From: Holophagaceae bacterium
GTDB taxonomy: Bacteria > Acidobacteriota > Holophagae > Holophagales > Holophagaceae
Direction: 5' to 3'
NCBI GenBank assembly: GCA_023257195.1
Contig: JALRCU010000032.1
Coordinates: 1 to 64,000 of the forward strand
DNA length: 64,000 bases
Each line of letters begins with the position of its first letter. Positions within the stretch are counted from its first letter, which is position 1. The translations under genes and the position numbers were made by a program. The notes beneath the pieces are model-generated. The model had not been told where the DNA came from, did not search any database, and saw only the letters and a program-made list of their open reading frames with translations. This document shows positions 1 to 64,000 of this stretch, in pieces.

Positions 1-1813
1 GTTTTACTTCTATTGAATGGATTTCCTTAATAGGGACTCTTTGACGAATCAGCCTTAAAAGATCAGATTCACTATATTCCTGTTTCCAATGAGAATCTGG
101 ATGAAATCTATCTAGCGAAATTCCATCAGGATCTTTGCGATGAATCGCAAAAGCAACCCGATCTTGCTCCCCGGAAATCCAGCGTAAACGATCGCCCGCG
201 GGTATTGAGAGATTCGAGACTAGTTGATAATAGCCCCCCGGAATTTCTATTGCCAAAATAGTTTCATGATTGACATTAATTTTTTTAGGCTCCTCCCTTT
301 TTTTTTGGACTTCATTCGTTCTGAGCAAGGTTCCCTCTTGAAATGAAAATGGAGCGAGTTCATTCCAGAATAAGTACATCCAATTTAAATAAGTTTTCCA
401 GTCGGGCACATTGGGTGTTGTGATGTCCAAGTAAGACGCAAGATTTCGTCTCAAAAGGAAATAAGCAAGTTCCATATCTTTTCTGTCTATGGAGTTGCCA
501 AAGATATAAACTGCATCCTCTATTCGATCCTGCCCTGCCAATACACGATCAAAACCAAGAGCGCGAGCGACGCTTAGAACATTTAACGGGTTGTTTGGGA
601 CCACAAGGGAATTAATTTCTAGCTTAGATTGCAATTTCATTAAGAGTGATTGAGCATCGCTCAAAGAGACCTTAGACCTGAGCTTGTCCTCTAGCAGAAA
701 TTCTGGAGTAATTAAACCACCAATGAGTAGCTTCAATTGTGATTCAGTTATGGGTGAAGTAAGTATTTGTGGGTATTGACTCGAGGATTGATATATAAGA
801 TTGGGGATTTGAGAAAAATAAGTGCTCACACCCTTAAGATAAGGGGCATCACCTCCAAATACTTCTCCCACATCAATAGTTGCTCCTCCTGCATTAGCCA
901 TGAAAAGAGCTTGAATGGGTTTACCCTGGTACGAAGCAATAATACCCCGTGTTTCATGAATTGCTTGATCGGTCATCGGTTCCTCGGCATCGTACCCACC
1001 ATAAACCTGATCCGCAACAGTATCATTTAAATCAAAACCTTCTTTCACTCGCTTATTTAAATTTGCTATTGCGTAGGTTCTTGCTGCGATACTTTGGGCT
1101 TTTAATGCTTCGATGTTTGGAAATTCAGCTGGACCCATCTCTCTTGGTACGACACCACGTAGGTAAGTTTCCATATCAAGAATATTAATGACTGATAGGC
1201 GTCCAGAGTTATGGGGCACAACATGAATTTGCCCTCTATATTTACCCTTATTCAAGACCCGGGTTGTTAGCCCCAAAGGTTTAAGGCTTACCCCTATTGA
1301 AGGCAAAGGGACGCGTTCATATTGTTCAGTGATGAGATAAAGACCCCGAGATGGCTTAGGGAGATCTAAATTGCGCTCAGAACTGATCCATAATTCCTCA
1401 TAGCCTAAAGTTTTTAATTTATCAAAATCCACTACAGCTAGATCGGAAGTCAGGAAGCGACCTGTAAGGACTCTAAAAAATGCGCTATCGACGACACTCA
1501 CTTTTTCGGCTGAAAAACCTTGAGTTTTCAATTGATTAATTAATTGATCTGCATCGCTAGAACTTAAAGGACCTTTAACTTGAATGCGATACTCGTCAAA
1601 GAATTTACTCTGCGATGCACTATCTAACCAAATTCTAAAACGCTCACCATCAGAAAATGATCGCAGAGGAACTCCTTCCAGAGATTCGATAACACCGCCT
1701 TCCTCAAAAGAAAATAAGTATTCATTTTGGGTCGTTTCTATTCCAACTCGTATAATAGGAGTTTGAGCAACCACTAAGGTGGAGAGAATAACCAACGTGA
1801 AATATCGGAGCAT
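1..1813 (-). CDS. SpoIID/LytB-domain secreted protein with SPOR-like region (3' end cut by window edge)
   Basis: Reading the minus strand from ATG at 1813 gives an open frame of about 604 codons that runs off the left edge, so the C-terminus is missing. The N-terminus is a short signal peptide ending VVAQ (Q at residue 17). Residues about 73-147 look like one or two SPOR-type repeats (YRIQVKGPL, then FFRVLTGRF), a fold that binds denuded peptidoglycan. Residues about 196-330 match the SpoIID/LytB family, including the ETYLRGVVPREMG segment with the conserved Glu and the later ANAGGAT stretch. SpoIID is a lytic transglycosylase and LytB an amidase enhancer, so a peptidoglycan remodelling role in the periplasm is likely. 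About 270 residues follow the domain without a family I recognise. An in-frame ATG at 1819 is an alternative start. The gene lies 11 bp after the upstream serine-hydrolase stop, so it is probably cotranscribed. Confidence 0.82.
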   Translation of the reverse strand, partial: MLRYFTLVILSTLVVAQTPIIRVGIETTQNEYLFSFEEGGVIESLEGVPLRSFSDGERFRIWLDSASQSKFFDEYRIQVKGPLSSSDADQLINQLKTQGFSAEKVSVVDSAFFRVLTGRFLTSDLAVVDFDKLKTLGYEELWISSERNLDLPKPSRGLYLITEQYERVPLPSIGVSLKPLGLTTRVLNKGKYRGQIHVVPHNSGRLSVINILDMETYLRGVVPREMGPAEFPNIEALKAQSIAARTYAIANLNKRVKEGFDLNDTVADQVYGGYDAEEPMTDQAIHETRGIIASYQGKPIQALFMANAGGATIDVGEVFGGDAPYLKGVSTYFSQIPNLIYQSSSQYPQILTSPITESQLKLLIGGLITPEFLLEDKLRSKVSLSDAQSLLMKLQSKLEINSLVVPNNPLNVLSVARALGFDRVLAGQDRIEDAVYIFGNSIDRKDMELAYFLLRRNLASYLDITTPNVPDWKTYLNWMYLFWNELAPFSFQEGTLLRTNEVQKKREEPKKINVNHETILAIEIPGGYYQLVSNLSIPAGDRLRWISGEQDRVAFAIHRKDPDGISLDRFHPDSHWKQEYSESDLLRLIRQRVPIKEIHSIEVK

Positions 1814-1824
1814 ACACATATAGA

Positions 1825-2781
1825 CTAAAGAGATTCAACCGCTCTACCAAGCAACTCTATGCGTCGAGCATGAATTTGGGGCTGGGTCAGCAATTCCCCT
1901 TGAGGACCCTTACGATGAGTAAGCAATCCAATACATGCCTGATCTTCGGGTCGATAAAAGATTGCTGGGCCGGTAAATGCAAGGTGGCCCCACCAGGCAC
2001 AATCCCCAGTATGGGATTGGTCAACATCAATTGAGAGGTGGTCACTAGATCCCTCAATCACGAGGGGTTCGCTGAGAGCCCCTAGGGGGATACGACTGAG
2101 CAGGTCACCAAGGGATCCTGTTCCTGTACGTAGTTTTTGAAGCCCTAATCCCCATAAACTCCCATTTTCACCATGAATAGGCTCTCGGGACATCCGTTGA
2201 GGAAACTTTTCTTCAATCCAATAGTTGATAGATTTCTTGAATTCATCAGGATTAGCGGCAAAACCTGCATGGCCTCGCATGCCCGCACGTGCGTTGATAT
2301 CGTGCGGCAACGAGGTGTTGTAAGGTGGAATCGATACGCGAGGATCAATACATTGCCACGCTTCATGATCTGGACCCGGAGGAATTTCTATACACCCTGG
2401 TGTCCACGGGAAAGGCTTCAATATTGAATGTTTTTGGGCCAAGGATAAGTAATCTTCGTCAGCAAATAAAGCGACCAGTTCACCGAGTAAGCGGTAATTT
2501 AGATCGCTATAGCAAGCAAGTTTTTCAGGTGCCTTACGAAGTAGAGGATGCATTCCCCATGGAATATCAGATTCAAGGAGAGTTCTCAGCGGAGTTTCAT
2601 TGAAGGGTAACCAAGGTGGAAGGCCTGAGGAATGGGACAGAAGCGCACGAGGCGTAAGACGGTATGTCGAATCGTTAAATCCCAAAACAGAGGTGTAGTC
2701 TTCATCCAAATTGAGAGAGGATAAGGCTAATGGCGCAGTAATGAGCGGCTTAGTTAAAGACGCTAAATCATAATTTTTCAC
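1825..2781 (-). CDS. Serine hydrolase, beta-lactamase/PBP4-type fold, N-terminally short
   Basis: This 318-residue protein resembles the class C beta-lactamase/esterase family (PF00144). The nucleophile motif SLTK is at residues 8-11, a YSD triad sits in the position of the usual YxN, and a GHLAFTG segment matches the C-terminal KTG-like strand. The start is GTG at 2781, directly after the TAA of the oxidoreductase gene and in the same frame, so no upstream extension is possible. Family members normally carry about 40-70 residues, including the first beta strands, before SxxK, and these are absent here. No signal peptide is visible, which is unusual for a penicillin-recognising enzyme and points to a cytoplasmic esterase or amidase-like role, or to a decayed protein. 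The substrate cannot be told. The rest of the fold looks intact. Confidence 0.7.
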   Translation of the reverse strand: MKNYDLASLTKPLITAPLALSSLNLDEDYTSVLGFNDSTYRLTPRALLSHSSGLPPWLPFNETPLRTLLESDIPWGMHPLLRKAPEKLACYSDLNYRLLGELVALFADEDYLSLAQKHSILKPFPWTPGCIEIPPGPDHEAWQCIDPRVSIPPYNTSLPHDINARAGMRGHAGFAANPDEFKKSINYWIEEKFPQRMSREPIHGENGSLWGLGLQKLRTGTGSLGDLLSRIPLGALSEPLVIEGSSDHLSIDVDQSHTGDCAWWGHLAFTGPAIFYRPEDQACIGLLTHRKGPQGELLTQPQIHARRIELLGRAVESL

Positions 2782-3744
2782 TTACCCCTCGATCTCCGAC
2801 AGACTCTTCTTAACAGCTTTTTGTACAAGATCGGCCACTTTAAGGGCTTCATGGCCTTCAGTCCAGGATACATATTCTCCGCCTAAACCCAAACAGGCCT
2901 GGTAGAACTGTTCTATTTCTATTTTTAACGGCTCTCCTTCTTTAATAGAAATATTTTCATTTTTTATTTGAAATCCGTTAGTTCCCTCGATTAGGGTATG
3001 GAGCTCCATTGTTTGATCTGCAAAGTTTAACTTGGCGTAGCTCTGATGGCCAAATACTCGCAACGTTCTTTCCTTTTTTTGAGCAACGCGGCTTGCCGTT
3101 AAAATAGCAACCGTTCCACCTTCGAATTTGATGCGGGCATTAACAAGATCAGCTTGTTTAGTTAAAACAGGCACACCGAAGGCTTCAACATCCCTAATGG
3201 GCCTTCCCACTAAGGCTTGAATTAAATCTAAATCATGAATCATGACATCTAATACAACATCAACCTCAGTTGAACGCATGGGGAACGGAGACACTCTTAC
3301 AGTCTCCAAAAACCGTGGGGTGAATTTTCTATCTCTCAGAGCTCCAACAGCAGGATTAAATCGCTCCAAATGTCCTACGGCTCTCACCAATGACGGGGAT
3401 AAGGTGAGAGACTGTTCGTGAGCCGCAAGAAGGAGCTGCGATTCTTCTAAATTGGAAGCTAGGGGTTTCTCCATCAAGATATGCTTGCCCATCTTGATGG
3501 CCTCAATTCCTAGTCTGTGATGATGAATCGTCGGTGCAGCTATCTGTAAAACATTGACCTGATTAGCAATCAGAGACCAATCAGGAACCCATTGAGTATT
3601 GTACTTAGCTGCAATGAGGGACCCATTTTTTTCATCGGGATCTACTACTGCAATCAAATCTGCTTGAGGCGATTCAAAGGCAATTCGGGCATGGTGTTGC
3701 CCCAAATGGCCTACCCCTACAATAGCAACTTTGAGTTGGGTCAT
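2782..3744 (-). CDS. Gfo/Idh/MocA family NAD(P)-dependent oxidoreductase
   Basis: The 320-residue protein starts with a Rossmann fold (VAIVGVGHLGQHHA, GxGxxG near residues 10-15), has the hallmark EKPLASN motif near residue 95, and a HDLDLIQALVG helix carrying the usual His/Asp of the C-terminal alpha/beta domain. Members oxidise or reduce hydroxyl groups on sugars, sugar nucleotides or related compounds, and the substrate cannot be read from the sequence. In several diderm phyla such genes sit in lipid A or surface-sugar clusters, but no lpx gene is next to it here. The ATG at 3744 has only a weak ribosome site. Its TAA is followed at once by the GTG of the serine hydrolase in the same frame, so translation is probably coupled by re-initiation. 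Confidence 0.85.
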   Translation of the reverse strand: MTQLKVAIVGVGHLGQHHARIAFESPQADLIAVVDPDEKNGSLIAAKYNTQWVPDWSLIANQVNVLQIAAPTIHHHRLGIEAIKMGKHILMEKPLASNLEESQLLLAAHEQSLTLSPSLVRAVGHLERFNPAVGALRDRKFTPRFLETVRVSPFPMRSTEVDVVLDVMIHDLDLIQALVGRPIRDVEAFGVPVLTKQADLVNARIKFEGGTVAILTASRVAQKKERTLRVFGHQSYAKLNFADQTMELHTLIEGTNGFQIKNENISIKEGEPLKIEIEQFYQACLGLGGEYVSWTEGHEALKVADLVQKAVKKSLSEIEG

Positions 3745-3786
3745 ATCTTTAGGCTAAACTGATTCTTGGCGAACAGGGGGTCTAGT

Positions 3787-4239
3787 ATGGATTTACAAGC
3801 AATCACTCTGCTTTCAGTTGCGAAATGGGTGCATTTAGTTTTATTTGGTACAGCTCTGGGTGGCGGAGCGGCCTGTCTCATCATTTCTGGCCTTGAGGAA
3901 AGTGATTCTGCCTATAAAGGTCTTTCGGCAGCTCTTTGGAAATCCCTAGTCAACTGGTCACTTCGCCTTACATTCATTGTTGGGATGCTACTTCTTATTT
4001 TGAATATGCAAATGGGTCAGAGTCCCTTCTTAAATAAATATTTTCACTATAAACTTCTTTTCGTGTTTGTTCTTTTAGGTCTCTCAGAATCTGCAAGTAA
4101 GAGTTTAGCAACCGGGAAACGAACACTAGCTTTATCATGTGTCATTGTGATTGCATTGATTGGTTTTATCATTGAAAATCAACAAATCTTCGGTCAAACC
4201 ATACCTAGGGAAGTAACGGCTGTCCAATCAGAGCAATGA
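3787..4239 (+). CDS. Small four-helix membrane protein, HemJ/CopD-like (uncertain)
   Basis: From ATG 3787 the product is 150 residues. An upstream in-frame TTG at 3766 is less likely because AGGGGG lies just 6 nt before the ATG. There are four predicted membrane helices: about 7-30, 55-72, 83-100 and 110-128. Helix 1 carries KWVHLVLFGTALGGG and helix 3 begins FHYKLLFVFVLLG. A His in helix 1 plus an H-x-K pair opening helix 3 recalls HemJ (protoporphyrinogen oxidase) and CopD-like membrane proteins, but the resemblance is partial and I do not assign a function. The last codons overlap the M14 peptidase start (ATGA), so the two genes are translationally coupled. Confidence 0.6.
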   Translation: MDLQAITLLSVAKWVHLVLFGTALGGGAACLIISGLEESDSAYKGLSAALWKSLVNWSLRLTFIVGMLLLILNMQMGQSPFLNKYFHYKLLFVFVLLGLSESASKSLATGKRTLALSCVIVIALIGFIIENQQIFGQTIPREVTAVQSEQ

Positions 4240-5840
4240 TTCGTAGTGTACTTTTCTTGGGGCTCAGTCTGGGCCTCTATGGCCAAGGGCTGTTAACAAT
4301 ACCTGAGCAGAGTCAATATCGAAGGACCTCAACGGTCCATGAAGTCAAAGTCTTCATGGATTTACTTCAACAGACGTTCCCTGACTTACAGCCATATCAA
4401 CCCCGGGAAGCTCCTGCTCGAACCGAGATGGGGCAACCTTTAAGGGCTTGGCGAATCAAGGCGACTCGAAGGGATTCGGTACGCGTTTACATCAATGCCA
4501 ACATTCATGCCGGAGAGGTTGAGGGCAAGGAGGCCGTGCAGATGCTCGTTAGAGAATGGCTTCAGGGTAAACATCCCCAACTTCGAGAGTCCATTGATCT
4601 CGTGATCATGCCTTGTTATAACGCCGAGGGTACTGACTTACTAGATCCTAGAAATCGAGTTCATCAACCCAATCCAGAAAGTGGTGTAGGCATCAGAGAA
4701 AATGCACAGGGGCTCGATCTAAACCGCGATCTCATGAAAGTAGAAACTACGAATACGCGCTGGATATTATCGATGTTTCAGGCTTTTAATCCTCACGTTG
4801 TAATGGATTTGCACACTACAAATGGTAGTTACCATGGATTTTATCTCACCTACGCTCCAGCTTTAGCTCCAGGATTTGAACCGCTCATGACTTTGAATAG
4901 AGAGATCCTCCTCGATGTTCGTAAGGAGCTTTACCGTAAAAACTTTCCAGTTTTTGATTATGGAAATTTCAGTTATGAAAGTCGTGATATGTCAAAACTA
5001 ACGGAAGCTAATGATCCTCCGTTCATTTCGAGTCCAAAGTCATGGGAAACTTTCGATTGGCGTCCACGGTTCTTAACAAATTACCCTTCGTTGCGGGGTC
5101 GTTTATCCATTTTAAGTGAAGCGTATGTTTACAGGACTTTTCAAGAGCGCGTTCTTGAAACAAAAAGCTTTGTTCTTGAATGTCTCAAGGTGATACGTCA
5201 AAGAGCCTCTTTCATAAGAACTATTACTGCACAGGCTGAAAAAGAACATCCCACTTTATTGCCCTTGAGTGCAACTCCTAAACTCACGGAACGTTTTGTT
5301 TTTGACGTGATTGAGCCCATCAGAGACTCGCAGGGAAAACTGATTGGGGAAAAAAATAGAAGGCAGGTTGAACTTCCTGCTCTGACCTCGTATCAATACT
5401 CGGATTGGGTCCCCCTGCCCTCAGGCTATCTTATTTATGGGGATCACTTGGAAGATATTAAGAAGCGATTGTCCGCGCATTCGATACCCTACAAAAAAGC
5501 GGTAAGGGAACACTACTCTGCTCTCCACTTCTCTTTTATCGAGAAGGAGCGTAAAGAGAGTCCCCGTCCCTTTCAGGGAATTAAGACCCTAAGCCTCGTG
5601 GGCGAGTGGGTTCTTCAAGACAAGTCATTATGGCCAAAAGACAAACTTCGCAATGCCATTTATGTTCCTCTCATTCAGGGAAAAGCTCGTCTTGCTTTTT
5701 ATTTGTTAGATCCTCGGAGTCCCGATGGTTTTGTCTACTGGAGGCTCATGGAATCAAAAGATATTCTTGCCATTGCACCTAAAAATGGGCAACCTTTAAC
5801 CGGTCCTTCTTCTCAAAGTAATTTTGAGGGCCAAGAATAA
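4236..5840 (+). CDS. Secreted M14-family zinc carboxypeptidase
   Basis: The 534-residue protein has a short signal peptide ending LYGQ (residues 14-17). The zinc site is readable: HAGE at 91-94 supplies His and Glu, and DLHTTNGS gives the third ligand at His193. GLDLNRD (160-166) matches the substrate-carboxylate Asn-Arg region, and SEAYVYR near 295 holds the catalytic Glu. These are the standard M14 carboxypeptidase A landmarks. The family trims C-terminal amino acids or hydrolyses cell-wall and protein amides. The C-terminal third after residue 370 is an extra domain of unknown type. It overlaps the preceding membrane-protein gene by 4 bp. With the M16, M28 and M13 genes nearby it forms part of a set of exported metallopeptidases. 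Confidence 0.9.
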   Translation: MIRSVLFLGLSLGLYGQGLLTIPEQSQYRRTSTVHEVKVFMDLLQQTFPDLQPYQPREAPARTEMGQPLRAWRIKATRRDSVRVYINANIHAGEVEGKEAVQMLVREWLQGKHPQLRESIDLVIMPCYNAEGTDLLDPRNRVHQPNPESGVGIRENAQGLDLNRDLMKVETTNTRWILSMFQAFNPHVVMDLHTTNGSYHGFYLTYAPALAPGFEPLMTLNREILLDVRKELYRKNFPVFDYGNFSYESRDMSKLTEANDPPFISSPKSWETFDWRPRFLTNYPSLRGRLSILSEAYVYRTFQERVLETKSFVLECLKVIRQRASFIRTITAQAEKEHPTLLPLSATPKLTERFVFDVIEPIRDSQGKLIGEKNRRQVELPALTSYQYSDWVPLPSGYLIYGDHLEDIKKRLSAHSIPYKKAVREHYSALHFSFIEKERKESPRPFQGIKTLSLVGEWVLQDKSLWPKDKLRNAIYVPLIQGKARLAFYLLDPRSPDGFVYWRLMESKDILAIAPKNGQPLTGPSSQSNFEGQE

Positions 5841-5933
5841 CGGCTCGGGACTTAAATCAAACACTTTAGAAATAAAATTCATGCCTTTATCGAGTTGGAT
5901 ATAGGCTAAATATCTCACTACTATGGAGATTCC

Positions 5934-7685
5934 ATGCCAAACTCTCGAATAAAACTACTATCACTTTTGATAGCTGCATCCGCCCTTTTAGTGGGTCAGT
6001 CTTCAGCAAATCTTCCTGTCAAAGAGCACGTTCTTTCGAACGGAATGAAAGTTCTTTTTGTTCAGCGTAATGATCAACCAACGATTGCAGCGGGTTGGAT
6101 TGCGCGCGTAGGTTCAGCTAACGAGCGACCGGGAATTACTGGCTTAGCCCATCTCTTTGAGCACATGATGTTCAAAGGATCTAAGACCATCGGAACCAAA
6201 GATATCAAAAGAGATCTCCAACTCAATGACTTACAAGACCAATTAAGGAATGAAATCCGTCGAGAAGATTCTATGTTGAGGGCCAAACAACTTCGCGGCG
6301 AAATTGCAGACATGACCGATCCTAAAAATCGATCGGAGCGTCATCAAAAACTGATGGTTGAATTTGAAAAATTGGTTAAGGAACAGCAAGATTTATTAGT
6401 TAAAGATGAGTTTTCAAAAGTCTATACACAAGCTGGAGGAACGGGTCTCAATGCTTTTACCAATAGCGATGTAACTTGTTATGTTCAAACAGTTCCTTCC
6501 AACAAACTAGAACTCTGGGCTTGGATGGAGTCTGACCGACTTTATAATCCAGTCTTTCGTGAATTCTACAAAGAAAGAGATGTTGTTTTTGAAGAACGTC
6601 GCTTAAGAACAGAGAGTACACCCACGGGTAAATTTGGAGAACTTTTTGAATCTATAGTCTGGGAGGCTCATCCCTATCATTGGCCGGTTGTGGGTTGGGG
6701 TTCCGATCTTGCTAGCATCACCCGGGAGCAGGCGCTTGAGTTTTTCAATACATACTACGCTCCGAACAATCTAACTGCCGTCCTTGTTGGTGACGTTAAC
6801 GAATCAGAAGTCGTTCCGATGCTAGAGAAGTATTTTGGAAGAATTCCCCGTAACCCCAAGGGTGTTCCTGAAGTCGTGACACTAGAACCCAAACAAATTG
6901 CCGAAAAGCGTATGGTGGCAGAAGCTGAGACCACACCTTCCGTCGAAATTGCATGGAAGTCTGTGGCTCTCGGTCACAAAGATATGTATGCGCTTGATTT
7001 ACTCGCTTCCGTTCTCAACGGACGAAGCGGTCGGCTTTATAAGAACATCGTACTTGAAAAGAAATTAGCCACAAATCTTCGTGCAGGAGGAGAAAGTAGG
7101 AAGTACGGTGGTGTTTTCACAGTCCAAGGCACTGTGAGTGGTGAGCATAAGCCCGAGGAGGTTGAACAAGCTATTTATCAAGAAATCGAAAAGATCAAAT
7201 CTGCAGGTATTTCAGAGCAAGAACTCCAAAAAGTGAAGAATCAAATTCAAGCAGACAGCTTTAGGCGTCTGGATAATAATTACTTCTTGATGGTTCAGCT
7301 CGCAGTAGCGGATGCAATCACCGGCTATAAAGAATTTATCGAAGCCCCATCTAAATATGAGAAGGTCACTGTGGCCGATATTCAGCGCGTAGCTAATGAC
7401 TATTTCTCAAAGGAGAACCGAAACGTTGCGATCTACAATCGAAAAGCCTCTGCGAAGCCCGTAGATCCAGAGTTGGCCGCTTTCCCGGATCAAATTCGCA
7501 GCATGATCGCAAGTCAGATGAATCGCTTATCGAAAATCACGGATCTTGCTCAATTAAAAACGATCGTCGGGCAAATGGAGGCTCAAGCTGCTCAGGTTCC
7601 TGCCGAAATGAAGGGGGCTATTGATTATTTACGTAAGAAAATTGAGACACAAATTCAAGAACTCAGCAAGAAGGAGAATAAGTAA
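5934..7685 (+). CDS. M16-family zinc metallopeptidase, catalytic subunit with coiled insertion
   Basis: This 583-residue secreted protein has a signal peptide ending LLVGQ. The inverted zinc motif HLFEH lies at 73-77. The distal Glu ligand is in VVFEERRLRTE near residue 220. The gap between them is about 144 residues instead of the usual 76-80, because a highly charged helical stretch (about 95-160) is inserted. A C-terminal M16 domain follows, then a roughly 60-residue helical tail rich in Gln, Lys and Glu. The start ATG 5934 has GGAG 6 nt upstream. Its stop shares one base with the next start (TAATG), coupling it to the non-catalytic partner. The pair resembles the processing-peptidase-like M16 dimers of many diderm bacteria that degrade peptides in the periplasm. 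Confidence 0.93.
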   Translation: MPNSRIKLLSLLIAASALLVGQSSANLPVKEHVLSNGMKVLFVQRNDQPTIAAGWIARVGSANERPGITGLAHLFEHMMFKGSKTIGTKDIKRDLQLNDLQDQLRNEIRREDSMLRAKQLRGEIADMTDPKNRSERHQKLMVEFEKLVKEQQDLLVKDEFSKVYTQAGGTGLNAFTNSDVTCYVQTVPSNKLELWAWMESDRLYNPVFREFYKERDVVFEERRLRTESTPTGKFGELFESIVWEAHPYHWPVVGWGSDLASITREQALEFFNTYYAPNNLTAVLVGDVNESEVVPMLEKYFGRIPRNPKGVPEVVTLEPKQIAEKRMVAEAETTPSVEIAWKSVALGHKDMYALDLLASVLNGRSGRLYKNIVLEKKLATNLRAGGESRKYGGVFTVQGTVSGEHKPEEVEQAIYQEIEKIKSAGISEQELQKVKNQIQADSFRRLDNNYFLMVQLAVADAITGYKEFIEAPSKYEKVTVADIQRVANDYFSKENRNVAIYNRKASAKPVDPELAAFPDQIRSMIASQMNRLSKITDLAQLKTIVGQMEAQAAQVPAEMKGAIDYLRKKIETQIQELSKKENK

Positions 7686-9208
7686 TGTTAAATCATTTTG
7701 TTTTATCTTTAATTTCAGCTTCACTCGTAGCACAAACTACGTCCTCGGTTCCTCCCAAAAAAACGGGTATCCCTAACCGACCTGAAAAACTCTCCTTTAG
7801 GTCAATTGACTTCAAAGTTCCAAATGTCCGAGAAGCGCGAACTCAACTTGCAAATGGATCAAGCTGTTATCTCGTGCCTGATCCTACCGGTCAACCCATT
7901 ATTAATATCAACATTACCCTAAAGGGGGGTGGATACTTAGATCCTCGGGGCAAAGAAGGTTTGGCTCAAATTATGGGGGGGCTGCTTCGCACTGGAGGAA
8001 CGACCTCGCTCACTCCAGCTCAATTAGATGAGCGACTTGAATTTATGGCGGCTCAATCTAATGCTAACTTAGGCGATGCCTCGGGCCAGATCTCCATGAG
8101 TGTTCTATCAAAAGATATCAAGGACGGCATGGCTCTTCTCCTTGAGATGCTTACCCAACCCCGATTCGACCAAGATCGCTTTGAGCTTTCCAAGAAAAAT
8201 ATCATTCAGGCGATGCAGCGCCGTAATGATGACAGTACGTCAATTGAACGCCAACAATTAGGATTCCTACTTCGTAGCGAAGATTACTACGGAAATCGAA
8301 ATGCCACCAAGACCTCGATAGACTCGATCACCCTAGAGGATGTAAAGGCAGCACATGCCCAATTGATCCATCCATCCAATATGATTGTCTCGGTTTCAGG
8401 TAGATTTGATAAAAGTGAAATGTTAAATCTTTTAAACAATACTATCGGTAAACTAACGCCAACATCCACAGCGAAGATCAGTTCCGAAGTTCCTGAGGGT
8501 GCCTACATTGGTAAACCTGGTATTTTTATTGTCGATAAAGATGTCAATCAAGGGCGAGTGACGATCAATCTTCCTGGGGTTGCTGCCCTGAGTGAAGATT
8601 ATCCATCTGTACTTGTCATGAATACTATTTTAGGTGGAGGTGGTTTCACTTCTCGCCTCGTAAAGAAGATTCGCTCAGACGAGGGTTTGGCCTACAGTGC
8701 GGGATCTACTTTTACTGGCTCTGTCTACGTAAATCGCGAAGGGGATTTCAGAGCTCTCTTTCAGACAAAAACCAGGACTGTGGCTTATGGAACAAAACTT
8801 GCCCTAGCTGAGATTCAAAAAATGCGTACAGCCCTTGTTTCTGTAGATGAGTTAAATGTAGCTAAGGGTTCAATTATAGACGGCTTTCCTGCACAATTTG
8901 CGAATAAGTCAACTATCGCAAGTGCTTTTTCTAGTGGTGAGTTTTCCAAACGTCCCGATGCTTGGCTCGAGACCCTTCGGGACCGAGTAAATAAAGTTAC
9001 AAGAGAAGATATCCTCAGAGTCGCTCAGAAATATCTTCAACTTGAAAAAGCGTCTATCTTAGTTGTGGGTAACGCTAAAGAGATGGAAGAAGGAGACGTC
9101 AAGGATCATCCCGGAAAGTTGAGTGAAGTCGGTGCTTCCTTTGGCTTTAACTGGGCCGTGACCAACTTGCCTCTTCGTGATCCCATGACGATGAAGCCAA
9201 TCAAGTAA
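7685..9208 (+). CDS. M16-family peptidase-like protein, non-catalytic partner subunit
   Basis: The 507-residue protein starts with a signal peptide ending SLVAQ. At the position of HxxEH it has LAQIMGGLL, so the zinc ligands are missing. It keeps the C-terminal M16 features, notably GGGGFTSRLVKKIR followed by EGLAYSAGS, the Arg/Tyr region that binds substrate in the partner's cleft. That combination is typical of the inactive half of M16B heterodimers. Its start overlaps the stop of the catalytic subunit by one base, so equal expression and complex formation are likely. The product should be periplasmic. Confidence 0.92.
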   Translation: MLNHFVLSLISASLVAQTTSSVPPKKTGIPNRPEKLSFRSIDFKVPNVREARTQLANGSSCYLVPDPTGQPIININITLKGGGYLDPRGKEGLAQIMGGLLRTGGTTSLTPAQLDERLEFMAAQSNANLGDASGQISMSVLSKDIKDGMALLLEMLTQPRFDQDRFELSKKNIIQAMQRRNDDSTSIERQQLGFLLRSEDYYGNRNATKTSIDSITLEDVKAAHAQLIHPSNMIVSVSGRFDKSEMLNLLNNTIGKLTPTSTAKISSEVPEGAYIGKPGIFIVDKDVNQGRVTINLPGVAALSEDYPSVLVMNTILGGGGFTSRLVKKIRSDEGLAYSAGSTFTGSVYVNREGDFRALFQTKTRTVAYGTKLALAEIQKMRTALVSVDELNVAKGSIIDGFPAQFANKSTIASAFSSGEFSKRPDAWLETLRDRVNKVTREDILRVAQKYLQLEKASILVVGNAKEMEEGDVKDHPGKLSEVGASFGFNWAVTNLPLRDPMTMKPIK

Positions 9209-9223
9209 TCGGAGCACTCAGAT

Positions 9224-9955
9224 ATGTCTCCTAATCCTAAAAATTTCCTCATTCTTGGAGGGATTGGAGGGATTGGGGGATTCTTAACTGATCGATTGAT
9301 TGAGCAGGGTCATCGTGTATTCGTTACGACACGAAATCCCCAGAAAGTCCTACAAAGTTCCGTAGATCAAGATCATACCTTGGTAGTTGATGTTTTAAAT
9401 CCCGATTCTATCCAACAAGCTGTTGCCACTGCTAGCCAGGAGGGTCTAGACGGGTTAGCATACTGCATCGGGTCGCTAGATCTTAAACCCCTTGCGAGAA
9501 GCACCCGAGAGGACCTCCTTCGTAGTTTTGAAGTTAATACAGTTGGTGCATTTTTGGCTATCAAGGAATCTTCAGCTGCCTTAAAGGAAAAACGAGGATC
9601 TGTAATTTTATTCAGTTCCATCGCCGCCACACGAGGGTTCGTAAATCATAGTTCCATAGGGGCTGCAAAAGCATCAGTAGAGGGCTTAGCTCGCTCGCTT
9701 GCTGCTGAACTCGCCCCTCATATTCGTGTCAATGTTATCGCACCTAGTCTCACCTCAACACCCCTCACACTTCCACTCACGCAAAATCCAAAGATGGCGG
9801 AGGCTATTGCCTCCCTGCACCCAATCCCCAAACTTGGGGACCCTCGGGAAATAGCCTCTTTGGCCTACTTTTTACTGTCAGATCAATCGAGTTGGATTAC
9901 CGGACAAGTATTTCATATTGATGGGGGACGATCAACCTTAGATAAGAAGCCCTAG
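9224..9955 (+). CDS. Short-chain dehydrogenase/reductase-like protein lacking the catalytic Tyr
   Basis: The 243-residue protein has the SDR nucleotide site (LGGIGGIGG, residues 11-19), an NTVGAF segment (105-110) matching the structural Asn, the Ser pair at 131-132, and the C-terminal HIDGG signature of classical SDRs. In the YxxxK motif the Lys is K149, but the residue four before it is Ile145, in NHSSIGAAK. Classical SDRs need this Tyr for proton transfer. A minority of SDR homologues have such a substitution, and their activity is unclear. The start ATG 9224 has GGAG about 9 nt upstream and lies 15 bp after the M16 partner, so it ends the peptidase operon. The substrate is unknown. Confidence 0.88.
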   Translation: MSPNPKNFLILGGIGGIGGFLTDRLIEQGHRVFVTTRNPQKVLQSSVDQDHTLVVDVLNPDSIQQAVATASQEGLDGLAYCIGSLDLKPLARSTREDLLRSFEVNTVGAFLAIKESSAALKEKRGSVILFSSIAATRGFVNHSSIGAAKASVEGLARSLAAELAPHIRVNVIAPSLTSTPLTLPLTQNPKMAEAIASLHPIPKLGDPREIASLAYFLLSDQSSWITGQVFHIDGGRSTLDKKP

Positions 9956-9959
9956 GGCC

Positions 9960-10709
9960 TCAAGAGTTTTGCTTATTAATGATTTTTTTAATCTCTTGGA
10001 GATTTTTATACCTTAAGACTTCCTCCGACATAGTATTGATCCCATTGAGTAAAAAATCTCTTTTCGCCGAGTCAGCCCAAATCTGAGGAAGAGGAACTGT
10101 CTCAACCTTGACCAAAAACAAACTACTCTCTTGGTGAACTAAAGGGGCCGTGATTTGGGTTTCTAACCGGAAAAAAAGATCTTCGATAAATACCGGATTG
10201 TCGAGTTTATCTTTCCTAGGATGTTGGCTCAAGTCTTTGGATGGGGATAGTGTCCAAACGTATCGCTTATGGGGGCCCTGATGAAGATTTGCCATGCGCT
10301 CTGTCAAATTATCACTGGCCCTTATAAGTGCTTGTCCATCGGCAACCGGCGAGTGGATTTGAGCTAAATTCTGTCCTAGGCGCTCGCGAGGTATCCAACT
10401 ACTTGGAAAACAGAAACAAATTGCTTCTAATCGCCCCTTGTGCATAATCGCAATATCCTCTTCTATCTTCAGAGCTAACTCATCAATACACTCAAGAGCA
10501 CCAAAACCTAAAAAATGGGACGCCTTGGACACTAAATGTAAGGATTTCGCTAGGGGAGTCTCGCCAAATAGATCTGATCCAAAGAGATTTAGTTCACTTC
10601 TTTTGGCGTCAAGATAGGCAGGATCAGGACTCTTGTTAAAAATAGGGCCAAAGTACGGCGCCATATAAGGCGCTGTCGTATAGTTTTGAATTTTAAAAGG
10701 AAAATCCAC
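9960..10709 (-). CDS. DUF3445 protein, heme-dependent oxidative N-demethylase-like
   Basis: The 249-residue protein matches the DUF3445 family through a run of landmarks: EEDIAIM (83-89), PSSWIPRERLG (102-112), IHSPVADGQ (118-126) and FRLETQ (about 187-192). Characterised members bind heme and oxidatively N-demethylate small secondary amines. Whether this one does so cannot be told. The start is GTG at 10709, 9 bp after the M28 peptidase stop, with AGAAG as a weak ribosome site, so it is likely cotranscribed with the M28 gene. It converges with the SDR gene, only 4 bp away. Confidence 0.8.
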   Translation of the reverse strand: MDFPFKIQNYTTAPYMAPYFGPIFNKSPDPAYLDAKRSELNLFGSDLFGETPLAKSLHLVSKASHFLGFGALECIDELALKIEEDIAIMHKGRLEAICFCFPSSWIPRERLGQNLAQIHSPVADGQALIRASDNLTERMANLHQGPHKRYVWTLSPSKDLSQHPRKDKLDNPVFIEDLFFRLETQITAPLVHQESSLFLVKVETVPLPQIWADSAKRDFLLNGINTMSEEVLRYKNLQEIKKIINKQNS

Positions 10710-10718
10710 ACGATTCTT

Positions 10719-12110
10719 CTACTGGAGTCGAGTTGAAGAAAAACTCAAGGTGTAAGCCAAGATCGCAACCGAACCCACATTGTGTTGCAAGTCTGCCTTA
10801 ATAATTTTATCGAAGGTATCGGCTTCAGTATGATGAACATCAAAGTACTTCGACATATTATGACTAGCCCCAATACCAACTGCCCCCGCTTCTACCATTG
10901 GAGATACATCCACCCCTGACATGCCGAGGGTAAAAGCCTTGGCACCACTGATTTCTTGAAACTTTGCTAGCGACTGAAATCGCTCTATCAGTGAAGGATC
11001 GCCCTTCAAACTTTTATCGCCATAAGGATTGACTCCTCTTTGTCTAGGAGGGCGTCCGGGAAGATCAAGAGTAAAACCAGTAATCCGACCGTTGCCCGAA
11101 TCTGACTCCAAAAGAGCAATGTGATTGTTAAGTTCAGATTCATGGCGTTCTCGATAACTTCGGCCTCCAGCAACCCCATTTTCCTCATTGGCAAATAATA
11201 CAACTCGAATAGTACGCTCAGGAACTATCTTCATTTGATTTAGCAAACTAGCCGCTTCAAGGGCAATGATACAACCAGCGCCATCATCTTGAGCACCCTG
11301 ACCTACGTCCCATGAATCTAAATGGCCGGATAAGACAATAATCTCTTTAGGATTTTTAGATCCGATGATTTCACCAATAACATTCCCCTCTTCAACATCG
11401 GAGAGTTGTTTAGCTTCCATGTTTAATTTAATAATTATTTTTTGATTTGATTCTGACATGCGTCGAAGCAGGATAGCGTGCTCAAGACTTAAGGCAGCTG
11501 CAGGGATTTTAGGCCACCGAGAATCGTAAGATAAAGTTCCCGTATGCGGTGTATTTGAATTGCTTGAGCCTGCTGATCGTATAAGACAAGCAATGGCACC
11601 ATACTGTGCCGCACGACTTGGGCCGCTCGAGCGATAAGTTACTGAACGGTCATAGGTTACAAAAGGGACATCGAATAAAACAATCTTCCCTCTAACTTGC
11701 TCACCTAGTTTTTCTAAGTGGTCAAAGTCATCAACGATCACAACCTCTCCCGTGAGGCCTTCTTGCGGAGTTCCAACACTCATGCCAAGACCCAACATGG
11801 TTAAATTCATTGGCCTCGGTGAGATAAGCTGGATCGATTCTTTTCCTCTAACCCAACGAGGGGACATGACTTTTTCGGTACGGACGTTGACGAGCCCTTT
11901 TGCCTTCATCGTAGCAACTCCCCAAGCCATGGCTTTAGTAAAGTTCTCAGATCCACTGATGCGGTGACCAACGTTCATCGTCAACTCATTAAGGGTTTGG
12001 TAAGCCTCGTTTGAACTTAAGGCTTTCTGGTAAATCACCTTCGCCATTTCGGGAGTTTGCCCAAAGAGAGCGTTAATAAGGAAGGAAGTGACTAAAAATC
12101 GACTATTCAT
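10719..12110 (-). CDS. Secreted M28-family aminopeptidase/carboxypeptidase
   Basis: I place the start at ATG 12110 (463 residues) because AGGATG sits 4-9 nt upstream and the signal peptide then begins MNSRFLV and ends ALFGQ. A TTG at 12122 is an unlikely longer start. A PA-like insert spans about 118-220. The co-catalytic zinc site is clear: GHLDSWD supplies His263 and Asp265, QDDG the bridging Asp275, ANEENG the Glu pair, and HHTEADTFD the last His. The fold and ligand order match M28B-type peptidases (glutamate-carboxypeptidase-like) that act outside the cytoplasm. The gene follows the SnoaL-like gene closely. Confidence 0.92.
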   Translation of the reverse strand: MNSRFLVTSFLINALFGQTPEMAKVIYQKALSSNEAYQTLNELTMNVGHRISGSENFTKAMAWGVATMKAKGLVNVRTEKVMSPRWVRGKESIQLISPRPMNLTMLGLGMSVGTPQEGLTGEVVIVDDFDHLEKLGEQVRGKIVLFDVPFVTYDRSVTYRSSGPSRAAQYGAIACLIRSAGSSNSNTPHTGTLSYDSRWPKIPAAALSLEHAILLRRMSESNQKIIIKLNMEAKQLSDVEEGNVIGEIIGSKNPKEIIVLSGHLDSWDVGQGAQDDGAGCIIALEAASLLNQMKIVPERTIRVVLFANEENGVAGGRSYRERHESELNNHIALLESDSGNGRITGFTLDLPGRPPRQRGVNPYGDKSLKGDPSLIERFQSLAKFQEISGAKAFTLGMSGVDVSPMVEAGAVGIGASHNMSKYFDVHHTEADTFDKIIKADLQHNVGSVAILAYTLSFSSTRLQ

Positions 12111-12118
12111 AAACATCC

Positions 12119-12589
12119 TCAATATGTTTTTTTAAGAAAGAGTTCAATATCATTTTTGATCTTTGGCATTAATGGATTTGGGATCGTAACCGTCAAATTA
12201 TAGTGAATAATCTTCCATCCCGTATCTGTTTGAACCATCACTCCTGTACCACGAGCGGGTCCCAAGTTTGGAGTATGCAAATCCTCATCGAACCAGGCAG
12301 TTTGCCCATCGGTAGAAAAAGAAACTACTCGACGAACTGATTTAAAAGACCAACCTACCCCTTTTGAAAAAATAGGACGAGTATAAGCGAGAAACTCATT
12401 TTTAGTCCACCGCTCCTGGGCGTCTGTACCCATAAAGATCCCTGCAGGATGAATAAGATCAAAATAGGCTTTTTCGTCCGCCCGAGAAGCAGCTTGGTGC
12501 CAAGCATCAATTTTTTGGTTAACCAACGCTTGGGGAAGATCTTGGGCAAACAAGCCTAATGAAAGGATTGATAGAAAAAAAGACCGCAT
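12119..12589 (-). CDS. Secreted SnoaL/ketosteroid-isomerase-like (NTF2-fold) protein
   Basis: The 156-residue product has a signal peptide ending LGLFAQ and one NTF2-like domain: a helical start (KIDAWHQAASRADEKAY), then FDLIHPAGIFMGTDAQERWT, then strands ending GWKIIHYNLT. This pattern is typical of SnoaL_3/DUF4440 proteins, which bind small ligands and are often catalytically undefined. ATG 12589 has a strong AGGAGAG about 6 nt upstream. It heads the minus-strand group with the M28 peptidase and the DUF3445 gene and diverges from lepA. Confidence 0.85.
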   Translation of the reverse strand: MRSFFLSILSLGLFAQDLPQALVNQKIDAWHQAASRADEKAYFDLIHPAGIFMGTDAQERWTKNEFLAYTRPIFSKGVGWSFKSVRRVVSFSTDGQTAWFDEDLHTPNLGPARGTGVMVQTDTGWKIIHYNLTVTIPNPLMPKIKNDIELFLKKTY

Positions 12590-12694
12590 TTTTCTCTCCT
12601 GCTTTACAACTAACTTTAACTAAAATCTCAGCGAGTCAATATTAATAATTTCAACCACAGGCTGCACCGATACAATAAGGGTTAGGACACTACC

Positions 12695-14500
12695 TTGATC
12701 GATCCTCATCTAATAAGAAATTTCTCCATTGTTGCACATATTGACCATGGTAAATCGACTTTGGCCGACCGCTTATTGGAAATAACCAAAACGGTTTCCA
12801 CCAGAGATATGCAAGCGCAGATTCTCGACGATATGGATCTAGAGCGTGAACGGGGAATTACCATTAAAGCCCATGCTGTCACTTTGAAGTATCAGTATAA
12901 AGATGGAAAAATTTATACCCTCAATCTTATTGATACCCCGGGTCATGTAGATTTTACCTATGAAGTTTCTCGCAGCCTTGCAGCATGCGAAGGAGCTATC
13001 TTAGTTGTGGATGCCACTCAAGGAGTTGAAGCCCAAACACTTGCCAATACATACCTTGCTCTAGATAATGGCCTTGAGATTTTTCCTGTTCTCAATAAAA
13101 TTGATTTACCCTCTGCTGATGCGGTGCATGTTTTAGAACAGATTGATTCAGTCATTGGCTTGGTCGATACACTTCATGCTGTTGAAGTAAGCGCCAAAAC
13201 AGGCCTCAACTGTGAAAAGGTTTTAGATAGCATCGTAGAGCATATTCCACCGCCTAAAGGTAATGCATCCGCTCCGCTTCAAGCCCTGGTTTTTGACTCT
13301 TACTACGATCCATATCGAGGAATCGTGAGTCTTATCAGGGTCTTTGAAGGGACCTTGGCCCCTGGAGACAGAATTCGTTTCATGAGTAATGGTTCTGATC
13401 ATGACGTTCAGGAAATTGGGATCTACGACCCCAAAATGACCAAGGTTGATCGCCTTTCTGTCGGAGAAGTCGGCTACTTGATGGCGGGTATCAAGGAACT
13501 AAAGGATATCAAAGTGGGTGACACCATCACACATACCCGTAGGGCTGCTGAATTTATGCTCAAGGGCTTCAAGGATGTCCAGCCAGTTGTTTTTGCAGGT
13601 ATTTTCCCAACCTCAAGCGATGATTTTGAAAACCTTAGAGATGCAATGGGTAAACTTCGTCTCAATGATAGTAGTTTTACGTTTGAGCCCGAAACAAGTA
13701 CGGCTCTAGGGTTTGGATTTCGTTGTGGGTTTCTTGGATTACTGCATATGGAAATTGTCCAAGAGCGCTTGGAGAGAGAATTTGATCTTGATTTGATAAC
13801 AACGGCTCCTTCTGTACGCTACGAGGTTTATTTAAATGATGGGAGTAAGGAAATTGTAGATAACCCCTCTAAATTACCCAGTATGCAATATATTCACCAC
13901 ATTGAAGAGCCAATGATCGAAGCGACCATTATTACTAAGACAGAATTTGTAGGTGGACTACTCAAGCTATGCGAGGAGCGCCGTGGCCTTCAGCAGAAAT
14001 TAGAATATGTCAGCATGGATCGTGTCATGTTGGTTTACCTTCTGCCATTAAATGAAGTCGTTCTTGATTTTTACGACAAACTTAAATCCATCTCAAAGGG
14101 GTATGCCAGTTTTGACTACCATTTAAAGCACTATCAAGAATCTGATTTAGTCAAAATGGATATTTTGGTTAACTCTGAACCAATCGATGCCCTATCTGTT
14201 TTAGTACATCGTTCAAAGAGCGTCACACTAGGGCATGGTTTGACTGCCAAGATGAAAGAAGTCATTCCTACGCAGATGTTTGACGTTGCAATACAAGCTG
14301 CCATTGGCGGCAAGATTGTGGCTCGGACAAATGTACGCGCTCGACGAAAAGATGTTTTAGCCAAGTGTTATGGCGGCGATATAACACGAAAGAAAAAATT
14401 GCTTCAAAAACAGAAAGAAGGAAAAAAGCGCATGAAATCCATTGGCTCAGTTGAAATTCCTCAAGAAGCTTTCTTGGCAATTCTGAAAGTCGATTCATGA
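12695..14500 (+). CDS. lepA: Elongation factor 4 (LepA), ribosome back-translocating GTPase
   Basis: The 601-residue protein has the translational GTPase G1 motif AHIDHGKST (14-22), then DTPGH and NKID, EF-G-like domains and the LepA-specific C-terminal region ([13 protein letters not shown]-like, here [16 protein letters not shown]). LepA binds ribosomes and affects initiation and translocation. The start is a TTG at 12695 with TTAGGA about 8 nt upstream. Length and N-terminal spacing to G1 agree with the family, and no in-frame ATG fits. TACAAT at 12671-12676 is a possible -10 box. The stop overlaps the next small gene (ATGA), so the two are coupled. Confidence 0.97.
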
Positions 14501-14727
14501 TGACACAGCCGGCAGGAGTTTCTCTCTCCGAAACCACAGTTCCACCATCCCCGCGGACTCCCTGGTTAACTTCAGGGCAAAAGAATCTAATTCTAGTCAT
14601 CTTATTAGTTTTGCTTTATTTGAGACTACGCCGAAGGATGAAGGCAAAGGGGCGACGTTGCCCTCTCTGCGGTAAAAGTCACCTTCCTGATGCCTTGATT
14701 TGCCTTAATTGCAGTACCAAACTCTAG
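14497..14727 (+). CDS. Small membrane protein with C-terminal zinc ribbon
   Basis: The 76-residue protein overlaps the lepA stop by 4 bp. It has one membrane helix (about 30-45, [12 protein letters not shown]) flanked by a basic stretch ([12 protein letters not shown]), then a zinc ribbon with two Cys pairs: CPLCGK and CLNC, 15 residues apart. The topology suggests an N-out, C-in anchor exposing the ribbon to the cytoplasm. I recognise no named family. Its coupling to lepA suggests a link to translation or membrane-associated ribosomes, but this is inference only. Confidence 0.65.
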
Positions 14728-14743
14728 AAGGAACGATCTCTCG

Positions 14744-14772
14744 TTGGCAGCAGGATCGAAAAACGATAAACT
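14744..14772 (+). promoter_or_regulatory. Sigma70-type promoter for rpsU
   Basis: TTGGCA at 14744-14749 and TAAACT at 14767-14772 are separated by exactly 17 bp. Each matches the E. coli consensus in at least 4 of 6 positions. The predicted start point near 14779 leaves a leader of about 50 nt before the TTG start of rpsU. The same architecture precedes rpsP and tRNA-Val in this window, which raises confidence. Confidence 0.5.
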
Positions 14773-14832
14773 ATAGGATCTGCTAGAAACCTAGGGTTTA
14801 CTAGTAAATTAAACATGAAGGGGGGGATTACA

Positions 14833-15039
14833 TTGCCGCTGATCAAAATCAAAGAAGACGAAACTTTTGAAAATGCCTTAAGGCGCTTTAAGCGAAAATG
14901 CGAAAAGTCAGGCATTTTAAGCGAATTAAAAAAACGACAGCATTTTGAGAAACCTTCCACTAAGAGAAAGCGTAAAATGCTAGCCGCTCGTAAGAAATCT
15001 CTTAAACGCCTAGCTCAAGAACGTCGCATTATGGGATAG
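14833..15039 (+). CDS. rpsU: Small ribosomal subunit protein bS21
   Basis: The product matches bS21: [19 protein letters not shown], then a basic helix ending [11 protein letters not shown] choose TTG 14833 (68 residues) because a G-rich site (GGGGGG) ends 6 nt upstream and homologues begin M-P-L-I. An in-frame ATG at 14815 would add six residues not expected in the family. bS21 binds near the anti-Shine-Dalgarno region of 16S rRNA and helps initiation. The gene has its own promoter and ends at a strong terminator. Confidence 0.93.
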
Positions 15040-15054
15040 TTCTCATGCATTCAT

Positions 15055-15084
15055 AAAAAAAGCCCACATCTGTGGGCTTTTTTT
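15055..15084. terminator. Bidirectional rho-independent terminator between rpsU and the thioredoxin-like gene
   Basis: An 8-bp GC-rich stem, AGCCCACA at 15061-15068 pairing with TGTGGGCT at 15071-15078, is flanked by A-runs on one side and T-runs on the other, so it can stop transcription on both strands. The last codon of the minus-strand thioredoxin-like gene lies inside the T-run. Confidence 0.92.
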
Positions 15085-15541
15085 ATGCTCGTTTAGATAA
15101 TTTGGAACGAGTTTTTGTCTGCTTAAATTTATCGGCCATTTGGGAGACCCAGGCGCTGAAGTCATTCGGCATCATAAAACCAAGATGAGGTTCCCCAATA
15201 CGTTTTCCATTTTGATCAAGGAAGAACATCGTAGGATAAGCTTCAATGTTATAGGCTTTCTCAGCCCAGACACTCTCTGTTTCGCTGTTATCCTCGGTGC
15301 GGGTTTGGAGGCTCAATGGAATCACTTGGGTAAGTGCGATTTTGACTTGAGGGTTCGGAAAGACTTCTTTTTGAAGACGTTTGCAAGGTCCACACCAAGC
15401 AGCCCAAACATCCACAAATATAATCTTCTTTTCGGCTCTAGCTCTAATCAAAGCTTTTTCAAGATTCGTTTCCCATTTGACATCTTGTCCATAAAGGAGA
15501 CTGAAGGACGCTGAGAGTATGAATAGAAAAGCTTTTCTCAT
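15083..15541 (-). CDS. Periplasmic thioredoxin-like protein (DsbD-gamma/Thioredoxin_7 type)
   Basis: The 152-residue protein has a signal peptide ending LLYGQ and one thioredoxin fold. The redox motif is WCGPC (Cys50, Cys53) in VDVWAAWCGPCK, and the cis-Pro is in EAYPTMFFLD. The sequence style fits the soluble thioredoxin domain found at the C-terminus of DsbD or in Thioredoxin_7 proteins, which reduce or repair disulfides in the envelope. The start ATG 15541 has GGAG-type bases (AGGAGATCTC) just upstream. It converges with rpsU at a shared terminator. Confidence 0.9.
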   Translation of the reverse strand: MRKAFLFILSASFSLLYGQDVKWETNLEKALIRARAEKKIIFVDVWAAWCGPCKRLQKEVFPNPQVKIALTQVIPLSLQTRTEDNSETESVWAEKAYNIEAYPTMFFLDQNGKRIGEPHLGFMMPNDFSAWVSQMADKFKQTKTRSKLSKRA

Positions 15542-15605
15542 GAGATCTCCTAGTAATATCTATATATTACCCTGACTTAGTTCTTATCTCTGACGTTTGG
15601 TGCCT

Positions 15606-16019
15606 ATGCCTTCCCGAACCACCCTCGATGTGCGGTACGTAGAGACTGATGCTATGGGAATTGTCCATCATTCAAACTTTCTTCATTGGATGGAGGTGGC
15701 TCGAACTGATTTCATGAAAGATGGTGGGAAGTCTTATCGAGACTTTGAATCTAAGGGTTTAAGATTAGTGGTCATCGGAGTAGAAGTCGTCTACCGAGGG
15801 TCAGCTCGTTACGGCGATCGGATCCAGATCGAAACAGATTTAATAAAAATTCATTCCAGAGGGGGTACATTTCGATATCGGATCTTTGCTGAAGAGCGGC
15901 TAATAGCGACGGGTCATACAGAACATTTGACAACTGATACTTCTGGAAGAACTATATCCATCCCTCCGGAATGGCTAGACTATCTGAAACATCTTCATAC
16001 CCTCTATTCGGGCGCTTAG
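15606..16019 (+). CDS. Acyl-CoA thioesterase, 4HBT/YbgC family
   Basis: Counting from ATG 15606 the product is 137 residues. TTG 15597 and GTG 15600 are possible but longer than homologues. It begins TTLDVRYVETDAMGIVHHSNF, the hot-dog fold signature of 4-hydroxybenzoyl-CoA thioesterase/YbgC enzymes with the catalytic Asp in ETDAMG. These hydrolyse short or aromatic acyl-CoA esters, and some associate with Tol-Pal and lipid synthesis, but no tol gene is nearby. No clear ribosome site is visible. It is followed after 15 bp by cysS and is probably cotranscribed with it. Confidence 0.9.
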   Translation: MPSRTTLDVRYVETDAMGIVHHSNFLHWMEVARTDFMKDGGKSYRDFESKGLRLVVIGVEVVYRGSARYGDRIQIETDLIKIHSRGGTFRYRIFAEERLIATGHTEHLTTDTSGRTISIPPEWLDYLKHLHTLYSGA

Positions 16020-16034
16020 CTTCTACGATTAATC

Positions 16035-17480
16035 ATGAACTCTTATCAACCAGTCGCCCTCTACAACACGCTCACGCGCAAAGTAGAAGCCATTAAAACA
16101 TACGAACCCGGCAAAGTAAGGATGTACTCCTGCGGACCAACGGTGTATAACGTTGCTCATATCGGAAACTTAAGGACTTTCTTATTCCAGGATCTCCTCA
16201 AAAGAGTCCTGAGTGCCTCGGGCTTTTCCGTCCTACATTGCATGAATATAACGGATGTGGAAGATAAAATTATTCGTGACTCGCAAGTAGGTTTGGCCCC
16301 TACTGCGAATAATTCTGATCGACTTATGAAAATGCGAGAATTCACCGATCATTTCACTCGTATTTTTTTCCAAGATCTTGAGGCTCTAAGGATTCTTCCA
16401 GCCAATTTCTACCCCAAAGCGACTGACCATATTCCCGAGATGGTTGCGATGATTAATGAATTAATCCAAAAAAATCTTGCCTATCTTCGAGAAGGCTCTG
16501 TTTATTTTCGTGTCAAAGATTTTAAATCCTATGGACAACTATCTAGGATCGATCTAGGGGACAGTACATCAGAGATAGATGATAGGGATGAATACGATAG
16601 AGAACATGTGAGGGATTTCGTTCTTTGGAAAGCTGCAAAACCTGCTGAACCCTATTGGGACTCTCCTTGGGGTCCGGGACGACCTGGCTGGCATATAGAA
16701 TGCTCCGCTATGGGACGCAAGGTCCTTGGTGAGCATATCGATCTTCACTCAGGTGGGATAGATCTCATTTTTCCTCATCATGAAAATGAAATTGCCCAAA
16801 GTGAGGGGTGTCTCGGCCATCCCTGGGTAACGCACTGGACCCACGGTGAATTTCTGTTGGTCCAGAATGAGAAGATGTCTAAGTCCTTGGGAAATTTTTA
16901 TTCTCTTAAGGATCTAGTTGATCAAGGTATCGACCCAATTCATTTCCGATTTATGATCCAAAGTAATCATTATCGTAAACTTTTTAATTTCTCCTTCGAG
17001 GGCCTCAGGGCCTCTAAGGCTTCCATCGAACGAATTAGAAATTTCAGACGTCGCATGGAAGAGCCGACCTCTGAAGGTATCGCTAGTTGGGAAGGCCCTT
17101 TGGGACCTCTTGATCGACTAAATCATGCTCGAAATGAGTTTTGGGCAGCCCTACGTGATGACCTCAATACGCCCGAAGCTTTAGCGGCTCTTTATACCAT
17201 GGTCTCAGATCTTAATGCTCTAGATGACCGAGTCCCTTTTAGTTTTCTAGAAAAGCAGCATATTATTTTATTTTTGAATGAAGCCAATCAAATATTTGAA
17301 GCATGGCCTACTGTTCTGGCTGAATCTGATCAGGAAATTGAAGCATTAGTTAAGGAGCGAATCCAAGCCAAAAAAAATAAAGACTGGAAGCGAGCAGACG
17401 AGATTCGAAACCAAATACAGTCCCTAGGGATTACCTTAGAGGATACGCGTGATGGTCAGTCTAAATGGTTCAGGCGCTAG
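16035..17480 (+). CDS. cysS: Cysteinyl-tRNA synthetase
   Basis: The 481-residue enzyme charges tRNA-Cys. It has the class I signatures: the CGPTVYN start with zinc Cys33, HIGN at 42-45, and KMSKS in [20 protein letters not shown] and the [10 protein letters not shown] segment hold the remaining zinc ligands and cysteine-recognition residues. Length and motif order are normal. The stop region overlaps the convergent GT9 gene by 4 bp. Confidence 0.98.
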
Positions 17481-18451
17481 ATAGAAAGACTATCTAAAAC
17501 TTGTTTTGGTTTTAGACTTTCTAGGCAGGTCACCCGTTGACAGCCTCGATCACGACATGGTGAGCATTCAACATGGTTACTCAAGATTTTTCCAGCAGTC
17601 TTGGGAATACCTGCGATGACTGGATCAGACGGACCATAGATACCAGTGACAGGTATTCCAAGAACTACGGCTAGATGAAGAATGCTGGTATCGCCCGAAA
17701 TCACATGATCATATTCCATTAATTGCTCAGCCATCTCCCAAAAGGGTAACTGAGGGAGTGCCGGAACTTCAGATACCTGTGTGAGCCAAGAGCGAAGATG
17801 AATTTCTGTCGGTCCAAGGCACCAAGCTAAATCCTTTTTTTCCTTAAGTTGTTCAGCCAAATGCAACCAATGATTCAGGGGCCATCGTTTATGTGCGCCT
17901 CGAGGTGAAGCTCCGGGGACTAATAGGATTTTTTTTGGCGAGCACGATGTTTCAGGAGTATCTGAACCAAAAATAACCCTCCGTAAAGATCTAAATTGAC
18001 CTAGATATTTGACATTGTTTGCACGACCAAAAGCCTCTGCAAGACCAAGAGCTTGCTCATAGCGCGACTGACTTTTGAAGGGAAGAATTTTGTTTTGAAG
18101 CCAATGTGCACCTTCTTTGTGAATTCCGTCGCCCCAACGAGCAGGAATCCTAGCGAGGTATGGGATCAGCGCGGACTTGAATACTCCATGGAAATCTAGG
18201 GATGCATCGCACTGTTTAATTTGGTCTGCAACGGCCTTGAAGGTCTGCATAGCTGTTAGAGGATTAGCAATTTTTTTTCTCTCAACAACGACGGGGTGAA
18301 TCCACTTGAAGGGTTTCAGTAAGAATTCATGCCGATCTTCTACGACGGCACAAAATTCTACTTGTGGGAGACCTTCGTGAAGGTTTTGCCAAGCTGGGAG
18401 GCACCGTAAAATATCACCAATAGCCGAGAGTCTAACTAGGGCAACGCGCAT
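17477..18451 (-). CDS. Glycosyltransferase family 9 (ADP-heptose:LPS heptosyltransferase-like)
   Basis: The 324-residue protein opens with RLSAIGDILRCLPAWQNL, the GT9 N-terminal pattern, and has LLVPGASPRGAHKRWP and the donor-binding HVISGDTSILHLAVVLGIPVTGIYGPSDP region typical of heptosyltransferases. The C-terminal Cys cluster (CSPCRDRGCQRVTC) is also common in the family. It probably adds a heptose or similar sugar to LPS core on the cytoplasmic face of the inner membrane. This supports a diderm envelope. It diverges from the hexapeptide transferase gene by 43 bp. The exact acceptor is unknown. Confidence 0.9.
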   Translation of the reverse strand: MRVALVRLSAIGDILRCLPAWQNLHEGLPQVEFCAVVEDRHEFLLKPFKWIHPVVVERKKIANPLTAMQTFKAVADQIKQCDASLDFHGVFKSALIPYLARIPARWGDGIHKEGAHWLQNKILPFKSQSRYEQALGLAEAFGRANNVKYLGQFRSLRRVIFGSDTPETSCSPKKILLVPGASPRGAHKRWPLNHWLHLAEQLKEKKDLAWCLGPTEIHLRSWLTQVSEVPALPQLPFWEMAEQLMEYDHVISGDTSILHLAVVLGIPVTGIYGPSDPVIAGIPKTAGKILSNHVECSPCRDRGCQRVTCLESLKPKQVLDSLSI

Positions 18452-18494
18452 ATCTATATAGTGTATCGATAGGAATCAAGGTTAGTCTAAAGGC

Positions 18495-19346
18495 ATGGAA
18501 GACACGACCTCAAAACCTAAGAAACTCTTTGCGGAAGACCAATCTAGGAACCCTCCTCCCGTTAATATCTTCGAAGCAGTCCTGAGACGATTTGCACGTA
18601 CGAGTTATTTGTTTGCTGTGCTTCTAATGTATTTTCTCGCTTCGATATCTTTTGGGATGGCTCTTGCTCCAGCCCTTTGGGTGAGCCACATGATGGTGTC
18701 GATCTTCTCTCCCTTAATGACTGGAGATTGGCTAGGTTGGTTCGTGATGGGTTTTACGTATGCATTAGCATTTTTTGTTTTTGGACTTTCCCTTATGGTG
18801 ACTGTCTGCGTTCTTAATTTCATTCTGCCTACGCGATTCAAAAGATTCAAGGGTGGTTACTACACCATCCATGCGGTACCTTGGTTTCTTCACAATGGAC
18901 TTTTCTATCTAGTTCGTTTTACATTCCTACCTTTCGCTACACTCACACCTTTTGGCATTCTTTTTCTCAAGGGAATGGGAATGAAAATTGGTAAACATGC
19001 ATTTATTAATACCGATTATATTAGTGATCCATCATTCATTGAACTCGGTGATGATGTCACCTTAGGAGGTAGTGTAAGAATTTTTGCTCATTATGGAGGG
19101 GGAGGTAATTTAGTCATCGCACCAATTAAAATCCATGATCGAGCCACATTGGGAGCTGGCTCATTGGTGATGGGCGATGTAGAAATCGGAGAAGGAGCTG
19201 TCATTCTTCCTCATTCCGTCCTCTTGCCTGGCGCTCGAGTACCGGCTGAAGAAACTTGGGGGGGTGTTCCTGCCCAACCGATTGATCGATCCGATATGCT
19301 TAAAATCAAACAGCGTATTCGGGGTCTCGAAGGACCTTCCTCTTGA
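18495..19346 (+). CDS. Membrane-anchored left-handed beta-helix (hexapeptide) acyltransferase-like protein
   Basis: The 283-residue protein has two to three membrane helices in its first 140 residues. It then has a hexapeptide-repeat beta helix: GKHAFINTDYISDPS, ELGDDVTLGGSV, DRATLGAGSLVMGDVEIG and EGAVILPHSVLLPGA, ending in the typical GVPAQPI. This resembles the terminal membrane acyltransferase module of Pls/PosA-type synthetases. Acetylation or acylation of a surface polymer is plausible, but the substrate is not shown. It may be cotranscribed with rnr, which starts 24 bp later. Confidence 0.8.
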   Translation: MEDTTSKPKKLFAEDQSRNPPPVNIFEAVLRRFARTSYLFAVLLMYFLASISFGMALAPALWVSHMMVSIFSPLMTGDWLGWFVMGFTYALAFFVFGLSLMVTVCVLNFILPTRFKRFKGGYYTIHAVPWFLHNGLFYLVRFTFLPFATLTPFGILFLKGMGMKIGKHAFINTDYISDPSFIELGDDVTLGGSVRIFAHYGGGGNLVIAPIKIHDRATLGAGSLVMGDVEIGEGAVILPHSVLLPGARVPAEETWGGVPAQPIDRSDMLKIKQRIRGLEGPSS

Positions 19347-19370
19347 AGTACATCACCGATAGGTTACCTT

Positions 19371-21548
19371 GTGACTCCTAAACCTACTCGATCGACCGCA
19401 ACCCCGTCTCAGAGTGGGCTAAGATATCTTGAGACTTTTGAAGCAAAGTACATAGGCCATCCTGATGGTGTTGGTTTCTCAGGATTTCTAAGACCTCAAG
19501 GAACATCTTCAAAGGGATCAGATGTACTAGTGGAATGGGGAACTCGACACGAAGCGCTTCACGGAGATCATGTTTTAGCCGAGATTACCGGCGATGATCG
19601 TAACGGCAGGGCTAAAGCTCGGATCATTAAAATCATAAAGTTTGGAACCCAAGCTGTTGCCGGTACCCTCCAAAAACAGCCCTGGGGGTGGCGTGTGCTT
19701 CCGCTAGAACAGAGGATTGGACCAATGATTACGGTACCTCCTTCTGATTTAGCCGAAGACGGAGATTGGGTCAGCGTTGAACTCCAAAGAGAGAAAGGCT
19801 CGACTCAACTTCAGGGCAAAGTTATCGCGCGCTTAGGCAAGAAGGGTGATCTTCGAATTGAAAATCGACTCACGGCCGAAATGTTTGGTATTCGACAAAC
19901 TTTTCCTGTGGCGGTGATGCAGGAATTAGCTCCTTTTCCTACCTCCGTTCCCTCGGAGTGGCTTCATAATCGTGAAGATCTTCGCAAGCACCTGACCTGT
20001 ACGATTGATCCGCCTACAGCAAAGGATTTTGATGATGCTATTTCTCTCGAAGTCCTTCCTGAAAATCAAGGAGGAGGATGGCTGCTTGGTGTTCATATCG
20101 CAGACGTTAGTTTTTACGTCAAAGAAGGAGGACCCCTCGATCAAGAATCACGCCTTCGCGGAACCTCGGTCTATTTTCCCGATGAGTGTATTCCGATGAT
20201 TCCTGATCGCCTCAGTGGTGATCTTTGTAGTCTTCGGGAGGGGGTAGATCGATTAACGCTCACGGCTTGGATCACTATTTCGCCTCAATTTGATATCTCC
20301 CATACATCATTTTCTGAGTCTGTTATTCATTCTAGGAAACGCCTCACTTATAACGATGTTCGCGATGCCTGTATTGATAAGCAGCCTGCTATACGAGCAA
20401 CTCTTGGGCCTGAACTATGTCACATGCTTGAAATCGGGCTTCAGGTAGCAGAGGGTTTAAAGATACTCCGGTTGAAGCGTGGGGCCGTCAATCTTGATAC
20501 CGAAGAAACCGAGTTTCATTTTGATGAAAAAGGCAAGGTTATTCGAGCTAATCCCTACGAACGTCATAATGCCCACAAAATGATAGAAGAATTTATGTTA
20601 CTCGCTAATGAAGCGGTGGCTCGTTTTTTTAACGATAAGAAAGTTCCTACCATATTTCGCATCCACGATGAGCCTGACCCCATCAAGTTAGAAGTTTTTG
20701 GAAATTTAGCACGTGCCTTTGGTCTTCTGGGTGTTCATGACGCACCTAGTCCTGATAATCTCAATCGATTACTCGATAAGGTTCGGGGTGGTTCCCTTGA
20801 AGCGCTGATGAATACTATGTTACTGAGATCTCTCAAGCGGGCGGAATATAGTGCAGATAATATCGGTCATTCGGGTCTTGCGCTAAAAGATTATCTACAT
20901 TTTACCAGTCCGATTCGTCGCTATCCCGATTTGATTGTCCATCGCAGCCTCAGAAAAATATTGAGGAAGGAGTCGTTTCCTGAAAATTTTTATGGACAGC
21001 TATCAAGCATTGCTCATGAATGCAGCGATGCTGAACAGAAAGCCGTAGAAGCCGAACGGGAGAATGTTCGTTGGAAAGCCTGCGATCTTATGCGTCCTTT
21101 CATCGGCAAAACGTTCCAGGGATTTGTTCAGGGATTCTCACCTAAAGCCATCTATATCCAATTATTAGATCCCTTTGTAGAAATTGGGTCCCCTATTGCC
21201 TCTTTAGGTTTAGGATTTAAAGTCGATGAACATCGAACCAAACTCGTAGGATCAAAGGGATCCGTGGTCATTGCGATTGGCGATTTTGTCACCATTGAAC
21301 TAGCTGGGATCGATGAGGATCAACACCGTATTTTTGGTTGGATTCTTAGCGCCAAGGCAAAAGACGGAAAGGGCAAGGTCTTTAGTTTTCAACCTAATAA
21401 GAGTGCGAGGACCCAAGATTTATTCGAAAAACCTAAACGACTGCCTGGACGAGCTGGTAAATCGGGACGCCCCTGGTCCCCCAAGAAGGAAAAGCGGAAA
21501 GATCGATCCTCGGGTCAACATAAAAAAGGTAAAAAAAAGAAACGCTAG
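19371..21548 (+). CDS. rnr: Ribonuclease R (RNB-family 3'-5' exoribonuclease)
   Basis: The 725-residue protein has cold-shock/OB domains up to about residue 200, then the RNB catalytic block with CTIDPPTAKDFDDAISLE, whose Asp residues bind Mg2+. HFTSPIRRYPDLIVHR is the RNB signature, followed by an S1 domain and a Lys/Arg-rich tail (PKKEKRKDRSS, KKGKKKKR) that helps RNase R unwind structured RNA. The start is GTG 19371 with AGG 8 nt upstream. Length is a little under that of E. coli RNase R. It probably shares a transcript with ruvC, which starts 19 bp downstream. Confidence 0.97.
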   Translation: MTPKPTRSTATPSQSGLRYLETFEAKYIGHPDGVGFSGFLRPQGTSSKGSDVLVEWGTRHEALHGDHVLAEITGDDRNGRAKARIIKIIKFGTQAVAGTLQKQPWGWRVLPLEQRIGPMITVPPSDLAEDGDWVSVELQREKGSTQLQGKVIARLGKKGDLRIENRLTAEMFGIRQTFPVAVMQELAPFPTSVPSEWLHNREDLRKHLTCTIDPPTAKDFDDAISLEVLPENQGGGWLLGVHIADVSFYVKEGGPLDQESRLRGTSVYFPDECIPMIPDRLSGDLCSLREGVDRLTLTAWITISPQFDISHTSFSESVIHSRKRLTYNDVRDACIDKQPAIRATLGPELCHMLEIGLQVAEGLKILRLKRGAVNLDTEETEFHFDEKGKVIRANPYERHNAHKMIEEFMLLANEAVARFFNDKKVPTIFRIHDEPDPIKLEVFGNLARAFGLLGVHDAPSPDNLNRLLDKVRGGSLEALMNTMLLRSLKRAEYSADNIGHSGLALKDYLHFTSPIRRYPDLIVHRSLRKILRKESFPENFYGQLSSIAHECSDAEQKAVEAERENVRWKACDLMRPFIGKTFQGFVQGFSPKAIYIQLLDPFVEIGSPIASLGLGFKVDEHRTKLVGSKGSVVIAIGDFVTIELAGIDEDQHRIFGWILSAKAKDGKGKVFSFQPNKSARTQDLFEKPKRLPGRAGKSGRPWSPKKEKRKDRSSGQHKKGKKKKR

Positions 21549-21567
21549 GGGTTTATAGTCTAGGGTT

Positions 21568-22053
21568 ATGGCCATTAAAGCAGCGAGACGATGTTTGGGG
21601 GTTGATCCTGGATCAATCGCCTGCGGCTGGGCTATCGTTGAACAGAAAGGTAATCAGCTCGCTTTAGTAGACTCTGGAGTCATTCGTTCAAAGAGTAGCG
21701 AACCCTTCCCTAAGCGTTGCCTTAAAATCCACCAAGCCCTCGCACAATGCATCCAAAGTCATAAGCCGACATTTATGGCTGTCGAATCTCCCTTTGTAGA
21801 AAAGAATGCAGCCACGGCAATCAAATTGGGCCAAATTCGGGGAGCTATTCTTCTGACCGGATCTCTTTTTGATCTAGAAGTGGGAGATTACAACCCCATG
21901 CAAATCAAAAAAGCCGTCAGTGGCTATGGATGGGCAGGAAAAGATCAGGTAGGCAAGATGGTCAAGCTTATATTGGGTCTTAAAGAAGCATTGCCTACGG
22001 ATGCAGCCGATGCCGCAGCAGTTGCTATCGGGCACCTGATGGCAACTCGCTGA
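21568..22053 (+). CDS. ruvC: Holliday-junction resolvase RuvC
   Basis: The 161-residue protein has the four acidic catalytic residues in family order: VDPGS (Asp13), the Glu of AVESPF, and the late pair in TDAADAAAVAIGH. The FVEKNAATAIKLGQIRGA helix is typical of RuvC. It cleaves four-way junctions made during recombination repair. The partners ruvA and ruvB are not in the window. The gene follows rnr closely and converges with the DUF255 gene 11 bp away. Confidence 0.96.
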   Translation: MAIKAARRCLGVDPGSIACGWAIVEQKGNQLALVDSGVIRSKSSEPFPKRCLKIHQALAQCIQSHKPTFMAVESPFVEKNAATAIKLGQIRGAILLTGSLFDLEVGDYNPMQIKKAVSGYGWAGKDQVGKMVKLILGLKEALPTDAADAAAVAIGHLMATR

Positions 22054-22064
22054 TGCTCAATGAT

Positions 22065-24059
22065 TCAGTATTTTTTAATAAACTTGTTGAACTCATCAAG
22101 TTCATTCAAGGGGGCTGAGCAAGTCTGGCCCTCGCAAATATAGATCAATGCCTTATCGGATAACCCCTGTCGCCCTTGATAATGTGGAAGAGATCCTGTT
22201 TTCCCAACGATTAGACTCAGTTGCGGTAAGTACTTCTGATTAAGGGATCCTAAAGCTTTTGTAATCAAAGGATCTTGAGGATCACCCACCATAACAATTT
22301 CCAGAGAAGGTTTTAGATACAGATCAAGCACTGAGAGCATACTGAGCATTGCGCGAGGTCTTTGTTCTAACCATTTTCCGCAGGCTTTGAAGGATTGGTC
22401 TACTATTTTTAGATAATCAGGAAGAGAGAAATATCGTGCTAGTCGTATGAGCGCACGAAGGGCTTGAGAATTAGGACTGGGGATGGCCTGATCATAGACA
22501 TTCTTGATGGGAAAGAGGGTATCCGTATTCCGGGGATCACTAGAATAGAAGCCACCAAGATTTCGATCATAAAATTTAGTTATCAAAATCTCCATGAGGT
22601 CCCTTGATTGATGAAGCCGTTGCTCGTTATGATCTGCTTCATAGAGATCAATAAGTCCATTAGCAACAAAAGCGTAATCTTCGCAAAATCCTGGCGTATG
22701 ACGCTGACCCTTACGGTATACACGATAGAGATTTGTGCCATCCCAGAGTTCACTCATTAAGAATTCAGCTATGCTTTGTGCTTGATCTAGATAAATTTTT
22801 TGGTTGGTTACTCGATATCCTTTTGCAAAAGCAGAAAGGGCTAAGCCATTCCAAGATGCCAAGATCTTATCATCCAAGTGAGGTCGCACACGTTGATTTC
22901 GATAACGTAAAAGTTTGTCTTTGCAGGCTTTTTCCTTCACGTTGCCCAAAGGGGCTGCTTGCATCCCCGAGAACCGATGAAGAATATTGTGGCCCTCAAA
23001 ATTACCTTCCTTCGTAACCCCAAAGACGCCCATAAAGTCTTTGGCATCTTGATCAAGGCACTGTTGAATTTCTTTTTCAGTGAAAACATAGAACTTTCCC
23101 TCGACACCCTCACTGTCCGCATCTTCAGTTGAATAGATGCCACCTCTAGGATCTGTCATATCACGTAAAAGGTAACGAAGGGTCTCCTCTGCGGTTATAC
23201 GGTACTGCGACTTTCCTGAACGTACATAGCCATCAAAATATATCAAGGCCAATTGGGCATTATCGTAGAGCATTTTTTCAAAGTGAGGGACGAGCCACTG
23301 TCGATCTGTCGAATACCGGGCGAAACCCCCCGCCAGGTGATCAAAGAGGCCCCCCTCCCACATCGCGTCCAAGGTTTTAAAGGCCATGACCTGATGAGTG
23401 GCTTCATTATGTTTAAAAATAAGATCAATAGCCATCTGCTGAGGAAACTTGGGAGCCGAACCAAAACCTCCCCACTCCTTATCGAATTCTTGGGATAACT
23501 GTCCAATCGCTTGGTCAATAATCTTCGAGTCGAGTGGAGCATTGGTTTCTTCAGGTGAAGATATTCTTTTCATTTCCTTAACAAGCTCATCTGCTTGAAG
23601 TTTAAGATCATGAGATTTCTCAGACCATAGCTTCTCTATATTTTCGAGCAACTGAATAAACCCGGGCATCCCCTGCCGAGGCTCTCGTGGAAAATAAGTT
23701 CCTCCAAAAAAGGGTTTTAAATCAGGGGTGAGCCATACACTCATCGGCCATCCACCTCTTCGGGTAACCAATTGAACCGCATCCATATAGAGATCATCGA
23801 GATCAGGGCGTTCCTCGCGATCAACTTTGATGGATACAAACCCGCGATTTAGAACCGCAGCTACCTCATCATTCTCGAACGACTCATGTTCCATAACATG
23901 GCACCAATGACAGGCACTGTAGCCAATTGACAAAAAGATGGGCTTATTCTCCTTGCGAGCTTTCACGAGGGCTTCTTCGGACCATGGGTACCAATCCACA
24001 GGATTATTGGCGTGTTGGATCAAATAGGGGCTAAGACTCTGACTCAATCGATTAGGCAT
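22065..24059 (-). CDS. Thioredoxin-domain protein, DUF255/YyaL (spermatogenesis-associated protein 20-like)
   Basis: The 664-residue protein begins with a thioredoxin fold containing [13 protein letters not shown] and the CHWCHVME redox motif. An (alpha/alpha)6-barrel-like region follows, similar to cellobiose epimerases/N-acylglucosamine 2-epimerases: [57 protein letters not shown] and [19 protein letters not shown]. These are the defining YyaL/SPATA20 landmarks. The function is not established for the family. The domain order suggests a redox-regulated carbohydrate- or peptide-processing enzyme. No clear ribosome site precedes ATG 24059. Confidence 0.93.
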
Positions 24060-24142
24060 AAGGGTAGTAGGCTTCGAGGGGGATTGTGGGGTTTATTTCA
24101 TAGTCTCATGCATGATTCTAGGGGTCCTTAGTCTATTTCGAC

Positions 24143-24171
24143 TTGGAAAGAATCTTTTCCTTCGGTAAACT
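24143..24171 (+). promoter_or_regulatory. Sigma70-type promoter for rpsP
   Basis: TTGGAA at 24143-24148 and TAAACT at 24166-24171 are 17 bp apart, matching the layout upstream of rpsU and tRNA-Val. The predicted start point falls near 24178, only about 13 nt before the rpsP ATG, leaving room for the AGGAG ribosome site at 24181-24185. Confidence 0.5.
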
Positions 24172-24190
24172 AAGAAGTTCAGGAGATCCA

Positions 24191-24433
24191 ATGCTGTCCA
24201 TACGATTAGCCCGAAATGGCACCAAAAAGAAACCTTTTTATCACATCGTTGTTTCTGAAAATGCCCAAATACCTACTAGTCAATCCATCGAGGTTTTGGG
24301 ATACGTGAACCCAAAAAATAACTCGCCCGAAGGGACTAAGATTGATGTGGAGCGAGCCAAGGTTTGGATTGCGAAAGGTGCTAAGCCATCCGAGTCTGTC
24401 GCAGAACTCTTCAAGAGACACTCTATTATCTAA
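24191..24433 (+). CDS. rpsP: Small ribosomal subunit protein bS16
   Basis: From ATG 24191 the product is 80 residues and opens MLSIRLARNGTKKKPFYHIV, exactly like bS16. AGGAG lies 5 nt upstream, so longer frames starting at 24143 are not real. The family normally sits in rpsP-rimM-trmD-rplS. Here rimM follows but the minus-strand sppA gene comes next, so trmD and rplS lie elsewhere. bS16 is needed for assembly of the 30S body. Confidence 0.97.
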   Translation: MLSIRLARNGTKKKPFYHIVVSENAQIPTSQSIEVLGYVNPKNNSPEGTKIDVERAKVWIAKGAKPSESVAELFKRHSII

Positions 24434-24458
24434 TTGGCTTTCTATTCTTTATCAAAGA

Positions 24459-24480
24459 GGCTGGGGTTCCCGGCCTTTTT
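24459..24480 (+). terminator. Terminator-like hairpin between rpsP and rimM
   Basis: GGCTGGG (24459-24465) can pair with CCCGGCC (24469-24475) with one U-G pair and a three-base loop, followed by five Ts. It could reduce readthrough from rpsP into rimM or act as an attenuator giving more S16 than RimM. Confidence 0.55.
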
Positions 24481-24514
24481 ACTTTAAGGTCCCCATGAAC
24501 TTAGAAGTATTATT

Positions 24515-25060
24515 GTGATCCTAATCGGTAAGATCTCCAAGGCCCAAGGCCTTAAAGGCGAACTAATTCTTTATGCCACTACGGACCACCCTTTACTCCT
24601 TCCCCAGCGACAGGGTTTGATCTTGGGTCCACCAAATGTTGATTGGAGCGATGAGGTTCCCGACAATCGGGCTATTCCTTGCCAGGTCGTGAATGTCAGA
24701 GAGCAAAAAAATAAACCGTGCATCCGACTCAAGGGATTCGATGATCGAACCTCAGTTGAGCCACTCATTGGCATGAGTCTTTGGATGCCTGAAGATCAAG
24801 TTTCTCTATCTCCCGGTGAAAGTTTTCGACACGAGTGGGTCGGCTTACCCGTAACTTTATCCAATGGGACCCCCGTGGGCCGTGTTGTACGTTTAGAGTC
24901 GACACCTATGGGTTATGACATGGTCGTAGTTCAACCGGAGCACTCAAAAACTACTCTTCTTATTCCCTACATTAAGAAGTGGTGGAAAGTAGATCTCTCG
25001 CAGCGATTGCTAGAAGTTGATCCACCCGAGGGCTTAGTCGACCAGAACCTAGACGAATAG
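24515..25060 (+). CDS. rimM: Ribosome maturation factor RimM
   Basis: The 181-residue protein starts GTG 24515 and opens ILIGKISKAQGLKGELIL, the RimM N-terminal barrel. The second PRC-barrel half carries ESFRHEWVGLPV, GRVVRLESTPMGYDMVVV and IPYIKKWWKVDLSQRLLEVDPPEGL, the conserved C-terminal signature. RimM binds S19 and helps mature the 3' domain of 16S rRNA. No strong ribosome site is seen. It lies 81 bp after rpsP behind a hairpin and abuts sppA, which converges from the other strand. Confidence 0.95.
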   Translation: MILIGKISKAQGLKGELILYATTDHPLLLPQRQGLILGPPNVDWSDEVPDNRAIPCQVVNVREQKNKPCIRLKGFDDRTSVEPLIGMSLWMPEDQVSLSPGESFRHEWVGLPVTLSNGTPVGRVVRLESTPMGYDMVVVQPEHSKTTLLIPYIKKWWKVDLSQRLLEVDPPEGLVDQNLDE

Positions 25061-25062
25061 TT

Positions 25063-26844
25063 CTATTTTATATTTAGATCGTAGGGCATCCTGGCGTAGA
25101 TGCCATTCGGATCATTTAGAGAATTCAGCCAACTAAACTGATTTCTGATTTGCCGACCTAATACACTCATTTTCCCATAGGCGATAGGGTCATCTTCTCT
25201 CAGGAATTTCAAAATCCGCTCAACGGTTCCTAGGGGTGGCTCGGCATACTCAATCTGATAGTCATCACCTAATTTTGCAATAAGTGCCGCATGATCGATT
25301 GCTTGTGAAAGACCTCCAAGTTCGTCAACAAGGCCTAACTTGATTGCTTCTTTACCAGACCAAACGCGTCCTTGGGCAATTTCATTTACAAATTCAGGTT
25401 TAAGGCGTCGACCTTCTGCAACCATTTTAATGAAGTCGTCGTAAATCTTATCAACACCTAACTGATAACGAGCGAGTTCAGCCGAAGTCTTAGGTCGAGA
25501 GGTAGTTTGCATTGCGGCTAACTCAGCAGTTTTTACTTCGTCCCAAGTGATGCCAACAGAGTTACCTAAGCCTTTGATATTGGGGAAGAGACCAAAAACT
25601 CCGATAGAGCCGGTAATCGTATTGGGTTGGGCAAAAATACGATTTGCGTATGTCGAAATCCAATAACCGCCCGAGGCAGCGACATAACCCATCGAAACAA
25701 CAACGGGTTTATCTTTTTGAATTAAAACCAATTCTCTTTGGATGAGTTCTGACGCATATGCGCTTCCGCCTGGACTATTGACTCGAAGCACAACAGCTTT
25801 TACTGAAGAATCCGAGCGAAGACGACGTAATTGACGACTCAGGGATTCTCCCCCGATTTCACCGATCGAACCATTGCCATCAACGATTGTACCCTCGGCA
25901 AATACAACGGCAATACGATTCTCACTGCTGCGAGGAGTTGCATCGTCTTCATCGGCTTTGAGATAACGTTGCAAAGAGATCTGATTGAAAGTTTTATCCG
26001 ATTCTTTTTTACCGCTCAAAACCTTGAGTTCACTAAGAACATCGTTATCTTCCTTGATTTCATCAATCATCCCTAGGGATTTGGCTTCTCCGGCGAAAAG
26101 AAATCCTTTTTCATCGGCAATTGTTTGGATTTGATCAAGCTGAATCTTTCGATCTGCACTGATGGCCAGTTTCCATTCTGACCATATATCAGTAAGGAGC
26201 TTGGTCGTTTGTTCCCGACTTGCTTCGCTCATTTTATTAGTAGTAAATGGCTCAACGGCTGACTTATATTTCCCCACACGTGTTACCTGAATATCGATAC
26301 CGTATTTTTTTAAAGCATCACCATAAAACATAGGCTCAGCTGCGAATCCATTCATTTCTATAACACCCATGGGATCTAAGTAGAGACGGGTGGCTGCTGC
26401 TACCAACATTAAATCTGATTTTGACCAACCTGAGTTAAAGGCATAAATAGGTTTTTTAGTTTTGAAGCGAATCAAGGCTTCTCGAATTTCCTTCAGAACT
26501 GCAGGACCGGCTCCAGTAAGATTACCTTTTATATATAGAGCCGAAATACGATCATCCTCTTGGGCTTTGTCAAGAGCCTTAATGATATTGGTCATGGATA
26601 TAGATTTTGGACTTTCTTGACCTGAAAATTGCGAGGCTAGGTCCGAGAAGGGATCATCGTCTGGGGATTGTTCAGTGATATTAATATCCATATTGAAAAC
26701 TAAAACTGTCTTATCTTTAATTTTGATATCGGTGTCTGACGATTCTGCTACAGCACCGATAGCAAAAACACTACAAACGGTCATCACGCCGAGCGTTAAG
26801 ATTGCCAGAATACTAGCAAAAAAGAATTTGATAAAATCTTTCAT
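25063..26844 (-). CDS. sppA: Signal peptide peptidase SppA, 67-kDa type
   Basis: The 593-residue protein has an N-terminal membrane anchor (about 7-33) and two tandem ClpP/crotonase-like domains, as in E. coli SppA. The catalytic Lys is in VTRVGKYKSAVEPF in the first half and the Ser in NSPGGSAYASELI in the second. PNTITGSIGVFG and the VWSGKEAIKLGLVDELGG segment are further family landmarks. It degrades leftover signal peptides in the membrane. ATG 26844 has GGAG 7 nt upstream, and a TATAAT box lies just before it. Confidence 0.95.
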   Translation of the reverse strand: MKDFIKFFFASILAILTLGVMTVCSVFAIGAVAESSDTDIKIKDKTVLVFNMDINITEQSPDDDPFSDLASQFSGQESPKSISMTNIIKALDKAQEDDRISALYIKGNLTGAGPAVLKEIREALIRFKTKKPIYAFNSGWSKSDLMLVAAATRLYLDPMGVIEMNGFAAEPMFYGDALKKYGIDIQVTRVGKYKSAVEPFTTNKMSEASREQTTKLLTDIWSEWKLAISADRKIQLDQIQTIADEKGFLFAGEAKSLGMIDEIKEDNDVLSELKVLSGKKESDKTFNQISLQRYLKADEDDATPRSSENRIAVVFAEGTIVDGNGSIGEIGGESLSRQLRRLRSDSSVKAVVLRVNSPGGSAYASELIQRELVLIQKDKPVVVSMGYVAASGGYWISTYANRIFAQPNTITGSIGVFGLFPNIKGLGNSVGITWDEVKTAELAAMQTTSRPKTSAELARYQLGVDKIYDDFIKMVAEGRRLKPEFVNEIAQGRVWSGKEAIKLGLVDELGGLSQAIDHAALIAKLGDDYQIEYAEPPLGTVERILKFLREDDPIAYGKMSVLGRQIRNQFSWLNSLNDPNGIYARMPYDLNIK

Positions 26845-26867
26845 TTCTTACTCCATCTCAAAATACC

Positions 26868-26873
26868 ATTATA
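26868..26873 (-). promoter_or_regulatory. Candidate -10 box for sppA
   Basis: On the minus strand this is a perfect TATAAT, 24 bp before the sppA start. The best -35 is TTGGGG at 26893-26898, with a long 19-bp spacer, so the assignment is tentative. Confidence 0.4.
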
Positions 26874-27004
26874 AATGAATTGCAAGTATCATCCCCAAAA
26901 TCAAGTGCTTGGCCAACGGTTGATTGGTGAGATCAATCGTCAAGTACAAGTGGATGATTCGTATCCACACTAGGATAGAATAGAGATTACTAAAGGAGCT
27001 AGGC

Positions 27005-27427
27005 ATGTCGAATTACCCCGAACATATGGTAGCCCCTATGAGACAAGAACTTGTGCAGGCTGGGTTTAAAGAACTCAGAGATCCGCAGCAGGTCGAGGAG
27101 GCATTGAGTCAAGATGGCTTAACGCTTTTAGTTGTCAATAGTGTCTGCGGATGCGCTGCAGCAGGTGCTCGCCCAGGCGTACTCCATGCGCTGAGGGATG
27201 GGCTCAAGTTTGACCATTTAACAACGGTCTTTGCCGGGATGGAAAAAGAGGCAACATCCAAAGCTCGTGAATATTTCGAAGGCGTATCTCCGACGTCTCC
27301 TCAAGCAGCTATTCTCCAAAATGGTCAATTGAAATTCCTCATGCAGCGTCCTGATTTTCTGGGTAAAAGTCCGGAAGAAATTGCTGCGACACTTAAAAAA
27401 GCTTATCAAGAACTTGAAGGCATCTAA
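27005..27427 (+). CDS. Bacilliredoxin, BrxA/BrxB (YphP/YqiW) family
   Basis: The 140-residue protein has the family's CGC motif in NSVCGCAAAGARPGV, a thioredoxin-like fold with the unusual Cys-Gly-Cys active site, and length typical of YphP. In Firmicutes these remove bacillithiol from proteins. They also occur in other phyla, including ones that make bacillithiol or related thiols, so presence here hints at bacillithiol, though no bshA/B/C is in the window. ATG 27005 has AAGGAG 8 nt upstream. It converges with the first E1 gene, 3 bp away. Confidence 0.93.
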   Translation: MSNYPEHMVAPMRQELVQAGFKELRDPQQVEEALSQDGLTLLVVNSVCGCAAAGARPGVLHALRDGLKFDHLTTVFAGMEKEATSKAREYFEGVSPTSPQAAILQNGQLKFLMQRPDFLGKSPEEIAATLKKAYQELEGI

Positions 27428-27430
27428 GTC

Positions 27431-29470
27431 CTAGAAAGCAAGCGTACGGCGAATTGTCTTGAGTACCTTCTCGGTATCAGGAAGCACTGCTCTCTCAAGA
27501 ATTCGATTGAAACCAACCGGGGTGAATTCACTTCCCACGCGTTCAATTGGTGCATCAAGCCAAATGAACGCTTTGGATGCAATTAAAGCAGCAAGTTCTC
27601 CCCCGAAACCTCCAAAGACTTTATCTTCGTGGGCAATGACTACACGATGGGTCTTTTGGATCGATTGCAGAATTGTTTCCTCATCTAAAGGTGACAAACT
27701 CCGAAGATCAACCACCTCAATTGAATACCCTTCTGTTTCAAGGACCTTAGCGGCTTCAAGAGCAAAATGAACAGGTGAACCATAAGCAAGTATGGTTAAA
27801 TCGTCTCCGGACCTACGAATTTTAGCTTTTCCAAAAGGAACAGCGAAGTTATCTGGGACAGGGGCATAGGCTAGTTTTGAATTGTAGAGAAATTTAGGCT
27901 CAAGGTACAGAGTTGGGCCTTTGGATCGGATAGCGGTTCTCAGCAAGCCGGCTGCGTCGTCGGCAAAGGCAGGTACAACCACTCGAATACCCGGCAAAGT
28001 GGTCAGCCAACCTTCAACATTTTGAGAATGATAAAGACCACCGCCGATGTAGCCACCACTCGCTAGGCGAATCGTGACGTTAGGTGAGAACTGTCCATTG
28101 GTTCTCCAATATTCATGACTCATCTCGACGATCTGCTCAGCTCCTGGCCAAATATAATCAGCAAATTCAGCGCCTTCCACCACAATACGTATTTCTTGTT
28201 TGAAACGACTAAATCCATTAGCGGTCCCTACAATAAAATCTTCAGCTATGGGTGCATTGAAAACTCTTTTAATGCCAAATTCTTGTTGCATACCCTTAGA
28301 TACATTAAAAATACCGCCTTTATCTTGATTGGCCATATCTTGCCCCCAAATATAGGTATCAGGGTTAGCCCGAAACTCTTCTTTGAGTGTCTGATTAAGA
28401 GCTTGGATCATGCTGATAGGGTCCCTCGATGACAAATGATCTCCAGTGGGATATTCAGAAGAGACCCAACTCTCTGGGCAAACGAATGTAAAGATTGATT
28501 GAGGATCGGGATTAGGAGCCTTCATTGCTCGATCGTGTGCCTCATTATGTTGATGTAGGTTGGCCACTTCGATAGATTGTAGTGCTGACTCAGAGATGCC
28601 TTGGTCTAAACAAAATTTTCTAAATTTAGGAAGCGGATCGGAGTGTTTAGCTTCAGCTAGTTCTTCTCTCGATCGATAGAGTTCATGACGATCCGAGTTA
28701 GAATGCGAACCAATCCGAACACAATGTGCATAAACCATGGCAGGACCTCGACCTGATCGTACGTACTCGATGGCTAAGTCTAGGGCTTCTTTTGAATTTA
28801 CTGGGTCTAAACCGTCACATTTTTTAATAAAAAGATTAAGAAGACCTGAAAAATTATCTGAGAGATCAATATTCGCAGACTGATCTTTTTTAGGGACAGA
28901 AATACCATAGCCATTGTCTTGCACAACAAAGATTACTGGGAGTTTTTCTCGATCTGCCCCAATGATTGCTTCATAACAATAACCTTCTGAGAGACTTGAT
29001 TCACCCTGACTGCAGAAAACGAGGGCATCTGAGTCGTAATTTTTAACTGCACGAGCTAGTCCTGTTGCATGCTGAGCATGATTGCCCGTTAGGCTTGAGA
29101 CATTTTGAATTCCAATAGAGGGTTTAGCGAAATGATTGCTCATATGGCGTCCCCCACTAGCCGAATCGGTTGCTTTAGAGATTCCATTCAGGATGATTTC
29201 TTCAGGTGTTAGTCCAGCGGCAAGGCAAGTGGTCAGATCTCGATAGTAAGGAAAAAGAAAGTCTTGGCCAGGACGAAAGGAAAGCCCCAGAGCCAACTGG
29301 ATACCATCGTGGCCAGCGCAAGGGGCATGATACGACCAGCCGATGGCCTGTTTGAGATAATTGGGAGCTTTGTCATCGAGGACGCGACCCATATGCATGA
29401 GCTCATACCAACGAATTAATTCGTCTTGGGACAAGACCTTAGGATTTTTTTGAGATTTTCCTTTTGGCAA
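27431..29470 (-). CDS. 2-oxoacid dehydrogenase E1, fused alpha and beta subunits (copy 1)
   Basis: The 679-residue protein joins an alpha-like half (GHDGIQLALGL, PYYRDLTTCLAAG, SASGGRHMSNHF, then LPVIFVVQDNGYGISVPK) to a beta-like half ([51 protein letters not shown]). This order matches branched-chain or pyruvate-type E1 enzymes that use thiamine diphosphate. The Mg2+/ThDP motif normally reads GDG; here it is GES in FCSQGESSLSEG, while the downstream DNG Asn is kept. The start is TTG 29470, supported by GGAG 5-7 nt upstream. No E2 or E3 gene is nearby. A paralogue lies at 37474-39597. The preferred 2-oxoacid is not evident. Confidence 0.9.
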   Translation of the reverse strand: MPKGKSQKNPKVLSQDELIRWYELMHMGRVLDDKAPNYLKQAIGWSYHAPCAGHDGIQLALGLSFRPGQDFLFPYYRDLTTCLAAGLTPEEIILNGISKATDSASGGRHMSNHFAKPSIGIQNVSSLTGNHAQHATGLARAVKNYDSDALVFCSQGESSLSEGYCYEAIIGADREKLPVIFVVQDNGYGISVPKKDQSANIDLSDNFSGLLNLFIKKCDGLDPVNSKEALDLAIEYVRSGRGPAMVYAHCVRIGSHSNSDRHELYRSREELAEAKHSDPLPKFRKFCLDQGISESALQSIEVANLHQHNEAHDRAMKAPNPDPQSIFTFVCPESWVSSEYPTGDHLSSRDPISMIQALNQTLKEEFRANPDTYIWGQDMANQDKGGIFNVSKGMQQEFGIKRVFNAPIAEDFIVGTANGFSRFKQEIRIVVEGAEFADYIWPGAEQIVEMSHEYWRTNGQFSPNVTIRLASGGYIGGGLYHSQNVEGWLTTLPGIRVVVPAFADDAAGLLRTAIRSKGPTLYLEPKFLYNSKLAYAPVPDNFAVPFGKAKIRRSGDDLTILAYGSPVHFALEAAKVLETEGYSIEVVDLRSLSPLDEETILQSIQKTHRVVIAHEDKVFGGFGGELAALIASKAFIWLDAPIERVGSEFTPVGFNRILERAVLPDTEKVLKTIRRTLAF

Positions 29471-29557
29471 GGGATCTCCATAAAAAATAGAATTTAGCTG
29501 GAACGAAATTCTATTATCTCACCGAAGGGAACTCTGAATAAACCCTTGATGTATTTA

Positions 29558-30115
29558 CTAGTAAGAAATGACTCGAAGAGACGGGTCGATTTCAGACTGA
29601 AGGAGGCCTTCAATAAAGCGAAGGGTGCCTGACGTCGATGAAGGACATGATCCACATGCCCCGTGATAACTAATTTGCAGAGTCTGGCCATCAAAGGAGA
29701 TGACCTCTAGGCCGCCGCCATCTCCTGCTAAACCCGGCCGAATCTTTTCATCCAACAATCGATGAATAAGTTTAAGTTTTTCGTCAGTCGCTGTATCCGT
29801 CACTGAATCTTTAACATTACCTACCTGTTCAGGTTCGAGTTTAAGACCTTCAAGAATTTCGCAGATGGAATCGATCAGACCGCTCCACTCCGCCCTAGCA
29901 TCTTTGTTGACTGTCACGAATCGATCCATATAAAAAACACTCGTCACACTTCCTAGGGCAAAGACGGCACTCGCTAGGGGATCCCCGACTGAAGATGCAA
30001 AATCCTTAAAGCTCCGCGTTCCTGATTTAAGGATTGCAGGTTGAACAATAAATTTAAGCGCATCGGGATTGGGCGTAGGCTCTATGTTGATGACTTTAAG
30101 CAAAGCAATCTCCAA
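29558..30115 (-). CDS. Nfu/NifU-type iron-sulfur carrier protein
   Basis: The 185-residue frame has an Nfu_N domain beginning INIEPTPNPDALKFIV and a C-terminal NifU-like domain with LAGDGGGLEVISFDG and GACGSCPSST, the CxxC that binds a shared cluster. It carries [4Fe-4S] clusters to target enzymes. IspG and PurF in this window are such enzymes. The exact start is unsure: TTG 30115 or, better, TTG 30103, which has GGAG about 7 nt upstream and gives 181 residues. It sits just upstream of the first E1 gene on the same strand, 87 bp away. Confidence 0.92.
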   Translation of the reverse strand: MEIALLKVINIEPTPNPDALKFIVQPAILKSGTRSFKDFASSVGDPLASAVFALGSVTSVFYMDRFVTVNKDARAEWSGLIDSICEILEGLKLEPEQVGNVKDSVTDTATDEKLKLIHRLLDEKIRPGLAGDGGGLEVISFDGQTLQISYHGACGSCPSSTSGTLRFIEGLLQSEIDPSLRVISY

Positions 30116-30166
30116 CTCTCAGATTAACGCTTATATTCATTTTTTTAAGGCTAGATAATTTGTGAC

Positions 30167-30198
30167 AAAAAAAGAGGGCCCATAGGCCCTCTTTTTTT
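30167..30198. terminator. Bidirectional rho-independent terminator after the M13 peptidase gene
   Basis: A 14-bp perfect stem with a CATA loop, AAAAAAAGAGGGCC (30167-30180) with its complement (30185-30198), has A- and T-runs at both ends. It ends minus-strand transcription from the M13 gene and isolates the Nfu gene. Confidence 0.93.
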
Positions 30199-30212
30199 GA
30201 TTCAAGGCTCTT

Positions 30213-32225
30213 CTACCAAATTGAAGGACGTACTTTTTCATCTCGAATCATGGCGGCTGGAGCCTTGCAAGCAAAAGCTTCATAGAACTGAGGTAGATTA
30301 CTCATAGGACCAATGACTCGAAATTCACCTGGGCTATGAGGATCAGTCTTAAGTTGCTGAAAGAGAGCTTCTTCTCGTTGCAGTTGGCGCCAAATCACAG
30401 CCCCACCAATGAAAAAGCGTTGCTCGCCCGTAAAACCATCAATCACGGGTGAAGGTTTTCCTTTCAAACTCATTTTCCATGCAGCATAAGCAATCTTCAT
30501 GCCACCCAGATCTGCAATGTTCTCACCTAAGGTTAATTTTCCATTGACACGCTCGCCTTTGATCGGTTCGTAGGCATCAAATTGTTTGACCACGAGATCG
30601 GTTCGGTAATCATAGGCTTTTCTGTCTTCGGGCGTCCACCAATTTACCAAATTACCTTCCCCATCATATTTTGAACCGCTATCGTCAAATCCATGAGTAA
30701 TTTCATGTCCAATGACCCAACCAATTGCGCCATAGTTGACCGCATCGTCAGCTTCAGGATCAAAAAAGGGTTTTTGTAATATACCTGCTGGAAAGAGGAT
30801 GTCGTTGAGCGAGGGACTATAGCGAGCATTGACGGTCGGAGGTGTCATGCTCCATTCGTCTTTATTGGGACTTTGACCTAATTTAGCAATATTCTCTTTA
30901 AGTCTCATTTCGCTATGACGTCGTAAATTACCGTAATAATCATCGCGCTTAATGTCAAAGTCATGTACTTCCCACTTATCTGGATACCCTATTTTGACGC
31001 CGAAGGCATCGAGTTTTGCAATGGCTTTTTGTTTCGTCTCGGGACCCATCCATTCGAGCTTGTTGATGGAATCTTTCAATGCTAAACGGAGATTCTTCAC
31101 CATTTCAATCATCTTCGTCTTGGCAACTGGGCTAAACGCACGAGCAACGTAGAGTTGGCCGAATTCATTAGGGAGAATATTATCGACTACGGAAAGCATG
31201 CGTTTGTCACGGCTCTCCTGAATCTCAACTCCACTAAGGACTTTGCTAAACGCAAATGCTTGATCGCCGAAGGCTTTATTTAATGCTCCTGCTGAACCGT
31301 TGATAACATGCCATTGGAGATAAACTTTCCAATCTTCTGTAGAATATTGTTCACTTAGGGTAGAAAACGATTTAAAAAAATTAGGTTGCACCACATTGAG
31401 ATCTTCAATTTTTGAAACTCCACGACCACTCATGTACGTTACCCAATCGAACCCAGGATTCTCATCTTGAAATTTTTGAGGGGTACGCGGATTATAACGC
31501 TTATTAGGATCTCGCATTTCTGTTCGATCCATTTGAAATTCAGCTAATTTAGTCTCTATAGTCATAACCACTTGAGCGTTTTTAGTGGCTTGAGTTGTGT
31601 CAAAACCGGCTAGTTCAAACATTCGAGCGACATGAGGGACGTACTTATTTCGAATATTCTTGGATCTTAAGTCGTCTTTCAGATAAAAATCTCGATCCGG
31701 TAAGGTGGTACCGCCTTGACTAAAAAAGACCATGTGGCGTTTACTATTTTTCTGATCTACGCCTACACCCATTGAGAAACCCCCCGCAAATCCTCGGCGA
31801 TGGAGTTCAGCTAAGAGCTTTGGAAGATCTGCTTGGTTTTTGAGTGAGCTGGCCAAAGCCAAATAAGGCTTTATGGGTTCAATCCCTTTTTTTTCCAGGA
31901 GCTCCGTGTTCATGGCACTGGCATAAAAATCATTGACTCGTTGTTCAGGACTTCCTGGCTTAAGTGATTTCGCAGCCGCTAGATCTTTCACGATCGACAT
32001 TAGAACGACACGGTTGGAATCAGCGAGTTGATTAAAGCTTCCCCAACGAGCTTTGTCAGCAGGAAGGGTTTGGCTCTTAAGCCACCCGCCATTAGCGTAT
32101 TGATAGAAGTTTTCACAGGGCTGAACAGTGAGATCCATATCTTTTACGTTAAAACCCAATTTACCCTGAGCGAGAAGGCACGTTGAGATTAAAGTTAGCG
32201 ATAACCATTGAGCGGGGCGGCGCAT
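30213..32225 (-). CDS. Secreted M13-family metallopeptidase (neprilysin/PepO-like)
   Basis: The 670-residue protein has a signal peptide ending CLLAQ and the M13 catalytic features: GHEITHGFDDSG (HExxH near residue 505) and the third zinc ligand with support in GENIADLGG. NARYSPSLNDILFPAGILQKP is the substrate-binding NAY/F-type region, and the protein ends in the family's W (KVRPSIW). It cleaves small peptides outside the cytoplasm. ATG 32225 has GGAG about 6 nt upstream. Full-length, with a strong terminator behind it. Confidence 0.96.
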   Translation of the reverse strand: MRRPAQWLSLTLISTCLLAQGKLGFNVKDMDLTVQPCENFYQYANGGWLKSQTLPADKARWGSFNQLADSNRVVLMSIVKDLAAAKSLKPGSPEQRVNDFYASAMNTELLEKKGIEPIKPYLALASSLKNQADLPKLLAELHRRGFAGGFSMGVGVDQKNSKRHMVFFSQGGTTLPDRDFYLKDDLRSKNIRNKYVPHVARMFELAGFDTTQATKNAQVVMTIETKLAEFQMDRTEMRDPNKRYNPRTPQKFQDENPGFDWVTYMSGRGVSKIEDLNVVQPNFFKSFSTLSEQYSTEDWKVYLQWHVINGSAGALNKAFGDQAFAFSKVLSGVEIQESRDKRMLSVVDNILPNEFGQLYVARAFSPVAKTKMIEMVKNLRLALKDSINKLEWMGPETKQKAIAKLDAFGVKIGYPDKWEVHDFDIKRDDYYGNLRRHSEMRLKENIAKLGQSPNKDEWSMTPPTVNARYSPSLNDILFPAGILQKPFFDPEADDAVNYGAIGWVIGHEITHGFDDSGSKYDGEGNLVNWWTPEDRKAYDYRTDLVVKQFDAYEPIKGERVNGKLTLGENIADLGGMKIAYAAWKMSLKGKPSPVIDGFTGEQRFFIGGAVIWRQLQREEALFQQLKTDPHSPGEFRVIGPMSNLPQFYEAFACKAPAAMIRDEKVRPSIW

Positions 32226-32277
32226 GAGAACTCCTATTTAGTTTTGAGGATTTATTCTATCCATGCTTCTAGACAAT

Positions 32278-35200
32278 CTAGTCATTACTTTTTGAGTCCT
32301 TTTGCGTCTTTTTCCAAGACTTTAGCAGACCAATGAGCATGGTAATAGTTTCACTCATGCTGCTTTTTGAGGGCATACTAATGCTACCGTCTAAATGGAA
32401 TTGAGTTCCGGCGATGCGAGTGGTCATTTCAATAATCTTAGGAATATTAATGGGAGCTGAGGGTGAAATTTTTATAAAAACGTCATTACGTTTAGTAATT
32501 ATTTGATGAATACCAAGTTTCTGTGCCCACAGTTTAAGTTTAGTTTTTTCGAAAAACTCAAGGGTGTCTTTATCATCCGGAGAGATCGCTCCGAAACGAT
32601 CCTCAAGTTCTTCACGATAGGTCTCGAGATCGGCTAACTCCTTTAGCCGAGAAATGCGTTTATAAATTACCAGTCGATCTGCTGAGTGGTCAATCCATTT
32701 AGGGGCAATTTGGGATTTTCCTAATTCGATATGCACATCATTTATAGCCGGGAGATGACCTTGCAAGTCTTGGATAGATTCCTCAAGCATTTTCATATAC
32801 AGTTCGTACCCGATGGCACCAATATGGCCACTCTGTTCAGCCCCCAGAATATTTCCGGCTCCTCTCAATTCAAGATCAAGAGCCGCAATCCTGAATCCGG
32901 ACCCAAGCTCTGAGAAATCTTCGAGGGCTTGAAGTCTTTTTCGAGCATCATCAGTAATCTCACTTTGAGAGGGAATCATTAGATAAGCAAACGCAGGAAC
33001 ATCACTACGGCCCACTCGCCCTCGGAGTTGATAAAGTTGAGATAGACCAAATAAATCAGCGCGATGAACGATCAGAGTGTTAGCGTTTGGGATATCGAGT
33101 CCGTTTTCAATAATTGTTGTAGAAACGAGAACATTCACCCTGCCTTCCATGAAATCAAGCATAACTTTTTCTAAGTCCTGCTCGGGTAATTGACCATGTC
33201 CGATGCCCATTTTCGCCTCGGGGACTAATTCCTGAATACGGGCTGCCATTGATTCAATACTCTCTACGCGATTGTGAACAAAAAATACTTGGCCTTTTCT
33301 TTTTAATTCAAAATGAATCGCTGACTGAATCATTTCATCACTCCAAGGGGTGACAATGGTCTCGATTGCCAGCCGATTCTTAGGTGGAGTTTCGATCAAA
33401 CTAATTTCTCTTAGGCCTGTCAAACTCATGTGAAGACTTCGTGGTATGGGTGTTGCACTCATCGATAATTGATCTACATTAACTCGAAGTTTTTTCAATT
33501 TTTCTTTATGACTCACTCCAAACCGTTGTTCTTCATCAATAATCACCAGGCCTAATTCAGCAAATTGAATCCCCTTACCCAAAACCTGGTGGGTGCCGAT
33601 TAGAATATCGACAGTACCCTTCTCTAGATCATCTCGGATTTGATTCATTTTAGATTTTTCTACGAAACGGTTCATCATTTCAATACGAATGGGAAATGCT
33701 GCAAAACGTTCTTTTAGATTTCGATAATGCTGAAAACACAGAACAGTCGTCGGACAAAGAAATGCAACCTGCTTACCACCAAAAACCACTTTAGCTGCAG
33801 CCCGCATAGCAACTTCAGTCTTCCCAAAGCCCACGTCTCCTACCAGGAGCCGGTCCATAGGCTTACTGCTTTCCAAATCTGATTTAATTGTTTCCCAAGA
33901 TTCAATTTGATCCCGCGTGGGCTCAAAAGGAAAGCTTAATTCAAACTCAGCCATCTCGGGCCCATCAACAGGAAAGGCATACCCTACTTGTTGCTGCCTC
34001 TTAGCATAAAGTTTTAATAATTCCTCAGAGAGATCCCGAATAGCTTTTTTAGAGCGGCGCTTAACTTTTGCCCAATGTGTACTTCCTAATTTATCAAATC
34101 TAGGTTGCGCACCTTCCGCCGAACTATATCGTTGCAATAAGTCGGCTCGTTCTAGACTGACATCAAGATACGCGCCGTCAGCATAACGTAGGCGAACTAC
34201 GTCATGATTCTCACCACCGGCCTCGATAGTAACAAATCCGATGAATTCTCCGATTCCGTGATCTAAATGCACTACGGGATCACCTACTTTTAAGTCCGAT
34301 AAATCACTGAGAAAAGCATGTGTACGCGATCGCTGACTCGGAAGGTATATCTTCTTGCGTCCGAATGCTTCCCACTCAGTAATGAAGACACATTGATACG
34401 CATGGAGGATAAATCCCCCACTTAAATCACATTGAACTGCTTGAGGCATTCCCTCCGAAAAGTTCTCTCGATAGTCCTCGATGAGATCCTGGAAACGTCT
34501 CGTAGTTCCCTCGGTGGCTCCACACCAAAGTACTCGATACCCCCTATTGAGAAAATCTTCTGAAGTGTGGACAAGAGATTGAATATCTCCTTTGTGATCT
34601 CGGATTGATTCATATCCAAAATCTACGGAGGCTTCAACCTTCCACTCTGTAAGGATCCACATCGGTTCTGATGGGTCTATTGGGAAAAAGCGGTCGTCAT
34701 AATTAGGACAAATCACTCCGCCCTGCCTACGTTGTATTAAGGCCAACTCGATTTCATTTTTAAATGACTCAGCGATGGTAGAACACCATCGAGATTCAAG
34801 TTTAAGGCGATCAAAACCTACGAGCCAGCCATTTAGACTGGTAATCGGATGACCTAACAAGGGATAAAAAAGTTCTTCTCCAGAATAATGGCCATGTAAT
34901 TTCAATTTATTAATTCGATAGGCCAGATCATCACTAGGATCAATCGTGTTCTTTGCACAATGCTTCAAAGCATTCAGCATGGCTTCCACACTGCGATCAC
35001 CTTCGTATTTGGGGAAGAGAGTGAGCGTATTAATTTCAAGTGGAGTTCGCCGCTGACTCAGCACATCAAAATAATTCATGGACTCAATATCATCTCCATT
35101 CAATTCAATACGAATAGGTTGATCCTCTTGATGAGGCCAAATATCGAGAACTAGGCCACGAGAACTGAAATCACCAGGTTGTGCAATCAAGGGAGTGCGA

Positions 35201-35649
35201 CAATAGCCTAAACCTATGAGTTTTTCGAAGAGATAGTCACGATTTATCGAAGATTTCGATGAGATATGGACTTGTCGCATCAAAAACCAATCCAGATGAG
35301 GTATCTTTTCTCTCGACCCCATGGGTCCTGTGATTAAAATTTTGACTTTGTGGTTCATTAACGCAGCAAGACATTTCAACCGAGACTGCAGAATTATTCC
35401 TGGGGGTGAAATCTCACCAGCCACATAATCTATGAGACTCGGGAAAAAATAGATACCGATTGGTCCGAGTGTTTGTTGTAAGTCTTGAGCCAATATCTCT
35501 GCCTCTTGCTCAGAAGGAGCATCTACCCATAAAGGCTTTTTGAGATCCCAGGAAGCGATTAAGGTCGCCAAGGCAGAAGGAGAAGTCCAACGCAAACGAT
35601 CCCCTTTTGCGGGTGGTCGAGCATCAGAAATGAGCGTTGGTTTTGACAA
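32278..35649 (-). CDS. mfd: Transcription-repair coupling factor Mfd
   Basis: I start the gene at TTG 35649 (1123 residues). GAGG lies 6 nt upstream and the nitroreductase gene stops at 35664. The longer frame to 35802 would overlap that gene by 139 bp and adds a Pro/Lys/Arg-rich tail unlike Mfd. Domains in order: UvrB-like N-terminal module, RNA-polymerase-interacting domain (GDPVVHLDHGIGEFIGF), helicase with LLVGDVGFGKTEVAM and DEEQRFGV, motif VI QLRGRVGRSDVPAFAY, and the C-terminal TRCF domain. It removes stalled RNA polymerase and recruits UvrA. Confidence 0.97.
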   Translation of the reverse strand: MSKPTLISDARPPAKGDRLRWTSPSALATLIASWDLKKPLWVDAPSEQEAEILAQDLQQTLGPIGIYFFPSLIDYVAGEISPPGIILQSRLKCLAALMNHKVKILITGPMGSREKIPHLDWFLMRQVHISSKSSINRDYLFEKLIGLGYCRTPLIAQPGDFSSRGLVLDIWPHQEDQPIRIELNGDDIESMNYFDVLSQRRTPLEINTLTLFPKYEGDRSVEAMLNALKHCAKNTIDPSDDLAYRINKLKLHGHYSGEELFYPLLGHPITSLNGWLVGFDRLKLESRWCSTIAESFKNEIELALIQRRQGGVICPNYDDRFFPIDPSEPMWILTEWKVEASVDFGYESIRDHKGDIQSLVHTSEDFLNRGYRVLWCGATEGTTRRFQDLIEDYRENFSEGMPQAVQCDLSGGFILHAYQCVFITEWEAFGRKKIYLPSQRSRTHAFLSDLSDLKVGDPVVHLDHGIGEFIGFVTIEAGGENHDVVRLRYADGAYLDVSLERADLLQRYSSAEGAQPRFDKLGSTHWAKVKRRSKKAIRDLSEELLKLYAKRQQQVGYAFPVDGPEMAEFELSFPFEPTRDQIESWETIKSDLESSKPMDRLLVGDVGFGKTEVAMRAAAKVVFGGKQVAFLCPTTVLCFQHYRNLKERFAAFPIRIEMMNRFVEKSKMNQIRDDLEKGTVDILIGTHQVLGKGIQFAELGLVIIDEEQRFGVSHKEKLKKLRVNVDQLSMSATPIPRSLHMSLTGLREISLIETPPKNRLAIETIVTPWSDEMIQSAIHFELKRKGQVFFVHNRVESIESMAARIQELVPEAKMGIGHGQLPEQDLEKVMLDFMEGRVNVLVSTTIIENGLDIPNANTLIVHRADLFGLSQLYQLRGRVGRSDVPAFAYLMIPSQSEITDDARKRLQALEDFSELGSGFRIAALDLELRGAGNILGAEQSGHIGAIGYELYMKMLEESIQDLQGHLPAINDVHIELGKSQIAPKWIDHSADRLVIYKRISRLKELADLETYREELEDRFGAISPDDKDTLEFFEKTKLKLWAQKLGIHQIITKRNDVFIKISPSAPINIPKIIEMTTRIAGTQFHLDGSISMPSKSSMSETITMLIGLLKSWKKTQKDSKSND

Positions 35650-35655
35650 CCGAGA

Positions 35656-35659
35656 CCTC
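35656..35659 (-). promoter_or_regulatory. Ribosome site that sets the mfd start
   Basis: On the minus strand these bases read GAGG, 6 nt before TTG 35649. The site lies between the nitroreductase stop and the TTG, so it decides against the overlapping longer frame. Confidence 0.6.
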
Positions 35660-35663
35660 GGCT

Positions 35664-36365
35664 TTATATTTTTCGGAAAGTCCAGGTTCGGGGCATCAGA
35701 ATACGCTCCCACCAAAGGCCTTTTGCAGACCGCTTCCCTACCGCAAGGAACATGCACACTTCGGATTGGCTTCCAAGATTGAGAAGTTTTTTTGCTCGCC
35801 AAGGATCGAAACCCTCCATAGGGCAGGAATCGAAACCTTCAGCACGGAGTGCAAGCATCAGGGTAGCCGCAGCGAGTGCGGTTGATTTATGCGCCATGAC
35901 TCGAACATCGCTTTTAGTTTGTAAGCTTGGCATTGGTCTTACCAGAGATAGGATGCGGCCTACCCAGGGTTTCCAAAATCCTAAAAGATTAAAGGGGCCA
36001 TTGGTGTAGATCAATGGAATAATTCGAGTGTAGTATTTTCGAGTTGAAGTTCGCACTGAACCCCTACTCTCAAAAACCCGTAGGATTTCATTTCGATTTC
36101 TTTTCCAATGAGTCCAATGAGTCACGACGGCTAGGAGCACAGGAGCAGTTTTTACGGGTCCCTGATCTAGGCAAATATGATTTGCTACTTCTCTTTTTTG
36201 AGAATTTTCAATCCATACAAACTCCCATGGCTGTAAGTTACTCGAGCTAGGAGCTTTACAAGCGGCATCGATACATCTTTCTAGAACCTCAGTCGGAACA
36301 GGATCCGGAAGAAAATCACGTACCGTACGACGAGAGTTTACAACTTCATAAAAAAGATTTGGCAT
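35664..36365 (-). CDS. Nitroreductase-family FMN oxidoreductase
   Basis: The 233-residue protein opens SRRTVRDFLPDPVP and has APSSSNLQPWEFVW, the FMN-binding signature of nitroreductases, plus a central ALRAEGFDSCPMEGFD segment. Members reduce nitro compounds, quinones or flavins using NAD(P)H. The substrate is not evident. ATG 36365 has GGAG very close upstream. Its stop is 15 nt before the mfd start, so mfd is probably expressed from the same transcript. Confidence 0.92.
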   Translation of the reverse strand: MPNLFYEVVNSRRTVRDFLPDPVPTEVLERCIDAACKAPSSSNLQPWEFVWIENSQKREVANHICLDQGPVKTAPVLLAVVTHWTHWKRNRNEILRVFESRGSVRTSTRKYYTRIIPLIYTNGPFNLLGFWKPWVGRILSLVRPMPSLQTKSDVRVMAHKSTALAAATLMLALRAEGFDSCPMEGFDPWRAKKLLNLGSQSEVCMFLAVGKRSAKGLWWERILMPRTWTFRKI

Positions 36366-36447
36366 ATCTCCACTTTACCAAGTAATTAGTTAGAGCCCTA
36401 GAAAAGACGATTAAGTCATACTATTCTTAGAGAGTGGAGCTTGCATT

Positions 36448-36789
36448 ATGATTTCAAATATTTTTTATTTTGTTGTATCTTCCATACTTCTCTTTCAGGG
36501 TCTGCAACTCCTAGGTGAGAAGAAATCTCCTCTAGGGACCGTACCTGAAGAAGTAGGGCAGTCACTAGAACCTTCAGAGTGGGCAGGCGTCTTTCTCATT
36601 ACCTGGTCTTCTCTAGCAATCATCGTGGGACTCGTTGCTCTTCTTACTCATCAATTAGCCGGGGCCCTCCCCTTAATTAAAGCAGCCAACGGGTTTGTTT
36701 TACTTGTCTACAGTCTTTGGGTCGTCTTCAAGGGTCGCCAAGTCGATGTTCTCACTGCTCCAACTCCAAACGAGCATGACCATCACTAA
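36448..36789 (+). CDS. Small membrane protein with His-rich C-terminus
   Basis: The 113-residue protein has three predicted membrane helices (about 4-20, 46-66 and 74-92) and ends PNEHDHH, a likely metal-binding tail. I recognise no named family. ATG 36448 has GGAG 9 nt upstream. The last 14 bp overlap the start of the HMA-MauE gene, so the two are probably made together. A role in metal or redox handling at the membrane is plausible but unproven. Confidence 0.7.
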   Translation: MISNIFYFVVSSILLFQGLQLLGEKKSPLGTVPEEVGQSLEPSEWAGVFLITWSSLAIIVGLVALLTHQLAGALPLIKAANGFVLLVYSLWVVFKGRQVDVLTAPTPNEHDHH

Positions 36790-37477
36790 AAAAACGTTTC
36801 ACGTCTTGGGTATGCACTGCGACGCCTGTGTTCAGCGCATTCAACCCTTGGTTAGTTCGCTTGATCCTTTGGCCAAGGTATACCTTCAACCACCCAGCAT
36901 AGAAATTAGTTCAACTATATCCCTTGAACAAATTCGAAAAGCACTTATTGACCTTCATTCTTATCGCATACAAGAAGAACCAATTTCAGTCATCAATCAA
37001 TCTTTGAGAACATTCTTGCCACTGATTTTGATTTTTCTAGGGCTTTTGATTTTATGCGGCTGGGGTCAAGTTATCCATGGTTCATGGGATTTGACATTAG
37101 CCATGAGGCAATTCATGGCAGGATTTTTCATTATTTTTTCTTCTTTTAAATTGATTAATCTTCGTGGGTTCGTTGATTCATATCGATCCTATGATTTTCT
37201 TTCACAGCGCTTCCCTTTTTATGCTTGGAGTTATCCATTCATAGAACTAGGTCTGGGTATAGCTTACGCGTGGGGTAAGCAGTTTTTATGGCTGAATGTA
37301 TTCACTTTTTTTCTGATGCTTTTTTCCGCTATATCTGTCTACGGAGCTCTCAAATCCCATCGAAAAATTCCCTGTGCCTGCTTAGGTACAGTTATTAAAC
37401 TTCCGATGACATGGATTACATTTGTGGAAGACTTATTGATGGCGGTCATGGCCTTCGGGATGATTCTAAGTCACTAA
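36776..37477 (+). CDS. HMA metal-binding domain fused to a MauE/DoxX-type membrane domain
   Basis: From ATG 36776 the product is 233 residues; the longer frame from 36695 runs through the upstream gene and is not credible. Residues 8-70 are a heavy-metal-associated domain with GMHCDAC (Cys15, Cys18). Four membrane helices follow, ending in [19 protein letters not shown], the MauE-like signature with a Cys pair. MauE-type proteins work with thiol redox partners. The HMA domain suggests delivery or sensing of Cu+ or another soft metal. Such fusions exist in other phyla, but the physiology is poorly known. The stop overlaps the convergent E1 gene by 4 bp. Confidence 0.8.
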
Positions 37478-39597
37478 TAGGCCTTTAATTTTATAAAAGC
37501 GTCAATAAAGTCGCTCACCTGTGGCAAGATCTCATCCTCTTGAAGAGGTTGATAGGAAACCCAGGTATCTTCAGCGCCAATACGACGAACAGGAGCGTCG
37601 AGTTCTAAGAAAAGCTCATCAGAAATCCGTGCTGCAATCTCGCTTCCGTAGCCCCAAGATAGGGTATCTTCGTGAGCTACTATCACGCGATGAGTTTTTC
37701 GAACAGTCGCTGCAATGGATTCCCAATCGTACGGATTCAAAGTCCTAAGATCAAGGATTTCCACCGAGATACCCTCCTTTTCTACTTCTCGCGCAGCTTG
37801 AACGGCTCGATAGACCGTTGAACCGTATGTAATGACCGATATATCATGGCCCTCCTGAACACGACGTGCCTTACCAAAAGGAATCATAAAATCAGGATCA
37901 ACTTCGGGACCTTTATTGTGGGTTTGACGATAGAGATGCTTGGGTTCCAAAAATAAAACTGGATCATCGCAACGTATAGCGGTTCTCAGTAAACCAGCGG
38001 CATCGATGGCCGAGCTAGGGTATACCACCCGAAGACCAGGTATATGAGTGAATGTACTCTCTCCACATTGGGAATGATAAATGGATCCCCCCATTAGATA
38101 ACCTCCAATAGGCACTCGAACGACCATGGGCGCCTTAAAGGCTCCATTGCTTCTCCACCTTATAATAGGGAGTTCATCGCGGAGCTGTTGCATCGCAGGC
38201 CATATGTAGTCAAAGAATTGAATTTCAACCACAGGCTTAAATCCTCGAGCTGCTAGCCCAATGGCTCGGCCGATAATCGTGGCCTCAGCTAAGGGTGAAT
38301 TAAAGACACGATAATCCCCAAAAGCAGTTTGGAGACCATGGGTGGCTTTGAAGACACCGCCCTTCCCTTTTACTTTTGCTAGTAAAGCAGAACGACTAGC
38401 ATCTGCAACATCCTCTCCGAAGACCAGAATTTTTGGATTGATGGTCATTTCCTGTTTCAAAACCTGATTCACACTATCGATTAGCGTCTTGGAACCGGTA
38501 ATATCAAGATCAGCGGACTCTCGATCAAACTCATCAGACGTAGGATCAACTTCTTCACTGTAGAGATTTCTCAAAAAAGTATTGGGAGCAGGGAGTGGAG
38601 CCTCACAAGCCTCATCCCATGCTTTTTGAATCTCGTTATCGATATCTTCTTGAAGACACGTCCATTCTTTCTCTTTTAAATCGCCCCACTTAAGCATCTG
38701 TTGGGGAAAATTGATGAAGGGATCGCGACTTAACTCCTGCTTTCGCTGTTGTTCAGTTTTATAAAGTTGCTCATCGTCCGAGAGTGAGTGACTGTAGGGG
38801 CGAATAACCTTCGCGCGCACAAGAGCAGGTCCTTTGCGCGCTCGGGCATAGTTGACAGCTTTCCTTATCGCTTGATAACTTTCGATAGGATCACAGCCAT
38901 CAATTTCATCAATAATCAGGAGTCCGTGTTGGGTGTATCCCTTAAGGAGCTCTGCCACGTTGCCTCCTGGATACTGTATTTCGCTGGGTACACTGATCGC
39001 ATATTCATTATCTTCAACGAGGAAAACAACTGGGGCTTTCAAATTCACGGCGTTCGAAATAGCTTCCCAAAATTCTCCCTCTGAACAAGTACCATCACCC
39101 GTAGTCGCGAAAACTATTTCATCTTTTTTCATACCGAGTGCTTTGGTAAGCTTGAGTTTTTCAGCTCGCAAAATGGCTTCTGCAGCACCCACTGCCTGAA
39201 GAAGATGGGAGCCTGTAGGACTACTAGTCGTATAAATGTTGAGGTCTTTATGTCCCCAGTGACTAGGCATCTGGCGACCCCCGCTTGCGGGATCATCGAT
39301 AGATCCAACGCTCCCTAAGAACATTTCTTTGGCTGTATAGCCTAGGCCATAAGCTAAGGCTCTATCTCGATAATAGAGAAAGAACCAATCGTAATTTGGC
39401 TTAGCAACAAGAGCCATAGCCGACAGAACGGCTTCATGGCCTACGCCATTGATTTGAAAAAAAGCACGATTTTGGCGCTTACCCATTATTTCTTTATCAT
39501 CAATTTTGCGAGAAGCATAAATCGACCTGAGCATAGAAAGACGCTCCTCCCGATTGGGAGAACTAGGAGGTGCTATTTTCTTAGAATTCTTCTTCAT
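37474..39597 (-). CDS. 2-oxoacid dehydrogenase E1, fused alpha and beta subunits (copy 2)
   Basis: The 707-residue protein has the same two-half layout as copy 1. The alpha half holds [44 protein letters not shown]-type residues (here [14 protein letters not shown]) and the intact ThDP motif [16 protein letters not shown], then [11 protein letters not shown]. The beta half holds [35 protein letters not shown] and [16 protein letters not shown]. Conserved ThDP residues suggest an active E1, probably for branched-chain or another 2-oxoacid. Upstream ATG 39597 has no obvious ribosome site. It converges with the HMA-MauE gene. Confidence 0.92.
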
Positions 39598-39675
39598 TAG
39601 ATTTTTGCAATCAGAAACGAAACGATAGGTTTACACAAATTAACTCTAATTAAGTATAGGGTATTGGAACAATAA

Positions 39676-39696
39676 GACTCACAGATTGCGTGAGTC
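39676..39696. promoter_or_regulatory. Perfect 7-bp hairpin in the valS leader
   Basis: GACTCAC (39676-39682) and GTGAGTC (39690-39696) form an inverted repeat around a seven-base loop, ending 30 bp before the valS start. No T-box sequence and no T-run follow, so a T-box or terminator is not supported. It could be an operator or a small RNA hairpin that affects valS translation. Confidence 0.35.
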
Positions 39697-39726
39697 AAAA
39701 TGCGCTCAGTGTAAGATTAAATCAAG

Positions 39727-42327
39727 ATGGATAAAGCCTATCAATTCCAAACAGCCCAAACTAAATGGTACGAACTATGGGAGAAAACGGGTGTTTTTGA
39801 GGGATGCCCTTCCTCAAAGAAAAAGCCTTTTTCTATGTCTCTGCCTCCTCCAAATATCACGGGTAATCTTCATATGGGACATGCACTTTGCTATACCCTT
39901 CCCGATGTTATTGCGCGGTCTAAAAGAGCTCAGGGCTTTGATGTTTGCTGGGTACCCGGAGTGGATCATGCGGGTATTGCAACTCAAATTATTGTGGAGC
40001 GACAACTCAAAGAAGAAGGAACGGATCGTCACCAGTTAGGTCGAGAAGCATTCCTAAAGCGCATCTGGGACTGGAAAGACAAAAACCAAAATGATATAGA
40101 AAATCAATTGAGGCGTTTGGGAGTTAGTGTGGACTGGTCTCGCAAACGTTTCACCATGGATGATTCCCTCAATGCTTCTGTGAGGAAAGTTTTTGTTGAG
40201 GCTTTTCAGCAAGGGCGCATTTATCGAGGCCCACGAATGATTCAATGGGATCCTATCAGCCAGACAGCTCTCTCGGATCTTGAAGTTAAACATAGTGAAC
40301 GCCAAGGTAAGCTTTGGTATCTACGCTATCCGATCGAAGGAAGTTCAGAATCTATTGTTGTCGCAACCACCCGTCCTGAAACCATGTTGGGCGATACAGC
40401 CGTTGCGGTCCACCCGGAGGATGAGCGCTATCAATCCCTAGTAGGTAGGCAGATCCGCCAACCCCTTACTGGTCGACTGATCCCTATCGTAGCGGATGCA
40501 TTTGTCGATCCTGCTTTTGGAACTGGATGTGTCAAAGTCACGCCGGCTCATGATCCTAATGATCATGCAGCAGGACTCCGGCTTCATCTAGATTCAATTA
40601 TGGTTATAGGCTTCGACGCAAAGATGACCGAAGCCGCAGGGCCTTATCAAGGCCTAGACCGATTTGCTTGTAGGAAAAAGATTATAGAAGATCTTGATGA
40701 GGCGGGCTGTCTTGTTAAAATCGAAGATCATACCTCTCAAGTGGCGATTTCAGAACGAAGTGGCGCCGTACTCGAGCCTCTCGTTTCAGAGCAATGGTTT
40801 ATGAAGATGAATGAAGGCGCTCAAAAAGCCCTTGAGGTCGTCCGCCAAGGAAAAATTAAATTTACGCCCAACCATCATGTCGCTGTATGGGAACACTGGC
40901 TGACCAATATTCAAGATTGGTGTATCTCAAGGCAACTGGTGTGGGGGCATCGAATCCCTGCTTGGTATTGCCAAGATTGTGGGCATATCAACGTCGCCCT
41001 CGAAGTACCGACCGCCTGCTCTCAGTGTTCTTCGAGGAAACTAATTCAGGATCCAGATACCTTGGATACGTGGTTCAGTTCGGCTCTCTGGCCTTTCAGC
41101 ATTCTAGGCTGGCCCGAGACGACTTCCGATCTCAAGCATTACTACCCTAACGATGTCATGTGCACTAGTTACGACATCATTTTCTTTTGGGTTGCCCGAA
41201 TGGTCATGAGTGGTCTCACTTGGACGGGAGATATTCCATTCAAAGAAGTTTACTTTAATTCTCTCGTTCGTGATCAGTCGGGACAGAAGATGTCTAAAAG
41301 CAAAGGTAACGTCATTGATCCTCTCGAGGTGATGGATGAATATGGAACGGATGCCCTTCGTTTCACATTAATTTCCATGTCCGCTCCGGGCACCGACATT
41401 GCCCTTTCAAAATCTAAGCTAGAGGCTTCTCGTAATTTTTGTACCAAACTTTGGAACGCCGCTCGATTCGTCCACATGAATGTAGATCAAAGCATTATCC
41501 TCAGTTCTCCATTGGTTCTTGGGGAAGCGGACCATTGGATGGCTTCAAGGCTTCAAGAGGTTTCCATCAAGGTATCAGAGGCGCTAGCCCATTATCGATT
41601 TCACGATGCGGCCGACCAACTTTACCACCTCATTTACGATGACTTTTGTGGAACCTACATCGAGCTGGTGAAAGTTCAACTGCTTCAAGGCAGTAATGGA
41701 CAAAAAGCAGTCATTCTTAATTATCTTGATATTATTCTTCGGCTTCTGCATCCGATGGTTCCCTTCCTCACGGAAGAGATTCATGCCTGTGTCATCAAAG
41801 ATCGACTTGCCTCTGAAGAACCTAAATTACTTGCCCAGCGTTCATGGCCTTCGGAACATCCCTTGCTACAGGGTGTGTATCCTACTTCTAGGGTTCCCGA
41901 TTTCCAGGAAATTCTATCCACCCTTTTGCGTTTGAAGGCCGAGCATGGAATCGATCCTGGTAAGCGTGTCAAAGCTTATGCCACAGTGGCTTTAGTCAAA
42001 GATTTTGAAGAACCGATCAAGAGCCTAGGAAAACTTGAGAGCATCACCTTTCAAAATCAGATTGAACCGTCAAATGAATGTGCAATCGCCGTCGTGGGAC
42101 ACGGTAAAATAGCTATAGAAATCGGCCAAGCCTCATCCTTGAAGAATCCTGCCTTATTAATAAAAGAGCATGACAAGCTGGGCAAAGAAATTGAGGTGCT
42201 GTCTGGGCGTTTAGGGAATGAAAATTTCGTTGCCAAGGCTCCAGCCGAGGCTTTGGCGAAAGCCCGACAAGATCTCAAAGATAAGAAATCACGTTTAGAG
42301 CAGATTAAAGATCTCCTTCGTCCCTAA
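39727..42327 (+). CDS. valS: Valyl-tRNA synthetase
   Basis: The 866-residue class I enzyme shows PPPNITGNLHMGHAL (HIGH-type), the editing domain with TTRPETMLGDTAVAVHPEDERY, and KMSKSKGNVIDPLEVMDEYGTDALRF. The anticodon-binding domain and the C-terminal coiled coil of ValRS follow (residues about 800-866). It charges tRNA-Val and edits Thr. The length is normal for bacterial ValRS. No ribosome site is clear at ATG 39727. The short hairpin at 39676-39696 lies in the leader. Confidence 0.98.
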   Translation: MDKAYQFQTAQTKWYELWEKTGVFEGCPSSKKKPFSMSLPPPNITGNLHMGHALCYTLPDVIARSKRAQGFDVCWVPGVDHAGIATQIIVERQLKEEGTDRHQLGREAFLKRIWDWKDKNQNDIENQLRRLGVSVDWSRKRFTMDDSLNASVRKVFVEAFQQGRIYRGPRMIQWDPISQTALSDLEVKHSERQGKLWYLRYPIEGSSESIVVATTRPETMLGDTAVAVHPEDERYQSLVGRQIRQPLTGRLIPIVADAFVDPAFGTGCVKVTPAHDPNDHAAGLRLHLDSIMVIGFDAKMTEAAGPYQGLDRFACRKKIIEDLDEAGCLVKIEDHTSQVAISERSGAVLEPLVSEQWFMKMNEGAQKALEVVRQGKIKFTPNHHVAVWEHWLTNIQDWCISRQLVWGHRIPAWYCQDCGHINVALEVPTACSQCSSRKLIQDPDTLDTWFSSALWPFSILGWPETTSDLKHYYPNDVMCTSYDIIFFWVARMVMSGLTWTGDIPFKEVYFNSLVRDQSGQKMSKSKGNVIDPLEVMDEYGTDALRFTLISMSAPGTDIALSKSKLEASRNFCTKLWNAARFVHMNVDQSIILSSPLVLGEADHWMASRLQEVSIKVSEALAHYRFHDAADQLYHLIYDDFCGTYIELVKVQLLQGSNGQKAVILNYLDIILRLLHPMVPFLTEEIHACVIKDRLASEEPKLLAQRSWPSEHPLLQGVYPTSRVPDFQEILSTLLRLKAEHGIDPGKRVKAYATVALVKDFEEPIKSLGKLESITFQNQIEPSNECAIAVVGHGKIAIEIGQASSLKNPALLIKEHDKLGKEIEVLSGRLGNENFVAKAPAEALAKARQDLKDKKSRLEQIKDLLRP

Positions 42328-42358
42328 TGTTAAATTGAGAAGTTTGGAGCCCACAATT

Positions 42359-42928
42359 ATGGATATTCAGCAGTTTCTCAACTCCGTCGCATCGTTAGGC
42401 TGGCAAGGCACGTCCCTTTGGTTTGTTCTTTTAGGACAAATTATTCTATGGGTGGGCCTCCTGAGGTTGCACTTAAGAATAAACCGAGAGAACCCGAATT
42501 GGGAAGAATGTGTTGGCAAGATCCGTTCCGCTTTCTTACGGAAAATCAATGGAGAAGAGGAAATTGCAGAACTCAAGATTCATCGCTATGCCCCTTCTGT
42601 GGATCGGTTAATCGAGTTGAATTTCCGAGAACAAAGTCTTGAGATTTCGAGCCGTTATCTCCTATTAAAGTGGAAGATCAAAGAGTGTATCCGCCCCTAC
42701 TGGATTACATGGGGCTACTTGGTCATAGGATTTGGCGTCGTCGTTTGGTTTATATACGGTCTTCAAAAAGATATCCCTTTTGAAAAGATTGCGCGCACAC
42801 CGGTTGACCCAAGACTCCTGTGGGTCTGGCTTGGAGCTGCCATGGTTGAAGCCTGGCGACTGGTTGGGTTAGAAGGCAATTTAGAGCGTGTCAATCGAAG
42901 CCTTCTCTTCCCTAGGATCCACGAATAA
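42359..42928 (+). CDS. Membrane protein of unknown function downstream of valS
   Basis: From ATG 42359, with GGAG 9 nt upstream, the product is 189 residues. A longer frame from TTG 42335 is unlikely. There are two to three membrane helices: about 16-34, 116-134 and perhaps 151-165. Between them lies a charged cytoplasmic stretch with FLRKINGEEEIAELKIHRYA. I recognise no family. It lies 31 bp after valS, so it is probably on the same transcript. Confidence 0.6.
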   Translation: MDIQQFLNSVASLGWQGTSLWFVLLGQIILWVGLLRLHLRINRENPNWEECVGKIRSAFLRKINGEEEIAELKIHRYAPSVDRLIELNFREQSLEISSRYLLLKWKIKECIRPYWITWGYLVIGFGVVVWFIYGLQKDIPFEKIARTPVDPRLLWVWLGAAMVEAWRLVGLEGNLERVNRSLLFPRIHE

Positions 42929-43022
42929 CCTGCCCTCAGGACTCACCACAGAGTGTGGCATCGACACCACGGGGCTCGAAAGCGCGGCTCGGGGGACGAT
43001 TAGATTTTGAGGTCCATAACAT

Positions 43023-44852
43023 ATGTGTGGCATTGTGGGATACATCGGTCATAACAGGGCGTCCTCGATTCTACTCGAGGGGCTCCAAAGTCTGGAATAT
43101 CGAGGTTACGACTCAGCAGGCATAGCCCTAATTCACAATGGACATTTCGATCTGATTCGTGCGAGTGGCAAATTAGCTAACCTAGCCACAAAGATCGATC
43201 CTCAGCATTCTGCTCAAGTGGGAATTGGCCATACTCGATGGGCCACACACGGTCGACCCTCGGAAGAGAATGCGCATCCTCACGTGAGTCAGAATGGAAA
43301 AATAGTAGCTGTTCATAATGGTATCTTTGAAAACTTTCTTGATCTAAGATCTCAACTTGGCTCCGAGGGTTTCCTTTTTAAGTCTGAAACTGATACCGAA
43401 TGCTTTCCTCATCTCGTAGAAAGATCTATGCGCAAAGGGCTCCCTTTTCGAGAGGCTTTTTCAGAGGCTCTGAAGTCAGTCGAGGGCATTTACGCTCTCG
43501 CGTGTATGCATGCGGATGATGCTGGGCATATTCTAGTGGCTCGGAGCGGCCCTCCTCTTGCTCTAGGCATCGGACAGGGTGAAATGTTCATTGCTTCGGA
43601 TGCCGTCCCGCTCCTCAAACATACGCAACGAATTATCTTCCTTGAGGACGGAGATTGGGCGGAAATCTCTACGGACCGCATTAGTATTTATTCATCTGAT
43701 CACAAAGAAATTGAACGCCCCGTTCACGATATAACTTACAATCCTCAATCGGTCGAAAAGATTGGATTCGATCACTATATGCAAAAAGAGATTTTTGAGC
43801 AACCGCAAGCTATTTCCAATACACTCTACAATCGTCTCCCCCTCGGGGATGAGGCCATACCCCTCGCATTGAATCTCTCGGATGACTCACTAAAAAAGGT
43901 TGAACGAATTTTAATTGTGGCCTGCGGGACTAGTTGGCATGCGGGACTCATTGGAAAGTTTTATCTCGAAACTTTTTCTAGAATCCCTGTTGAAGTCGAC
44001 TACGCCTCCGAATTTCGCTATCGCGATGCTGTGGTGGGTCCCTATACTCTAGCGATTGGAATCACCCAAAGCGGTGAGACAGCGGATACCCTGGCTGCTC
44101 TAAAGGAACTCAAACGATTGGGTGCAACCACGCTGGCCATCTGTAACATGCAAGGTTCATCGGTCACACGTCTTGCGGAAGCGACATTGTTTACCCACGC
44201 TGGGCCTGAAATCGGAGTGGCTTCAACCAAAGCGTTCACGACACAACTCATTGCACTCATCTTACTTGCTTTGAAATTAGGTGACCTCAAGCAAACGCTA
44301 CCACTTTCGAAGCGTAATGAGCTTATTCAAGGCCTACGAGAGCTCCCTGCCCATCTCGAACAGACCCTTCATCTTGAAACAGGGGTTAAAAAGTGGGCTT
44401 TCGATTGGCACGGGTCTAGGGATTTCCTCTATCTAGGTCGGGGCCCTATGTATCCAATCGCCCTTGAAGGGGCTTTAAAGCTCAAAGAAATTTCTTATAT
44501 CCATGCAGAAGGTTATCCTGCAGGTGAGATGAAGCACGGCCCTATTGCCCTGATTGATTCTCAACTGCCCATCGTCGCTTTATTGCCTCAAGATGCACAT
44601 CATGACAAAACTGCATCAAATCTTCAAGAAGCGGCGGCTCGTGGAGGGCAAATTCTTGGACTGGTAACAAAAGGGGATGCAACCCTACAATTGATTGCTA
44701 AAGATTTGCTTGAATTACCTAAAACTCACCCTTGGCTTGCACCTCTGGTTTTTATGATCCCGTTACAACTGCTGGCCTACCACATAGCTTTATATCGCAA
44801 GTGCGACGTCGACCAACCTCGAAATTTAGCGAAGAGCGTTACAGTGGAATAG
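43023..44852 (+). CDS. glmS: Glutamine-fructose-6-phosphate aminotransferase (isomerizing)
   Basis: The 609-residue enzyme begins MCGIVGYIG, where Cys2 becomes the catalytic N-terminal nucleophile. The glutaminase half has LEYRGYDSAGIAL, HTRWATHGRPSEENAHPH and SETDTECFPHL. Two SIS domains follow (ACGTSWHAGLIGKFYLE, GITQSGETADTLAAL, then GRGPMYPIALEGALKLKEIS), and the protein ends LAKSVTVE, the family C-terminus. It makes glucosamine-6-phosphate for peptidoglycan and LPS. GAGG lies 10 nt before ATG 43023. The 94-bp upstream gap holds no glmS ribozyme that I can see. Confidence 0.98.
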   Translation: MCGIVGYIGHNRASSILLEGLQSLEYRGYDSAGIALIHNGHFDLIRASGKLANLATKIDPQHSAQVGIGHTRWATHGRPSEENAHPHVSQNGKIVAVHNGIFENFLDLRSQLGSEGFLFKSETDTECFPHLVERSMRKGLPFREAFSEALKSVEGIYALACMHADDAGHILVARSGPPLALGIGQGEMFIASDAVPLLKHTQRIIFLEDGDWAEISTDRISIYSSDHKEIERPVHDITYNPQSVEKIGFDHYMQKEIFEQPQAISNTLYNRLPLGDEAIPLALNLSDDSLKKVERILIVACGTSWHAGLIGKFYLETFSRIPVEVDYASEFRYRDAVVGPYTLAIGITQSGETADTLAALKELKRLGATTLAICNMQGSSVTRLAEATLFTHAGPEIGVASTKAFTTQLIALILLALKLGDLKQTLPLSKRNELIQGLRELPAHLEQTLHLETGVKKWAFDWHGSRDFLYLGRGPMYPIALEGALKLKEISYIHAEGYPAGEMKHGPIALIDSQLPIVALLPQDAHHDKTASNLQEAAARGGQILGLVTKGDATLQLIAKDLLELPKTHPWLAPLVFMIPLQLLAYHIALYRKCDVDQPRNLAKSVTVE

Positions 44853-44992
44853 ATTGAACTGAGGGACTTTTTATTTCTTTTTCAACTATATAATTCTAAT
44901 TGAGAACTCTTGCTTAGAGTTTCCTTTCCCCCCGCTAGACTTCTATTTAACATTATTTGTTATATTTTACTAACCCCTCAATGGAGAGCATC

Positions 44993-45568
44993 ATGAATCG
45001 AAACTTCACCAAAGCGTTATCACGAATAGTAGTTTTCTTATTTCCCTTAGTATTGTTGAGCCAAGACGTCTACCAAGTTGATCCTGTTCATAGTGATGCA
45101 AGTTTCAAAATTCGACACTTACTCAGCAAGACAACGGGTACATTTTCAAAATTTGAAGGAACCATTATTTATTACCCGGACGCCATCCAGAAGTCATCAG
45201 TCGTCATTACTATCAAAGCAAATAGTATCGATACAAATAATGAATCAAGAGATAACCATCTCAGAGGAGAAGACTTTTTTGATATTCAGAAGTATCCCGA
45301 ACTCAAATTTGTCTCAACGAAAGTAGCGGCCGGCTCCTCTTCTTCAGAAATTTTAGTAACGGGCAATTTCACTTTACGGGGTATAACGAAAGTCATTACG
45401 GTTCCAGTTACATTTTTAGGCAGTACCCAAACCCCCTTTAAAGATGTCCGAGCGGGATTTGAAACCTTGTTTAAAATTAATCGAAATGAATTCGGTATCG
45501 TTTATGGCAAGGGTATTTTAGGAGATGAAGTTGAAATATCTCTGAACATAGAGGCAATTAAGAAATAA
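44993..45568 (+). CDS. Secreted YceI-family lipocalin-like protein
   Basis: I start at ATG 44993, which has GGAG 7 nt upstream. The 191-residue product has a signal peptide ending VLLSQ and then the YceI fold: YQVDPVHSDASFKIRHLL, SRDNHLRGEDFFDIQKYPEL, TGNFTLRGITK. YceI proteins bind polyisoprenoid or amphiphilic ligands in the periplasm. The upstream in-frame ATG at 44957 would bury the signal peptide. It likely ends a short unit; the next gene starts 60 bp later with its own ribosome site. Confidence 0.93.
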   Translation: MNRNFTKALSRIVVFLFPLVLLSQDVYQVDPVHSDASFKIRHLLSKTTGTFSKFEGTIIYYPDAIQKSSVVITIKANSIDTNNESRDNHLRGEDFFDIQKYPELKFVSTKVAAGSSSSEILVTGNFTLRGITKVITVPVTFLGSTQTPFKDVRAGFETLFKINRNEFGIVYGKGILGDEVEISLNIEAIKK

Positions 45569-45627
45569 GGAAGTGGTCAACTGCGAAAAAAGTTTTTATA
45601 GTAATTTGGCTTCGGGAGGTACCTAAA

Positions 45628-46650
45628 GTGGACAAAAAAAAACTTACGGAGTATCTAGTTTATGGCGTGATCTTGGGGTCGGTTCTATTCTCTCGGTCAA
45701 GTGGTCCAACCTTCGAGACTTATCACACCTCAAATGAAACTATTAAACAGGGGGGTGTGAAATATGTCGAGATCACTACGCCTAAAGGTAAGTTCCAGGT
45801 TTACACGAAGCGTATTGGTAATAATCCCCGCATCAAAGTCCTCTTACTCCATGGGGGGCCCGGAGGCGATCATCAATTTTTTCTTCCTCTAGAAAGTTAC
45901 CTCCCTAAAGAAGGCATCGAATTCATATATTACGATCAACTGGGGAGTGGTAAATCTGATCGACCCACTGATCTTTCCCTTTGGGATCTGCCGCGATTTG
46001 TCGAGGAAGTCGAGCAAGTACGAATAGCCTTAGGGCTGGATAGTTCTAATTTTTATCTTTTAGGTCACTCTTGGGGTGGCATCTTGGCATCTGAGTACGC
46101 ACTGAAGTACCAAAAGAATCTAAAAGGACTCATTATCTCCAATATGATGATGAGTATTCCCGATTACGTTAAGTATGCTAACGAGGTTTTAGGACCCCAA
46201 ATGCCTCCCGAGGTTCTTAAGCAAATTAAAGATTATGAAAGGCGCAAAGACTTTGAGAATCCAAAGTATATGGCGCTCGTGATGGAACATTATTATACAA
46301 AGCATCTCTATCGAGCTCCCATCCAAGAATGGCCTGGTATTTTGCTCCGTATCTTTAACGAAATTAACCGCCAAATCTATGTTCATATGCAGGGACCGTC
46401 AGAGTTTGGCGTTCCCCCTGAAGCTACTTTGTATAGCTGGGATCGTAAAGCCGATCTTCCTAAGATCGCAGTTCCCACCCTTGTTATTGGATCTACGTAT
46501 GACACGATGGATCCTCAACATATGGAGTGGGTATCTAAGCAGGTCCAAAAAGGCTTTTATAAGCAGACCAATGGGGGTCATGCAGCGATGTGGGACGATC
46601 AAAAAGCATATGCCGATGCACTGATTTGGTATTTAAAACGCTCTCATTAA
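45628..46650 (+). CDS. Proline iminopeptidase-like alpha/beta hydrolase, membrane-anchored
   Basis: The 340-residue protein starts GTG 45628 with GGGAGG about 8 nt upstream. An N-terminal hydrophobic segment (about 8-22) suggests a signal anchor. HGGPGGDHQFF is the oxyanion loop of proline iminopeptidases (S33), GHSWGGILASEYAL holds the nucleophile Ser, the Asp is in GSTYDTMDP and the His in NGGHAAMW. It should cleave N-terminal Pro or related amides or esters. With M14, M16, M28 and M13 it adds to the exported peptidase set. It ends before tRNA-Val. Confidence 0.9.
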   Translation: MDKKKLTEYLVYGVILGSVLFSRSSGPTFETYHTSNETIKQGGVKYVEITTPKGKFQVYTKRIGNNPRIKVLLLHGGPGGDHQFFLPLESYLPKEGIEFIYYDQLGSGKSDRPTDLSLWDLPRFVEEVEQVRIALGLDSSNFYLLGHSWGGILASEYALKYQKNLKGLIISNMMMSIPDYVKYANEVLGPQMPPEVLKQIKDYERRKDFENPKYMALVMEHYYTKHLYRAPIQEWPGILLRIFNEINRQIYVHMQGPSEFGVPPEATLYSWDRKADLPKIAVPTLVIGSTYDTMDPQHMEWVSKQVQKGFYKQTNGGHAAMWDDQKAYADALIWYLKRSH

Positions 46651-46703
46651 ATACTCAGGGAAAAACATACGCATCATTTAACCAAAGCGCACACGCAACG
46701 AAT

Positions 46704-46778
<75 letters not shown>

Positions 46779-46785
46779 AAACTCT

Positions 46786-46814
46786 ATCCTATCCTGAATG
46801 CCACATGAATCCAA
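46786..46814 (-). promoter_or_regulatory. Promoter of tRNA-Val
   Basis: On the minus strand TTGGAT (46809-46814) and TAGGAT (46786-46791) are 17 bp apart, and the -10 box ends 7 bp before the tRNA 5' end. It lies just after the Omp85 stop codon, so the tRNA has its own promoter. Confidence 0.6.
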
Positions 46815-46821
46815 AAAGTCT

Positions 46822-49800
46822 TTAGAATTGATATCCTGCAGAAACCAGTACGCCCCTTAATTCTGTCTGTATTTCAAGGGGGGTTCGGTATTGTTTAAGT
46901 AATCTCTTCCAGTCTTGGGCAAATTCAATCTTAATCGGAATCCCTATCTTGAAAATAAGACCCACACCCACGGTAGTTCTCCAGGAAGGAAATGGTGCGG
47001 GATCATTGGATGAACGAGGCCCGGGATTTAGTTTGGAATACACCTGACCTGAATCTAGGAAAATCTCTGCCCAAATATTTTGCCCCCAAATAGGAAAACG
47101 ATATTCCATACTGGCAAAACCTAAAACTTCTCCGCCCGTGGGAACGTATTGATAACTCCCTGCCAAGGGTTGTCCCTGGGTATCCCGTAACTGAACATTC
47201 ACTATGGGGCCTAGCAAATCTGAACCTACACCCCGAACCGAGTTGGGTCCTCCGCCGTAAAAACGCTCCGAGAGAGGCAACTCGACAACTGAGGCCGTAG
47301 GTTTTGCAATCCCAAGTCGTCCGGACATCATAAAGACGCCATACCGTGCTGCAAATCCAATGGGTACATTCCATTGTGCTCGAAGATCGATTTTTAAAAA
47401 ACTGCTATCCCTACTCGTTCCCGTCATCTGGGTTGCTAAATCGAAACGTGACGAGAAATAGAAACCACGTGTTGGGTCGATGGGCCGATCACGCTGATCG
47501 ATGGTAGCGATCAAATAGGGAGCTGAAATCGTATAAGTTTGCTTATTGGTTCGAGCTACTTCTAAGAGAAAGTCTGCAAGATTAATTTGATAACTTTGGG
47601 GATTGAAATCGGTACGCTCAAATCGCTCTCCTAATCTCAATAGAAGATCGTCAATTCGCCATTCAAATTCTGAAGTAAAAATACGGCGACGAGCAAAGTA
47701 TGCCGCTTGAGATTCCTCAATGTAGGCTCCTTGGTTTCTCCAGATCACCTGATGATCAAACCAGTCCCTTATAAAGCCCGGAGAGGGATCTGTATAGCCT
47801 AGAGCATAACTATCAATGGATCGATTATTTTGTCCCTGGCCTGTTGGAAACCATTTTCTGAGAGTTGGGTTTCGCAAGGTATTATCTCCGGCGCGAATAT
47901 CAAGATTTAGGGTACGTCCCTGGCCGTTAATATTATTTCTTTGAATACCGCCGATCACATAATAGCCCTGGCTACGGTCATAACCGAGACCTGCCGTATA
48001 GTCCCAACGTCCTTTTTCCTCTAGATTAAGGAGGATATCTCCCCTCGACCAGGTCTCCTTTTGGGGATCAATCCTATCTAGGCTATCAAAATCAATTTGA
48101 TCAAATGCATTGAGCAAAGAGAGATTGATTTGACTTGCTATAAATTGTTGAGGATCTACAGGTGAGCCAGATTGGACTTTAAGTTGCTTTAAAACCGTAC
48201 TCGCCTTAGTGATATCAAGGCCCCGAATGATGATTCGATTAATTGAATCAAAAGGCTGACTAGGAACAGAGAATTTTACTCGCTGATCCTCCACATCAAC
48301 GATCACTTGAGGATTTTTAAAACCTGCCCGAGCAAGTTTAAATCGCAGGTCTTTTAGAACCTCAGATAAGATTGTTTGGGAAACAGGAATCGGTTTGTCA
48401 ACATAGAGCGTTAGATTTATTTCCTTTTCTTTTCTAGCCGTGGCTTCATAGCGCCCTTTACGACCTTCCATTAAGGGTCGATCTGCGGTAACGAAATCTT
48501 CGTCAGTGGATTCATTCTTAATCAAAAGAGAGAGGGACGACTTAAGATAATCGGGGGTAAGGGGTAAACCTTTGGCAAAATCTAATTCAAATTGTTGGCT
48601 TTCCTGTTTTTTCCCCTCATCAATGATCCAAGATATATTCACCCTAGAGTTGGCACTATCAAGTTCTATCTGAGGAAATACCGTGATATCAACATAGCCC
48701 TGCGAATCATAGAAGCTGATGAGTTGGGACTGCAGTGTTTTAATTTGCTCAAGAGGATTTTGGGGTTTCCTAGTTGGGATAGGTTCGACGAGAGAAGCCT
48801 CAAGGATATCTCTCGAGAAAGCGATATTGCCTCGATAACTTTGGCTCCCGATTCGAAAAAGTGAACCCTTTGTGACGTCAAGGCGCAGTTCTTGGCTTGG
48901 TCGATTTACTAGCCTTTCGTTTTTTTCCAACGTACCCACAACTTGTACCTGGAGGTAACCTTGATCCTTATAGTATTTTTCTAGTCTAAATTTAGCAACG
49001 TCCAATAAATCATTAATCGAAGCATTAAGAGTTGTTAATCCGAGGATCTCTTCAAGGGATTTCGTACCGACCCATGAGCCAAGGAGTTCTCCGCGATAAA
49101 AAATCACGGTTTGAGGCCCTAATTCAAATTGGATCTCTAATTGACCGCGTTCATTGTATAAAAAACTGAAAGAGGACTGAAAGTAGCGCTCACTCAACAA
49201 TAGCTTCTCAAGTTTTTGACTGAGGCGAGATTGAAGAGTTTCAGACCAAAGATCTTTAGCATCTCGATCGTTAACTAAAGTTTCAATCTTTAGGAGGAGA
49301 GGATGTCCGTCAAGACCCTGGATCTTTATTTCATTAATTTGATTTGGTGCGCCCAGATCGAGATTCCAATCCACTTCAGTTAGAGTTCTGGAACGACTAA
49401 AAGATAATTGCATATTGGGATAGCCATGGTCAGCCCCAAATTTAATTAGTTCTTGGCGCCTTTTTTCTAATTCCAGATCGCCGAGGGGTCGATCAATCGA
49501 AAGACGTCGAAATTCTTTTGCCAAGACAGGAGGTATATTTTGAGAACCCAGCCCTTGATGCCGGATAACCTTTGGCCAAGGATCTAAGGTAACTAGAAGG
49601 ACTATTCCCGAGTCGATGAAGCTGTCATTTATTGAGACCTGACTAAAACGATCTGTCAACTTGATAGCACTGATATAAACATCTTTCTTCTCGGGATAGT
49701 AAATCTCATTAACCTTCAGGCCGGAAGCTAATAATGCGAGGCTTCGATCATCATTGGATCCTCCTGAAAATTGGATGGATACGATGGGGTGATGTATCGA

Positions 49801-49884
49801 CTTCTCTTGCGAGAAAATTGCCGCTTGAGCCCCTAATTCAAAAAAGACAAGTAAAGGAATCGCGACTCTATAAACATATTTCAT
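46822..49884 (-). CDS. Omp85-superfamily outer-membrane protein (BamA/TamA-like)
   Basis: The 1020-residue protein has a signal peptide (MKYVYRVAIPLLVFF, likely cleaved near AIFSQ). A long N-terminal region, about 30-600, contains several POTRA-like repeats (for example NEIKIQGLDG, RIGSQSYRGNIAFS and NRIIIRGLDITKA). The C-terminal barrel, about 640-1020, includes GGGPNSVRGVGSDLLGP, the L6-loop VRG motif of Omp85 proteins, and EYRFPIWGQNIWAEIFLDSGQVY, ending in aromatic F. Length and POTRA number suit a BamA/TamA-type insertase or a translocator. Which branch is uncertain. No tamB or skp gene is nearby. Confidence 0.9.
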   Translation of the reverse strand: MKYVYRVAIPLLVFFELGAQAAIFSQEKSIHHPIVSIQFSGGSNDDRSLALLASGLKVNEIYYPEKKDVYISAIKLTDRFSQVSINDSFIDSGIVLLVTLDPWPKVIRHQGLGSQNIPPVLAKEFRRLSIDRPLGDLELEKRRQELIKFGADHGYPNMQLSFSRSRTLTEVDWNLDLGAPNQINEIKIQGLDGHPLLLKIETLVNDRDAKDLWSETLQSRLSQKLEKLLLSERYFQSSFSFLYNERGQLEIQFELGPQTVIFYRGELLGSWVGTKSLEEILGLTTLNASINDLLDVAKFRLEKYYKDQGYLQVQVVGTLEKNERLVNRPSQELRLDVTKGSLFRIGSQSYRGNIAFSRDILEASLVEPIPTRKPQNPLEQIKTLQSQLISFYDSQGYVDITVFPQIELDSANSRVNISWIIDEGKKQESQQFELDFAKGLPLTPDYLKSSLSLLIKNESTDEDFVTADRPLMEGRKGRYEATARKEKEINLTLYVDKPIPVSQTILSEVLKDLRFKLARAGFKNPQVIVDVEDQRVKFSVPSQPFDSINRIIIRGLDITKASTVLKQLKVQSGSPVDPQQFIASQINLSLLNAFDQIDFDSLDRIDPQKETWSRGDILLNLEEKGRWDYTAGLGYDRSQGYYVIGGIQRNNINGQGRTLNLDIRAGDNTLRNPTLRKWFPTGQGQNNRSIDSYALGYTDPSPGFIRDWFDHQVIWRNQGAYIEESQAAYFARRRIFTSEFEWRIDDLLLRLGERFERTDFNPQSYQINLADFLLEVARTNKQTYTISAPYLIATIDQRDRPIDPTRGFYFSSRFDLATQMTGTSRDSSFLKIDLRAQWNVPIGFAARYGVFMMSGRLGIAKPTASVVELPLSERFYGGGPNSVRGVGSDLLGPIVNVQLRDTQGQPLAGSYQYVPTGGEVLGFASMEYRFPIWGQNIWAEIFLDSGQVYSKLNPGPRSSNDPAPFPSWRTTVGVGLIFKIGIPIKIEFAQDWKRLLKQYRTPLEIQTELRGVLVSAGYQF

Positions 49885-50002
49885 AGTAGGGTCAGTTTAC
49901 CAATAGGCTTAGGTCTAGTTCGGATAAACCTTGGAAGAGGGCTGGCCTGAATCCGTAAGCTTCAGGTCTAGTAAACTATAGTTCTGACTCACGAAGGTTA
50001 CC

Positions 50003-51103
50003 ATGTCTCAACTTCATCCCCTTTCGCCTCGACGGAAAACTCGGTCCATTATGGTTGGGAAAGTCCCAGTGGGTGGAGATGCGCCTATCACCGTTCAAAG
50101 CATGACCAAAACAGACACACGAGATATCGAAGCCACGGTGGCGCAAATATACTCATATGCAGCGGCAGGTTGTGAAATTGTTCGCGTGAGTGTCCCCACC
50201 AAAAAAGCTGCCGATGCCTTTCCTGAAATTTGTGCACGCTCCCCTATTCCTGTGGTTGCTGATATTCATTTTGATTATCGATTAGCCTTGGCTGCTGCCG
50301 ATGGCGGAGCGGCATGTCTCAGAATCAATCCTGGAAATATTGGTGGTCAAGATAGGGTACGTGCGGTTGTAGACAAAGCGGGAGAAAAAGGGCTCTCGAT
50401 ACGCATCGGTGTGAATGGAGGCTCTCTTGAGAAGGATTTGCTAGAACAATTTGGGACTGCAACCCCTGAGGCAATGGTAGAGAGCGCTCTTCGCCATCTA
50501 GAAATGCTAGAAAAAGAGGGATTTTATCAAACTAAAATTTCCCTGAAGGCAAGTGACGTCATTAGAACAGTCCAAGCCTACCGGCTTTTAGCCAAGCAGG
50601 TAGATTACCCTTTTCATCTTGGAATTACCGAGGCCGGAACTCCCTTTGGCGGAACTATTCGCTCTAGCATTGGTCTTGGTATTCTCCTTGGCGAGGGCAT
50701 TGGAGATACTATTCGGGTCTCCTTGACGGGCGACGGAGAAGATGAATCCAAGATCGGACATGAAATGCTCCGCGCACTAGGTCTTCGGTCGGGGGGAATT
50801 CGAATGGTGAGTTGTCCTAGTTGTGGCCGTGTTCAGATCGATCTCCAAAGAGTAGCCAACGAAATAGAAAAAGGTCTCAAAGAAATTGATCACCAAGGTA
50901 TCACCTATTGTGTGATGGGATGCGTAGTAAATGGTCCCGGAGAATCTAAAGATGCTGATTTAGGAGTGGCTGGTGGAAACGGTGAAGGCCTTATTTATCG
51001 CCGAGGCGAACTAATCCGTAAAGTCAAAGAAGAAGATCTTGTACCGGCTTTCCTGGAGGAAGCTCGTAAATTTAAAAAAGAGATGGATGCTGCAAAGATT
51101 TAA
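50003..51103 (+). CDS. ispG: 4-hydroxy-3-methylbut-2-enyl-diphosphate synthase (flavodoxin/ferredoxin), short type
   Basis: The 366-residue protein has PVVADIHFDYRLALAAADGGAACLRINPGNIGG, the barrel core, then the [4Fe-4S] ligands CPSCGR and MGCVVNGPGES. It converts MEcPP to HMBPP in the MEP isoprenoid pathway. Size matches the short bacterial form, not the long inserted form of Bacteroidetes, Chlamydiae and plants. ATG 50003 has AAGG 6 nt upstream. Followed by yidD 27 bp later. Confidence 0.97.
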   Translation: MSQLHPLSPRRKTRSIMVGKVPVGGDAPITVQSMTKTDTRDIEATVAQIYSYAAAGCEIVRVSVPTKKAADAFPEICARSPIPVVADIHFDYRLALAAADGGAACLRINPGNIGGQDRVRAVVDKAGEKGLSIRIGVNGGSLEKDLLEQFGTATPEAMVESALRHLEMLEKEGFYQTKISLKASDVIRTVQAYRLLAKQVDYPFHLGITEAGTPFGGTIRSSIGLGILLGEGIGDTIRVSLTGDGEDESKIGHEMLRALGLRSGGIRMVSCPSCGRVQIDLQRVANEIEKGLKEIDHQGITYCVMGCVVNGPGESKDADLGVAGGNGEGLIYRRGELIRKVKEEDLVPAFLEEARKFKKEMDAAKI

Positions 51104-51130
51104 GGTTTTTTCCTGTTGAGGGTCTAAAGA

Positions 51131-51460
51131 ATGCTGTCCGACATACCTATACGGATTACCCAACATATCGAACTTTTTTTCCTTTTAGTCGTCTTTCTAG
51201 AGTCCCTCTTTCATCCCTCAAGGCAGCCCAGCGCTTGGCTGCTTAAAAAAGTAATCAAACTCTACCAACGAGTAGTTGCACCCCATGTCCCGACGCAATG
51301 TCGGTTCCAGCCCACTTGTTCTCATTATGGATATGGGTGCCTGGATCGCTTTGGAAGCCTCTGGGGGATTTTATTAATTCTTATCCGGCTGCTTCGATGT
51401 CACCCCTTCTCCAAAGGTGGAGAAGATCCTATTCCTTCGACTAACGATGGCCCTCGGTGA
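51131..51460 (+). CDS. yidD: Membrane protein insertion efficiency factor YidD
   Basis: The 109-residue protein has an N-terminal hydrophobic stretch (about 13-26) and then the YidD core: LYQRVVAPHVPTQCRFQPTC, SHYGYGCLDRFG, then LIRLLRCHPFSKGGEDPIP, with its typical Cys residues. YidD helps YidC insert inner-membrane proteins. Usually it is next to rpmH-rnpA-yidC, but here it follows ispG, so the usual cluster has been broken. Its last 20 bp overlap a short convergent frame. Confidence 0.9.
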   Translation: MLSDIPIRITQHIELFFLLVVFLESLFHPSRQPSAWLLKKVIKLYQRVVAPHVPTQCRFQPTCSHYGYGCLDRFGSLWGILLILIRLLRCHPFSKGGEDPIPSTNDGPR

Positions 51461-51692
51461 TCGAAAAGCGATCCAAGTGTCCTCGCGCGTCGATTCGGAG
51501 AGATGAGCGATTTAATTTGAGTGAATGCTGAATCGTTTGCATACAACTCAAAGGGGAAAGAGGGATATTTAATCGCTTCAGATCGTCAGCGGTGAACCAA
51601 ACTAGGGAACTTTCATGCTTACGTTGTTGAAAATCATCTAATACTTTTTTTAGAATATTTTGTGATGATAGGGGTCGGTGAATGGAGATCAT
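51441..51692 (-). CDS. Hypothetical small protein (weakly supported)
   Basis: An 83-residue frame on the minus strand fills the gap between yidD and plsC and overlaps yidD by 20 bp. It has no signal peptide, membrane helix or motif that I know. No ribosome site precedes ATG 51692. It may be a real small gene, because the gap holds nothing else, or a chance frame. Confidence 0.3.
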   Translation of the reverse strand: MISIHRPLSSQNILKKVLDDFQQRKHESSLVWFTADDLKRLNIPLSPLSCMQTIQHSLKLNRSSLRIDARGHLDRFSITEGHR

Positions 51693-51772
51693 AGACTTTA
51701 AGTTTGCCCAAACTGAGACATTTGGTAATAACCTTTTTGTGATCTCTCACAGTTGCTGATAGGGTGGGGAAT

Positions 51773-52516
51773 ATGAATTGGCGCTCCAATCCCCTCTACA
51801 GCTTGTTCCTGGCTATTTGGGGGGTTTTGGCCCTATTGGGTATCATTATCTGTATTTTCTTATGTATGCCTTTCGTTGGGCGAATGCGGTCGTTCTGGTT
51901 TTGGGCCCCGAAGCTCTATAAGCTGATATTTATTCCAGGCGGGATTAAAGTGGAGACATACGATCGTAACAAAATTCCAACCGAAATTTTGTCGGGAGTC
52001 CAACCTGCTATCTTTATGTCAAATCATGAAACTCAACTAGATCCTCCCCTGTATATTGGTGTTTGCCCCCCGGGTACAACAATAATCGTTAAAAGAGAGA
52101 TTGGATGGATTCCTTTTTTAGGGTTTGCAGCTTGGGCGGCGAATGCCATTTTTATTAATAGATCTAATTCGGATAAAGCTCGAGCCAGTATTGAAAAAGC
52201 AACGGTTCGAATTCGTAATGGACAATCCGTTTTCATGTACCCTGAGGGTACACGGACTCGGACCGGTAAGCTCATGCCCTTTAAAAAGGGAGGATTTGTA
52301 ATGGCGATGAAATCTCAGGTCCCTATTGTTCCCTCATCGATGACAGGGGGATTCCGAATTTTACCTCCGGGAAGTTTGAGAATACGGCCGGGAAAGATTA
52401 TTGTTCGATTTGGTGATCCGATTTGGCCGAAAGATTTTCAAACCGCTGACGAACTAATGCAAGCGGTCCGACATCAAATCCAATCAATGATTGATCAGGA
52501 TTTACCTAAACTCTAG
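51773..52516 (+). CDS. plsC: 1-acyl-sn-glycerol-3-phosphate acyltransferase
   Basis: From ATG 51773 the product is 247 residues; GTG 51764 is an alternative start. It has an N-terminal membrane helix (about 10-32), MSNHETQLDPPLY (the NHx4D catalytic motif), MYPEGTRTRTGKLMPFKKGG (motif III), and a VPIVPSSMTGGF segment (motif IV). It acylates lysophosphatidate to phosphatidate for membrane lipid synthesis on the inner membrane. AGGG lies 8 nt upstream of the ATG. Confidence 0.95.
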   Translation: MNWRSNPLYSLFLAIWGVLALLGIIICIFLCMPFVGRMRSFWFWAPKLYKLIFIPGGIKVETYDRNKIPTEILSGVQPAIFMSNHETQLDPPLYIGVCPPGTTIIVKREIGWIPFLGFAAWAANAIFINRSNSDKARASIEKATVRIRNGQSVFMYPEGTRTRTGKLMPFKKGGFVMAMKSQVPIVPSSMTGGFRILPPGSLRIRPGKIIVRFGDPIWPKDFQTADELMQAVRHQIQSMIDQDLPKL

Positions 52517-52522
52517 CTTTTT

Positions 52523-53146
52523 CTAGGTGAGTTGGGATTGCCATGCTCCAACAGTTGATTCAAGGTCCTTGAGATTTATTATCTTAGTGACAAGCCCTTT
52601 TTTAAAACACGTAGGCCCATCCCATACTTCAAGATTTTTGAACAATGCTCGCGTCTCGGTAGGCCCAACTAATTCATGGATTCGATGGGTCCCACCAAAG
52701 CCCGTGATCAATCCGTGAAGGGCAGCGGGATGTTGGAGCCGGAGGGGCATGGTCGAACTCTCTATTGCCCATCGATCTTGTCCGTGAAGAGCTAAGTCGC
52801 AACCACCTCCCATTACTACGCCCGATAGTAGGGTTAAAGTTTTCCATCCTGTCCACAGAAGTTGCTCAGTGACGCGTTGGCCTAAAGCAGAAAAATCAAG
52901 AGCCGCTAAAGGTTCAAGACTCGAAACCTCATGAAGGTCAGCACCTGTACAAAAATTGAAAATCCTTCCTCCCTGTAGATATCCGCTCAAAACTAAACCC
53001 TTACATCCCTCCCACTTGAGAACTTTCATGGTTCGATCTAGGTTGCGGAGAGTTAGTTCGGAAAGCCGGGGGAGTCCATCGATTGCTTCCATTTGAATCC
53101 AGGCCGATCGGCCTGACTTCAGTATTTTCAAATTAGTATGTGTCAA
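52523..53146 (-). CDS. Enoyl-CoA hydratase/isomerase-fold protein lacking a catalytic Glu
   Basis: The 207-residue protein is a crotonase-fold member. It keeps the oxyanion-hole loops: FCTGADL (65-71) and GVVMGGGCDLAL (109-120). In the active-site helix the usual P-E is P140-A141 in LQHPAALHGL, so the first catalytic Glu of hydratases is absent. The protein is also shorter than the usual 255-260 residues and lacks most of the C-terminal trimerisation helix. It may catalyse another CoA reaction, bind CoA without hydrating, or have lost function. Its start overlaps the miaA stop by 4 bp (ATGA). Confidence 0.85.
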   Translation of the reverse strand: MTHTNLKILKSGRSAWIQMEAIDGLPRLSELTLRNLDRTMKVLKWEGCKGLVLSGYLQGGRIFNFCTGADLHEVSSLEPLAALDFSALGQRVTEQLLWTGWKTLTLLSGVVMGGGCDLALHGQDRWAIESSTMPLRLQHPAALHGLITGFGGTHRIHELVGPTETRALFKNLEVWDGPTCFKKGLVTKIINLKDLESTVGAWQSQLT

Positions 53147-54027
53147 GAGAGGCCTAAATCTTGGATGAGGGACAGTGGATTAAAAGGAGGGGATTCGAGA
53201 CGTAAAGCATTTTTTATTTGATGACGAAACCATGTGCTCTGCCTTTTTGCATACTGCTGAGTCTCGATCGTAATGAGATCTTGGGCTACGGCGAGGCTAG
53301 CTTCATCCATGAGCGTTTCATAGCCTAAAGGACGAAGACGGCGAATATCAGATTCGTAACCTTGTGCCTTCAGGAAGGAAATCTCATCGAGCCAGCCGGA
53401 GGATATTTGTCGGTGTATCCGATGTTGAATGGAGTTTCGAATCAACTCTCGGGGAGGATCTAAAATAATGACCTTCCACTCGGGAGGAACTTCCAAAGGG
53501 ACTCCTCTCAACAATCGAGAAGGTAAGACTCCCGAAACTTCATAAAGAGCAAGGGCTCTTTCAATTCGAGCACGGTCGTTAGGGTGTATTTCCCGTGATC
53601 GATCGGGATCGATCGTGGCGAGTTCTTTATGGAGAATAGCTGAACCCACCTGCTCTGTTCGTTCACGAAGGCGATTGATAACTGAAATCGGCACTTCGGG
53701 AAGCGGGCTAAACTGATTCCAAATTCCCCTGAGATAGAGTCCAGAACCAGTAACACATATGATTGCGGGATGATTTTTCATCCAAGCATTCACTGATGAG
53801 GCAAAATCCTTAGGATTCAAATGAATCGATAGAGGAAAACAGCCATACCCCTTGTTCGACTGCCCGTCTAATTCCTCCGAAGTGGGCTGTCCTGTTCCAA
53901 TTGCGAGGCCTTCTAGGGATTGAAAAGGATCTCCATTGATAATGGTGGCCCCTGTTAATTTTGCGAGGGCGGTAGCCAATCGGGTTTTGCCCGAAGCCGT
54001 GGGACCCACAACGGCAAGTTTCATCAT
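53143..54027 (-). CDS. miaA: tRNA dimethylallyltransferase MiaA (divergent)
   Basis: The 294-residue protein has the P-loop VVGPTASGKTRL, VTGSGLYLRG, HPNDRARIERALALYEVSG and ETQQYAKRQSTWFR, which identify MiaA. It adds dimethylallyl to A37 of tRNAs reading U-starting codons. The motif usually written DSMQVYRGMDIGTAKP is reduced to GDPFQSLEGLAIGTGQP, although the key Asp is kept. ATG 54027 has no clear ribosome site and follows the purF stop by 9 bp. Confidence 0.95.
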   Translation of the reverse strand: MMKLAVVGPTASGKTRLATALAKLTGATIINGDPFQSLEGLAIGTGQPTSEELDGQSNKGYGCFPLSIHLNPKDFASSVNAWMKNHPAIICVTGSGLYLRGIWNQFSPLPEVPISVINRLRERTEQVGSAILHKELATIDPDRSREIHPNDRARIERALALYEVSGVLPSRLLRGVPLEVPPEWKVIILDPPRELIRNSIQHRIHRQISSGWLDEISFLKAQGYESDIRRLRPLGYETLMDEASLAVAQDLITIETQQYAKRQSTWFRHQIKNALRLESPPFNPLSLIQDLGLS

Positions 54028-54036
54028 TAATTCAAT

Positions 54037-55401
54037 CTACAAAGGCGGCGGGACGGCGTAGTCCCCATTAAAGCAAGCATAGCAATATCCCATTCCCTCG
54101 GCTTGATCTTGGACAGCTTGGGATAGATCTTTAAGTGTCAGGAAAGCTAGCGTATCCGAGCCAATGAACTGGTTCATGGCCTCGTTATTCATATGACTAG
54201 CGATTAAATTCTCTCGCGAGGGGGTATCAATTCCATAAAAACAACTGTGGGTCGTCGGCGGGCTAGAAACCCTAAAGTGAACCTCGCGAGCACCGGCTTG
54301 GCGAACCATCTCTACAATTTTTTTAGACGTCGTTCCTCGAACAATACTGTCATCGATAAGCACGACTCGTTTATCTTCGATCAGATGACGAACGGGGTTC
54401 AATTTGATGCGGACACCAAAGGATCGAATACTTTGTTTTGGCTCAATAAAAGTACGTCCAACATAATGATTTCGAATTAAACCGAAATCCATGGCGATAC
54501 CACTCGTTTCAGCGAATCCTAACGCAGCCGGCACTCCGCTGTCCGGTACAGGGATCACTAAATCGGCATTTACTGGATGTCGTTGTGCCAGTAAGCGACC
54601 CATTTCTCGTCTTGCTTTCATCACGCTTTGACCAAAGACAAAAGAATCCGGCCTTGAGAAATATACATGCTCAAAAACACAGGGCTTTGCATCTCTCTTT
54701 TCAAATGGAAACGAATTTTGAAGGACTCCCTGATGGATTTGAATCAGTTCTCCCGGATCTACTTCTCGATCATAGGTAGCTGCAATTAAATCAAAAGCAC
54801 ACGACTCCGAAGAAAAAATAAAACTAGGACCTAATTTACCAAGCACTAAAGGTCGGAATCCATGCGGATCGCGAATTGCGAAAAGATTTTCCTGATCCAT
54901 AATTAGAAGAGAGTATGCTCCTTCAACTTGCTTTAAGGCTTCCACAATGGCACCCGAAAGAGACACAGATTTGGACAACTGTATCAGCGCTAAAAGAACT
55001 TCTGAATCCGAGGGGCTCTGAAAAGTTATACCTTCAGCAAGCAGGCGGGTACGAAGCTGTTCAGCATTAGTTAGATTACCGTTGTGACACAAAGCTACCC
55101 GACCAAACCGCCCTTCGCGAATAAAAGGCTGCGCTGATTCTTTAATATTTCCCCCCGTAGTACTGTAGCGAGTGTGACCAATAGCTTGCTTCCCGGTGAG
55201 AAGTTTTAAATTATCCTCATGGAAAATATCTGCGACATAACCCTGATCTTTGTAAAGCCGAAGCGTAGTCCCATCAGTTGCACAAATTCCAGCGGCCTCT
55301 TGGCCTCGATGCTGAAGTGCATAAAGACCAAGATAGGTAAGATTGGCAGCTTCAGAATGTTGGGTAATTCCAAATACCCCGCATTCATCTTTGAATCCCA
55401 T
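54037..55401 (-). CDS. purF: Amidophosphoribosyltransferase, Fe-S type
   Basis: I start at ATG 55401 (454 residues), which has AAGGAGG 7 nt upstream; a longer frame to 55452 is not supported. A six-residue propeptide MGFKDE precedes Cys7, the likely mature nucleophile (ECGVFGIT). VVLIDDSIVRGTTS is the PRPP site. Conserved Cys residues in KPCVFEHVYF, HSCFYGIDTP and CYACFNG match the [4Fe-4S] ligands of the Bacillus-type enzyme. It starts purine synthesis by making phosphoribosylamine. Confidence 0.96.
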   Translation of the reverse strand: MGFKDECGVFGITQHSEAANLTYLGLYALQHRGQEAAGICATDGTTLRLYKDQGYVADIFHEDNLKLLTGKQAIGHTRYSTTGGNIKESAQPFIREGRFGRVALCHNGNLTNAEQLRTRLLAEGITFQSPSDSEVLLALIQLSKSVSLSGAIVEALKQVEGAYSLLIMDQENLFAIRDPHGFRPLVLGKLGPSFIFSSESCAFDLIAATYDREVDPGELIQIHQGVLQNSFPFEKRDAKPCVFEHVYFSRPDSFVFGQSVMKARREMGRLLAQRHPVNADLVIPVPDSGVPAALGFAETSGIAMDFGLIRNHYVGRTFIEPKQSIRSFGVRIKLNPVRHLIEDKRVVLIDDSIVRGTTSKKIVEMVRQAGAREVHFRVSSPPTTHSCFYGIDTPSRENLIASHMNNEAMNQFIGSDTLAFLTLKDLSQAVQDQAEGMGYCYACFNGDYAVPPPL

Positions 55402-55408
55402 GCTGCCT

Positions 55409-55415
55409 CCTCCTT
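55409..55415 (-). promoter_or_regulatory. Ribosome site setting the purF start
   Basis: On the minus strand these bases read AAGGAGG, 7 nt before ATG 55401. This is one of the strongest sites in the window and places the start so that the active-site Cys follows a short propeptide. Confidence 0.7.
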
Positions 55416-55525
55416 TAAGTGTAAAGGCTGTCCGTGATTTTTTAAGCCCCAATGAGTATCCGGTTCATACCGTTTAGACGCCCTTTCCGCCCGATTAAAG
55501 AGCTTTCATTCAAATGAGCCTTACA

Positions 55526-55555
55526 TTGAACATAATTAGACTCAAGAACCATACT
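55526..55555 (+). promoter_or_regulatory. Candidate promoter for the Yip1-type membrane gene
   Basis: TTGAAC (55526-55531) and CATACT (55550-55555) are 18 bp apart, ending 24 bp before ATG 55580. The -10 match is modest, so this is tentative. The gap from 55402 to 55579 otherwise holds no gene. Confidence 0.3.
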
Positions 55556-55579
55556 AATCATTCATCTAAGGGGGAATAA

Positions 55580-56269
55580 ATGGATCATCCAAAATCTCTC
55601 GCCGCTCGCTGTCTTGATCTTTTTATTCAACCAATTGATGAGTTAAAACAGGTTAGAAATAACTCATGGAAATGGGCACTCCTCGCCCAGATGGCGATTA
55701 GTCTTTTTCTTGTGATTGTTTGGAGTCAAAAAGTAGACTGGCAAGCCTTTATGGAAAATGCCATGCAAAGCAATTCGCGTCTCACCCCCGATATGCTTGA
55801 TAGCGTCGTTAGCTTTCAAGAGAAGTGGGGTATGGTATTTGGTATTTTTGGCGTTCTCCTTGTTACGCCTATTATGTCTTTTATTTCTGCAGCGCTTCTT
55901 TGGGGAATTGGGCGCCAGTCTTTCATCACTCCCGAAGCCCCTACCTATTCCCAAGCCCTAGTGGTTACGACTTACAGTGGATTTGCCCTCGCTCCTAAGA
56001 CACTTTTAGCTATTTTATTTTGTCTCGTTCGACCCGTGGGAGGTCTGGGGCCTGAAAGCTTGAGTCCAACAACTCTTTCATTCTGGATTGTTCCCGAAAA
56101 TGCAAAACTCAAAGCCTTATTTACATCCCTCGACCTATTTATGATCTTTAGTTTATGCATGGTTTATTGGGGTAGCCTTTACGTGATGGGAACAAGTAAA
56201 AAAGGAGCGGTAGCAGCCTCTTTAATTCCCATCTTGTTCATTGCAATTCAAATTATTCGCTCTCGTTAA
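55580..56269 (+). CDS. Yip1-domain polytopic membrane protein
   Basis: The 229-residue protein starts ATG 55580 with AAGGGGG 5 nt upstream. It has five predicted membrane helices (about 34-50, 93-115, 140-155, 185-200, 205-225) after an amphipathic lead with LFIQPIDEL. This matches the bacterial Yip1 family. Function is not established; family members sit beside transporters and fusion proteins. Its end lies 26 bp before the HlyD-like start, so it is probably in the same operon. Confidence 0.8.
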   Translation: MDHPKSLAARCLDLFIQPIDELKQVRNNSWKWALLAQMAISLFLVIVWSQKVDWQAFMENAMQSNSRLTPDMLDSVVSFQEKWGMVFGIFGVLLVTPIMSFISAALLWGIGRQSFITPEAPTYSQALVVTTYSGFALAPKTLLAILFCLVRPVGGLGPESLSPTTLSFWIVPENAKLKALFTSLDLFMIFSLCMVYWGSLYVMGTSKKGAVAASLIPILFIAIQIIRSR

Positions 56270-56294
56270 TCTCATCAACTATCAGGAGTATCTC

Positions 56295-57545
56295 TTGGCC
56301 ATCTTCGATACAAAACGAAAGAAAATAACGATCACTAGCGTTACCCTTCTCATCCTCTTAATTCTTGGCTATTTCTTGTCAGGGCCAAAAGATGACTCAC
56401 AAAATTATTCTTGGGACCTTGTCAGTCAAGGTGAGGTCAGAGAGACGATCACTGCCTCTGGGCAGGTACGTGCTCAGAGGCAAAGTAATATTGGGACTAG
56501 TACTGCTGGTGAAATTAAAGAGATACACGTCAAAGATGGTCAGTTTGTTCAAGCAGGGGATCTACTGTTGACGATCGATAACGTACGAGTTTCAGCCCAA
56601 CTAGAAGCCATACGAAAAGACGCACAGCGCCTCAAAAATCAGTCTGAGCGTACCGGAGAACTCTTCAGAAAGACTGAAATACTCTACCGCCAGGGCTTAG
56701 TGTCTGAAGAGGATTACCGAAATCAAAAGAATAACGCTGAGGCGACCTCTCTTTCCTATCAAGCTGCCCTCAAAAATATTGAATCCGCTCAAGATACCGT
56801 TAATAAAGCGATTCTGAGGGCTCCTTTTTCAGGTCGCATTACAGGATTGAAGGCTGAAAAGGGAGATACCGCCATTCCCGGAATGTCCAATATTGCCGGT
56901 GCCCTACTCATGGTCATTTCGGACATGTCGCATATGCAAGCTGAAATTATGGTGAATGAAAATGAAGTGGTCCGCATAAAAGTTAACCAAACGGCACAAG
57001 TGACGATTGAATCTCTTCCTGGGGTTGTTTTTCAGGGAACCGTCGAAGAAGTGGCTACCGGAAGTGAAGTAAATTTAACCCAAGGCAACCTCTATAAAGT
57101 CAAAATTGGCCTCAAAGGAAGCCCAGAACAACTGAATCAACTTCGTCCGGGTATGAGCACTCGAGCCACTATTTTGACTGCGGCTTCACCCAATGCCATT
57201 CGCGTCCCCCTGCAAGCGGTTCAAGAACGATTTGGTACCCCCGAAGAAGCCCAGAAAATGGGATTTCTTGCTCCCGCACCAAAATCGGTGGTGATGGTCT
57301 ATCGGGATGGCAGGACTTATGAAACACCGATCGTTACGGGGATTTTTAGTACTAAGTTTTATGAGGTCAAATCGGGTCTTACTTTAGGAGATAAAGTCAT
57401 CACTGGCCCATCCAAAAAACTAAAAGAATTGAAAGATGGCTCAAAGGCGACCCTGAGACGTAAGTCAGATTCACAAATAGCGGAGTCCATGAATAAGAAA
57501 GGCGTCCAAGAGGGCCCAGGCTTCCAGATTAAAATAGGTAACTAA
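56295..57545 (+). CDS. HlyD/MacA-type membrane-fusion (efflux adaptor) protein
   Basis: I start at TTG 56295, which has AGGAG 5-7 nt upstream (416 residues). The longer frame from 56241 overlaps the Yip1 gene. A membrane anchor (about 14-30) is followed by a biotinyl-lipoyl domain split by a coiled-coil hairpin (about 90-175, KNQSERTGELFRKTE), then a beta-barrel domain and a C-terminal MacA-like region. It would bridge an inner-membrane transporter to an outer-membrane channel. The permease follows immediately. Confidence 0.9.
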   Translation: MAIFDTKRKKITITSVTLLILLILGYFLSGPKDDSQNYSWDLVSQGEVRETITASGQVRAQRQSNIGTSTAGEIKEIHVKDGQFVQAGDLLLTIDNVRVSAQLEAIRKDAQRLKNQSERTGELFRKTEILYRQGLVSEEDYRNQKNNAEATSLSYQAALKNIESAQDTVNKAILRAPFSGRITGLKAEKGDTAIPGMSNIAGALLMVISDMSHMQAEIMVNENEVVRIKVNQTAQVTIESLPGVVFQGTVEEVATGSEVNLTQGNLYKVKIGLKGSPEQLNQLRPGMSTRATILTAASPNAIRVPLQAVQERFGTPEEAQKMGFLAPAPKSVVMVYRDGRTYETPIVTGIFSTKFYEVKSGLTLGDKVITGPSKKLKELKDGSKATLRRKSDSQIAESMNKKGVQEGPGFQIKIGN

Positions 57546-58769
57546 ATGAATATTAAAGAACCTCTTGACGCAGCAATTCGATCCCTCAGAGCCAATAAGC
57601 TTCGTTCGACTTTAACCGCTTTGGGCATCATTATTGGCGTGGCCGCTGTCATTGTGGTGATTAGTCTCATTCAAGGGCTCGAAAAAAGTGTTCTAAAACA
57701 AGTTGAATCTGCGGGGAGCCAAACCCTATTTGTTCGAACTCGCTTTAGAAACGAAACCCCTCCAGAAGAATGGAATCGTATACGAAATCGAGATCTAACA
57801 CTTGACCACATGAGAGCACTTAAAGAAGATCTTCCAATTGTGACTCAAGTAACCCCTCTTTTTTTTACAGGAGCACAAGTTCGGTGGTCTGGTAAATCTG
57901 CGACGACACAAATCTTAATGACCGACGATACTTACCTAGACCTCAATGGTCTCAACTTGATTTCAGGTAGAAATTTTGTACCTGCGGATATTCGACTTGG
58001 CACCAAAGTGTGTATCTTAGGCTCCTCGGTTATCACCAAACTTAATATTAAAGGCAATCCGATTGGTCAAATTATTTCAACGGATACCCTTAGCTTGGAA
58101 GTGATTGGTGTTCGCGAAACTCAGGGAAGTAGCCTCGGTAATGACCCCGATGATCAAATTTTGATTCCCCTCAGCACGGGCCTTCCGATTCTTCCAGAGA
58201 CATCTCGGAGACAACTGTTCTTTCAAGCTAAAATTGATCCATCATTCAATGCGGATGACGGTGCTGAGTTAGTTGAAGAGAGCTTACGAAGGATCAAGGG
58301 AATTAAATCTGGAGAGCCCAACAGTTTTAGAGTCTTTAGCTCAAAACAGATCACTGCCTTAGTTGGAAACATTACCGCTATTATTACAAGCGTTGCAGGT
58401 GGCATGGTTTCAATTGCCCTCTTGGTAGGCGGAATTGGCATCATGAATATCATGCTAGTCTCCGTAACTGAGCGAACCCGCGAAATTGGTGTCCGTAAAG
58501 CCGTAGGAGCTAAACGTAAAGACATATTGACTCAATTCCTGATTGAAGCTTCGTTCCTCTGTGTACTAGGGGGTGCCGTAGGGATTCTATTGGGATATAT
58601 TTTAGGTGCGGGTGTCGGAATCTTGTTGCTTGGCGAAATGGGAGGTATTCCCCTGTGGTCCGTCATCAGTGCCTTTCTTGTACCAGCCGGTATTGGGCTT
58701 ATTTTTGGAATGTACCCCGCCAATAAAGCCAGTAAGATGGACCCGATTGAAGCACTTCGTTATGAATAG
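57546..58769 (+). CDS. MacB/FtsX-type ABC transporter permease
   Basis: The 407-residue protein begins with a membrane helix (AIRSLRANKLRSTLTALGII), then a large MacB_PCD periplasmic domain (about 50-280), and ends with three helices of the FtsX fold (GIGIMNIMLVSVTERTREIGVRKAVGA). This is the permease half of a MacAB-type exporter. No ATP-binding subunit is in the window, although the order MacA-ATPase-permease is common. It follows the adaptor with no gap, one base after its stop. The substrate is unknown. Confidence 0.92.
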   Translation: MNIKEPLDAAIRSLRANKLRSTLTALGIIIGVAAVIVVISLIQGLEKSVLKQVESAGSQTLFVRTRFRNETPPEEWNRIRNRDLTLDHMRALKEDLPIVTQVTPLFFTGAQVRWSGKSATTQILMTDDTYLDLNGLNLISGRNFVPADIRLGTKVCILGSSVITKLNIKGNPIGQIISTDTLSLEVIGVRETQGSSLGNDPDDQILIPLSTGLPILPETSRRQLFFQAKIDPSFNADDGAELVEESLRRIKGIKSGEPNSFRVFSSKQITALVGNITAIITSVAGGMVSIALLVGGIGIMNIMLVSVTERTREIGVRKAVGAKRKDILTQFLIEASFLCVLGGAVGILLGYILGAGVGILLLGEMGGIPLWSVISAFLVPAGIGLIFGMYPANKASKMDPIEALRYE

Positions 58770-58802
58770 AGCTCTAGTTACACTAGGCTAAAAGGACGTT
58801 TC

Positions 58803-60161
58803 ATGACAAAGGTCATTCGGATCGCAAACGGCCAAGGCTTTTGGGGAGATAGTATCGATGCTCCCGTTCACTTGGTCGAATACGGAAAAATTGATTACCT
58901 CACCCTTGATTATTTAGCCGAAGTCACCCTAAGCATTATGCACAAACAAAAGCGTAAAGACCCGAATTTGGGCTACGCCACAGATTTCATCGCTTTAATG
59001 ACTCGTATTCTCCCGGACCTCAAGAAAAAAGGAATCCGAGTAATTGCAAATGCAGGGGGAGTAAATCCCAAGGCTTGCCGAGAGGCGCTTCTCAAGGTGG
59101 CTAAGGATTTGGGTATCGCGGGCCTTAAAGTGGCAACCGTGACGGGAGACGATATTTTAGACCGGCTTCAAGAGTTTAAAGCCCAAGGACTTCAACTAAA
59201 AAATATGGATTCTGCCAAAAGTCTTTTTTCGGAATCATTGGAAATGATTGCAGCCAATGTCTACTTGCCCACGCAGGCGATGGTCGACGCACTAGACCTT
59301 GGAGCCGATGTGGTGCTCACTGGTCGGTGTACGGATCCAGGTCTCACCCTCGCCGCTCTCATTCACGAGTTTAAATGGTCCAACCAAGATTGGGATCGCC
59401 TAGCAGCTGGTACTGTTGCGGGTCATATTCTAGAATGTGGTGCCCAGGCCACTGGAGGCAACTTTTCAAAATGGTGGGAGGTGCCGGACTTATGGAAAGT
59501 AGGCTATCCCATTGCTGAAGTATCCGAAGATGGTTCTTTCGTCGTCACCAAGCCAGAGGGGAGTGGCGGACTTGTCACAATTGAGACCATAAGCGAACAA
59601 CTAGTCTATGAAATGGGTGATCCTCATCAATATATAACGCCAGACTGCGTTGCTGATTTCACTTCAATTCAATTGACTGAAATAGGTCCGCAACGAATTA
59701 GCGTCACGGGAGTTAAAGGATATCCAAAGACGCCTTTTTTAAAGGTCAGTGGAGCTTATCACAAGGGGTTTAAAGCCACGGGCCAATTAACGATCTCCGG
59801 ACCTCGTGCATTAGATAAAGCGAAACTATGTACTGAAATCGTATGGAAACGCTTAGACCGAGCCGGTATCCAATTTGAGCACCGTGACGTGGAGTATTTG
59901 GGTGCCTCAACCGTTCATGCGGGTATTGCAGCGATCCCCCTGGAGCCCTCCGAAATAGTTTTGCGACTAAGCGTAAAAGATCGGGATAAGAGGAAAGTAG
60001 AGCGTTTTGGTCGGGAATGTGCGCCACTCATCACGGCGGGACCTCCGGGCGTCACAGGTTTTGCAGGCGGACGTCCTAAGCCTGAGGAAATTGTCGCCTA
60101 TTGGCCCGCCCTCATTCCTCGAGAACTCATCCATTGGGATGTCTCGATGGAATCTATCTAA
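58803..60161 (+). CDS. Acyclic terpene utilization AtuA-like (DUF1446) protein
   Basis: The 452-residue protein opens MTKVIRIANGQGFWGDS and contains LTLDYLAEVTLSIM, ANAGGVNPKACREAL, DVVLTGRCTDPGLTLA and PHQYITPDCVADFTS, the DUF1446 signatures. AtuA is in citronellol/geraniol degradation, but DUF1446 proteins occur widely and most lack a known substrate. AAGGA lies 6 nt upstream of ATG 58803. The gene ends directly against the DUF805 gene on the other strand, with no gap. Confidence 0.9.
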   Translation: MTKVIRIANGQGFWGDSIDAPVHLVEYGKIDYLTLDYLAEVTLSIMHKQKRKDPNLGYATDFIALMTRILPDLKKKGIRVIANAGGVNPKACREALLKVAKDLGIAGLKVATVTGDDILDRLQEFKAQGLQLKNMDSAKSLFSESLEMIAANVYLPTQAMVDALDLGADVVLTGRCTDPGLTLAALIHEFKWSNQDWDRLAAGTVAGHILECGAQATGGNFSKWWEVPDLWKVGYPIAEVSEDGSFVVTKPEGSGGLVTIETISEQLVYEMGDPHQYITPDCVADFTSIQLTEIGPQRISVTGVKGYPKTPFLKVSGAYHKGFKATGQLTISGPRALDKAKLCTEIVWKRLDRAGIQFEHRDVEYLGASTVHAGIAAIPLEPSEIVLRLSVKDRDKRKVERFGRECAPLITAGPPGVTGFAGGRPKPEEIVAYWPALIPRELIHWDVSMESI

Positions 60162-60476
60162 CTAAGATAGAGGGGCAGTACCAAATCGATTTTCTCCGAT
60201 CATTCCTTTTTGACACAAAATATAAATATTATAAACGGGAACTAAGATCAACCATCCTGACTTATTCACATCATGTATTCGACGAACGGCGCCGGAGAGG
60301 GTTGGTAGAAATACAGCAATTGTCCACAAAGACTCGAGGGAACTCGACAAAGTCTCAAGCGCAGCTTTGACTATAACGATAAATAGAATCCACCACCAGA
60401 AAGAACTGCGGCTTTGGCGACCATCAAATTCAGCGTAGTTGTTGAATCCGTGACTGATTGACTCTTCAAACTTCAT
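60162..60476 (-). CDS. DUF805-family small membrane protein
   Basis: The 104-residue protein has YAEFDGRQSRSSFWWWILF at the start, two or three membrane helices (about 28-43, 48-62 and 78-92), and VRRIHDVNKSGWLILVPVYN, all defining marks of DUF805. The family function is unknown. The stop codon touches the stop of the AtuA-like gene (60161/60162). It lies 20 bp after mqnD. Confidence 0.92.
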   Translation of the reverse strand: MKFEESISHGFNNYAEFDGRQSRSSFWWWILFIVIVKAALETLSSSLESLWTIAVFLPTLSGAVRRIHDVNKSGWLILVPVYNIYILCQKGMIGENRFGTAPLS

Positions 60477-60496
60477 ATAAGTCTCATAAGACTAAT

Positions 60497-61330
60497 CTAT
60501 CCTTGGATCCAATGCGGTTCAAGATCAAGAAGATGATTGATCGCCAGACGGCCCCGAACTCCGGGGTCAACGGTGAAATCATTGACCCAAGCAGTCACGT
60601 ATCGACTCACCATCTCTCGATCCATGCCTCGACCAAAACTTTGAGCATAGTCCACACTTTCCCAATGTCGCTCACGAGCCATGATGACACTTTTTTTCAT
60701 ACATCGGGCGAAGGTACGCTTGATGTCGTGTGGTAAGGCGTGTCGGATGGCATTACCCCCCATGGGAAGCGGGAGATTGAACTGCTCTTTCCACCATTGG
60801 CCCAAATCGACTACCAAAAAGAGTCCTTTCTCTTGGTACAGGAGTTGGCTTTCGTGGATCAGTAGACCAACTTGAATCTCCCCGCACTCGAGGGCAGGAA
60901 GGATCTGATCAAAAGCCATCACTCTTACTTTTAGGTGAGGGTGATACTTTTGCATGGACAAATAGGCACTGGTATAGGTGCCGGGAATCGCAATGGTATG
61001 GGTACTCAACTCCGCTCGAGTGAGAGGGATTCGACTAACAATTAAGGGTCCGGTACCCTCTTGAATACTCGAACCGGCCGACAAGAGATCATACCGATGA
61101 CGGATATGAGGATACACCCCAAAACTAATCGCACTAACGTCATAACGCTCTTCAAAACTTTGTTGGTTTAATTTTTCGATATCAAGACGAACAAAATCAA
61201 AAGTGAAAGCTTGCCGATCGATATCGTCATCCAGCCAGCCTAAGGCTAGCGGGGCCATCATAAAGGCATCATCAGAGTCAGGGGAATGAGCAATTACCAG
61301 ATGAGTAGACACTTTAATATCCCAACCCAT
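60497..61330 (-). CDS. mqnD: 1,4-dihydroxy-6-naphthoate synthase (futalosine menaquinone pathway)
   Basis: I give ATG 61330 as start (277 residues); GTG 61312 right after the flavin-reductase stop is an equally good alternative. VIAHSPDSDDAFMMAPLALG is the family signature; DVSAISFGVYPHIRHRYDLL, GAGSS-like DLLSAGSSIQ and PLPMGGNAIRHALP follow. The protein resembles periplasmic binding proteins but acts in the cytoplasm, converting cyclic dehypoxanthine futalosine to 1,4-dihydroxy-6-naphthoate. It implies menaquinone by the futalosine route. No other mqn gene is visible. Confidence 0.92.
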   Translation of the reverse strand: MGWDIKVSTHLVIAHSPDSDDAFMMAPLALGWLDDDIDRQAFTFDFVRLDIEKLNQQSFEERYDVSAISFGVYPHIRHRYDLLSAGSSIQEGTGPLIVSRIPLTRAELSTHTIAIPGTYTSAYLSMQKYHPHLKVRVMAFDQILPALECGEIQVGLLIHESQLLYQEKGLFLVVDLGQWWKEQFNLPLPMGGNAIRHALPHDIKRTFARCMKKSVIMARERHWESVDYAQSFGRGMDREMVSRYVTAWVNDFTVDPGVRGRLAINHLLDLEPHWIQG

Positions 61331-61805
61331 CTTTTCGGATATGCGTATAGGGCTTTTCATTTTCGGTTCCCTGAAAAAGGCCCTCTATGACCTCTCCAAT
61401 GAAAAGCTGGTGATCTCCCCCTACATCGATTTTTTTAATGAACTTCAATAAAAGCCAAGCATAGCCGTTAGCTAACAGAGGGGTAGAGTATTGACTTAGT
61501 AATGCCGAGGGATCGTCAGCCCAAGGATCTATCCCAGGCTCAAAACCCTTACCATATTTTTTTAGACTTATAAAATCTCCTTCGCGAAGTAAATTAAGAC
61601 CAATCAGACCACTTTCTTCGATCAGTGATTCAATGGGGCGACCGGATTTGATCGAGAGTGCCACTAGGGGAGGGTTAAAACTGACTTGTTGATACCACGA
61701 GGCAAGGAAGGCGGTTCGACCCTGAGCGGCCGCCGAGGTAGCAATAGCCAGTCCGCTAGGAATTTTACCAAGGGCAGCAGCCAGAGGAGAAATAGAGGAA
61801 GTCAT
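61314..61805 (-). CDS. Flavin reductase-like FMN-binding protein
   Basis: The 163-residue protein has LGKIPSGLAIATS, ASWYQQVSFNPPLVALSIK and GLIGLNLLREGD, the DIM6/NTAB-type flavin reductase fold that binds FMN. It may supply reduced flavin, but its partner is unknown. ATG 61805 has GAGGTG 6 nt upstream. The stop lies within the possible mqnD start region, so the two are probably coupled. Confidence 0.9.
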   Translation of the reverse strand: MTSSISPLAAALGKIPSGLAIATSAAAQGRTAFLASWYQQVSFNPPLVALSIKSGRPIESLIEESGLIGLNLLREGDFISLKKYGKGFEPGIDPWADDPSALLSQYSTPLLANGYAWLLLKFIKKIDVGGDHQLFIGEVIEGLFQGTENEKPYTHIRKDGLGY

Positions 61806-61821
61806 CGTAGCACCTCACAAT

Positions 61822-62586
61822 TCAAGAAGTCATAGAAGCTAATTTTAATAACTGAACAGCTTGAGATAAAATAAAAATCCCCAAGCCCGTCACCAATATT
61901 CCACTTATACGAAGTAGCCGATGTTTCCATCGTTTGGATATCTGAGTCGAGATAAATCCTAAGGCAAAAAGAAGGGGAAGATTACCGAGGCCAAAAGATC
62001 CCATCCCCAAGGCTCCCATCTGCCAAGAGCCCATTTCGAGGCTCTTGAGTAACATCATATAGACTAAGCCACACGGAATGAGTCCCCAAATCATGCCCAC
62101 CCCGTAGGGAAAATTAGCCCATTTAATACTACGTCCTAAAAAACGCTGAAGTCGATCGGGTAGTTGAAATTCCATGAGGGCGTCTGCTCGACGGCCTAGG
62201 GTTAAAAAAATCCCCAAAGTTGTCATCGCAAAACCGATGGCTAGTTTGAGCCACAGTTGCCAGGGCCAGGCTTCCATGGATAGTAATACTTGTCCTTCCA
62301 CCTTGCAGCAATCCGCCATTTCTTGGACACTTTGAATACGAGAAAAGGAACCCAGGCCACCAATCACAGCACCAAGAATCATATATGTCGTTACTCGGCC
62401 TAGTTGGAAAAAAAGATGCTGTTTCCATTGGGGTCTTTTCGTTTCTGTTTGAGCCACACCAAAGCTAAGGACGATCGGACCACACATCCCGGCACAATGC
62501 CCAACGGAACCCAAGAGACCAGCCATCCACATCACTAAAACCAAGGGAATAGCGTGTGGAATATTAAGCCAATTATCCAGGGTCAT
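61822..62586 (-). CDS. SafE/CcdA-like (TauE family, DsbD_2) membrane protein
   Basis: I choose ATG 62586, with GAAGG 7 nt upstream (254 residues). The longer frame to 62691 adds a basic tail that covers the gap. There are six predicted membrane helices, with VGHCAGMCGPIVLSF (Cys pair in helix 1-2) and WGLIPCGLVYMML in the middle, typical of the sulfite-exporter/DsbD_2 group that often accompanies cbb3 oxidase assembly and metal or thiol transport. No cco gene is nearby. It diverges from pckG. Confidence 0.85.
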   Translation of the reverse strand: MTLDNWLNIPHAIPLVLVMWMAGLLGSVGHCAGMCGPIVLSFGVAQTETKRPQWKQHLFFQLGRVTTYMILGAVIGGLGSFSRIQSVQEMADCCKVEGQVLLSMEAWPWQLWLKLAIGFAMTTLGIFLTLGRRADALMEFQLPDRLQRFLGRSIKWANFPYGVGMIWGLIPCGLVYMMLLKSLEMGSWQMGALGMGSFGLGNLPLLFALGFISTQISKRWKHRLLRISGILVTGLGIFILSQAVQLLKLASMTS

Positions 62587-62740
62587 CAGGGAACCTTCAC
62601 TCCTTATAATGATTTCATAGATTAGGGCCTTATATAGAACAAATCCCTTGTCTAGCATTCTTAAAATCTTCATGCGATTCCTTGATTGCAAAATGATAAA
62701 GTAAGAATTGTAACTATCGCTGCCTTAAGGAATTCCTAAA

Positions 62741-64000
62741 ATGAACCTTCAAACGCCCGACTACGTCAAAAACTCAAAACTGACCAAGTGGATCGAAGAA
62801 GTTGCTATGCTTTGCGAGCCTGATTCTATTTATTGGTGCGATGGATCCCAAGAAGAATACGACCACCTTTGCGAGCAGATGGTTCAAAGTCGAACTTTTC
62901 GACGTCTAAACCCATCCAAACGACCCAATTCTTTTTTAGCCCTCTCTGATCCTGGGGATGTTGCTCGAGTCGAGGACCGCACATTTGTCTGCTCAAAAGA
63001 TCCAATGGATGCAGGTCCTAATAATAATTGGAAAGATCCTGCGGAAATGAAGGACATCCTCACGGGACTTTTCAAGGGTTGTATGCGTGGGCGAAAAATG
63101 TACGTTGTTCCATTTAGTATGGGTCCCCTGGGAAGTCCTATTGCGCAAATTGGTGTAGAACTAACTGACTCTCCTTATGTAGTTGTAAATATGAAAATCA
63201 TGACTCGTATGGGTAAAGCTGTTTTCGATATTCTCAAAGATGGTGACTTTGTTCCGGCTCTTCACAGTGTCGGTGCCCCATTGAATCCTGGCCAAGCAGA
63301 TGTCCCGTGGCCGTGCAACCCTGATAACAAATACATCTGTCACTTCCCTGAAACCAGGGAAATTTGGAGTTTTGGTTCCGGCTATGGCGGGAATGCCTTG
63401 CTCGGAAAAAAATGCTTTGCCCTTCGTATTGCCAGCACGATGGCTAAAGCTGAAGGTTGGCACGCTGAACATATGTTGATTTTAGGTCTCGAATCTCCAA
63501 CTCATAGAAAGACTTATGTTGCCGCTGCCTTCCCGAGTGCTTGTGGAAAAACGAATTTTGCCATGATGCAAACTCCTGAACTATTTAAAGGATATAAAGT
63601 TACGACAGTTGGGGATGATATTGCATGGCTCAAGATTGATAAAGAAGGAAAAATTCGTGCCATCAATCCTGAAGCTGGTTTTTTTGGCGTAGCCCCTAAT
63701 ACGGCTATGAAAACAAATCCTCATGCTATGTATACGATCACAAAAAACTCCATCTTCACTAACGTGGCCCTTACTCACGACGGAGATGTATGGTGGGAAG
63801 GCATGACCGATCAGGTTCCCGAAGGCCTCACCGATTGGACGGGGAAACCCTTTGATCCTAAGTCCGGTAAACCTGCCGCCCATCCCAATGCACGATTTAC
63901 CACGCCCGCGAGTCAATGTCCCTGTATTGACGAAGCCTGGGAAGATCCCGAGGGTGTCCCCATTGATGCATTCATCTTTGGTGGCCGCCGTGCATCATCT
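62741..64000 (+). CDS. pckG: GTP-dependent phosphoenolpyruvate carboxykinase (cut by right edge)
   Basis: The frame from ATG 62741 stays open to the end of the window, giving 420 of about 600 residues. It has the GTP-PEPCK features: SMGPLGSP early, and [14 protein letters not shown] near 258-272, which is the P-loop with its reactive Cys. It converts oxaloacetate and GTP to PEP in gluconeogenesis. AAGGAATT upstream is a weak ribosome site. GTP-type PEPCK fits Acidobacteriota, Chlorobi, Actinobacteria and others. Confidence 0.95.

Follow-up and report, generated by a model that had tools for sequence, protein, structure and literature searches.

The window, by which we mean the whole 64,000-nucleotide stretch of Holophagaceae DNA analysed here, encodes a serine hydrolase of the PF00144 family whose chain begins almost at its nucleophile (Table 1). 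We put the probability at roughly 0.7 that this is an intact gene for a lineage-wide PF00144 variant, which lost its front end in an ancestor and is still an SxxK hydrolase. The fold family itself is known, and a family-wide form without the first helix and two strands, with the motifs intact, appears to be new. The window hydrolase scored 38.8 bits against the Pfam model PF00144, which is above the gathering cut-off of 27, and the match begins at residue 4 and covers only positions 50–316 of the 329 in the profile. It shares with the known members (class C β-lactamases, DD-peptidases, family VIII esterases and D-amino acid amidases) the SxxK / YxD(N) / HxG motifs, the helical domain, strands B3–B5 and the C-terminal helix, and differs from them in having no helix H1 and no strands B1 and B2. 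The N-terminal α1-β1-β2 unit is usually regarded as integral to the β-lactamase fold. The PDB matches were 4gdn (Flp), 7v21 (LACTB) and 2dns by sequence and 6kjq, 6kjp and others by fold, and neither the window hydrolase nor that of locus L035 matched an NCBIfam model at E ≤ 0.01. No article describing a PF00144 protein that lacks its N-terminal strands came up in a search of PMC open-access text.

The sequence-only reading had placed the SLTK motif at residues 8–11 and the GTG start directly behind the TAA that ends, in the same frame, a Gfo/Idh gene of normal length, and both observations are borne out by the translation, by the coordinates and by the coverage of the oxidoreductase in Pfam and in PDB 7bvj (residues 2–318). 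Seven residues precede S8. The Gfo/Idh protein is full length and resembles UDP-GlcNAc 3-dehydrogenase (NF040723, E 2.8e-52, below the cut-off of that model; 7bvj, E 8e-47). The source genome has 1.2 Mb in 56 contigs and is 97% complete, the G+C content of the window is 44%, and the two congeners in the same Holophagaceae genus have small genomes as well (0.9 and 1.2 Mb). In the main text of a paper on the streamlined freshwater genus UBA12189/Acidiparvus (PMC11561045), the words “beta-lactamase”, “peptidoglycan”, “recycling” and “hydrolase” do not occur.

Table 1. Positions of the hydrolase gene, its motifs and its neighbours in the window.
Feature	Position	Strand	Remark
N-terminally truncated PF00144 (β-lactamase fold) serine hydrolase, 318 aa	1825..2781	-	start GTG 2779-2781
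SxxK motif S8-L9-T10-K11 (expected nucleophile and general base)	2749..2760	-	motif alignment
Second motif YSD (Y91-S92-D93)	2503..2511	-	motif alignment
Third motif H266-L-A (HxG/HxA, KTG equivalent)	1978..1986	-	motif alignment
GAGGGG, possible Shine-Dalgarno site, at the end of the Gfo/Idh gene	2785..2790	-	read from sequence
TAA stop of the Gfo/Idh gene, directly 5' of GTG	2782..2784	-	in frame probably by chance
Gfo/Idh/MocA oxidoreductase, 320 aa, UDP-GlcNAc 3-dehydrogenase-like; frequent upstream partner	2782..3744	-	
SPOR and SpoIID-domain protein, downstream neighbour, cut by the contig start	5..1819	-	

The short N-terminus is common to Holophagaceae

Strong orthologues (E ≤ 1e-50) were found in 74 of 77 Holophagaceae genomes from 11 genera, and the three genomes without such a match (G028, G029 and G076) are 72–81% complete. 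Start codons (ATG, GTG and TTG) lying 4–16 or 35–80 codons before the SxxK serine were counted in the 73 readable orthologues, leaving out L162 of G070, where the contig ends inside the gene. All 73 have a start 4–16 codons ahead of the serine, a point that the sequence-only reading had proposed to check in an alignment of homologues. Such a start alone is weak evidence because 19 of 50 relatives from outside the family (the outsiders) and 3 of 7 members of a sister family in the same class (f2) also have one within their longer gene. The region further upstream was more telling. An in-frame stop lies within 35 codons upstream in 24 of the 73 orthologues, a further 36 have open room but no start at 35–80 codons, and 13 have one or more in-frame starts there, which counts against the near start. 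None of the 50 outsiders or the seven f2 members has a stop within 35 codons, and 49 and 7 of them, respectively, have a start 35–80 codons upstream. The outsiders come from Desulfobacterota, other Deltaproteobacteria, Nitrospirota, other Acidobacteriota, archaea and more, and in all 50 the frame ahead of SxxK is open for at least 53 codons, with a sequence of the type ..FPGAVLLV..G.I......TIFDLASLTKP. One of them (L119) has a normal N-terminal sequence with no ATG, GTG or TTG at its head.

The sequence upstream of the short genes was also compared with a profile of H1-B1-B2. Among the 56 Holophagaceae loci with an in-frame upstream peptide long enough for the comparison, none matched at E ≤ 1 and one matched at E ≤ 10. 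The same profile matched 49 of 50 outsiders and 6 of 7 f2 members at E ≤ 1, the success on outsiders being partly circular because 26 of the 50 had built the profile. Thus, the evidence for shortening is the missing room, the missing upstream starts and the missing N-terminal sequence. Gene callers may extend such short genes to a wrong upstream start.

Two other places for the N-terminus were considered and rejected. A frameshifted N-terminus was not found as far as tested, since 2 of the 144 alternative frames at 72 loci matched the profile at E ≤ 1 (with E 0.91 and E 1.0) and 27 did so at E ≤ 10, and many of these frames are Gfo/Idh coding. A circular permutation with the missing strands at the C-terminus is ruled out by the usual C-terminal helix and by the length from the serine to the stop, which is 302–315 residues in most Holophagaceae loci (longer in L022 with 334, L033 with 348 and the broken L094 with 371) and 292–339 in the full-length relatives if one fusion and one cut contig are set aside. 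The L094 copy, from Geothrix fermentans (G062), gives a two-piece match near its 3' end, where a frameshift is possible.

In a search of 297 genomes across the phylum, 27 Holophagaceae genomes among the matches listed scored at least 437 bits (best match each) and the remaining listed matches scored 79 bits or less. Eight loci outside Holophagaceae were inspected, and six of them have a start 54–61 codons before the serine. Of the other two, L192 did not fit the motif search, and in L194 a recognisable full-length sequence is interrupted by an in-frame stop 33 codons upstream of the serine, which makes it a broken copy or an unclear case. The relatives sampled were the best 80 of 423, and rarer short forms may exist outside Holophagaceae.

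Probable loss of the front end in the Holophagaceae ancestor

In f2, the hydrolase lies directly behind Gfo/Idh in all seven loci (L051–L053, L055, L056, L058 and L059) and has 43–46 residues before SxxK, at 23–26% identity. Full-length hydrolases behind Gfo/Idh also occur in other Acidobacteriota at L113 (Pyrinomonadaceae), L126 (gp4), L134 and L143. Their Gfo/Idh proteins are 34.9–38.9% identical to that of the window with the stop 185–337 nt before the serine codon, and the hydrolases are 24–27% identical over long stretches (L143, 40% over a short stretch). All these versions have the operon partner, SxxK and the third motif in common with the window hydrolase and differ from it in having 43–46 (f2) or about 58 residues ahead of SxxK. 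The sequence-only reading had named close homologues with a normal N-terminus at this locus as evidence against a genuinely short enzyme, and such an N-terminus is present in the distant relatives and not in the close ones. The full-length versions in distant relatives date the truncation and do not make it an error. Because full-length copies stand behind Gfo/Idh elsewhere, the two genes have probably long been paired in Acidobacteriota, and the loss is probably confined to Holophagaceae. The f2 family is a second odd variant, as it has kept its front and is without about 50 residues including the GLGx strand, which Holophagaceae have retained. One f2 orthologue (L051) weakly matched PBP4B (NCBIfam PRK03642) with E 2.6e-6 and a score of 26.5 bits, where the cut-off is 385.

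Between the Gfo/Idh stop and the serine codon there are 110–119 nt in f2 and 14–33 nt in 19 of 20 close Holophagaceae pairs (78 nt in L034), and these distances fit a deletion at the junction, from which we infer a single event. About 40–60 codons before SxxK, behind the upstream Gfo/Idh stop, were probably lost in the Holophagaceae ancestor, and with them helix H1 at the N-terminus and strands B1 and B2. Translation would now begin 4–16 codons before the serine, if the near start is the true one, and the remaining chain has retained S8/K11, Y91, H266 and strands B3–B5. Since the three catalytic motifs and B3–B5 are retained, an acyl-serine hydrolase with Lys11 as the base is expected. The naked B5 edge is probably covered by changed residues or by the pairing of two subunits.

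A tree was built from the part after SxxK with 17 of 34 Holophagaceae rows, leaving out L125 and keeping L129, a locus of the LD-carboxypeptidase cluster, among the other sequences. The short form made one group with a support of 100 and a stem of 2.79 changes per column, and it joined neither f2 nor the other Gfo/Idh-linked sequences. As the stem is so long, such a placement could hardly be expected, and the orthology therefore rests on gene order and similarity. With a stem of this length, the chemistry of the short form may also have changed.

Putative role in muropeptide recycling

The neighbours of the full-length relatives are a muropeptide recycling gene set. In 16 of 50 loci, the full-length hydrolase stands beside a member of cluster d1, of which the one checked (L130) is a Peptidase_S66 (LD-carboxypeptidase). 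A further neighbour or fusion cluster occurs in 7 of 50 loci, and the two checked contain a separate Mur ligase (L107) and a hydrolase-Mur ligase fusion (L128), the Mur ligase being apparently Mpl. Recycling genes were then searched in eight Holophagaceae genomes (G000, the source of the window, and G001, G002, G005, G007, G010, G016 and G034). AnmK and a NagZ-sized GH3 were present in all eight, and Amidase_2 (AmpD) was absent in seven of the eight including the window's own genome, which is the context expected of a MurNAc-L-Ala amidase pathway without AmpD. Amidase_2 was also not found in the f2 genome G039 or in G053. Peptidase_S66 (LdcA), NamZ and MurQ over its cut-off were each found in one of the eight genomes and Mpl over its cut-off in none; the Mur ligase of G039 scored 340.7 bits with the Mpl model, below the cut-off of 388.7. 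Thus, little of the recycling context seen around the full-length relatives is left in Holophagaceae, as seven of eight genomes are without LdcA, eight without Mpl over its cut-off and seven without MurQ over its cut-off. In G016, the one genome of the eight that has the extra recycling genes, these lie in one stretch (C1: 2.361–2.386 Mb) with a second, full-length hydrolase.

AnmK requires free anhydroMurNAc, and for this reason some amidase must act in these cells. The window hydrolase, which is the only PF00144 match in its genome at E ≤ 0.1, is a fitting candidate for this amidase. We tentatively propose, at somewhat below even odds, that it cleaves the MurNAc-L-Ala amide of recycled muropeptides in the cytosol in place of AmpD, and if true, this suggests what fills the amidase gap in muropeptide recycling of Holophagaceae. 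A cytosolic location is expected because no hydrophobic leader is visible by eye at the N-terminus, and the periplasmic export signal typical of class C β-lactamases is likewise not seen. The AmiE of Bacillus subtilis is a PF00144 member and AmpD, a functional analogue, is a zinc amidase of another fold; the likeness of the window hydrolase to both would lie in the proposed reaction only. According to PMC5061867, which lists recycling enzymes including AnmK, AmiE is an N-acetylmuramyl-L-alanine amidase within a MurNAc recycling cluster and acts outside the cell, unlike the predicted cytosolic window hydrolase. The frequent partner, Gfo/Idh, has no obvious place in recycling.

That the protein is a cytosolic hydrolase of some other substrate, such as an acylated amino sugar produced by the partner resembling UDP-GlcNAc 3-dehydrogenase, is unlikely in our estimate. 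The Gfo/Idh neighbour is common to Holophagaceae, f2 and the four other Acidobacteriota loci, and its resemblance to UDP-GlcNAc 3-dehydrogenase (Table 1) would suit such a substrate. However, no Gfo/Idh is seen upstream of L009, L015, L036 and L040, each of which has at least 1.5 kb of upstream sequence, and no chemistry is known for such a pairing.

Conservation of the catalytic motifs

The motif counts were made without L023 and L125, in which the contig ends within the gene. Residues S8, K11, Y91, S92, D93, H266 and G271 do not vary among the 34 Holophagaceae sequences, and the serine and lysine of SxxK are also invariant in all seven f2 members and in 49 of 49 other relatives. In the same register, the full-length relatives have the tyrosine and aspartate of the second motif in 49 of 49, S92 in 47 of 49, and the histidine and G271 of the third motif region in 49 of 49. 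The second motif of f2 reads YSC. The order SxxK, YxN/D and KTG/HxG typical of PF00144 is thus found in the window hydrolase, though its third motif is HLA and not HxG. Of the 34 Holophagaceae, 22 have HxG as the third motif and 12 have HxA, and residue 268, alanine in the window, is glycine in all 49 full-length relatives.

The long stem of the tree, the fixed changes P272, A273, F275, R277 and H289 next to the third motif, and the alanine in place of glycine at 268 in 12 of 34 sequences would all suit a binding protein that is catalytically dead or has been repurposed, such as a partner of Gfo/Idh. In paralogues that have lost their activity, some of the catalytic motif residues are usually gone, and the seven residues named above are invariant throughout, which makes this reading quite unlikely.

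Predicted fold of the shortened chain

The AlphaFold2 model of the window hydrolase, made from 34 sequences, has a mean pLDDT of 95.4 and a pTM of 0.93, values that are no proof that the shortened chain folds alone, as AlphaFold may model a fragment of a fold confidently. Its main strands are at 215–219, 240–243, 259–267, 273–277 and 282–287 and its C-terminal helix is at 300–317, and the strand list holds no replacement for B1-B2. When Foldseek matches in the PDB were aligned by VIA-align, the best class C-type chain was 6kjp (Z 19.6, rmsd 2.9, 243 residues aligned). The model pairs over 1–318 with AmpC-type chains from their residue 57–58 to the end (50–94 over 50 rows in entry numbering), and the PDB alignments give the class C chain before about residue 57 no counterpart in it. 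By comparison, the f2 model (7 sequences, pLDDT 77.4, pTM 0.79) has extra strands at 18–24 and 27–34 and pairs with AmpC residues 7–361 at a Z of about 22. Thus, the seven residues before the serine, the strand list and the PDB alignment agree that the N-terminal helix and strands B1-B2 of PF00144 are absent.

Positions conserved to at least 85% in both Holophagaceae and full-length relatives with different residues were taken as fixed differences. There are eight of them (P159, A166, F174, P272, A273, F275, R277 and H289), and the last five lie in or beside B4-B5. Going by the residue contacts generally known for the fold, the cluster at 272–289 would fit a compensation for the lost cover, and a retuning of the active site is an equal reading of it. 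A further 19 positions are 95% conserved in Holophagaceae only and are spread over residues 16–311, with W264, R306, R307 and L311 falling in the last 60 residues. The conserved changes specific to Holophagaceae are hence distributed over the protein and not only on the face that lost its cover.

If the hydrolase folds and works, the core of this very common serine-hydrolase fold would have to be defined as smaller, and it would follow that an enzyme can shed some of its central sheet and remain under selection family-wide. The fuller proposal, that α1-β1-β2 is dispensable and a working enzyme starts at the nucleophile helix, with a rebuilt B3-B5/C-terminal-helix face or a B5 dimer, and serves as a cytosolic amidase replacing AmpD, is doubtful as a whole. 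A supply of strands B1-B2 in trans by another polypeptide would explain why the strand list of the model offers nothing in their place, but we regard it as very improbable. No H1-B1-B2 profile match at E ≤ 1 was found in the window's genome or its two congeners (G000–G002), a weak argument as the profile also misses the true N-terminus in the f2 genome G039, and the Gfo/Idh protein is not lengthened (320 aa, against 311–327 in f2 by first start). Elsewhere, G010 has one profile match (E 0.71) in a 102-aa frame, and further Holophagaceae genomes have matches at a long distance from the short gene, for example G005 (E 1.3e-6) in an open frame of 652 aa and G016 (E 6.3e-7) in one of 762 aa. The 762-aa frame of G016 also holds the second hydrolase match and NamZ and is therefore a full-length paralogue fused to NamZ.

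Gene integrity and the junction with Gfo/Idh

The ratio pN/pS of the window hydrolase gene against its two congeners is 0.20–0.24 and that of the adjoining Gfo/Idh gene is 0.13–0.14, of which only the direction is meaningful because two of the three hydrolase pairs have reached saturation at synonymous sites. The family-wide conservation, the intact motifs and the purifying selection support, as far as sequence goes, the genuinely minimal enzyme that the sequence-only reading had listed as its first option, and its two other options found no support. A decaying gene with a lost front end would account for the long stem branch as well as the missing N-terminus, but its probability is negligible, given strong matches in 74 of 77 genomes, invariant catalytic motifs, this pN/pS and the keeping of the gene as the only PF00144 match in a genome of 1.2 Mb.

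The gene order was counted in 34 Holophagaceae loci besides the window. The Gfo/Idh stop lies less than 100 nt before the serine codon in 20 of them, 148–1003 nt in eight and 4733 nt in one, and Gfo/Idh was not found upstream in the other five, one of which has only 68 nt of upstream sequence. The in-frame abutment in the window had raised the third option, a single fusion protein that the TAA interrupts or that arises by readthrough of it, for which there is next to no chance: only 5 of the 20 close pairs share one frame, near the third expected by chance, so that the frame is not conserved across the junction, and the two genes are 148–4733 nt apart in 9 of 34 loci. The frame shared in the window is probably a coincidence. 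In both congeners, the Gfo/Idh stop is in another frame, seen by eye as a TGA overlapping the GTG, and the short N-terminus is the same with or without a neighbouring Gfo/Idh.

Different trimming of the hydrolase fold in two related families

The genes at the equivalent locus in the sister family f2 (L051–L053, L055, L056, L058 and L059) have kept the N-terminal strands but are missing a stretch of about 50 residues, including the GLGx strand, that is retained in Holophagaceae. One fold is trimmed at different places in these two related families. The orthologue of Geothrix fermentans DSM 14018 was matched in two pieces, split close to its 3′ terminus; this assembly seems to carry either a frameshift or a sequencing error there.

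Gene fusions and neighbours

At locus L128 of a Myxococcales MAG, a full-length PF00144 hydrolase is fused in a single frame to a complete Mur ligase, which naturally connects this family with muropeptide recycling. A full-length hydrolase of the large Holophagaceae genome G016 shares a single 762-aa frame with NamZ, and two Amidase_2 matches, MurQ, GH3 and LD-carboxypeptidase are clustered nearby. Most genes of this cluster were missing from the remaining seven of the eight Holophagaceae genomes examined. The single GH3 match in the window's own genome (G000) is a NagZ-sized gene, located on the same contig beyond the window. The downstream SPOR and SpoIID domain protein belongs to a neighbour cluster of which a member was called in 11 of the 28 loci compared, the window included, and all 11 were from Holophagaceae.

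Coordinates of the hydrolase relatives and associated genes
Feature	Location	Strand	Remark
Hydrolase–Mur ligase fusion	L128:2836-5361		
Recycling-gene stretch	G016, contig C1, about 2361000-2386000		
NagZ-sized GH3 gene	G000:C30:99782-100612		
f2 hydrolase example	L051:4640-5536	minus	
Split orthologue match	G062:C11:70873-71819 (= L094)		G. fermentans DSM 14018
SPOR + SpoIID domain protein	window 5-1819	minus	downstream of hydrolase, interrupted by contig start
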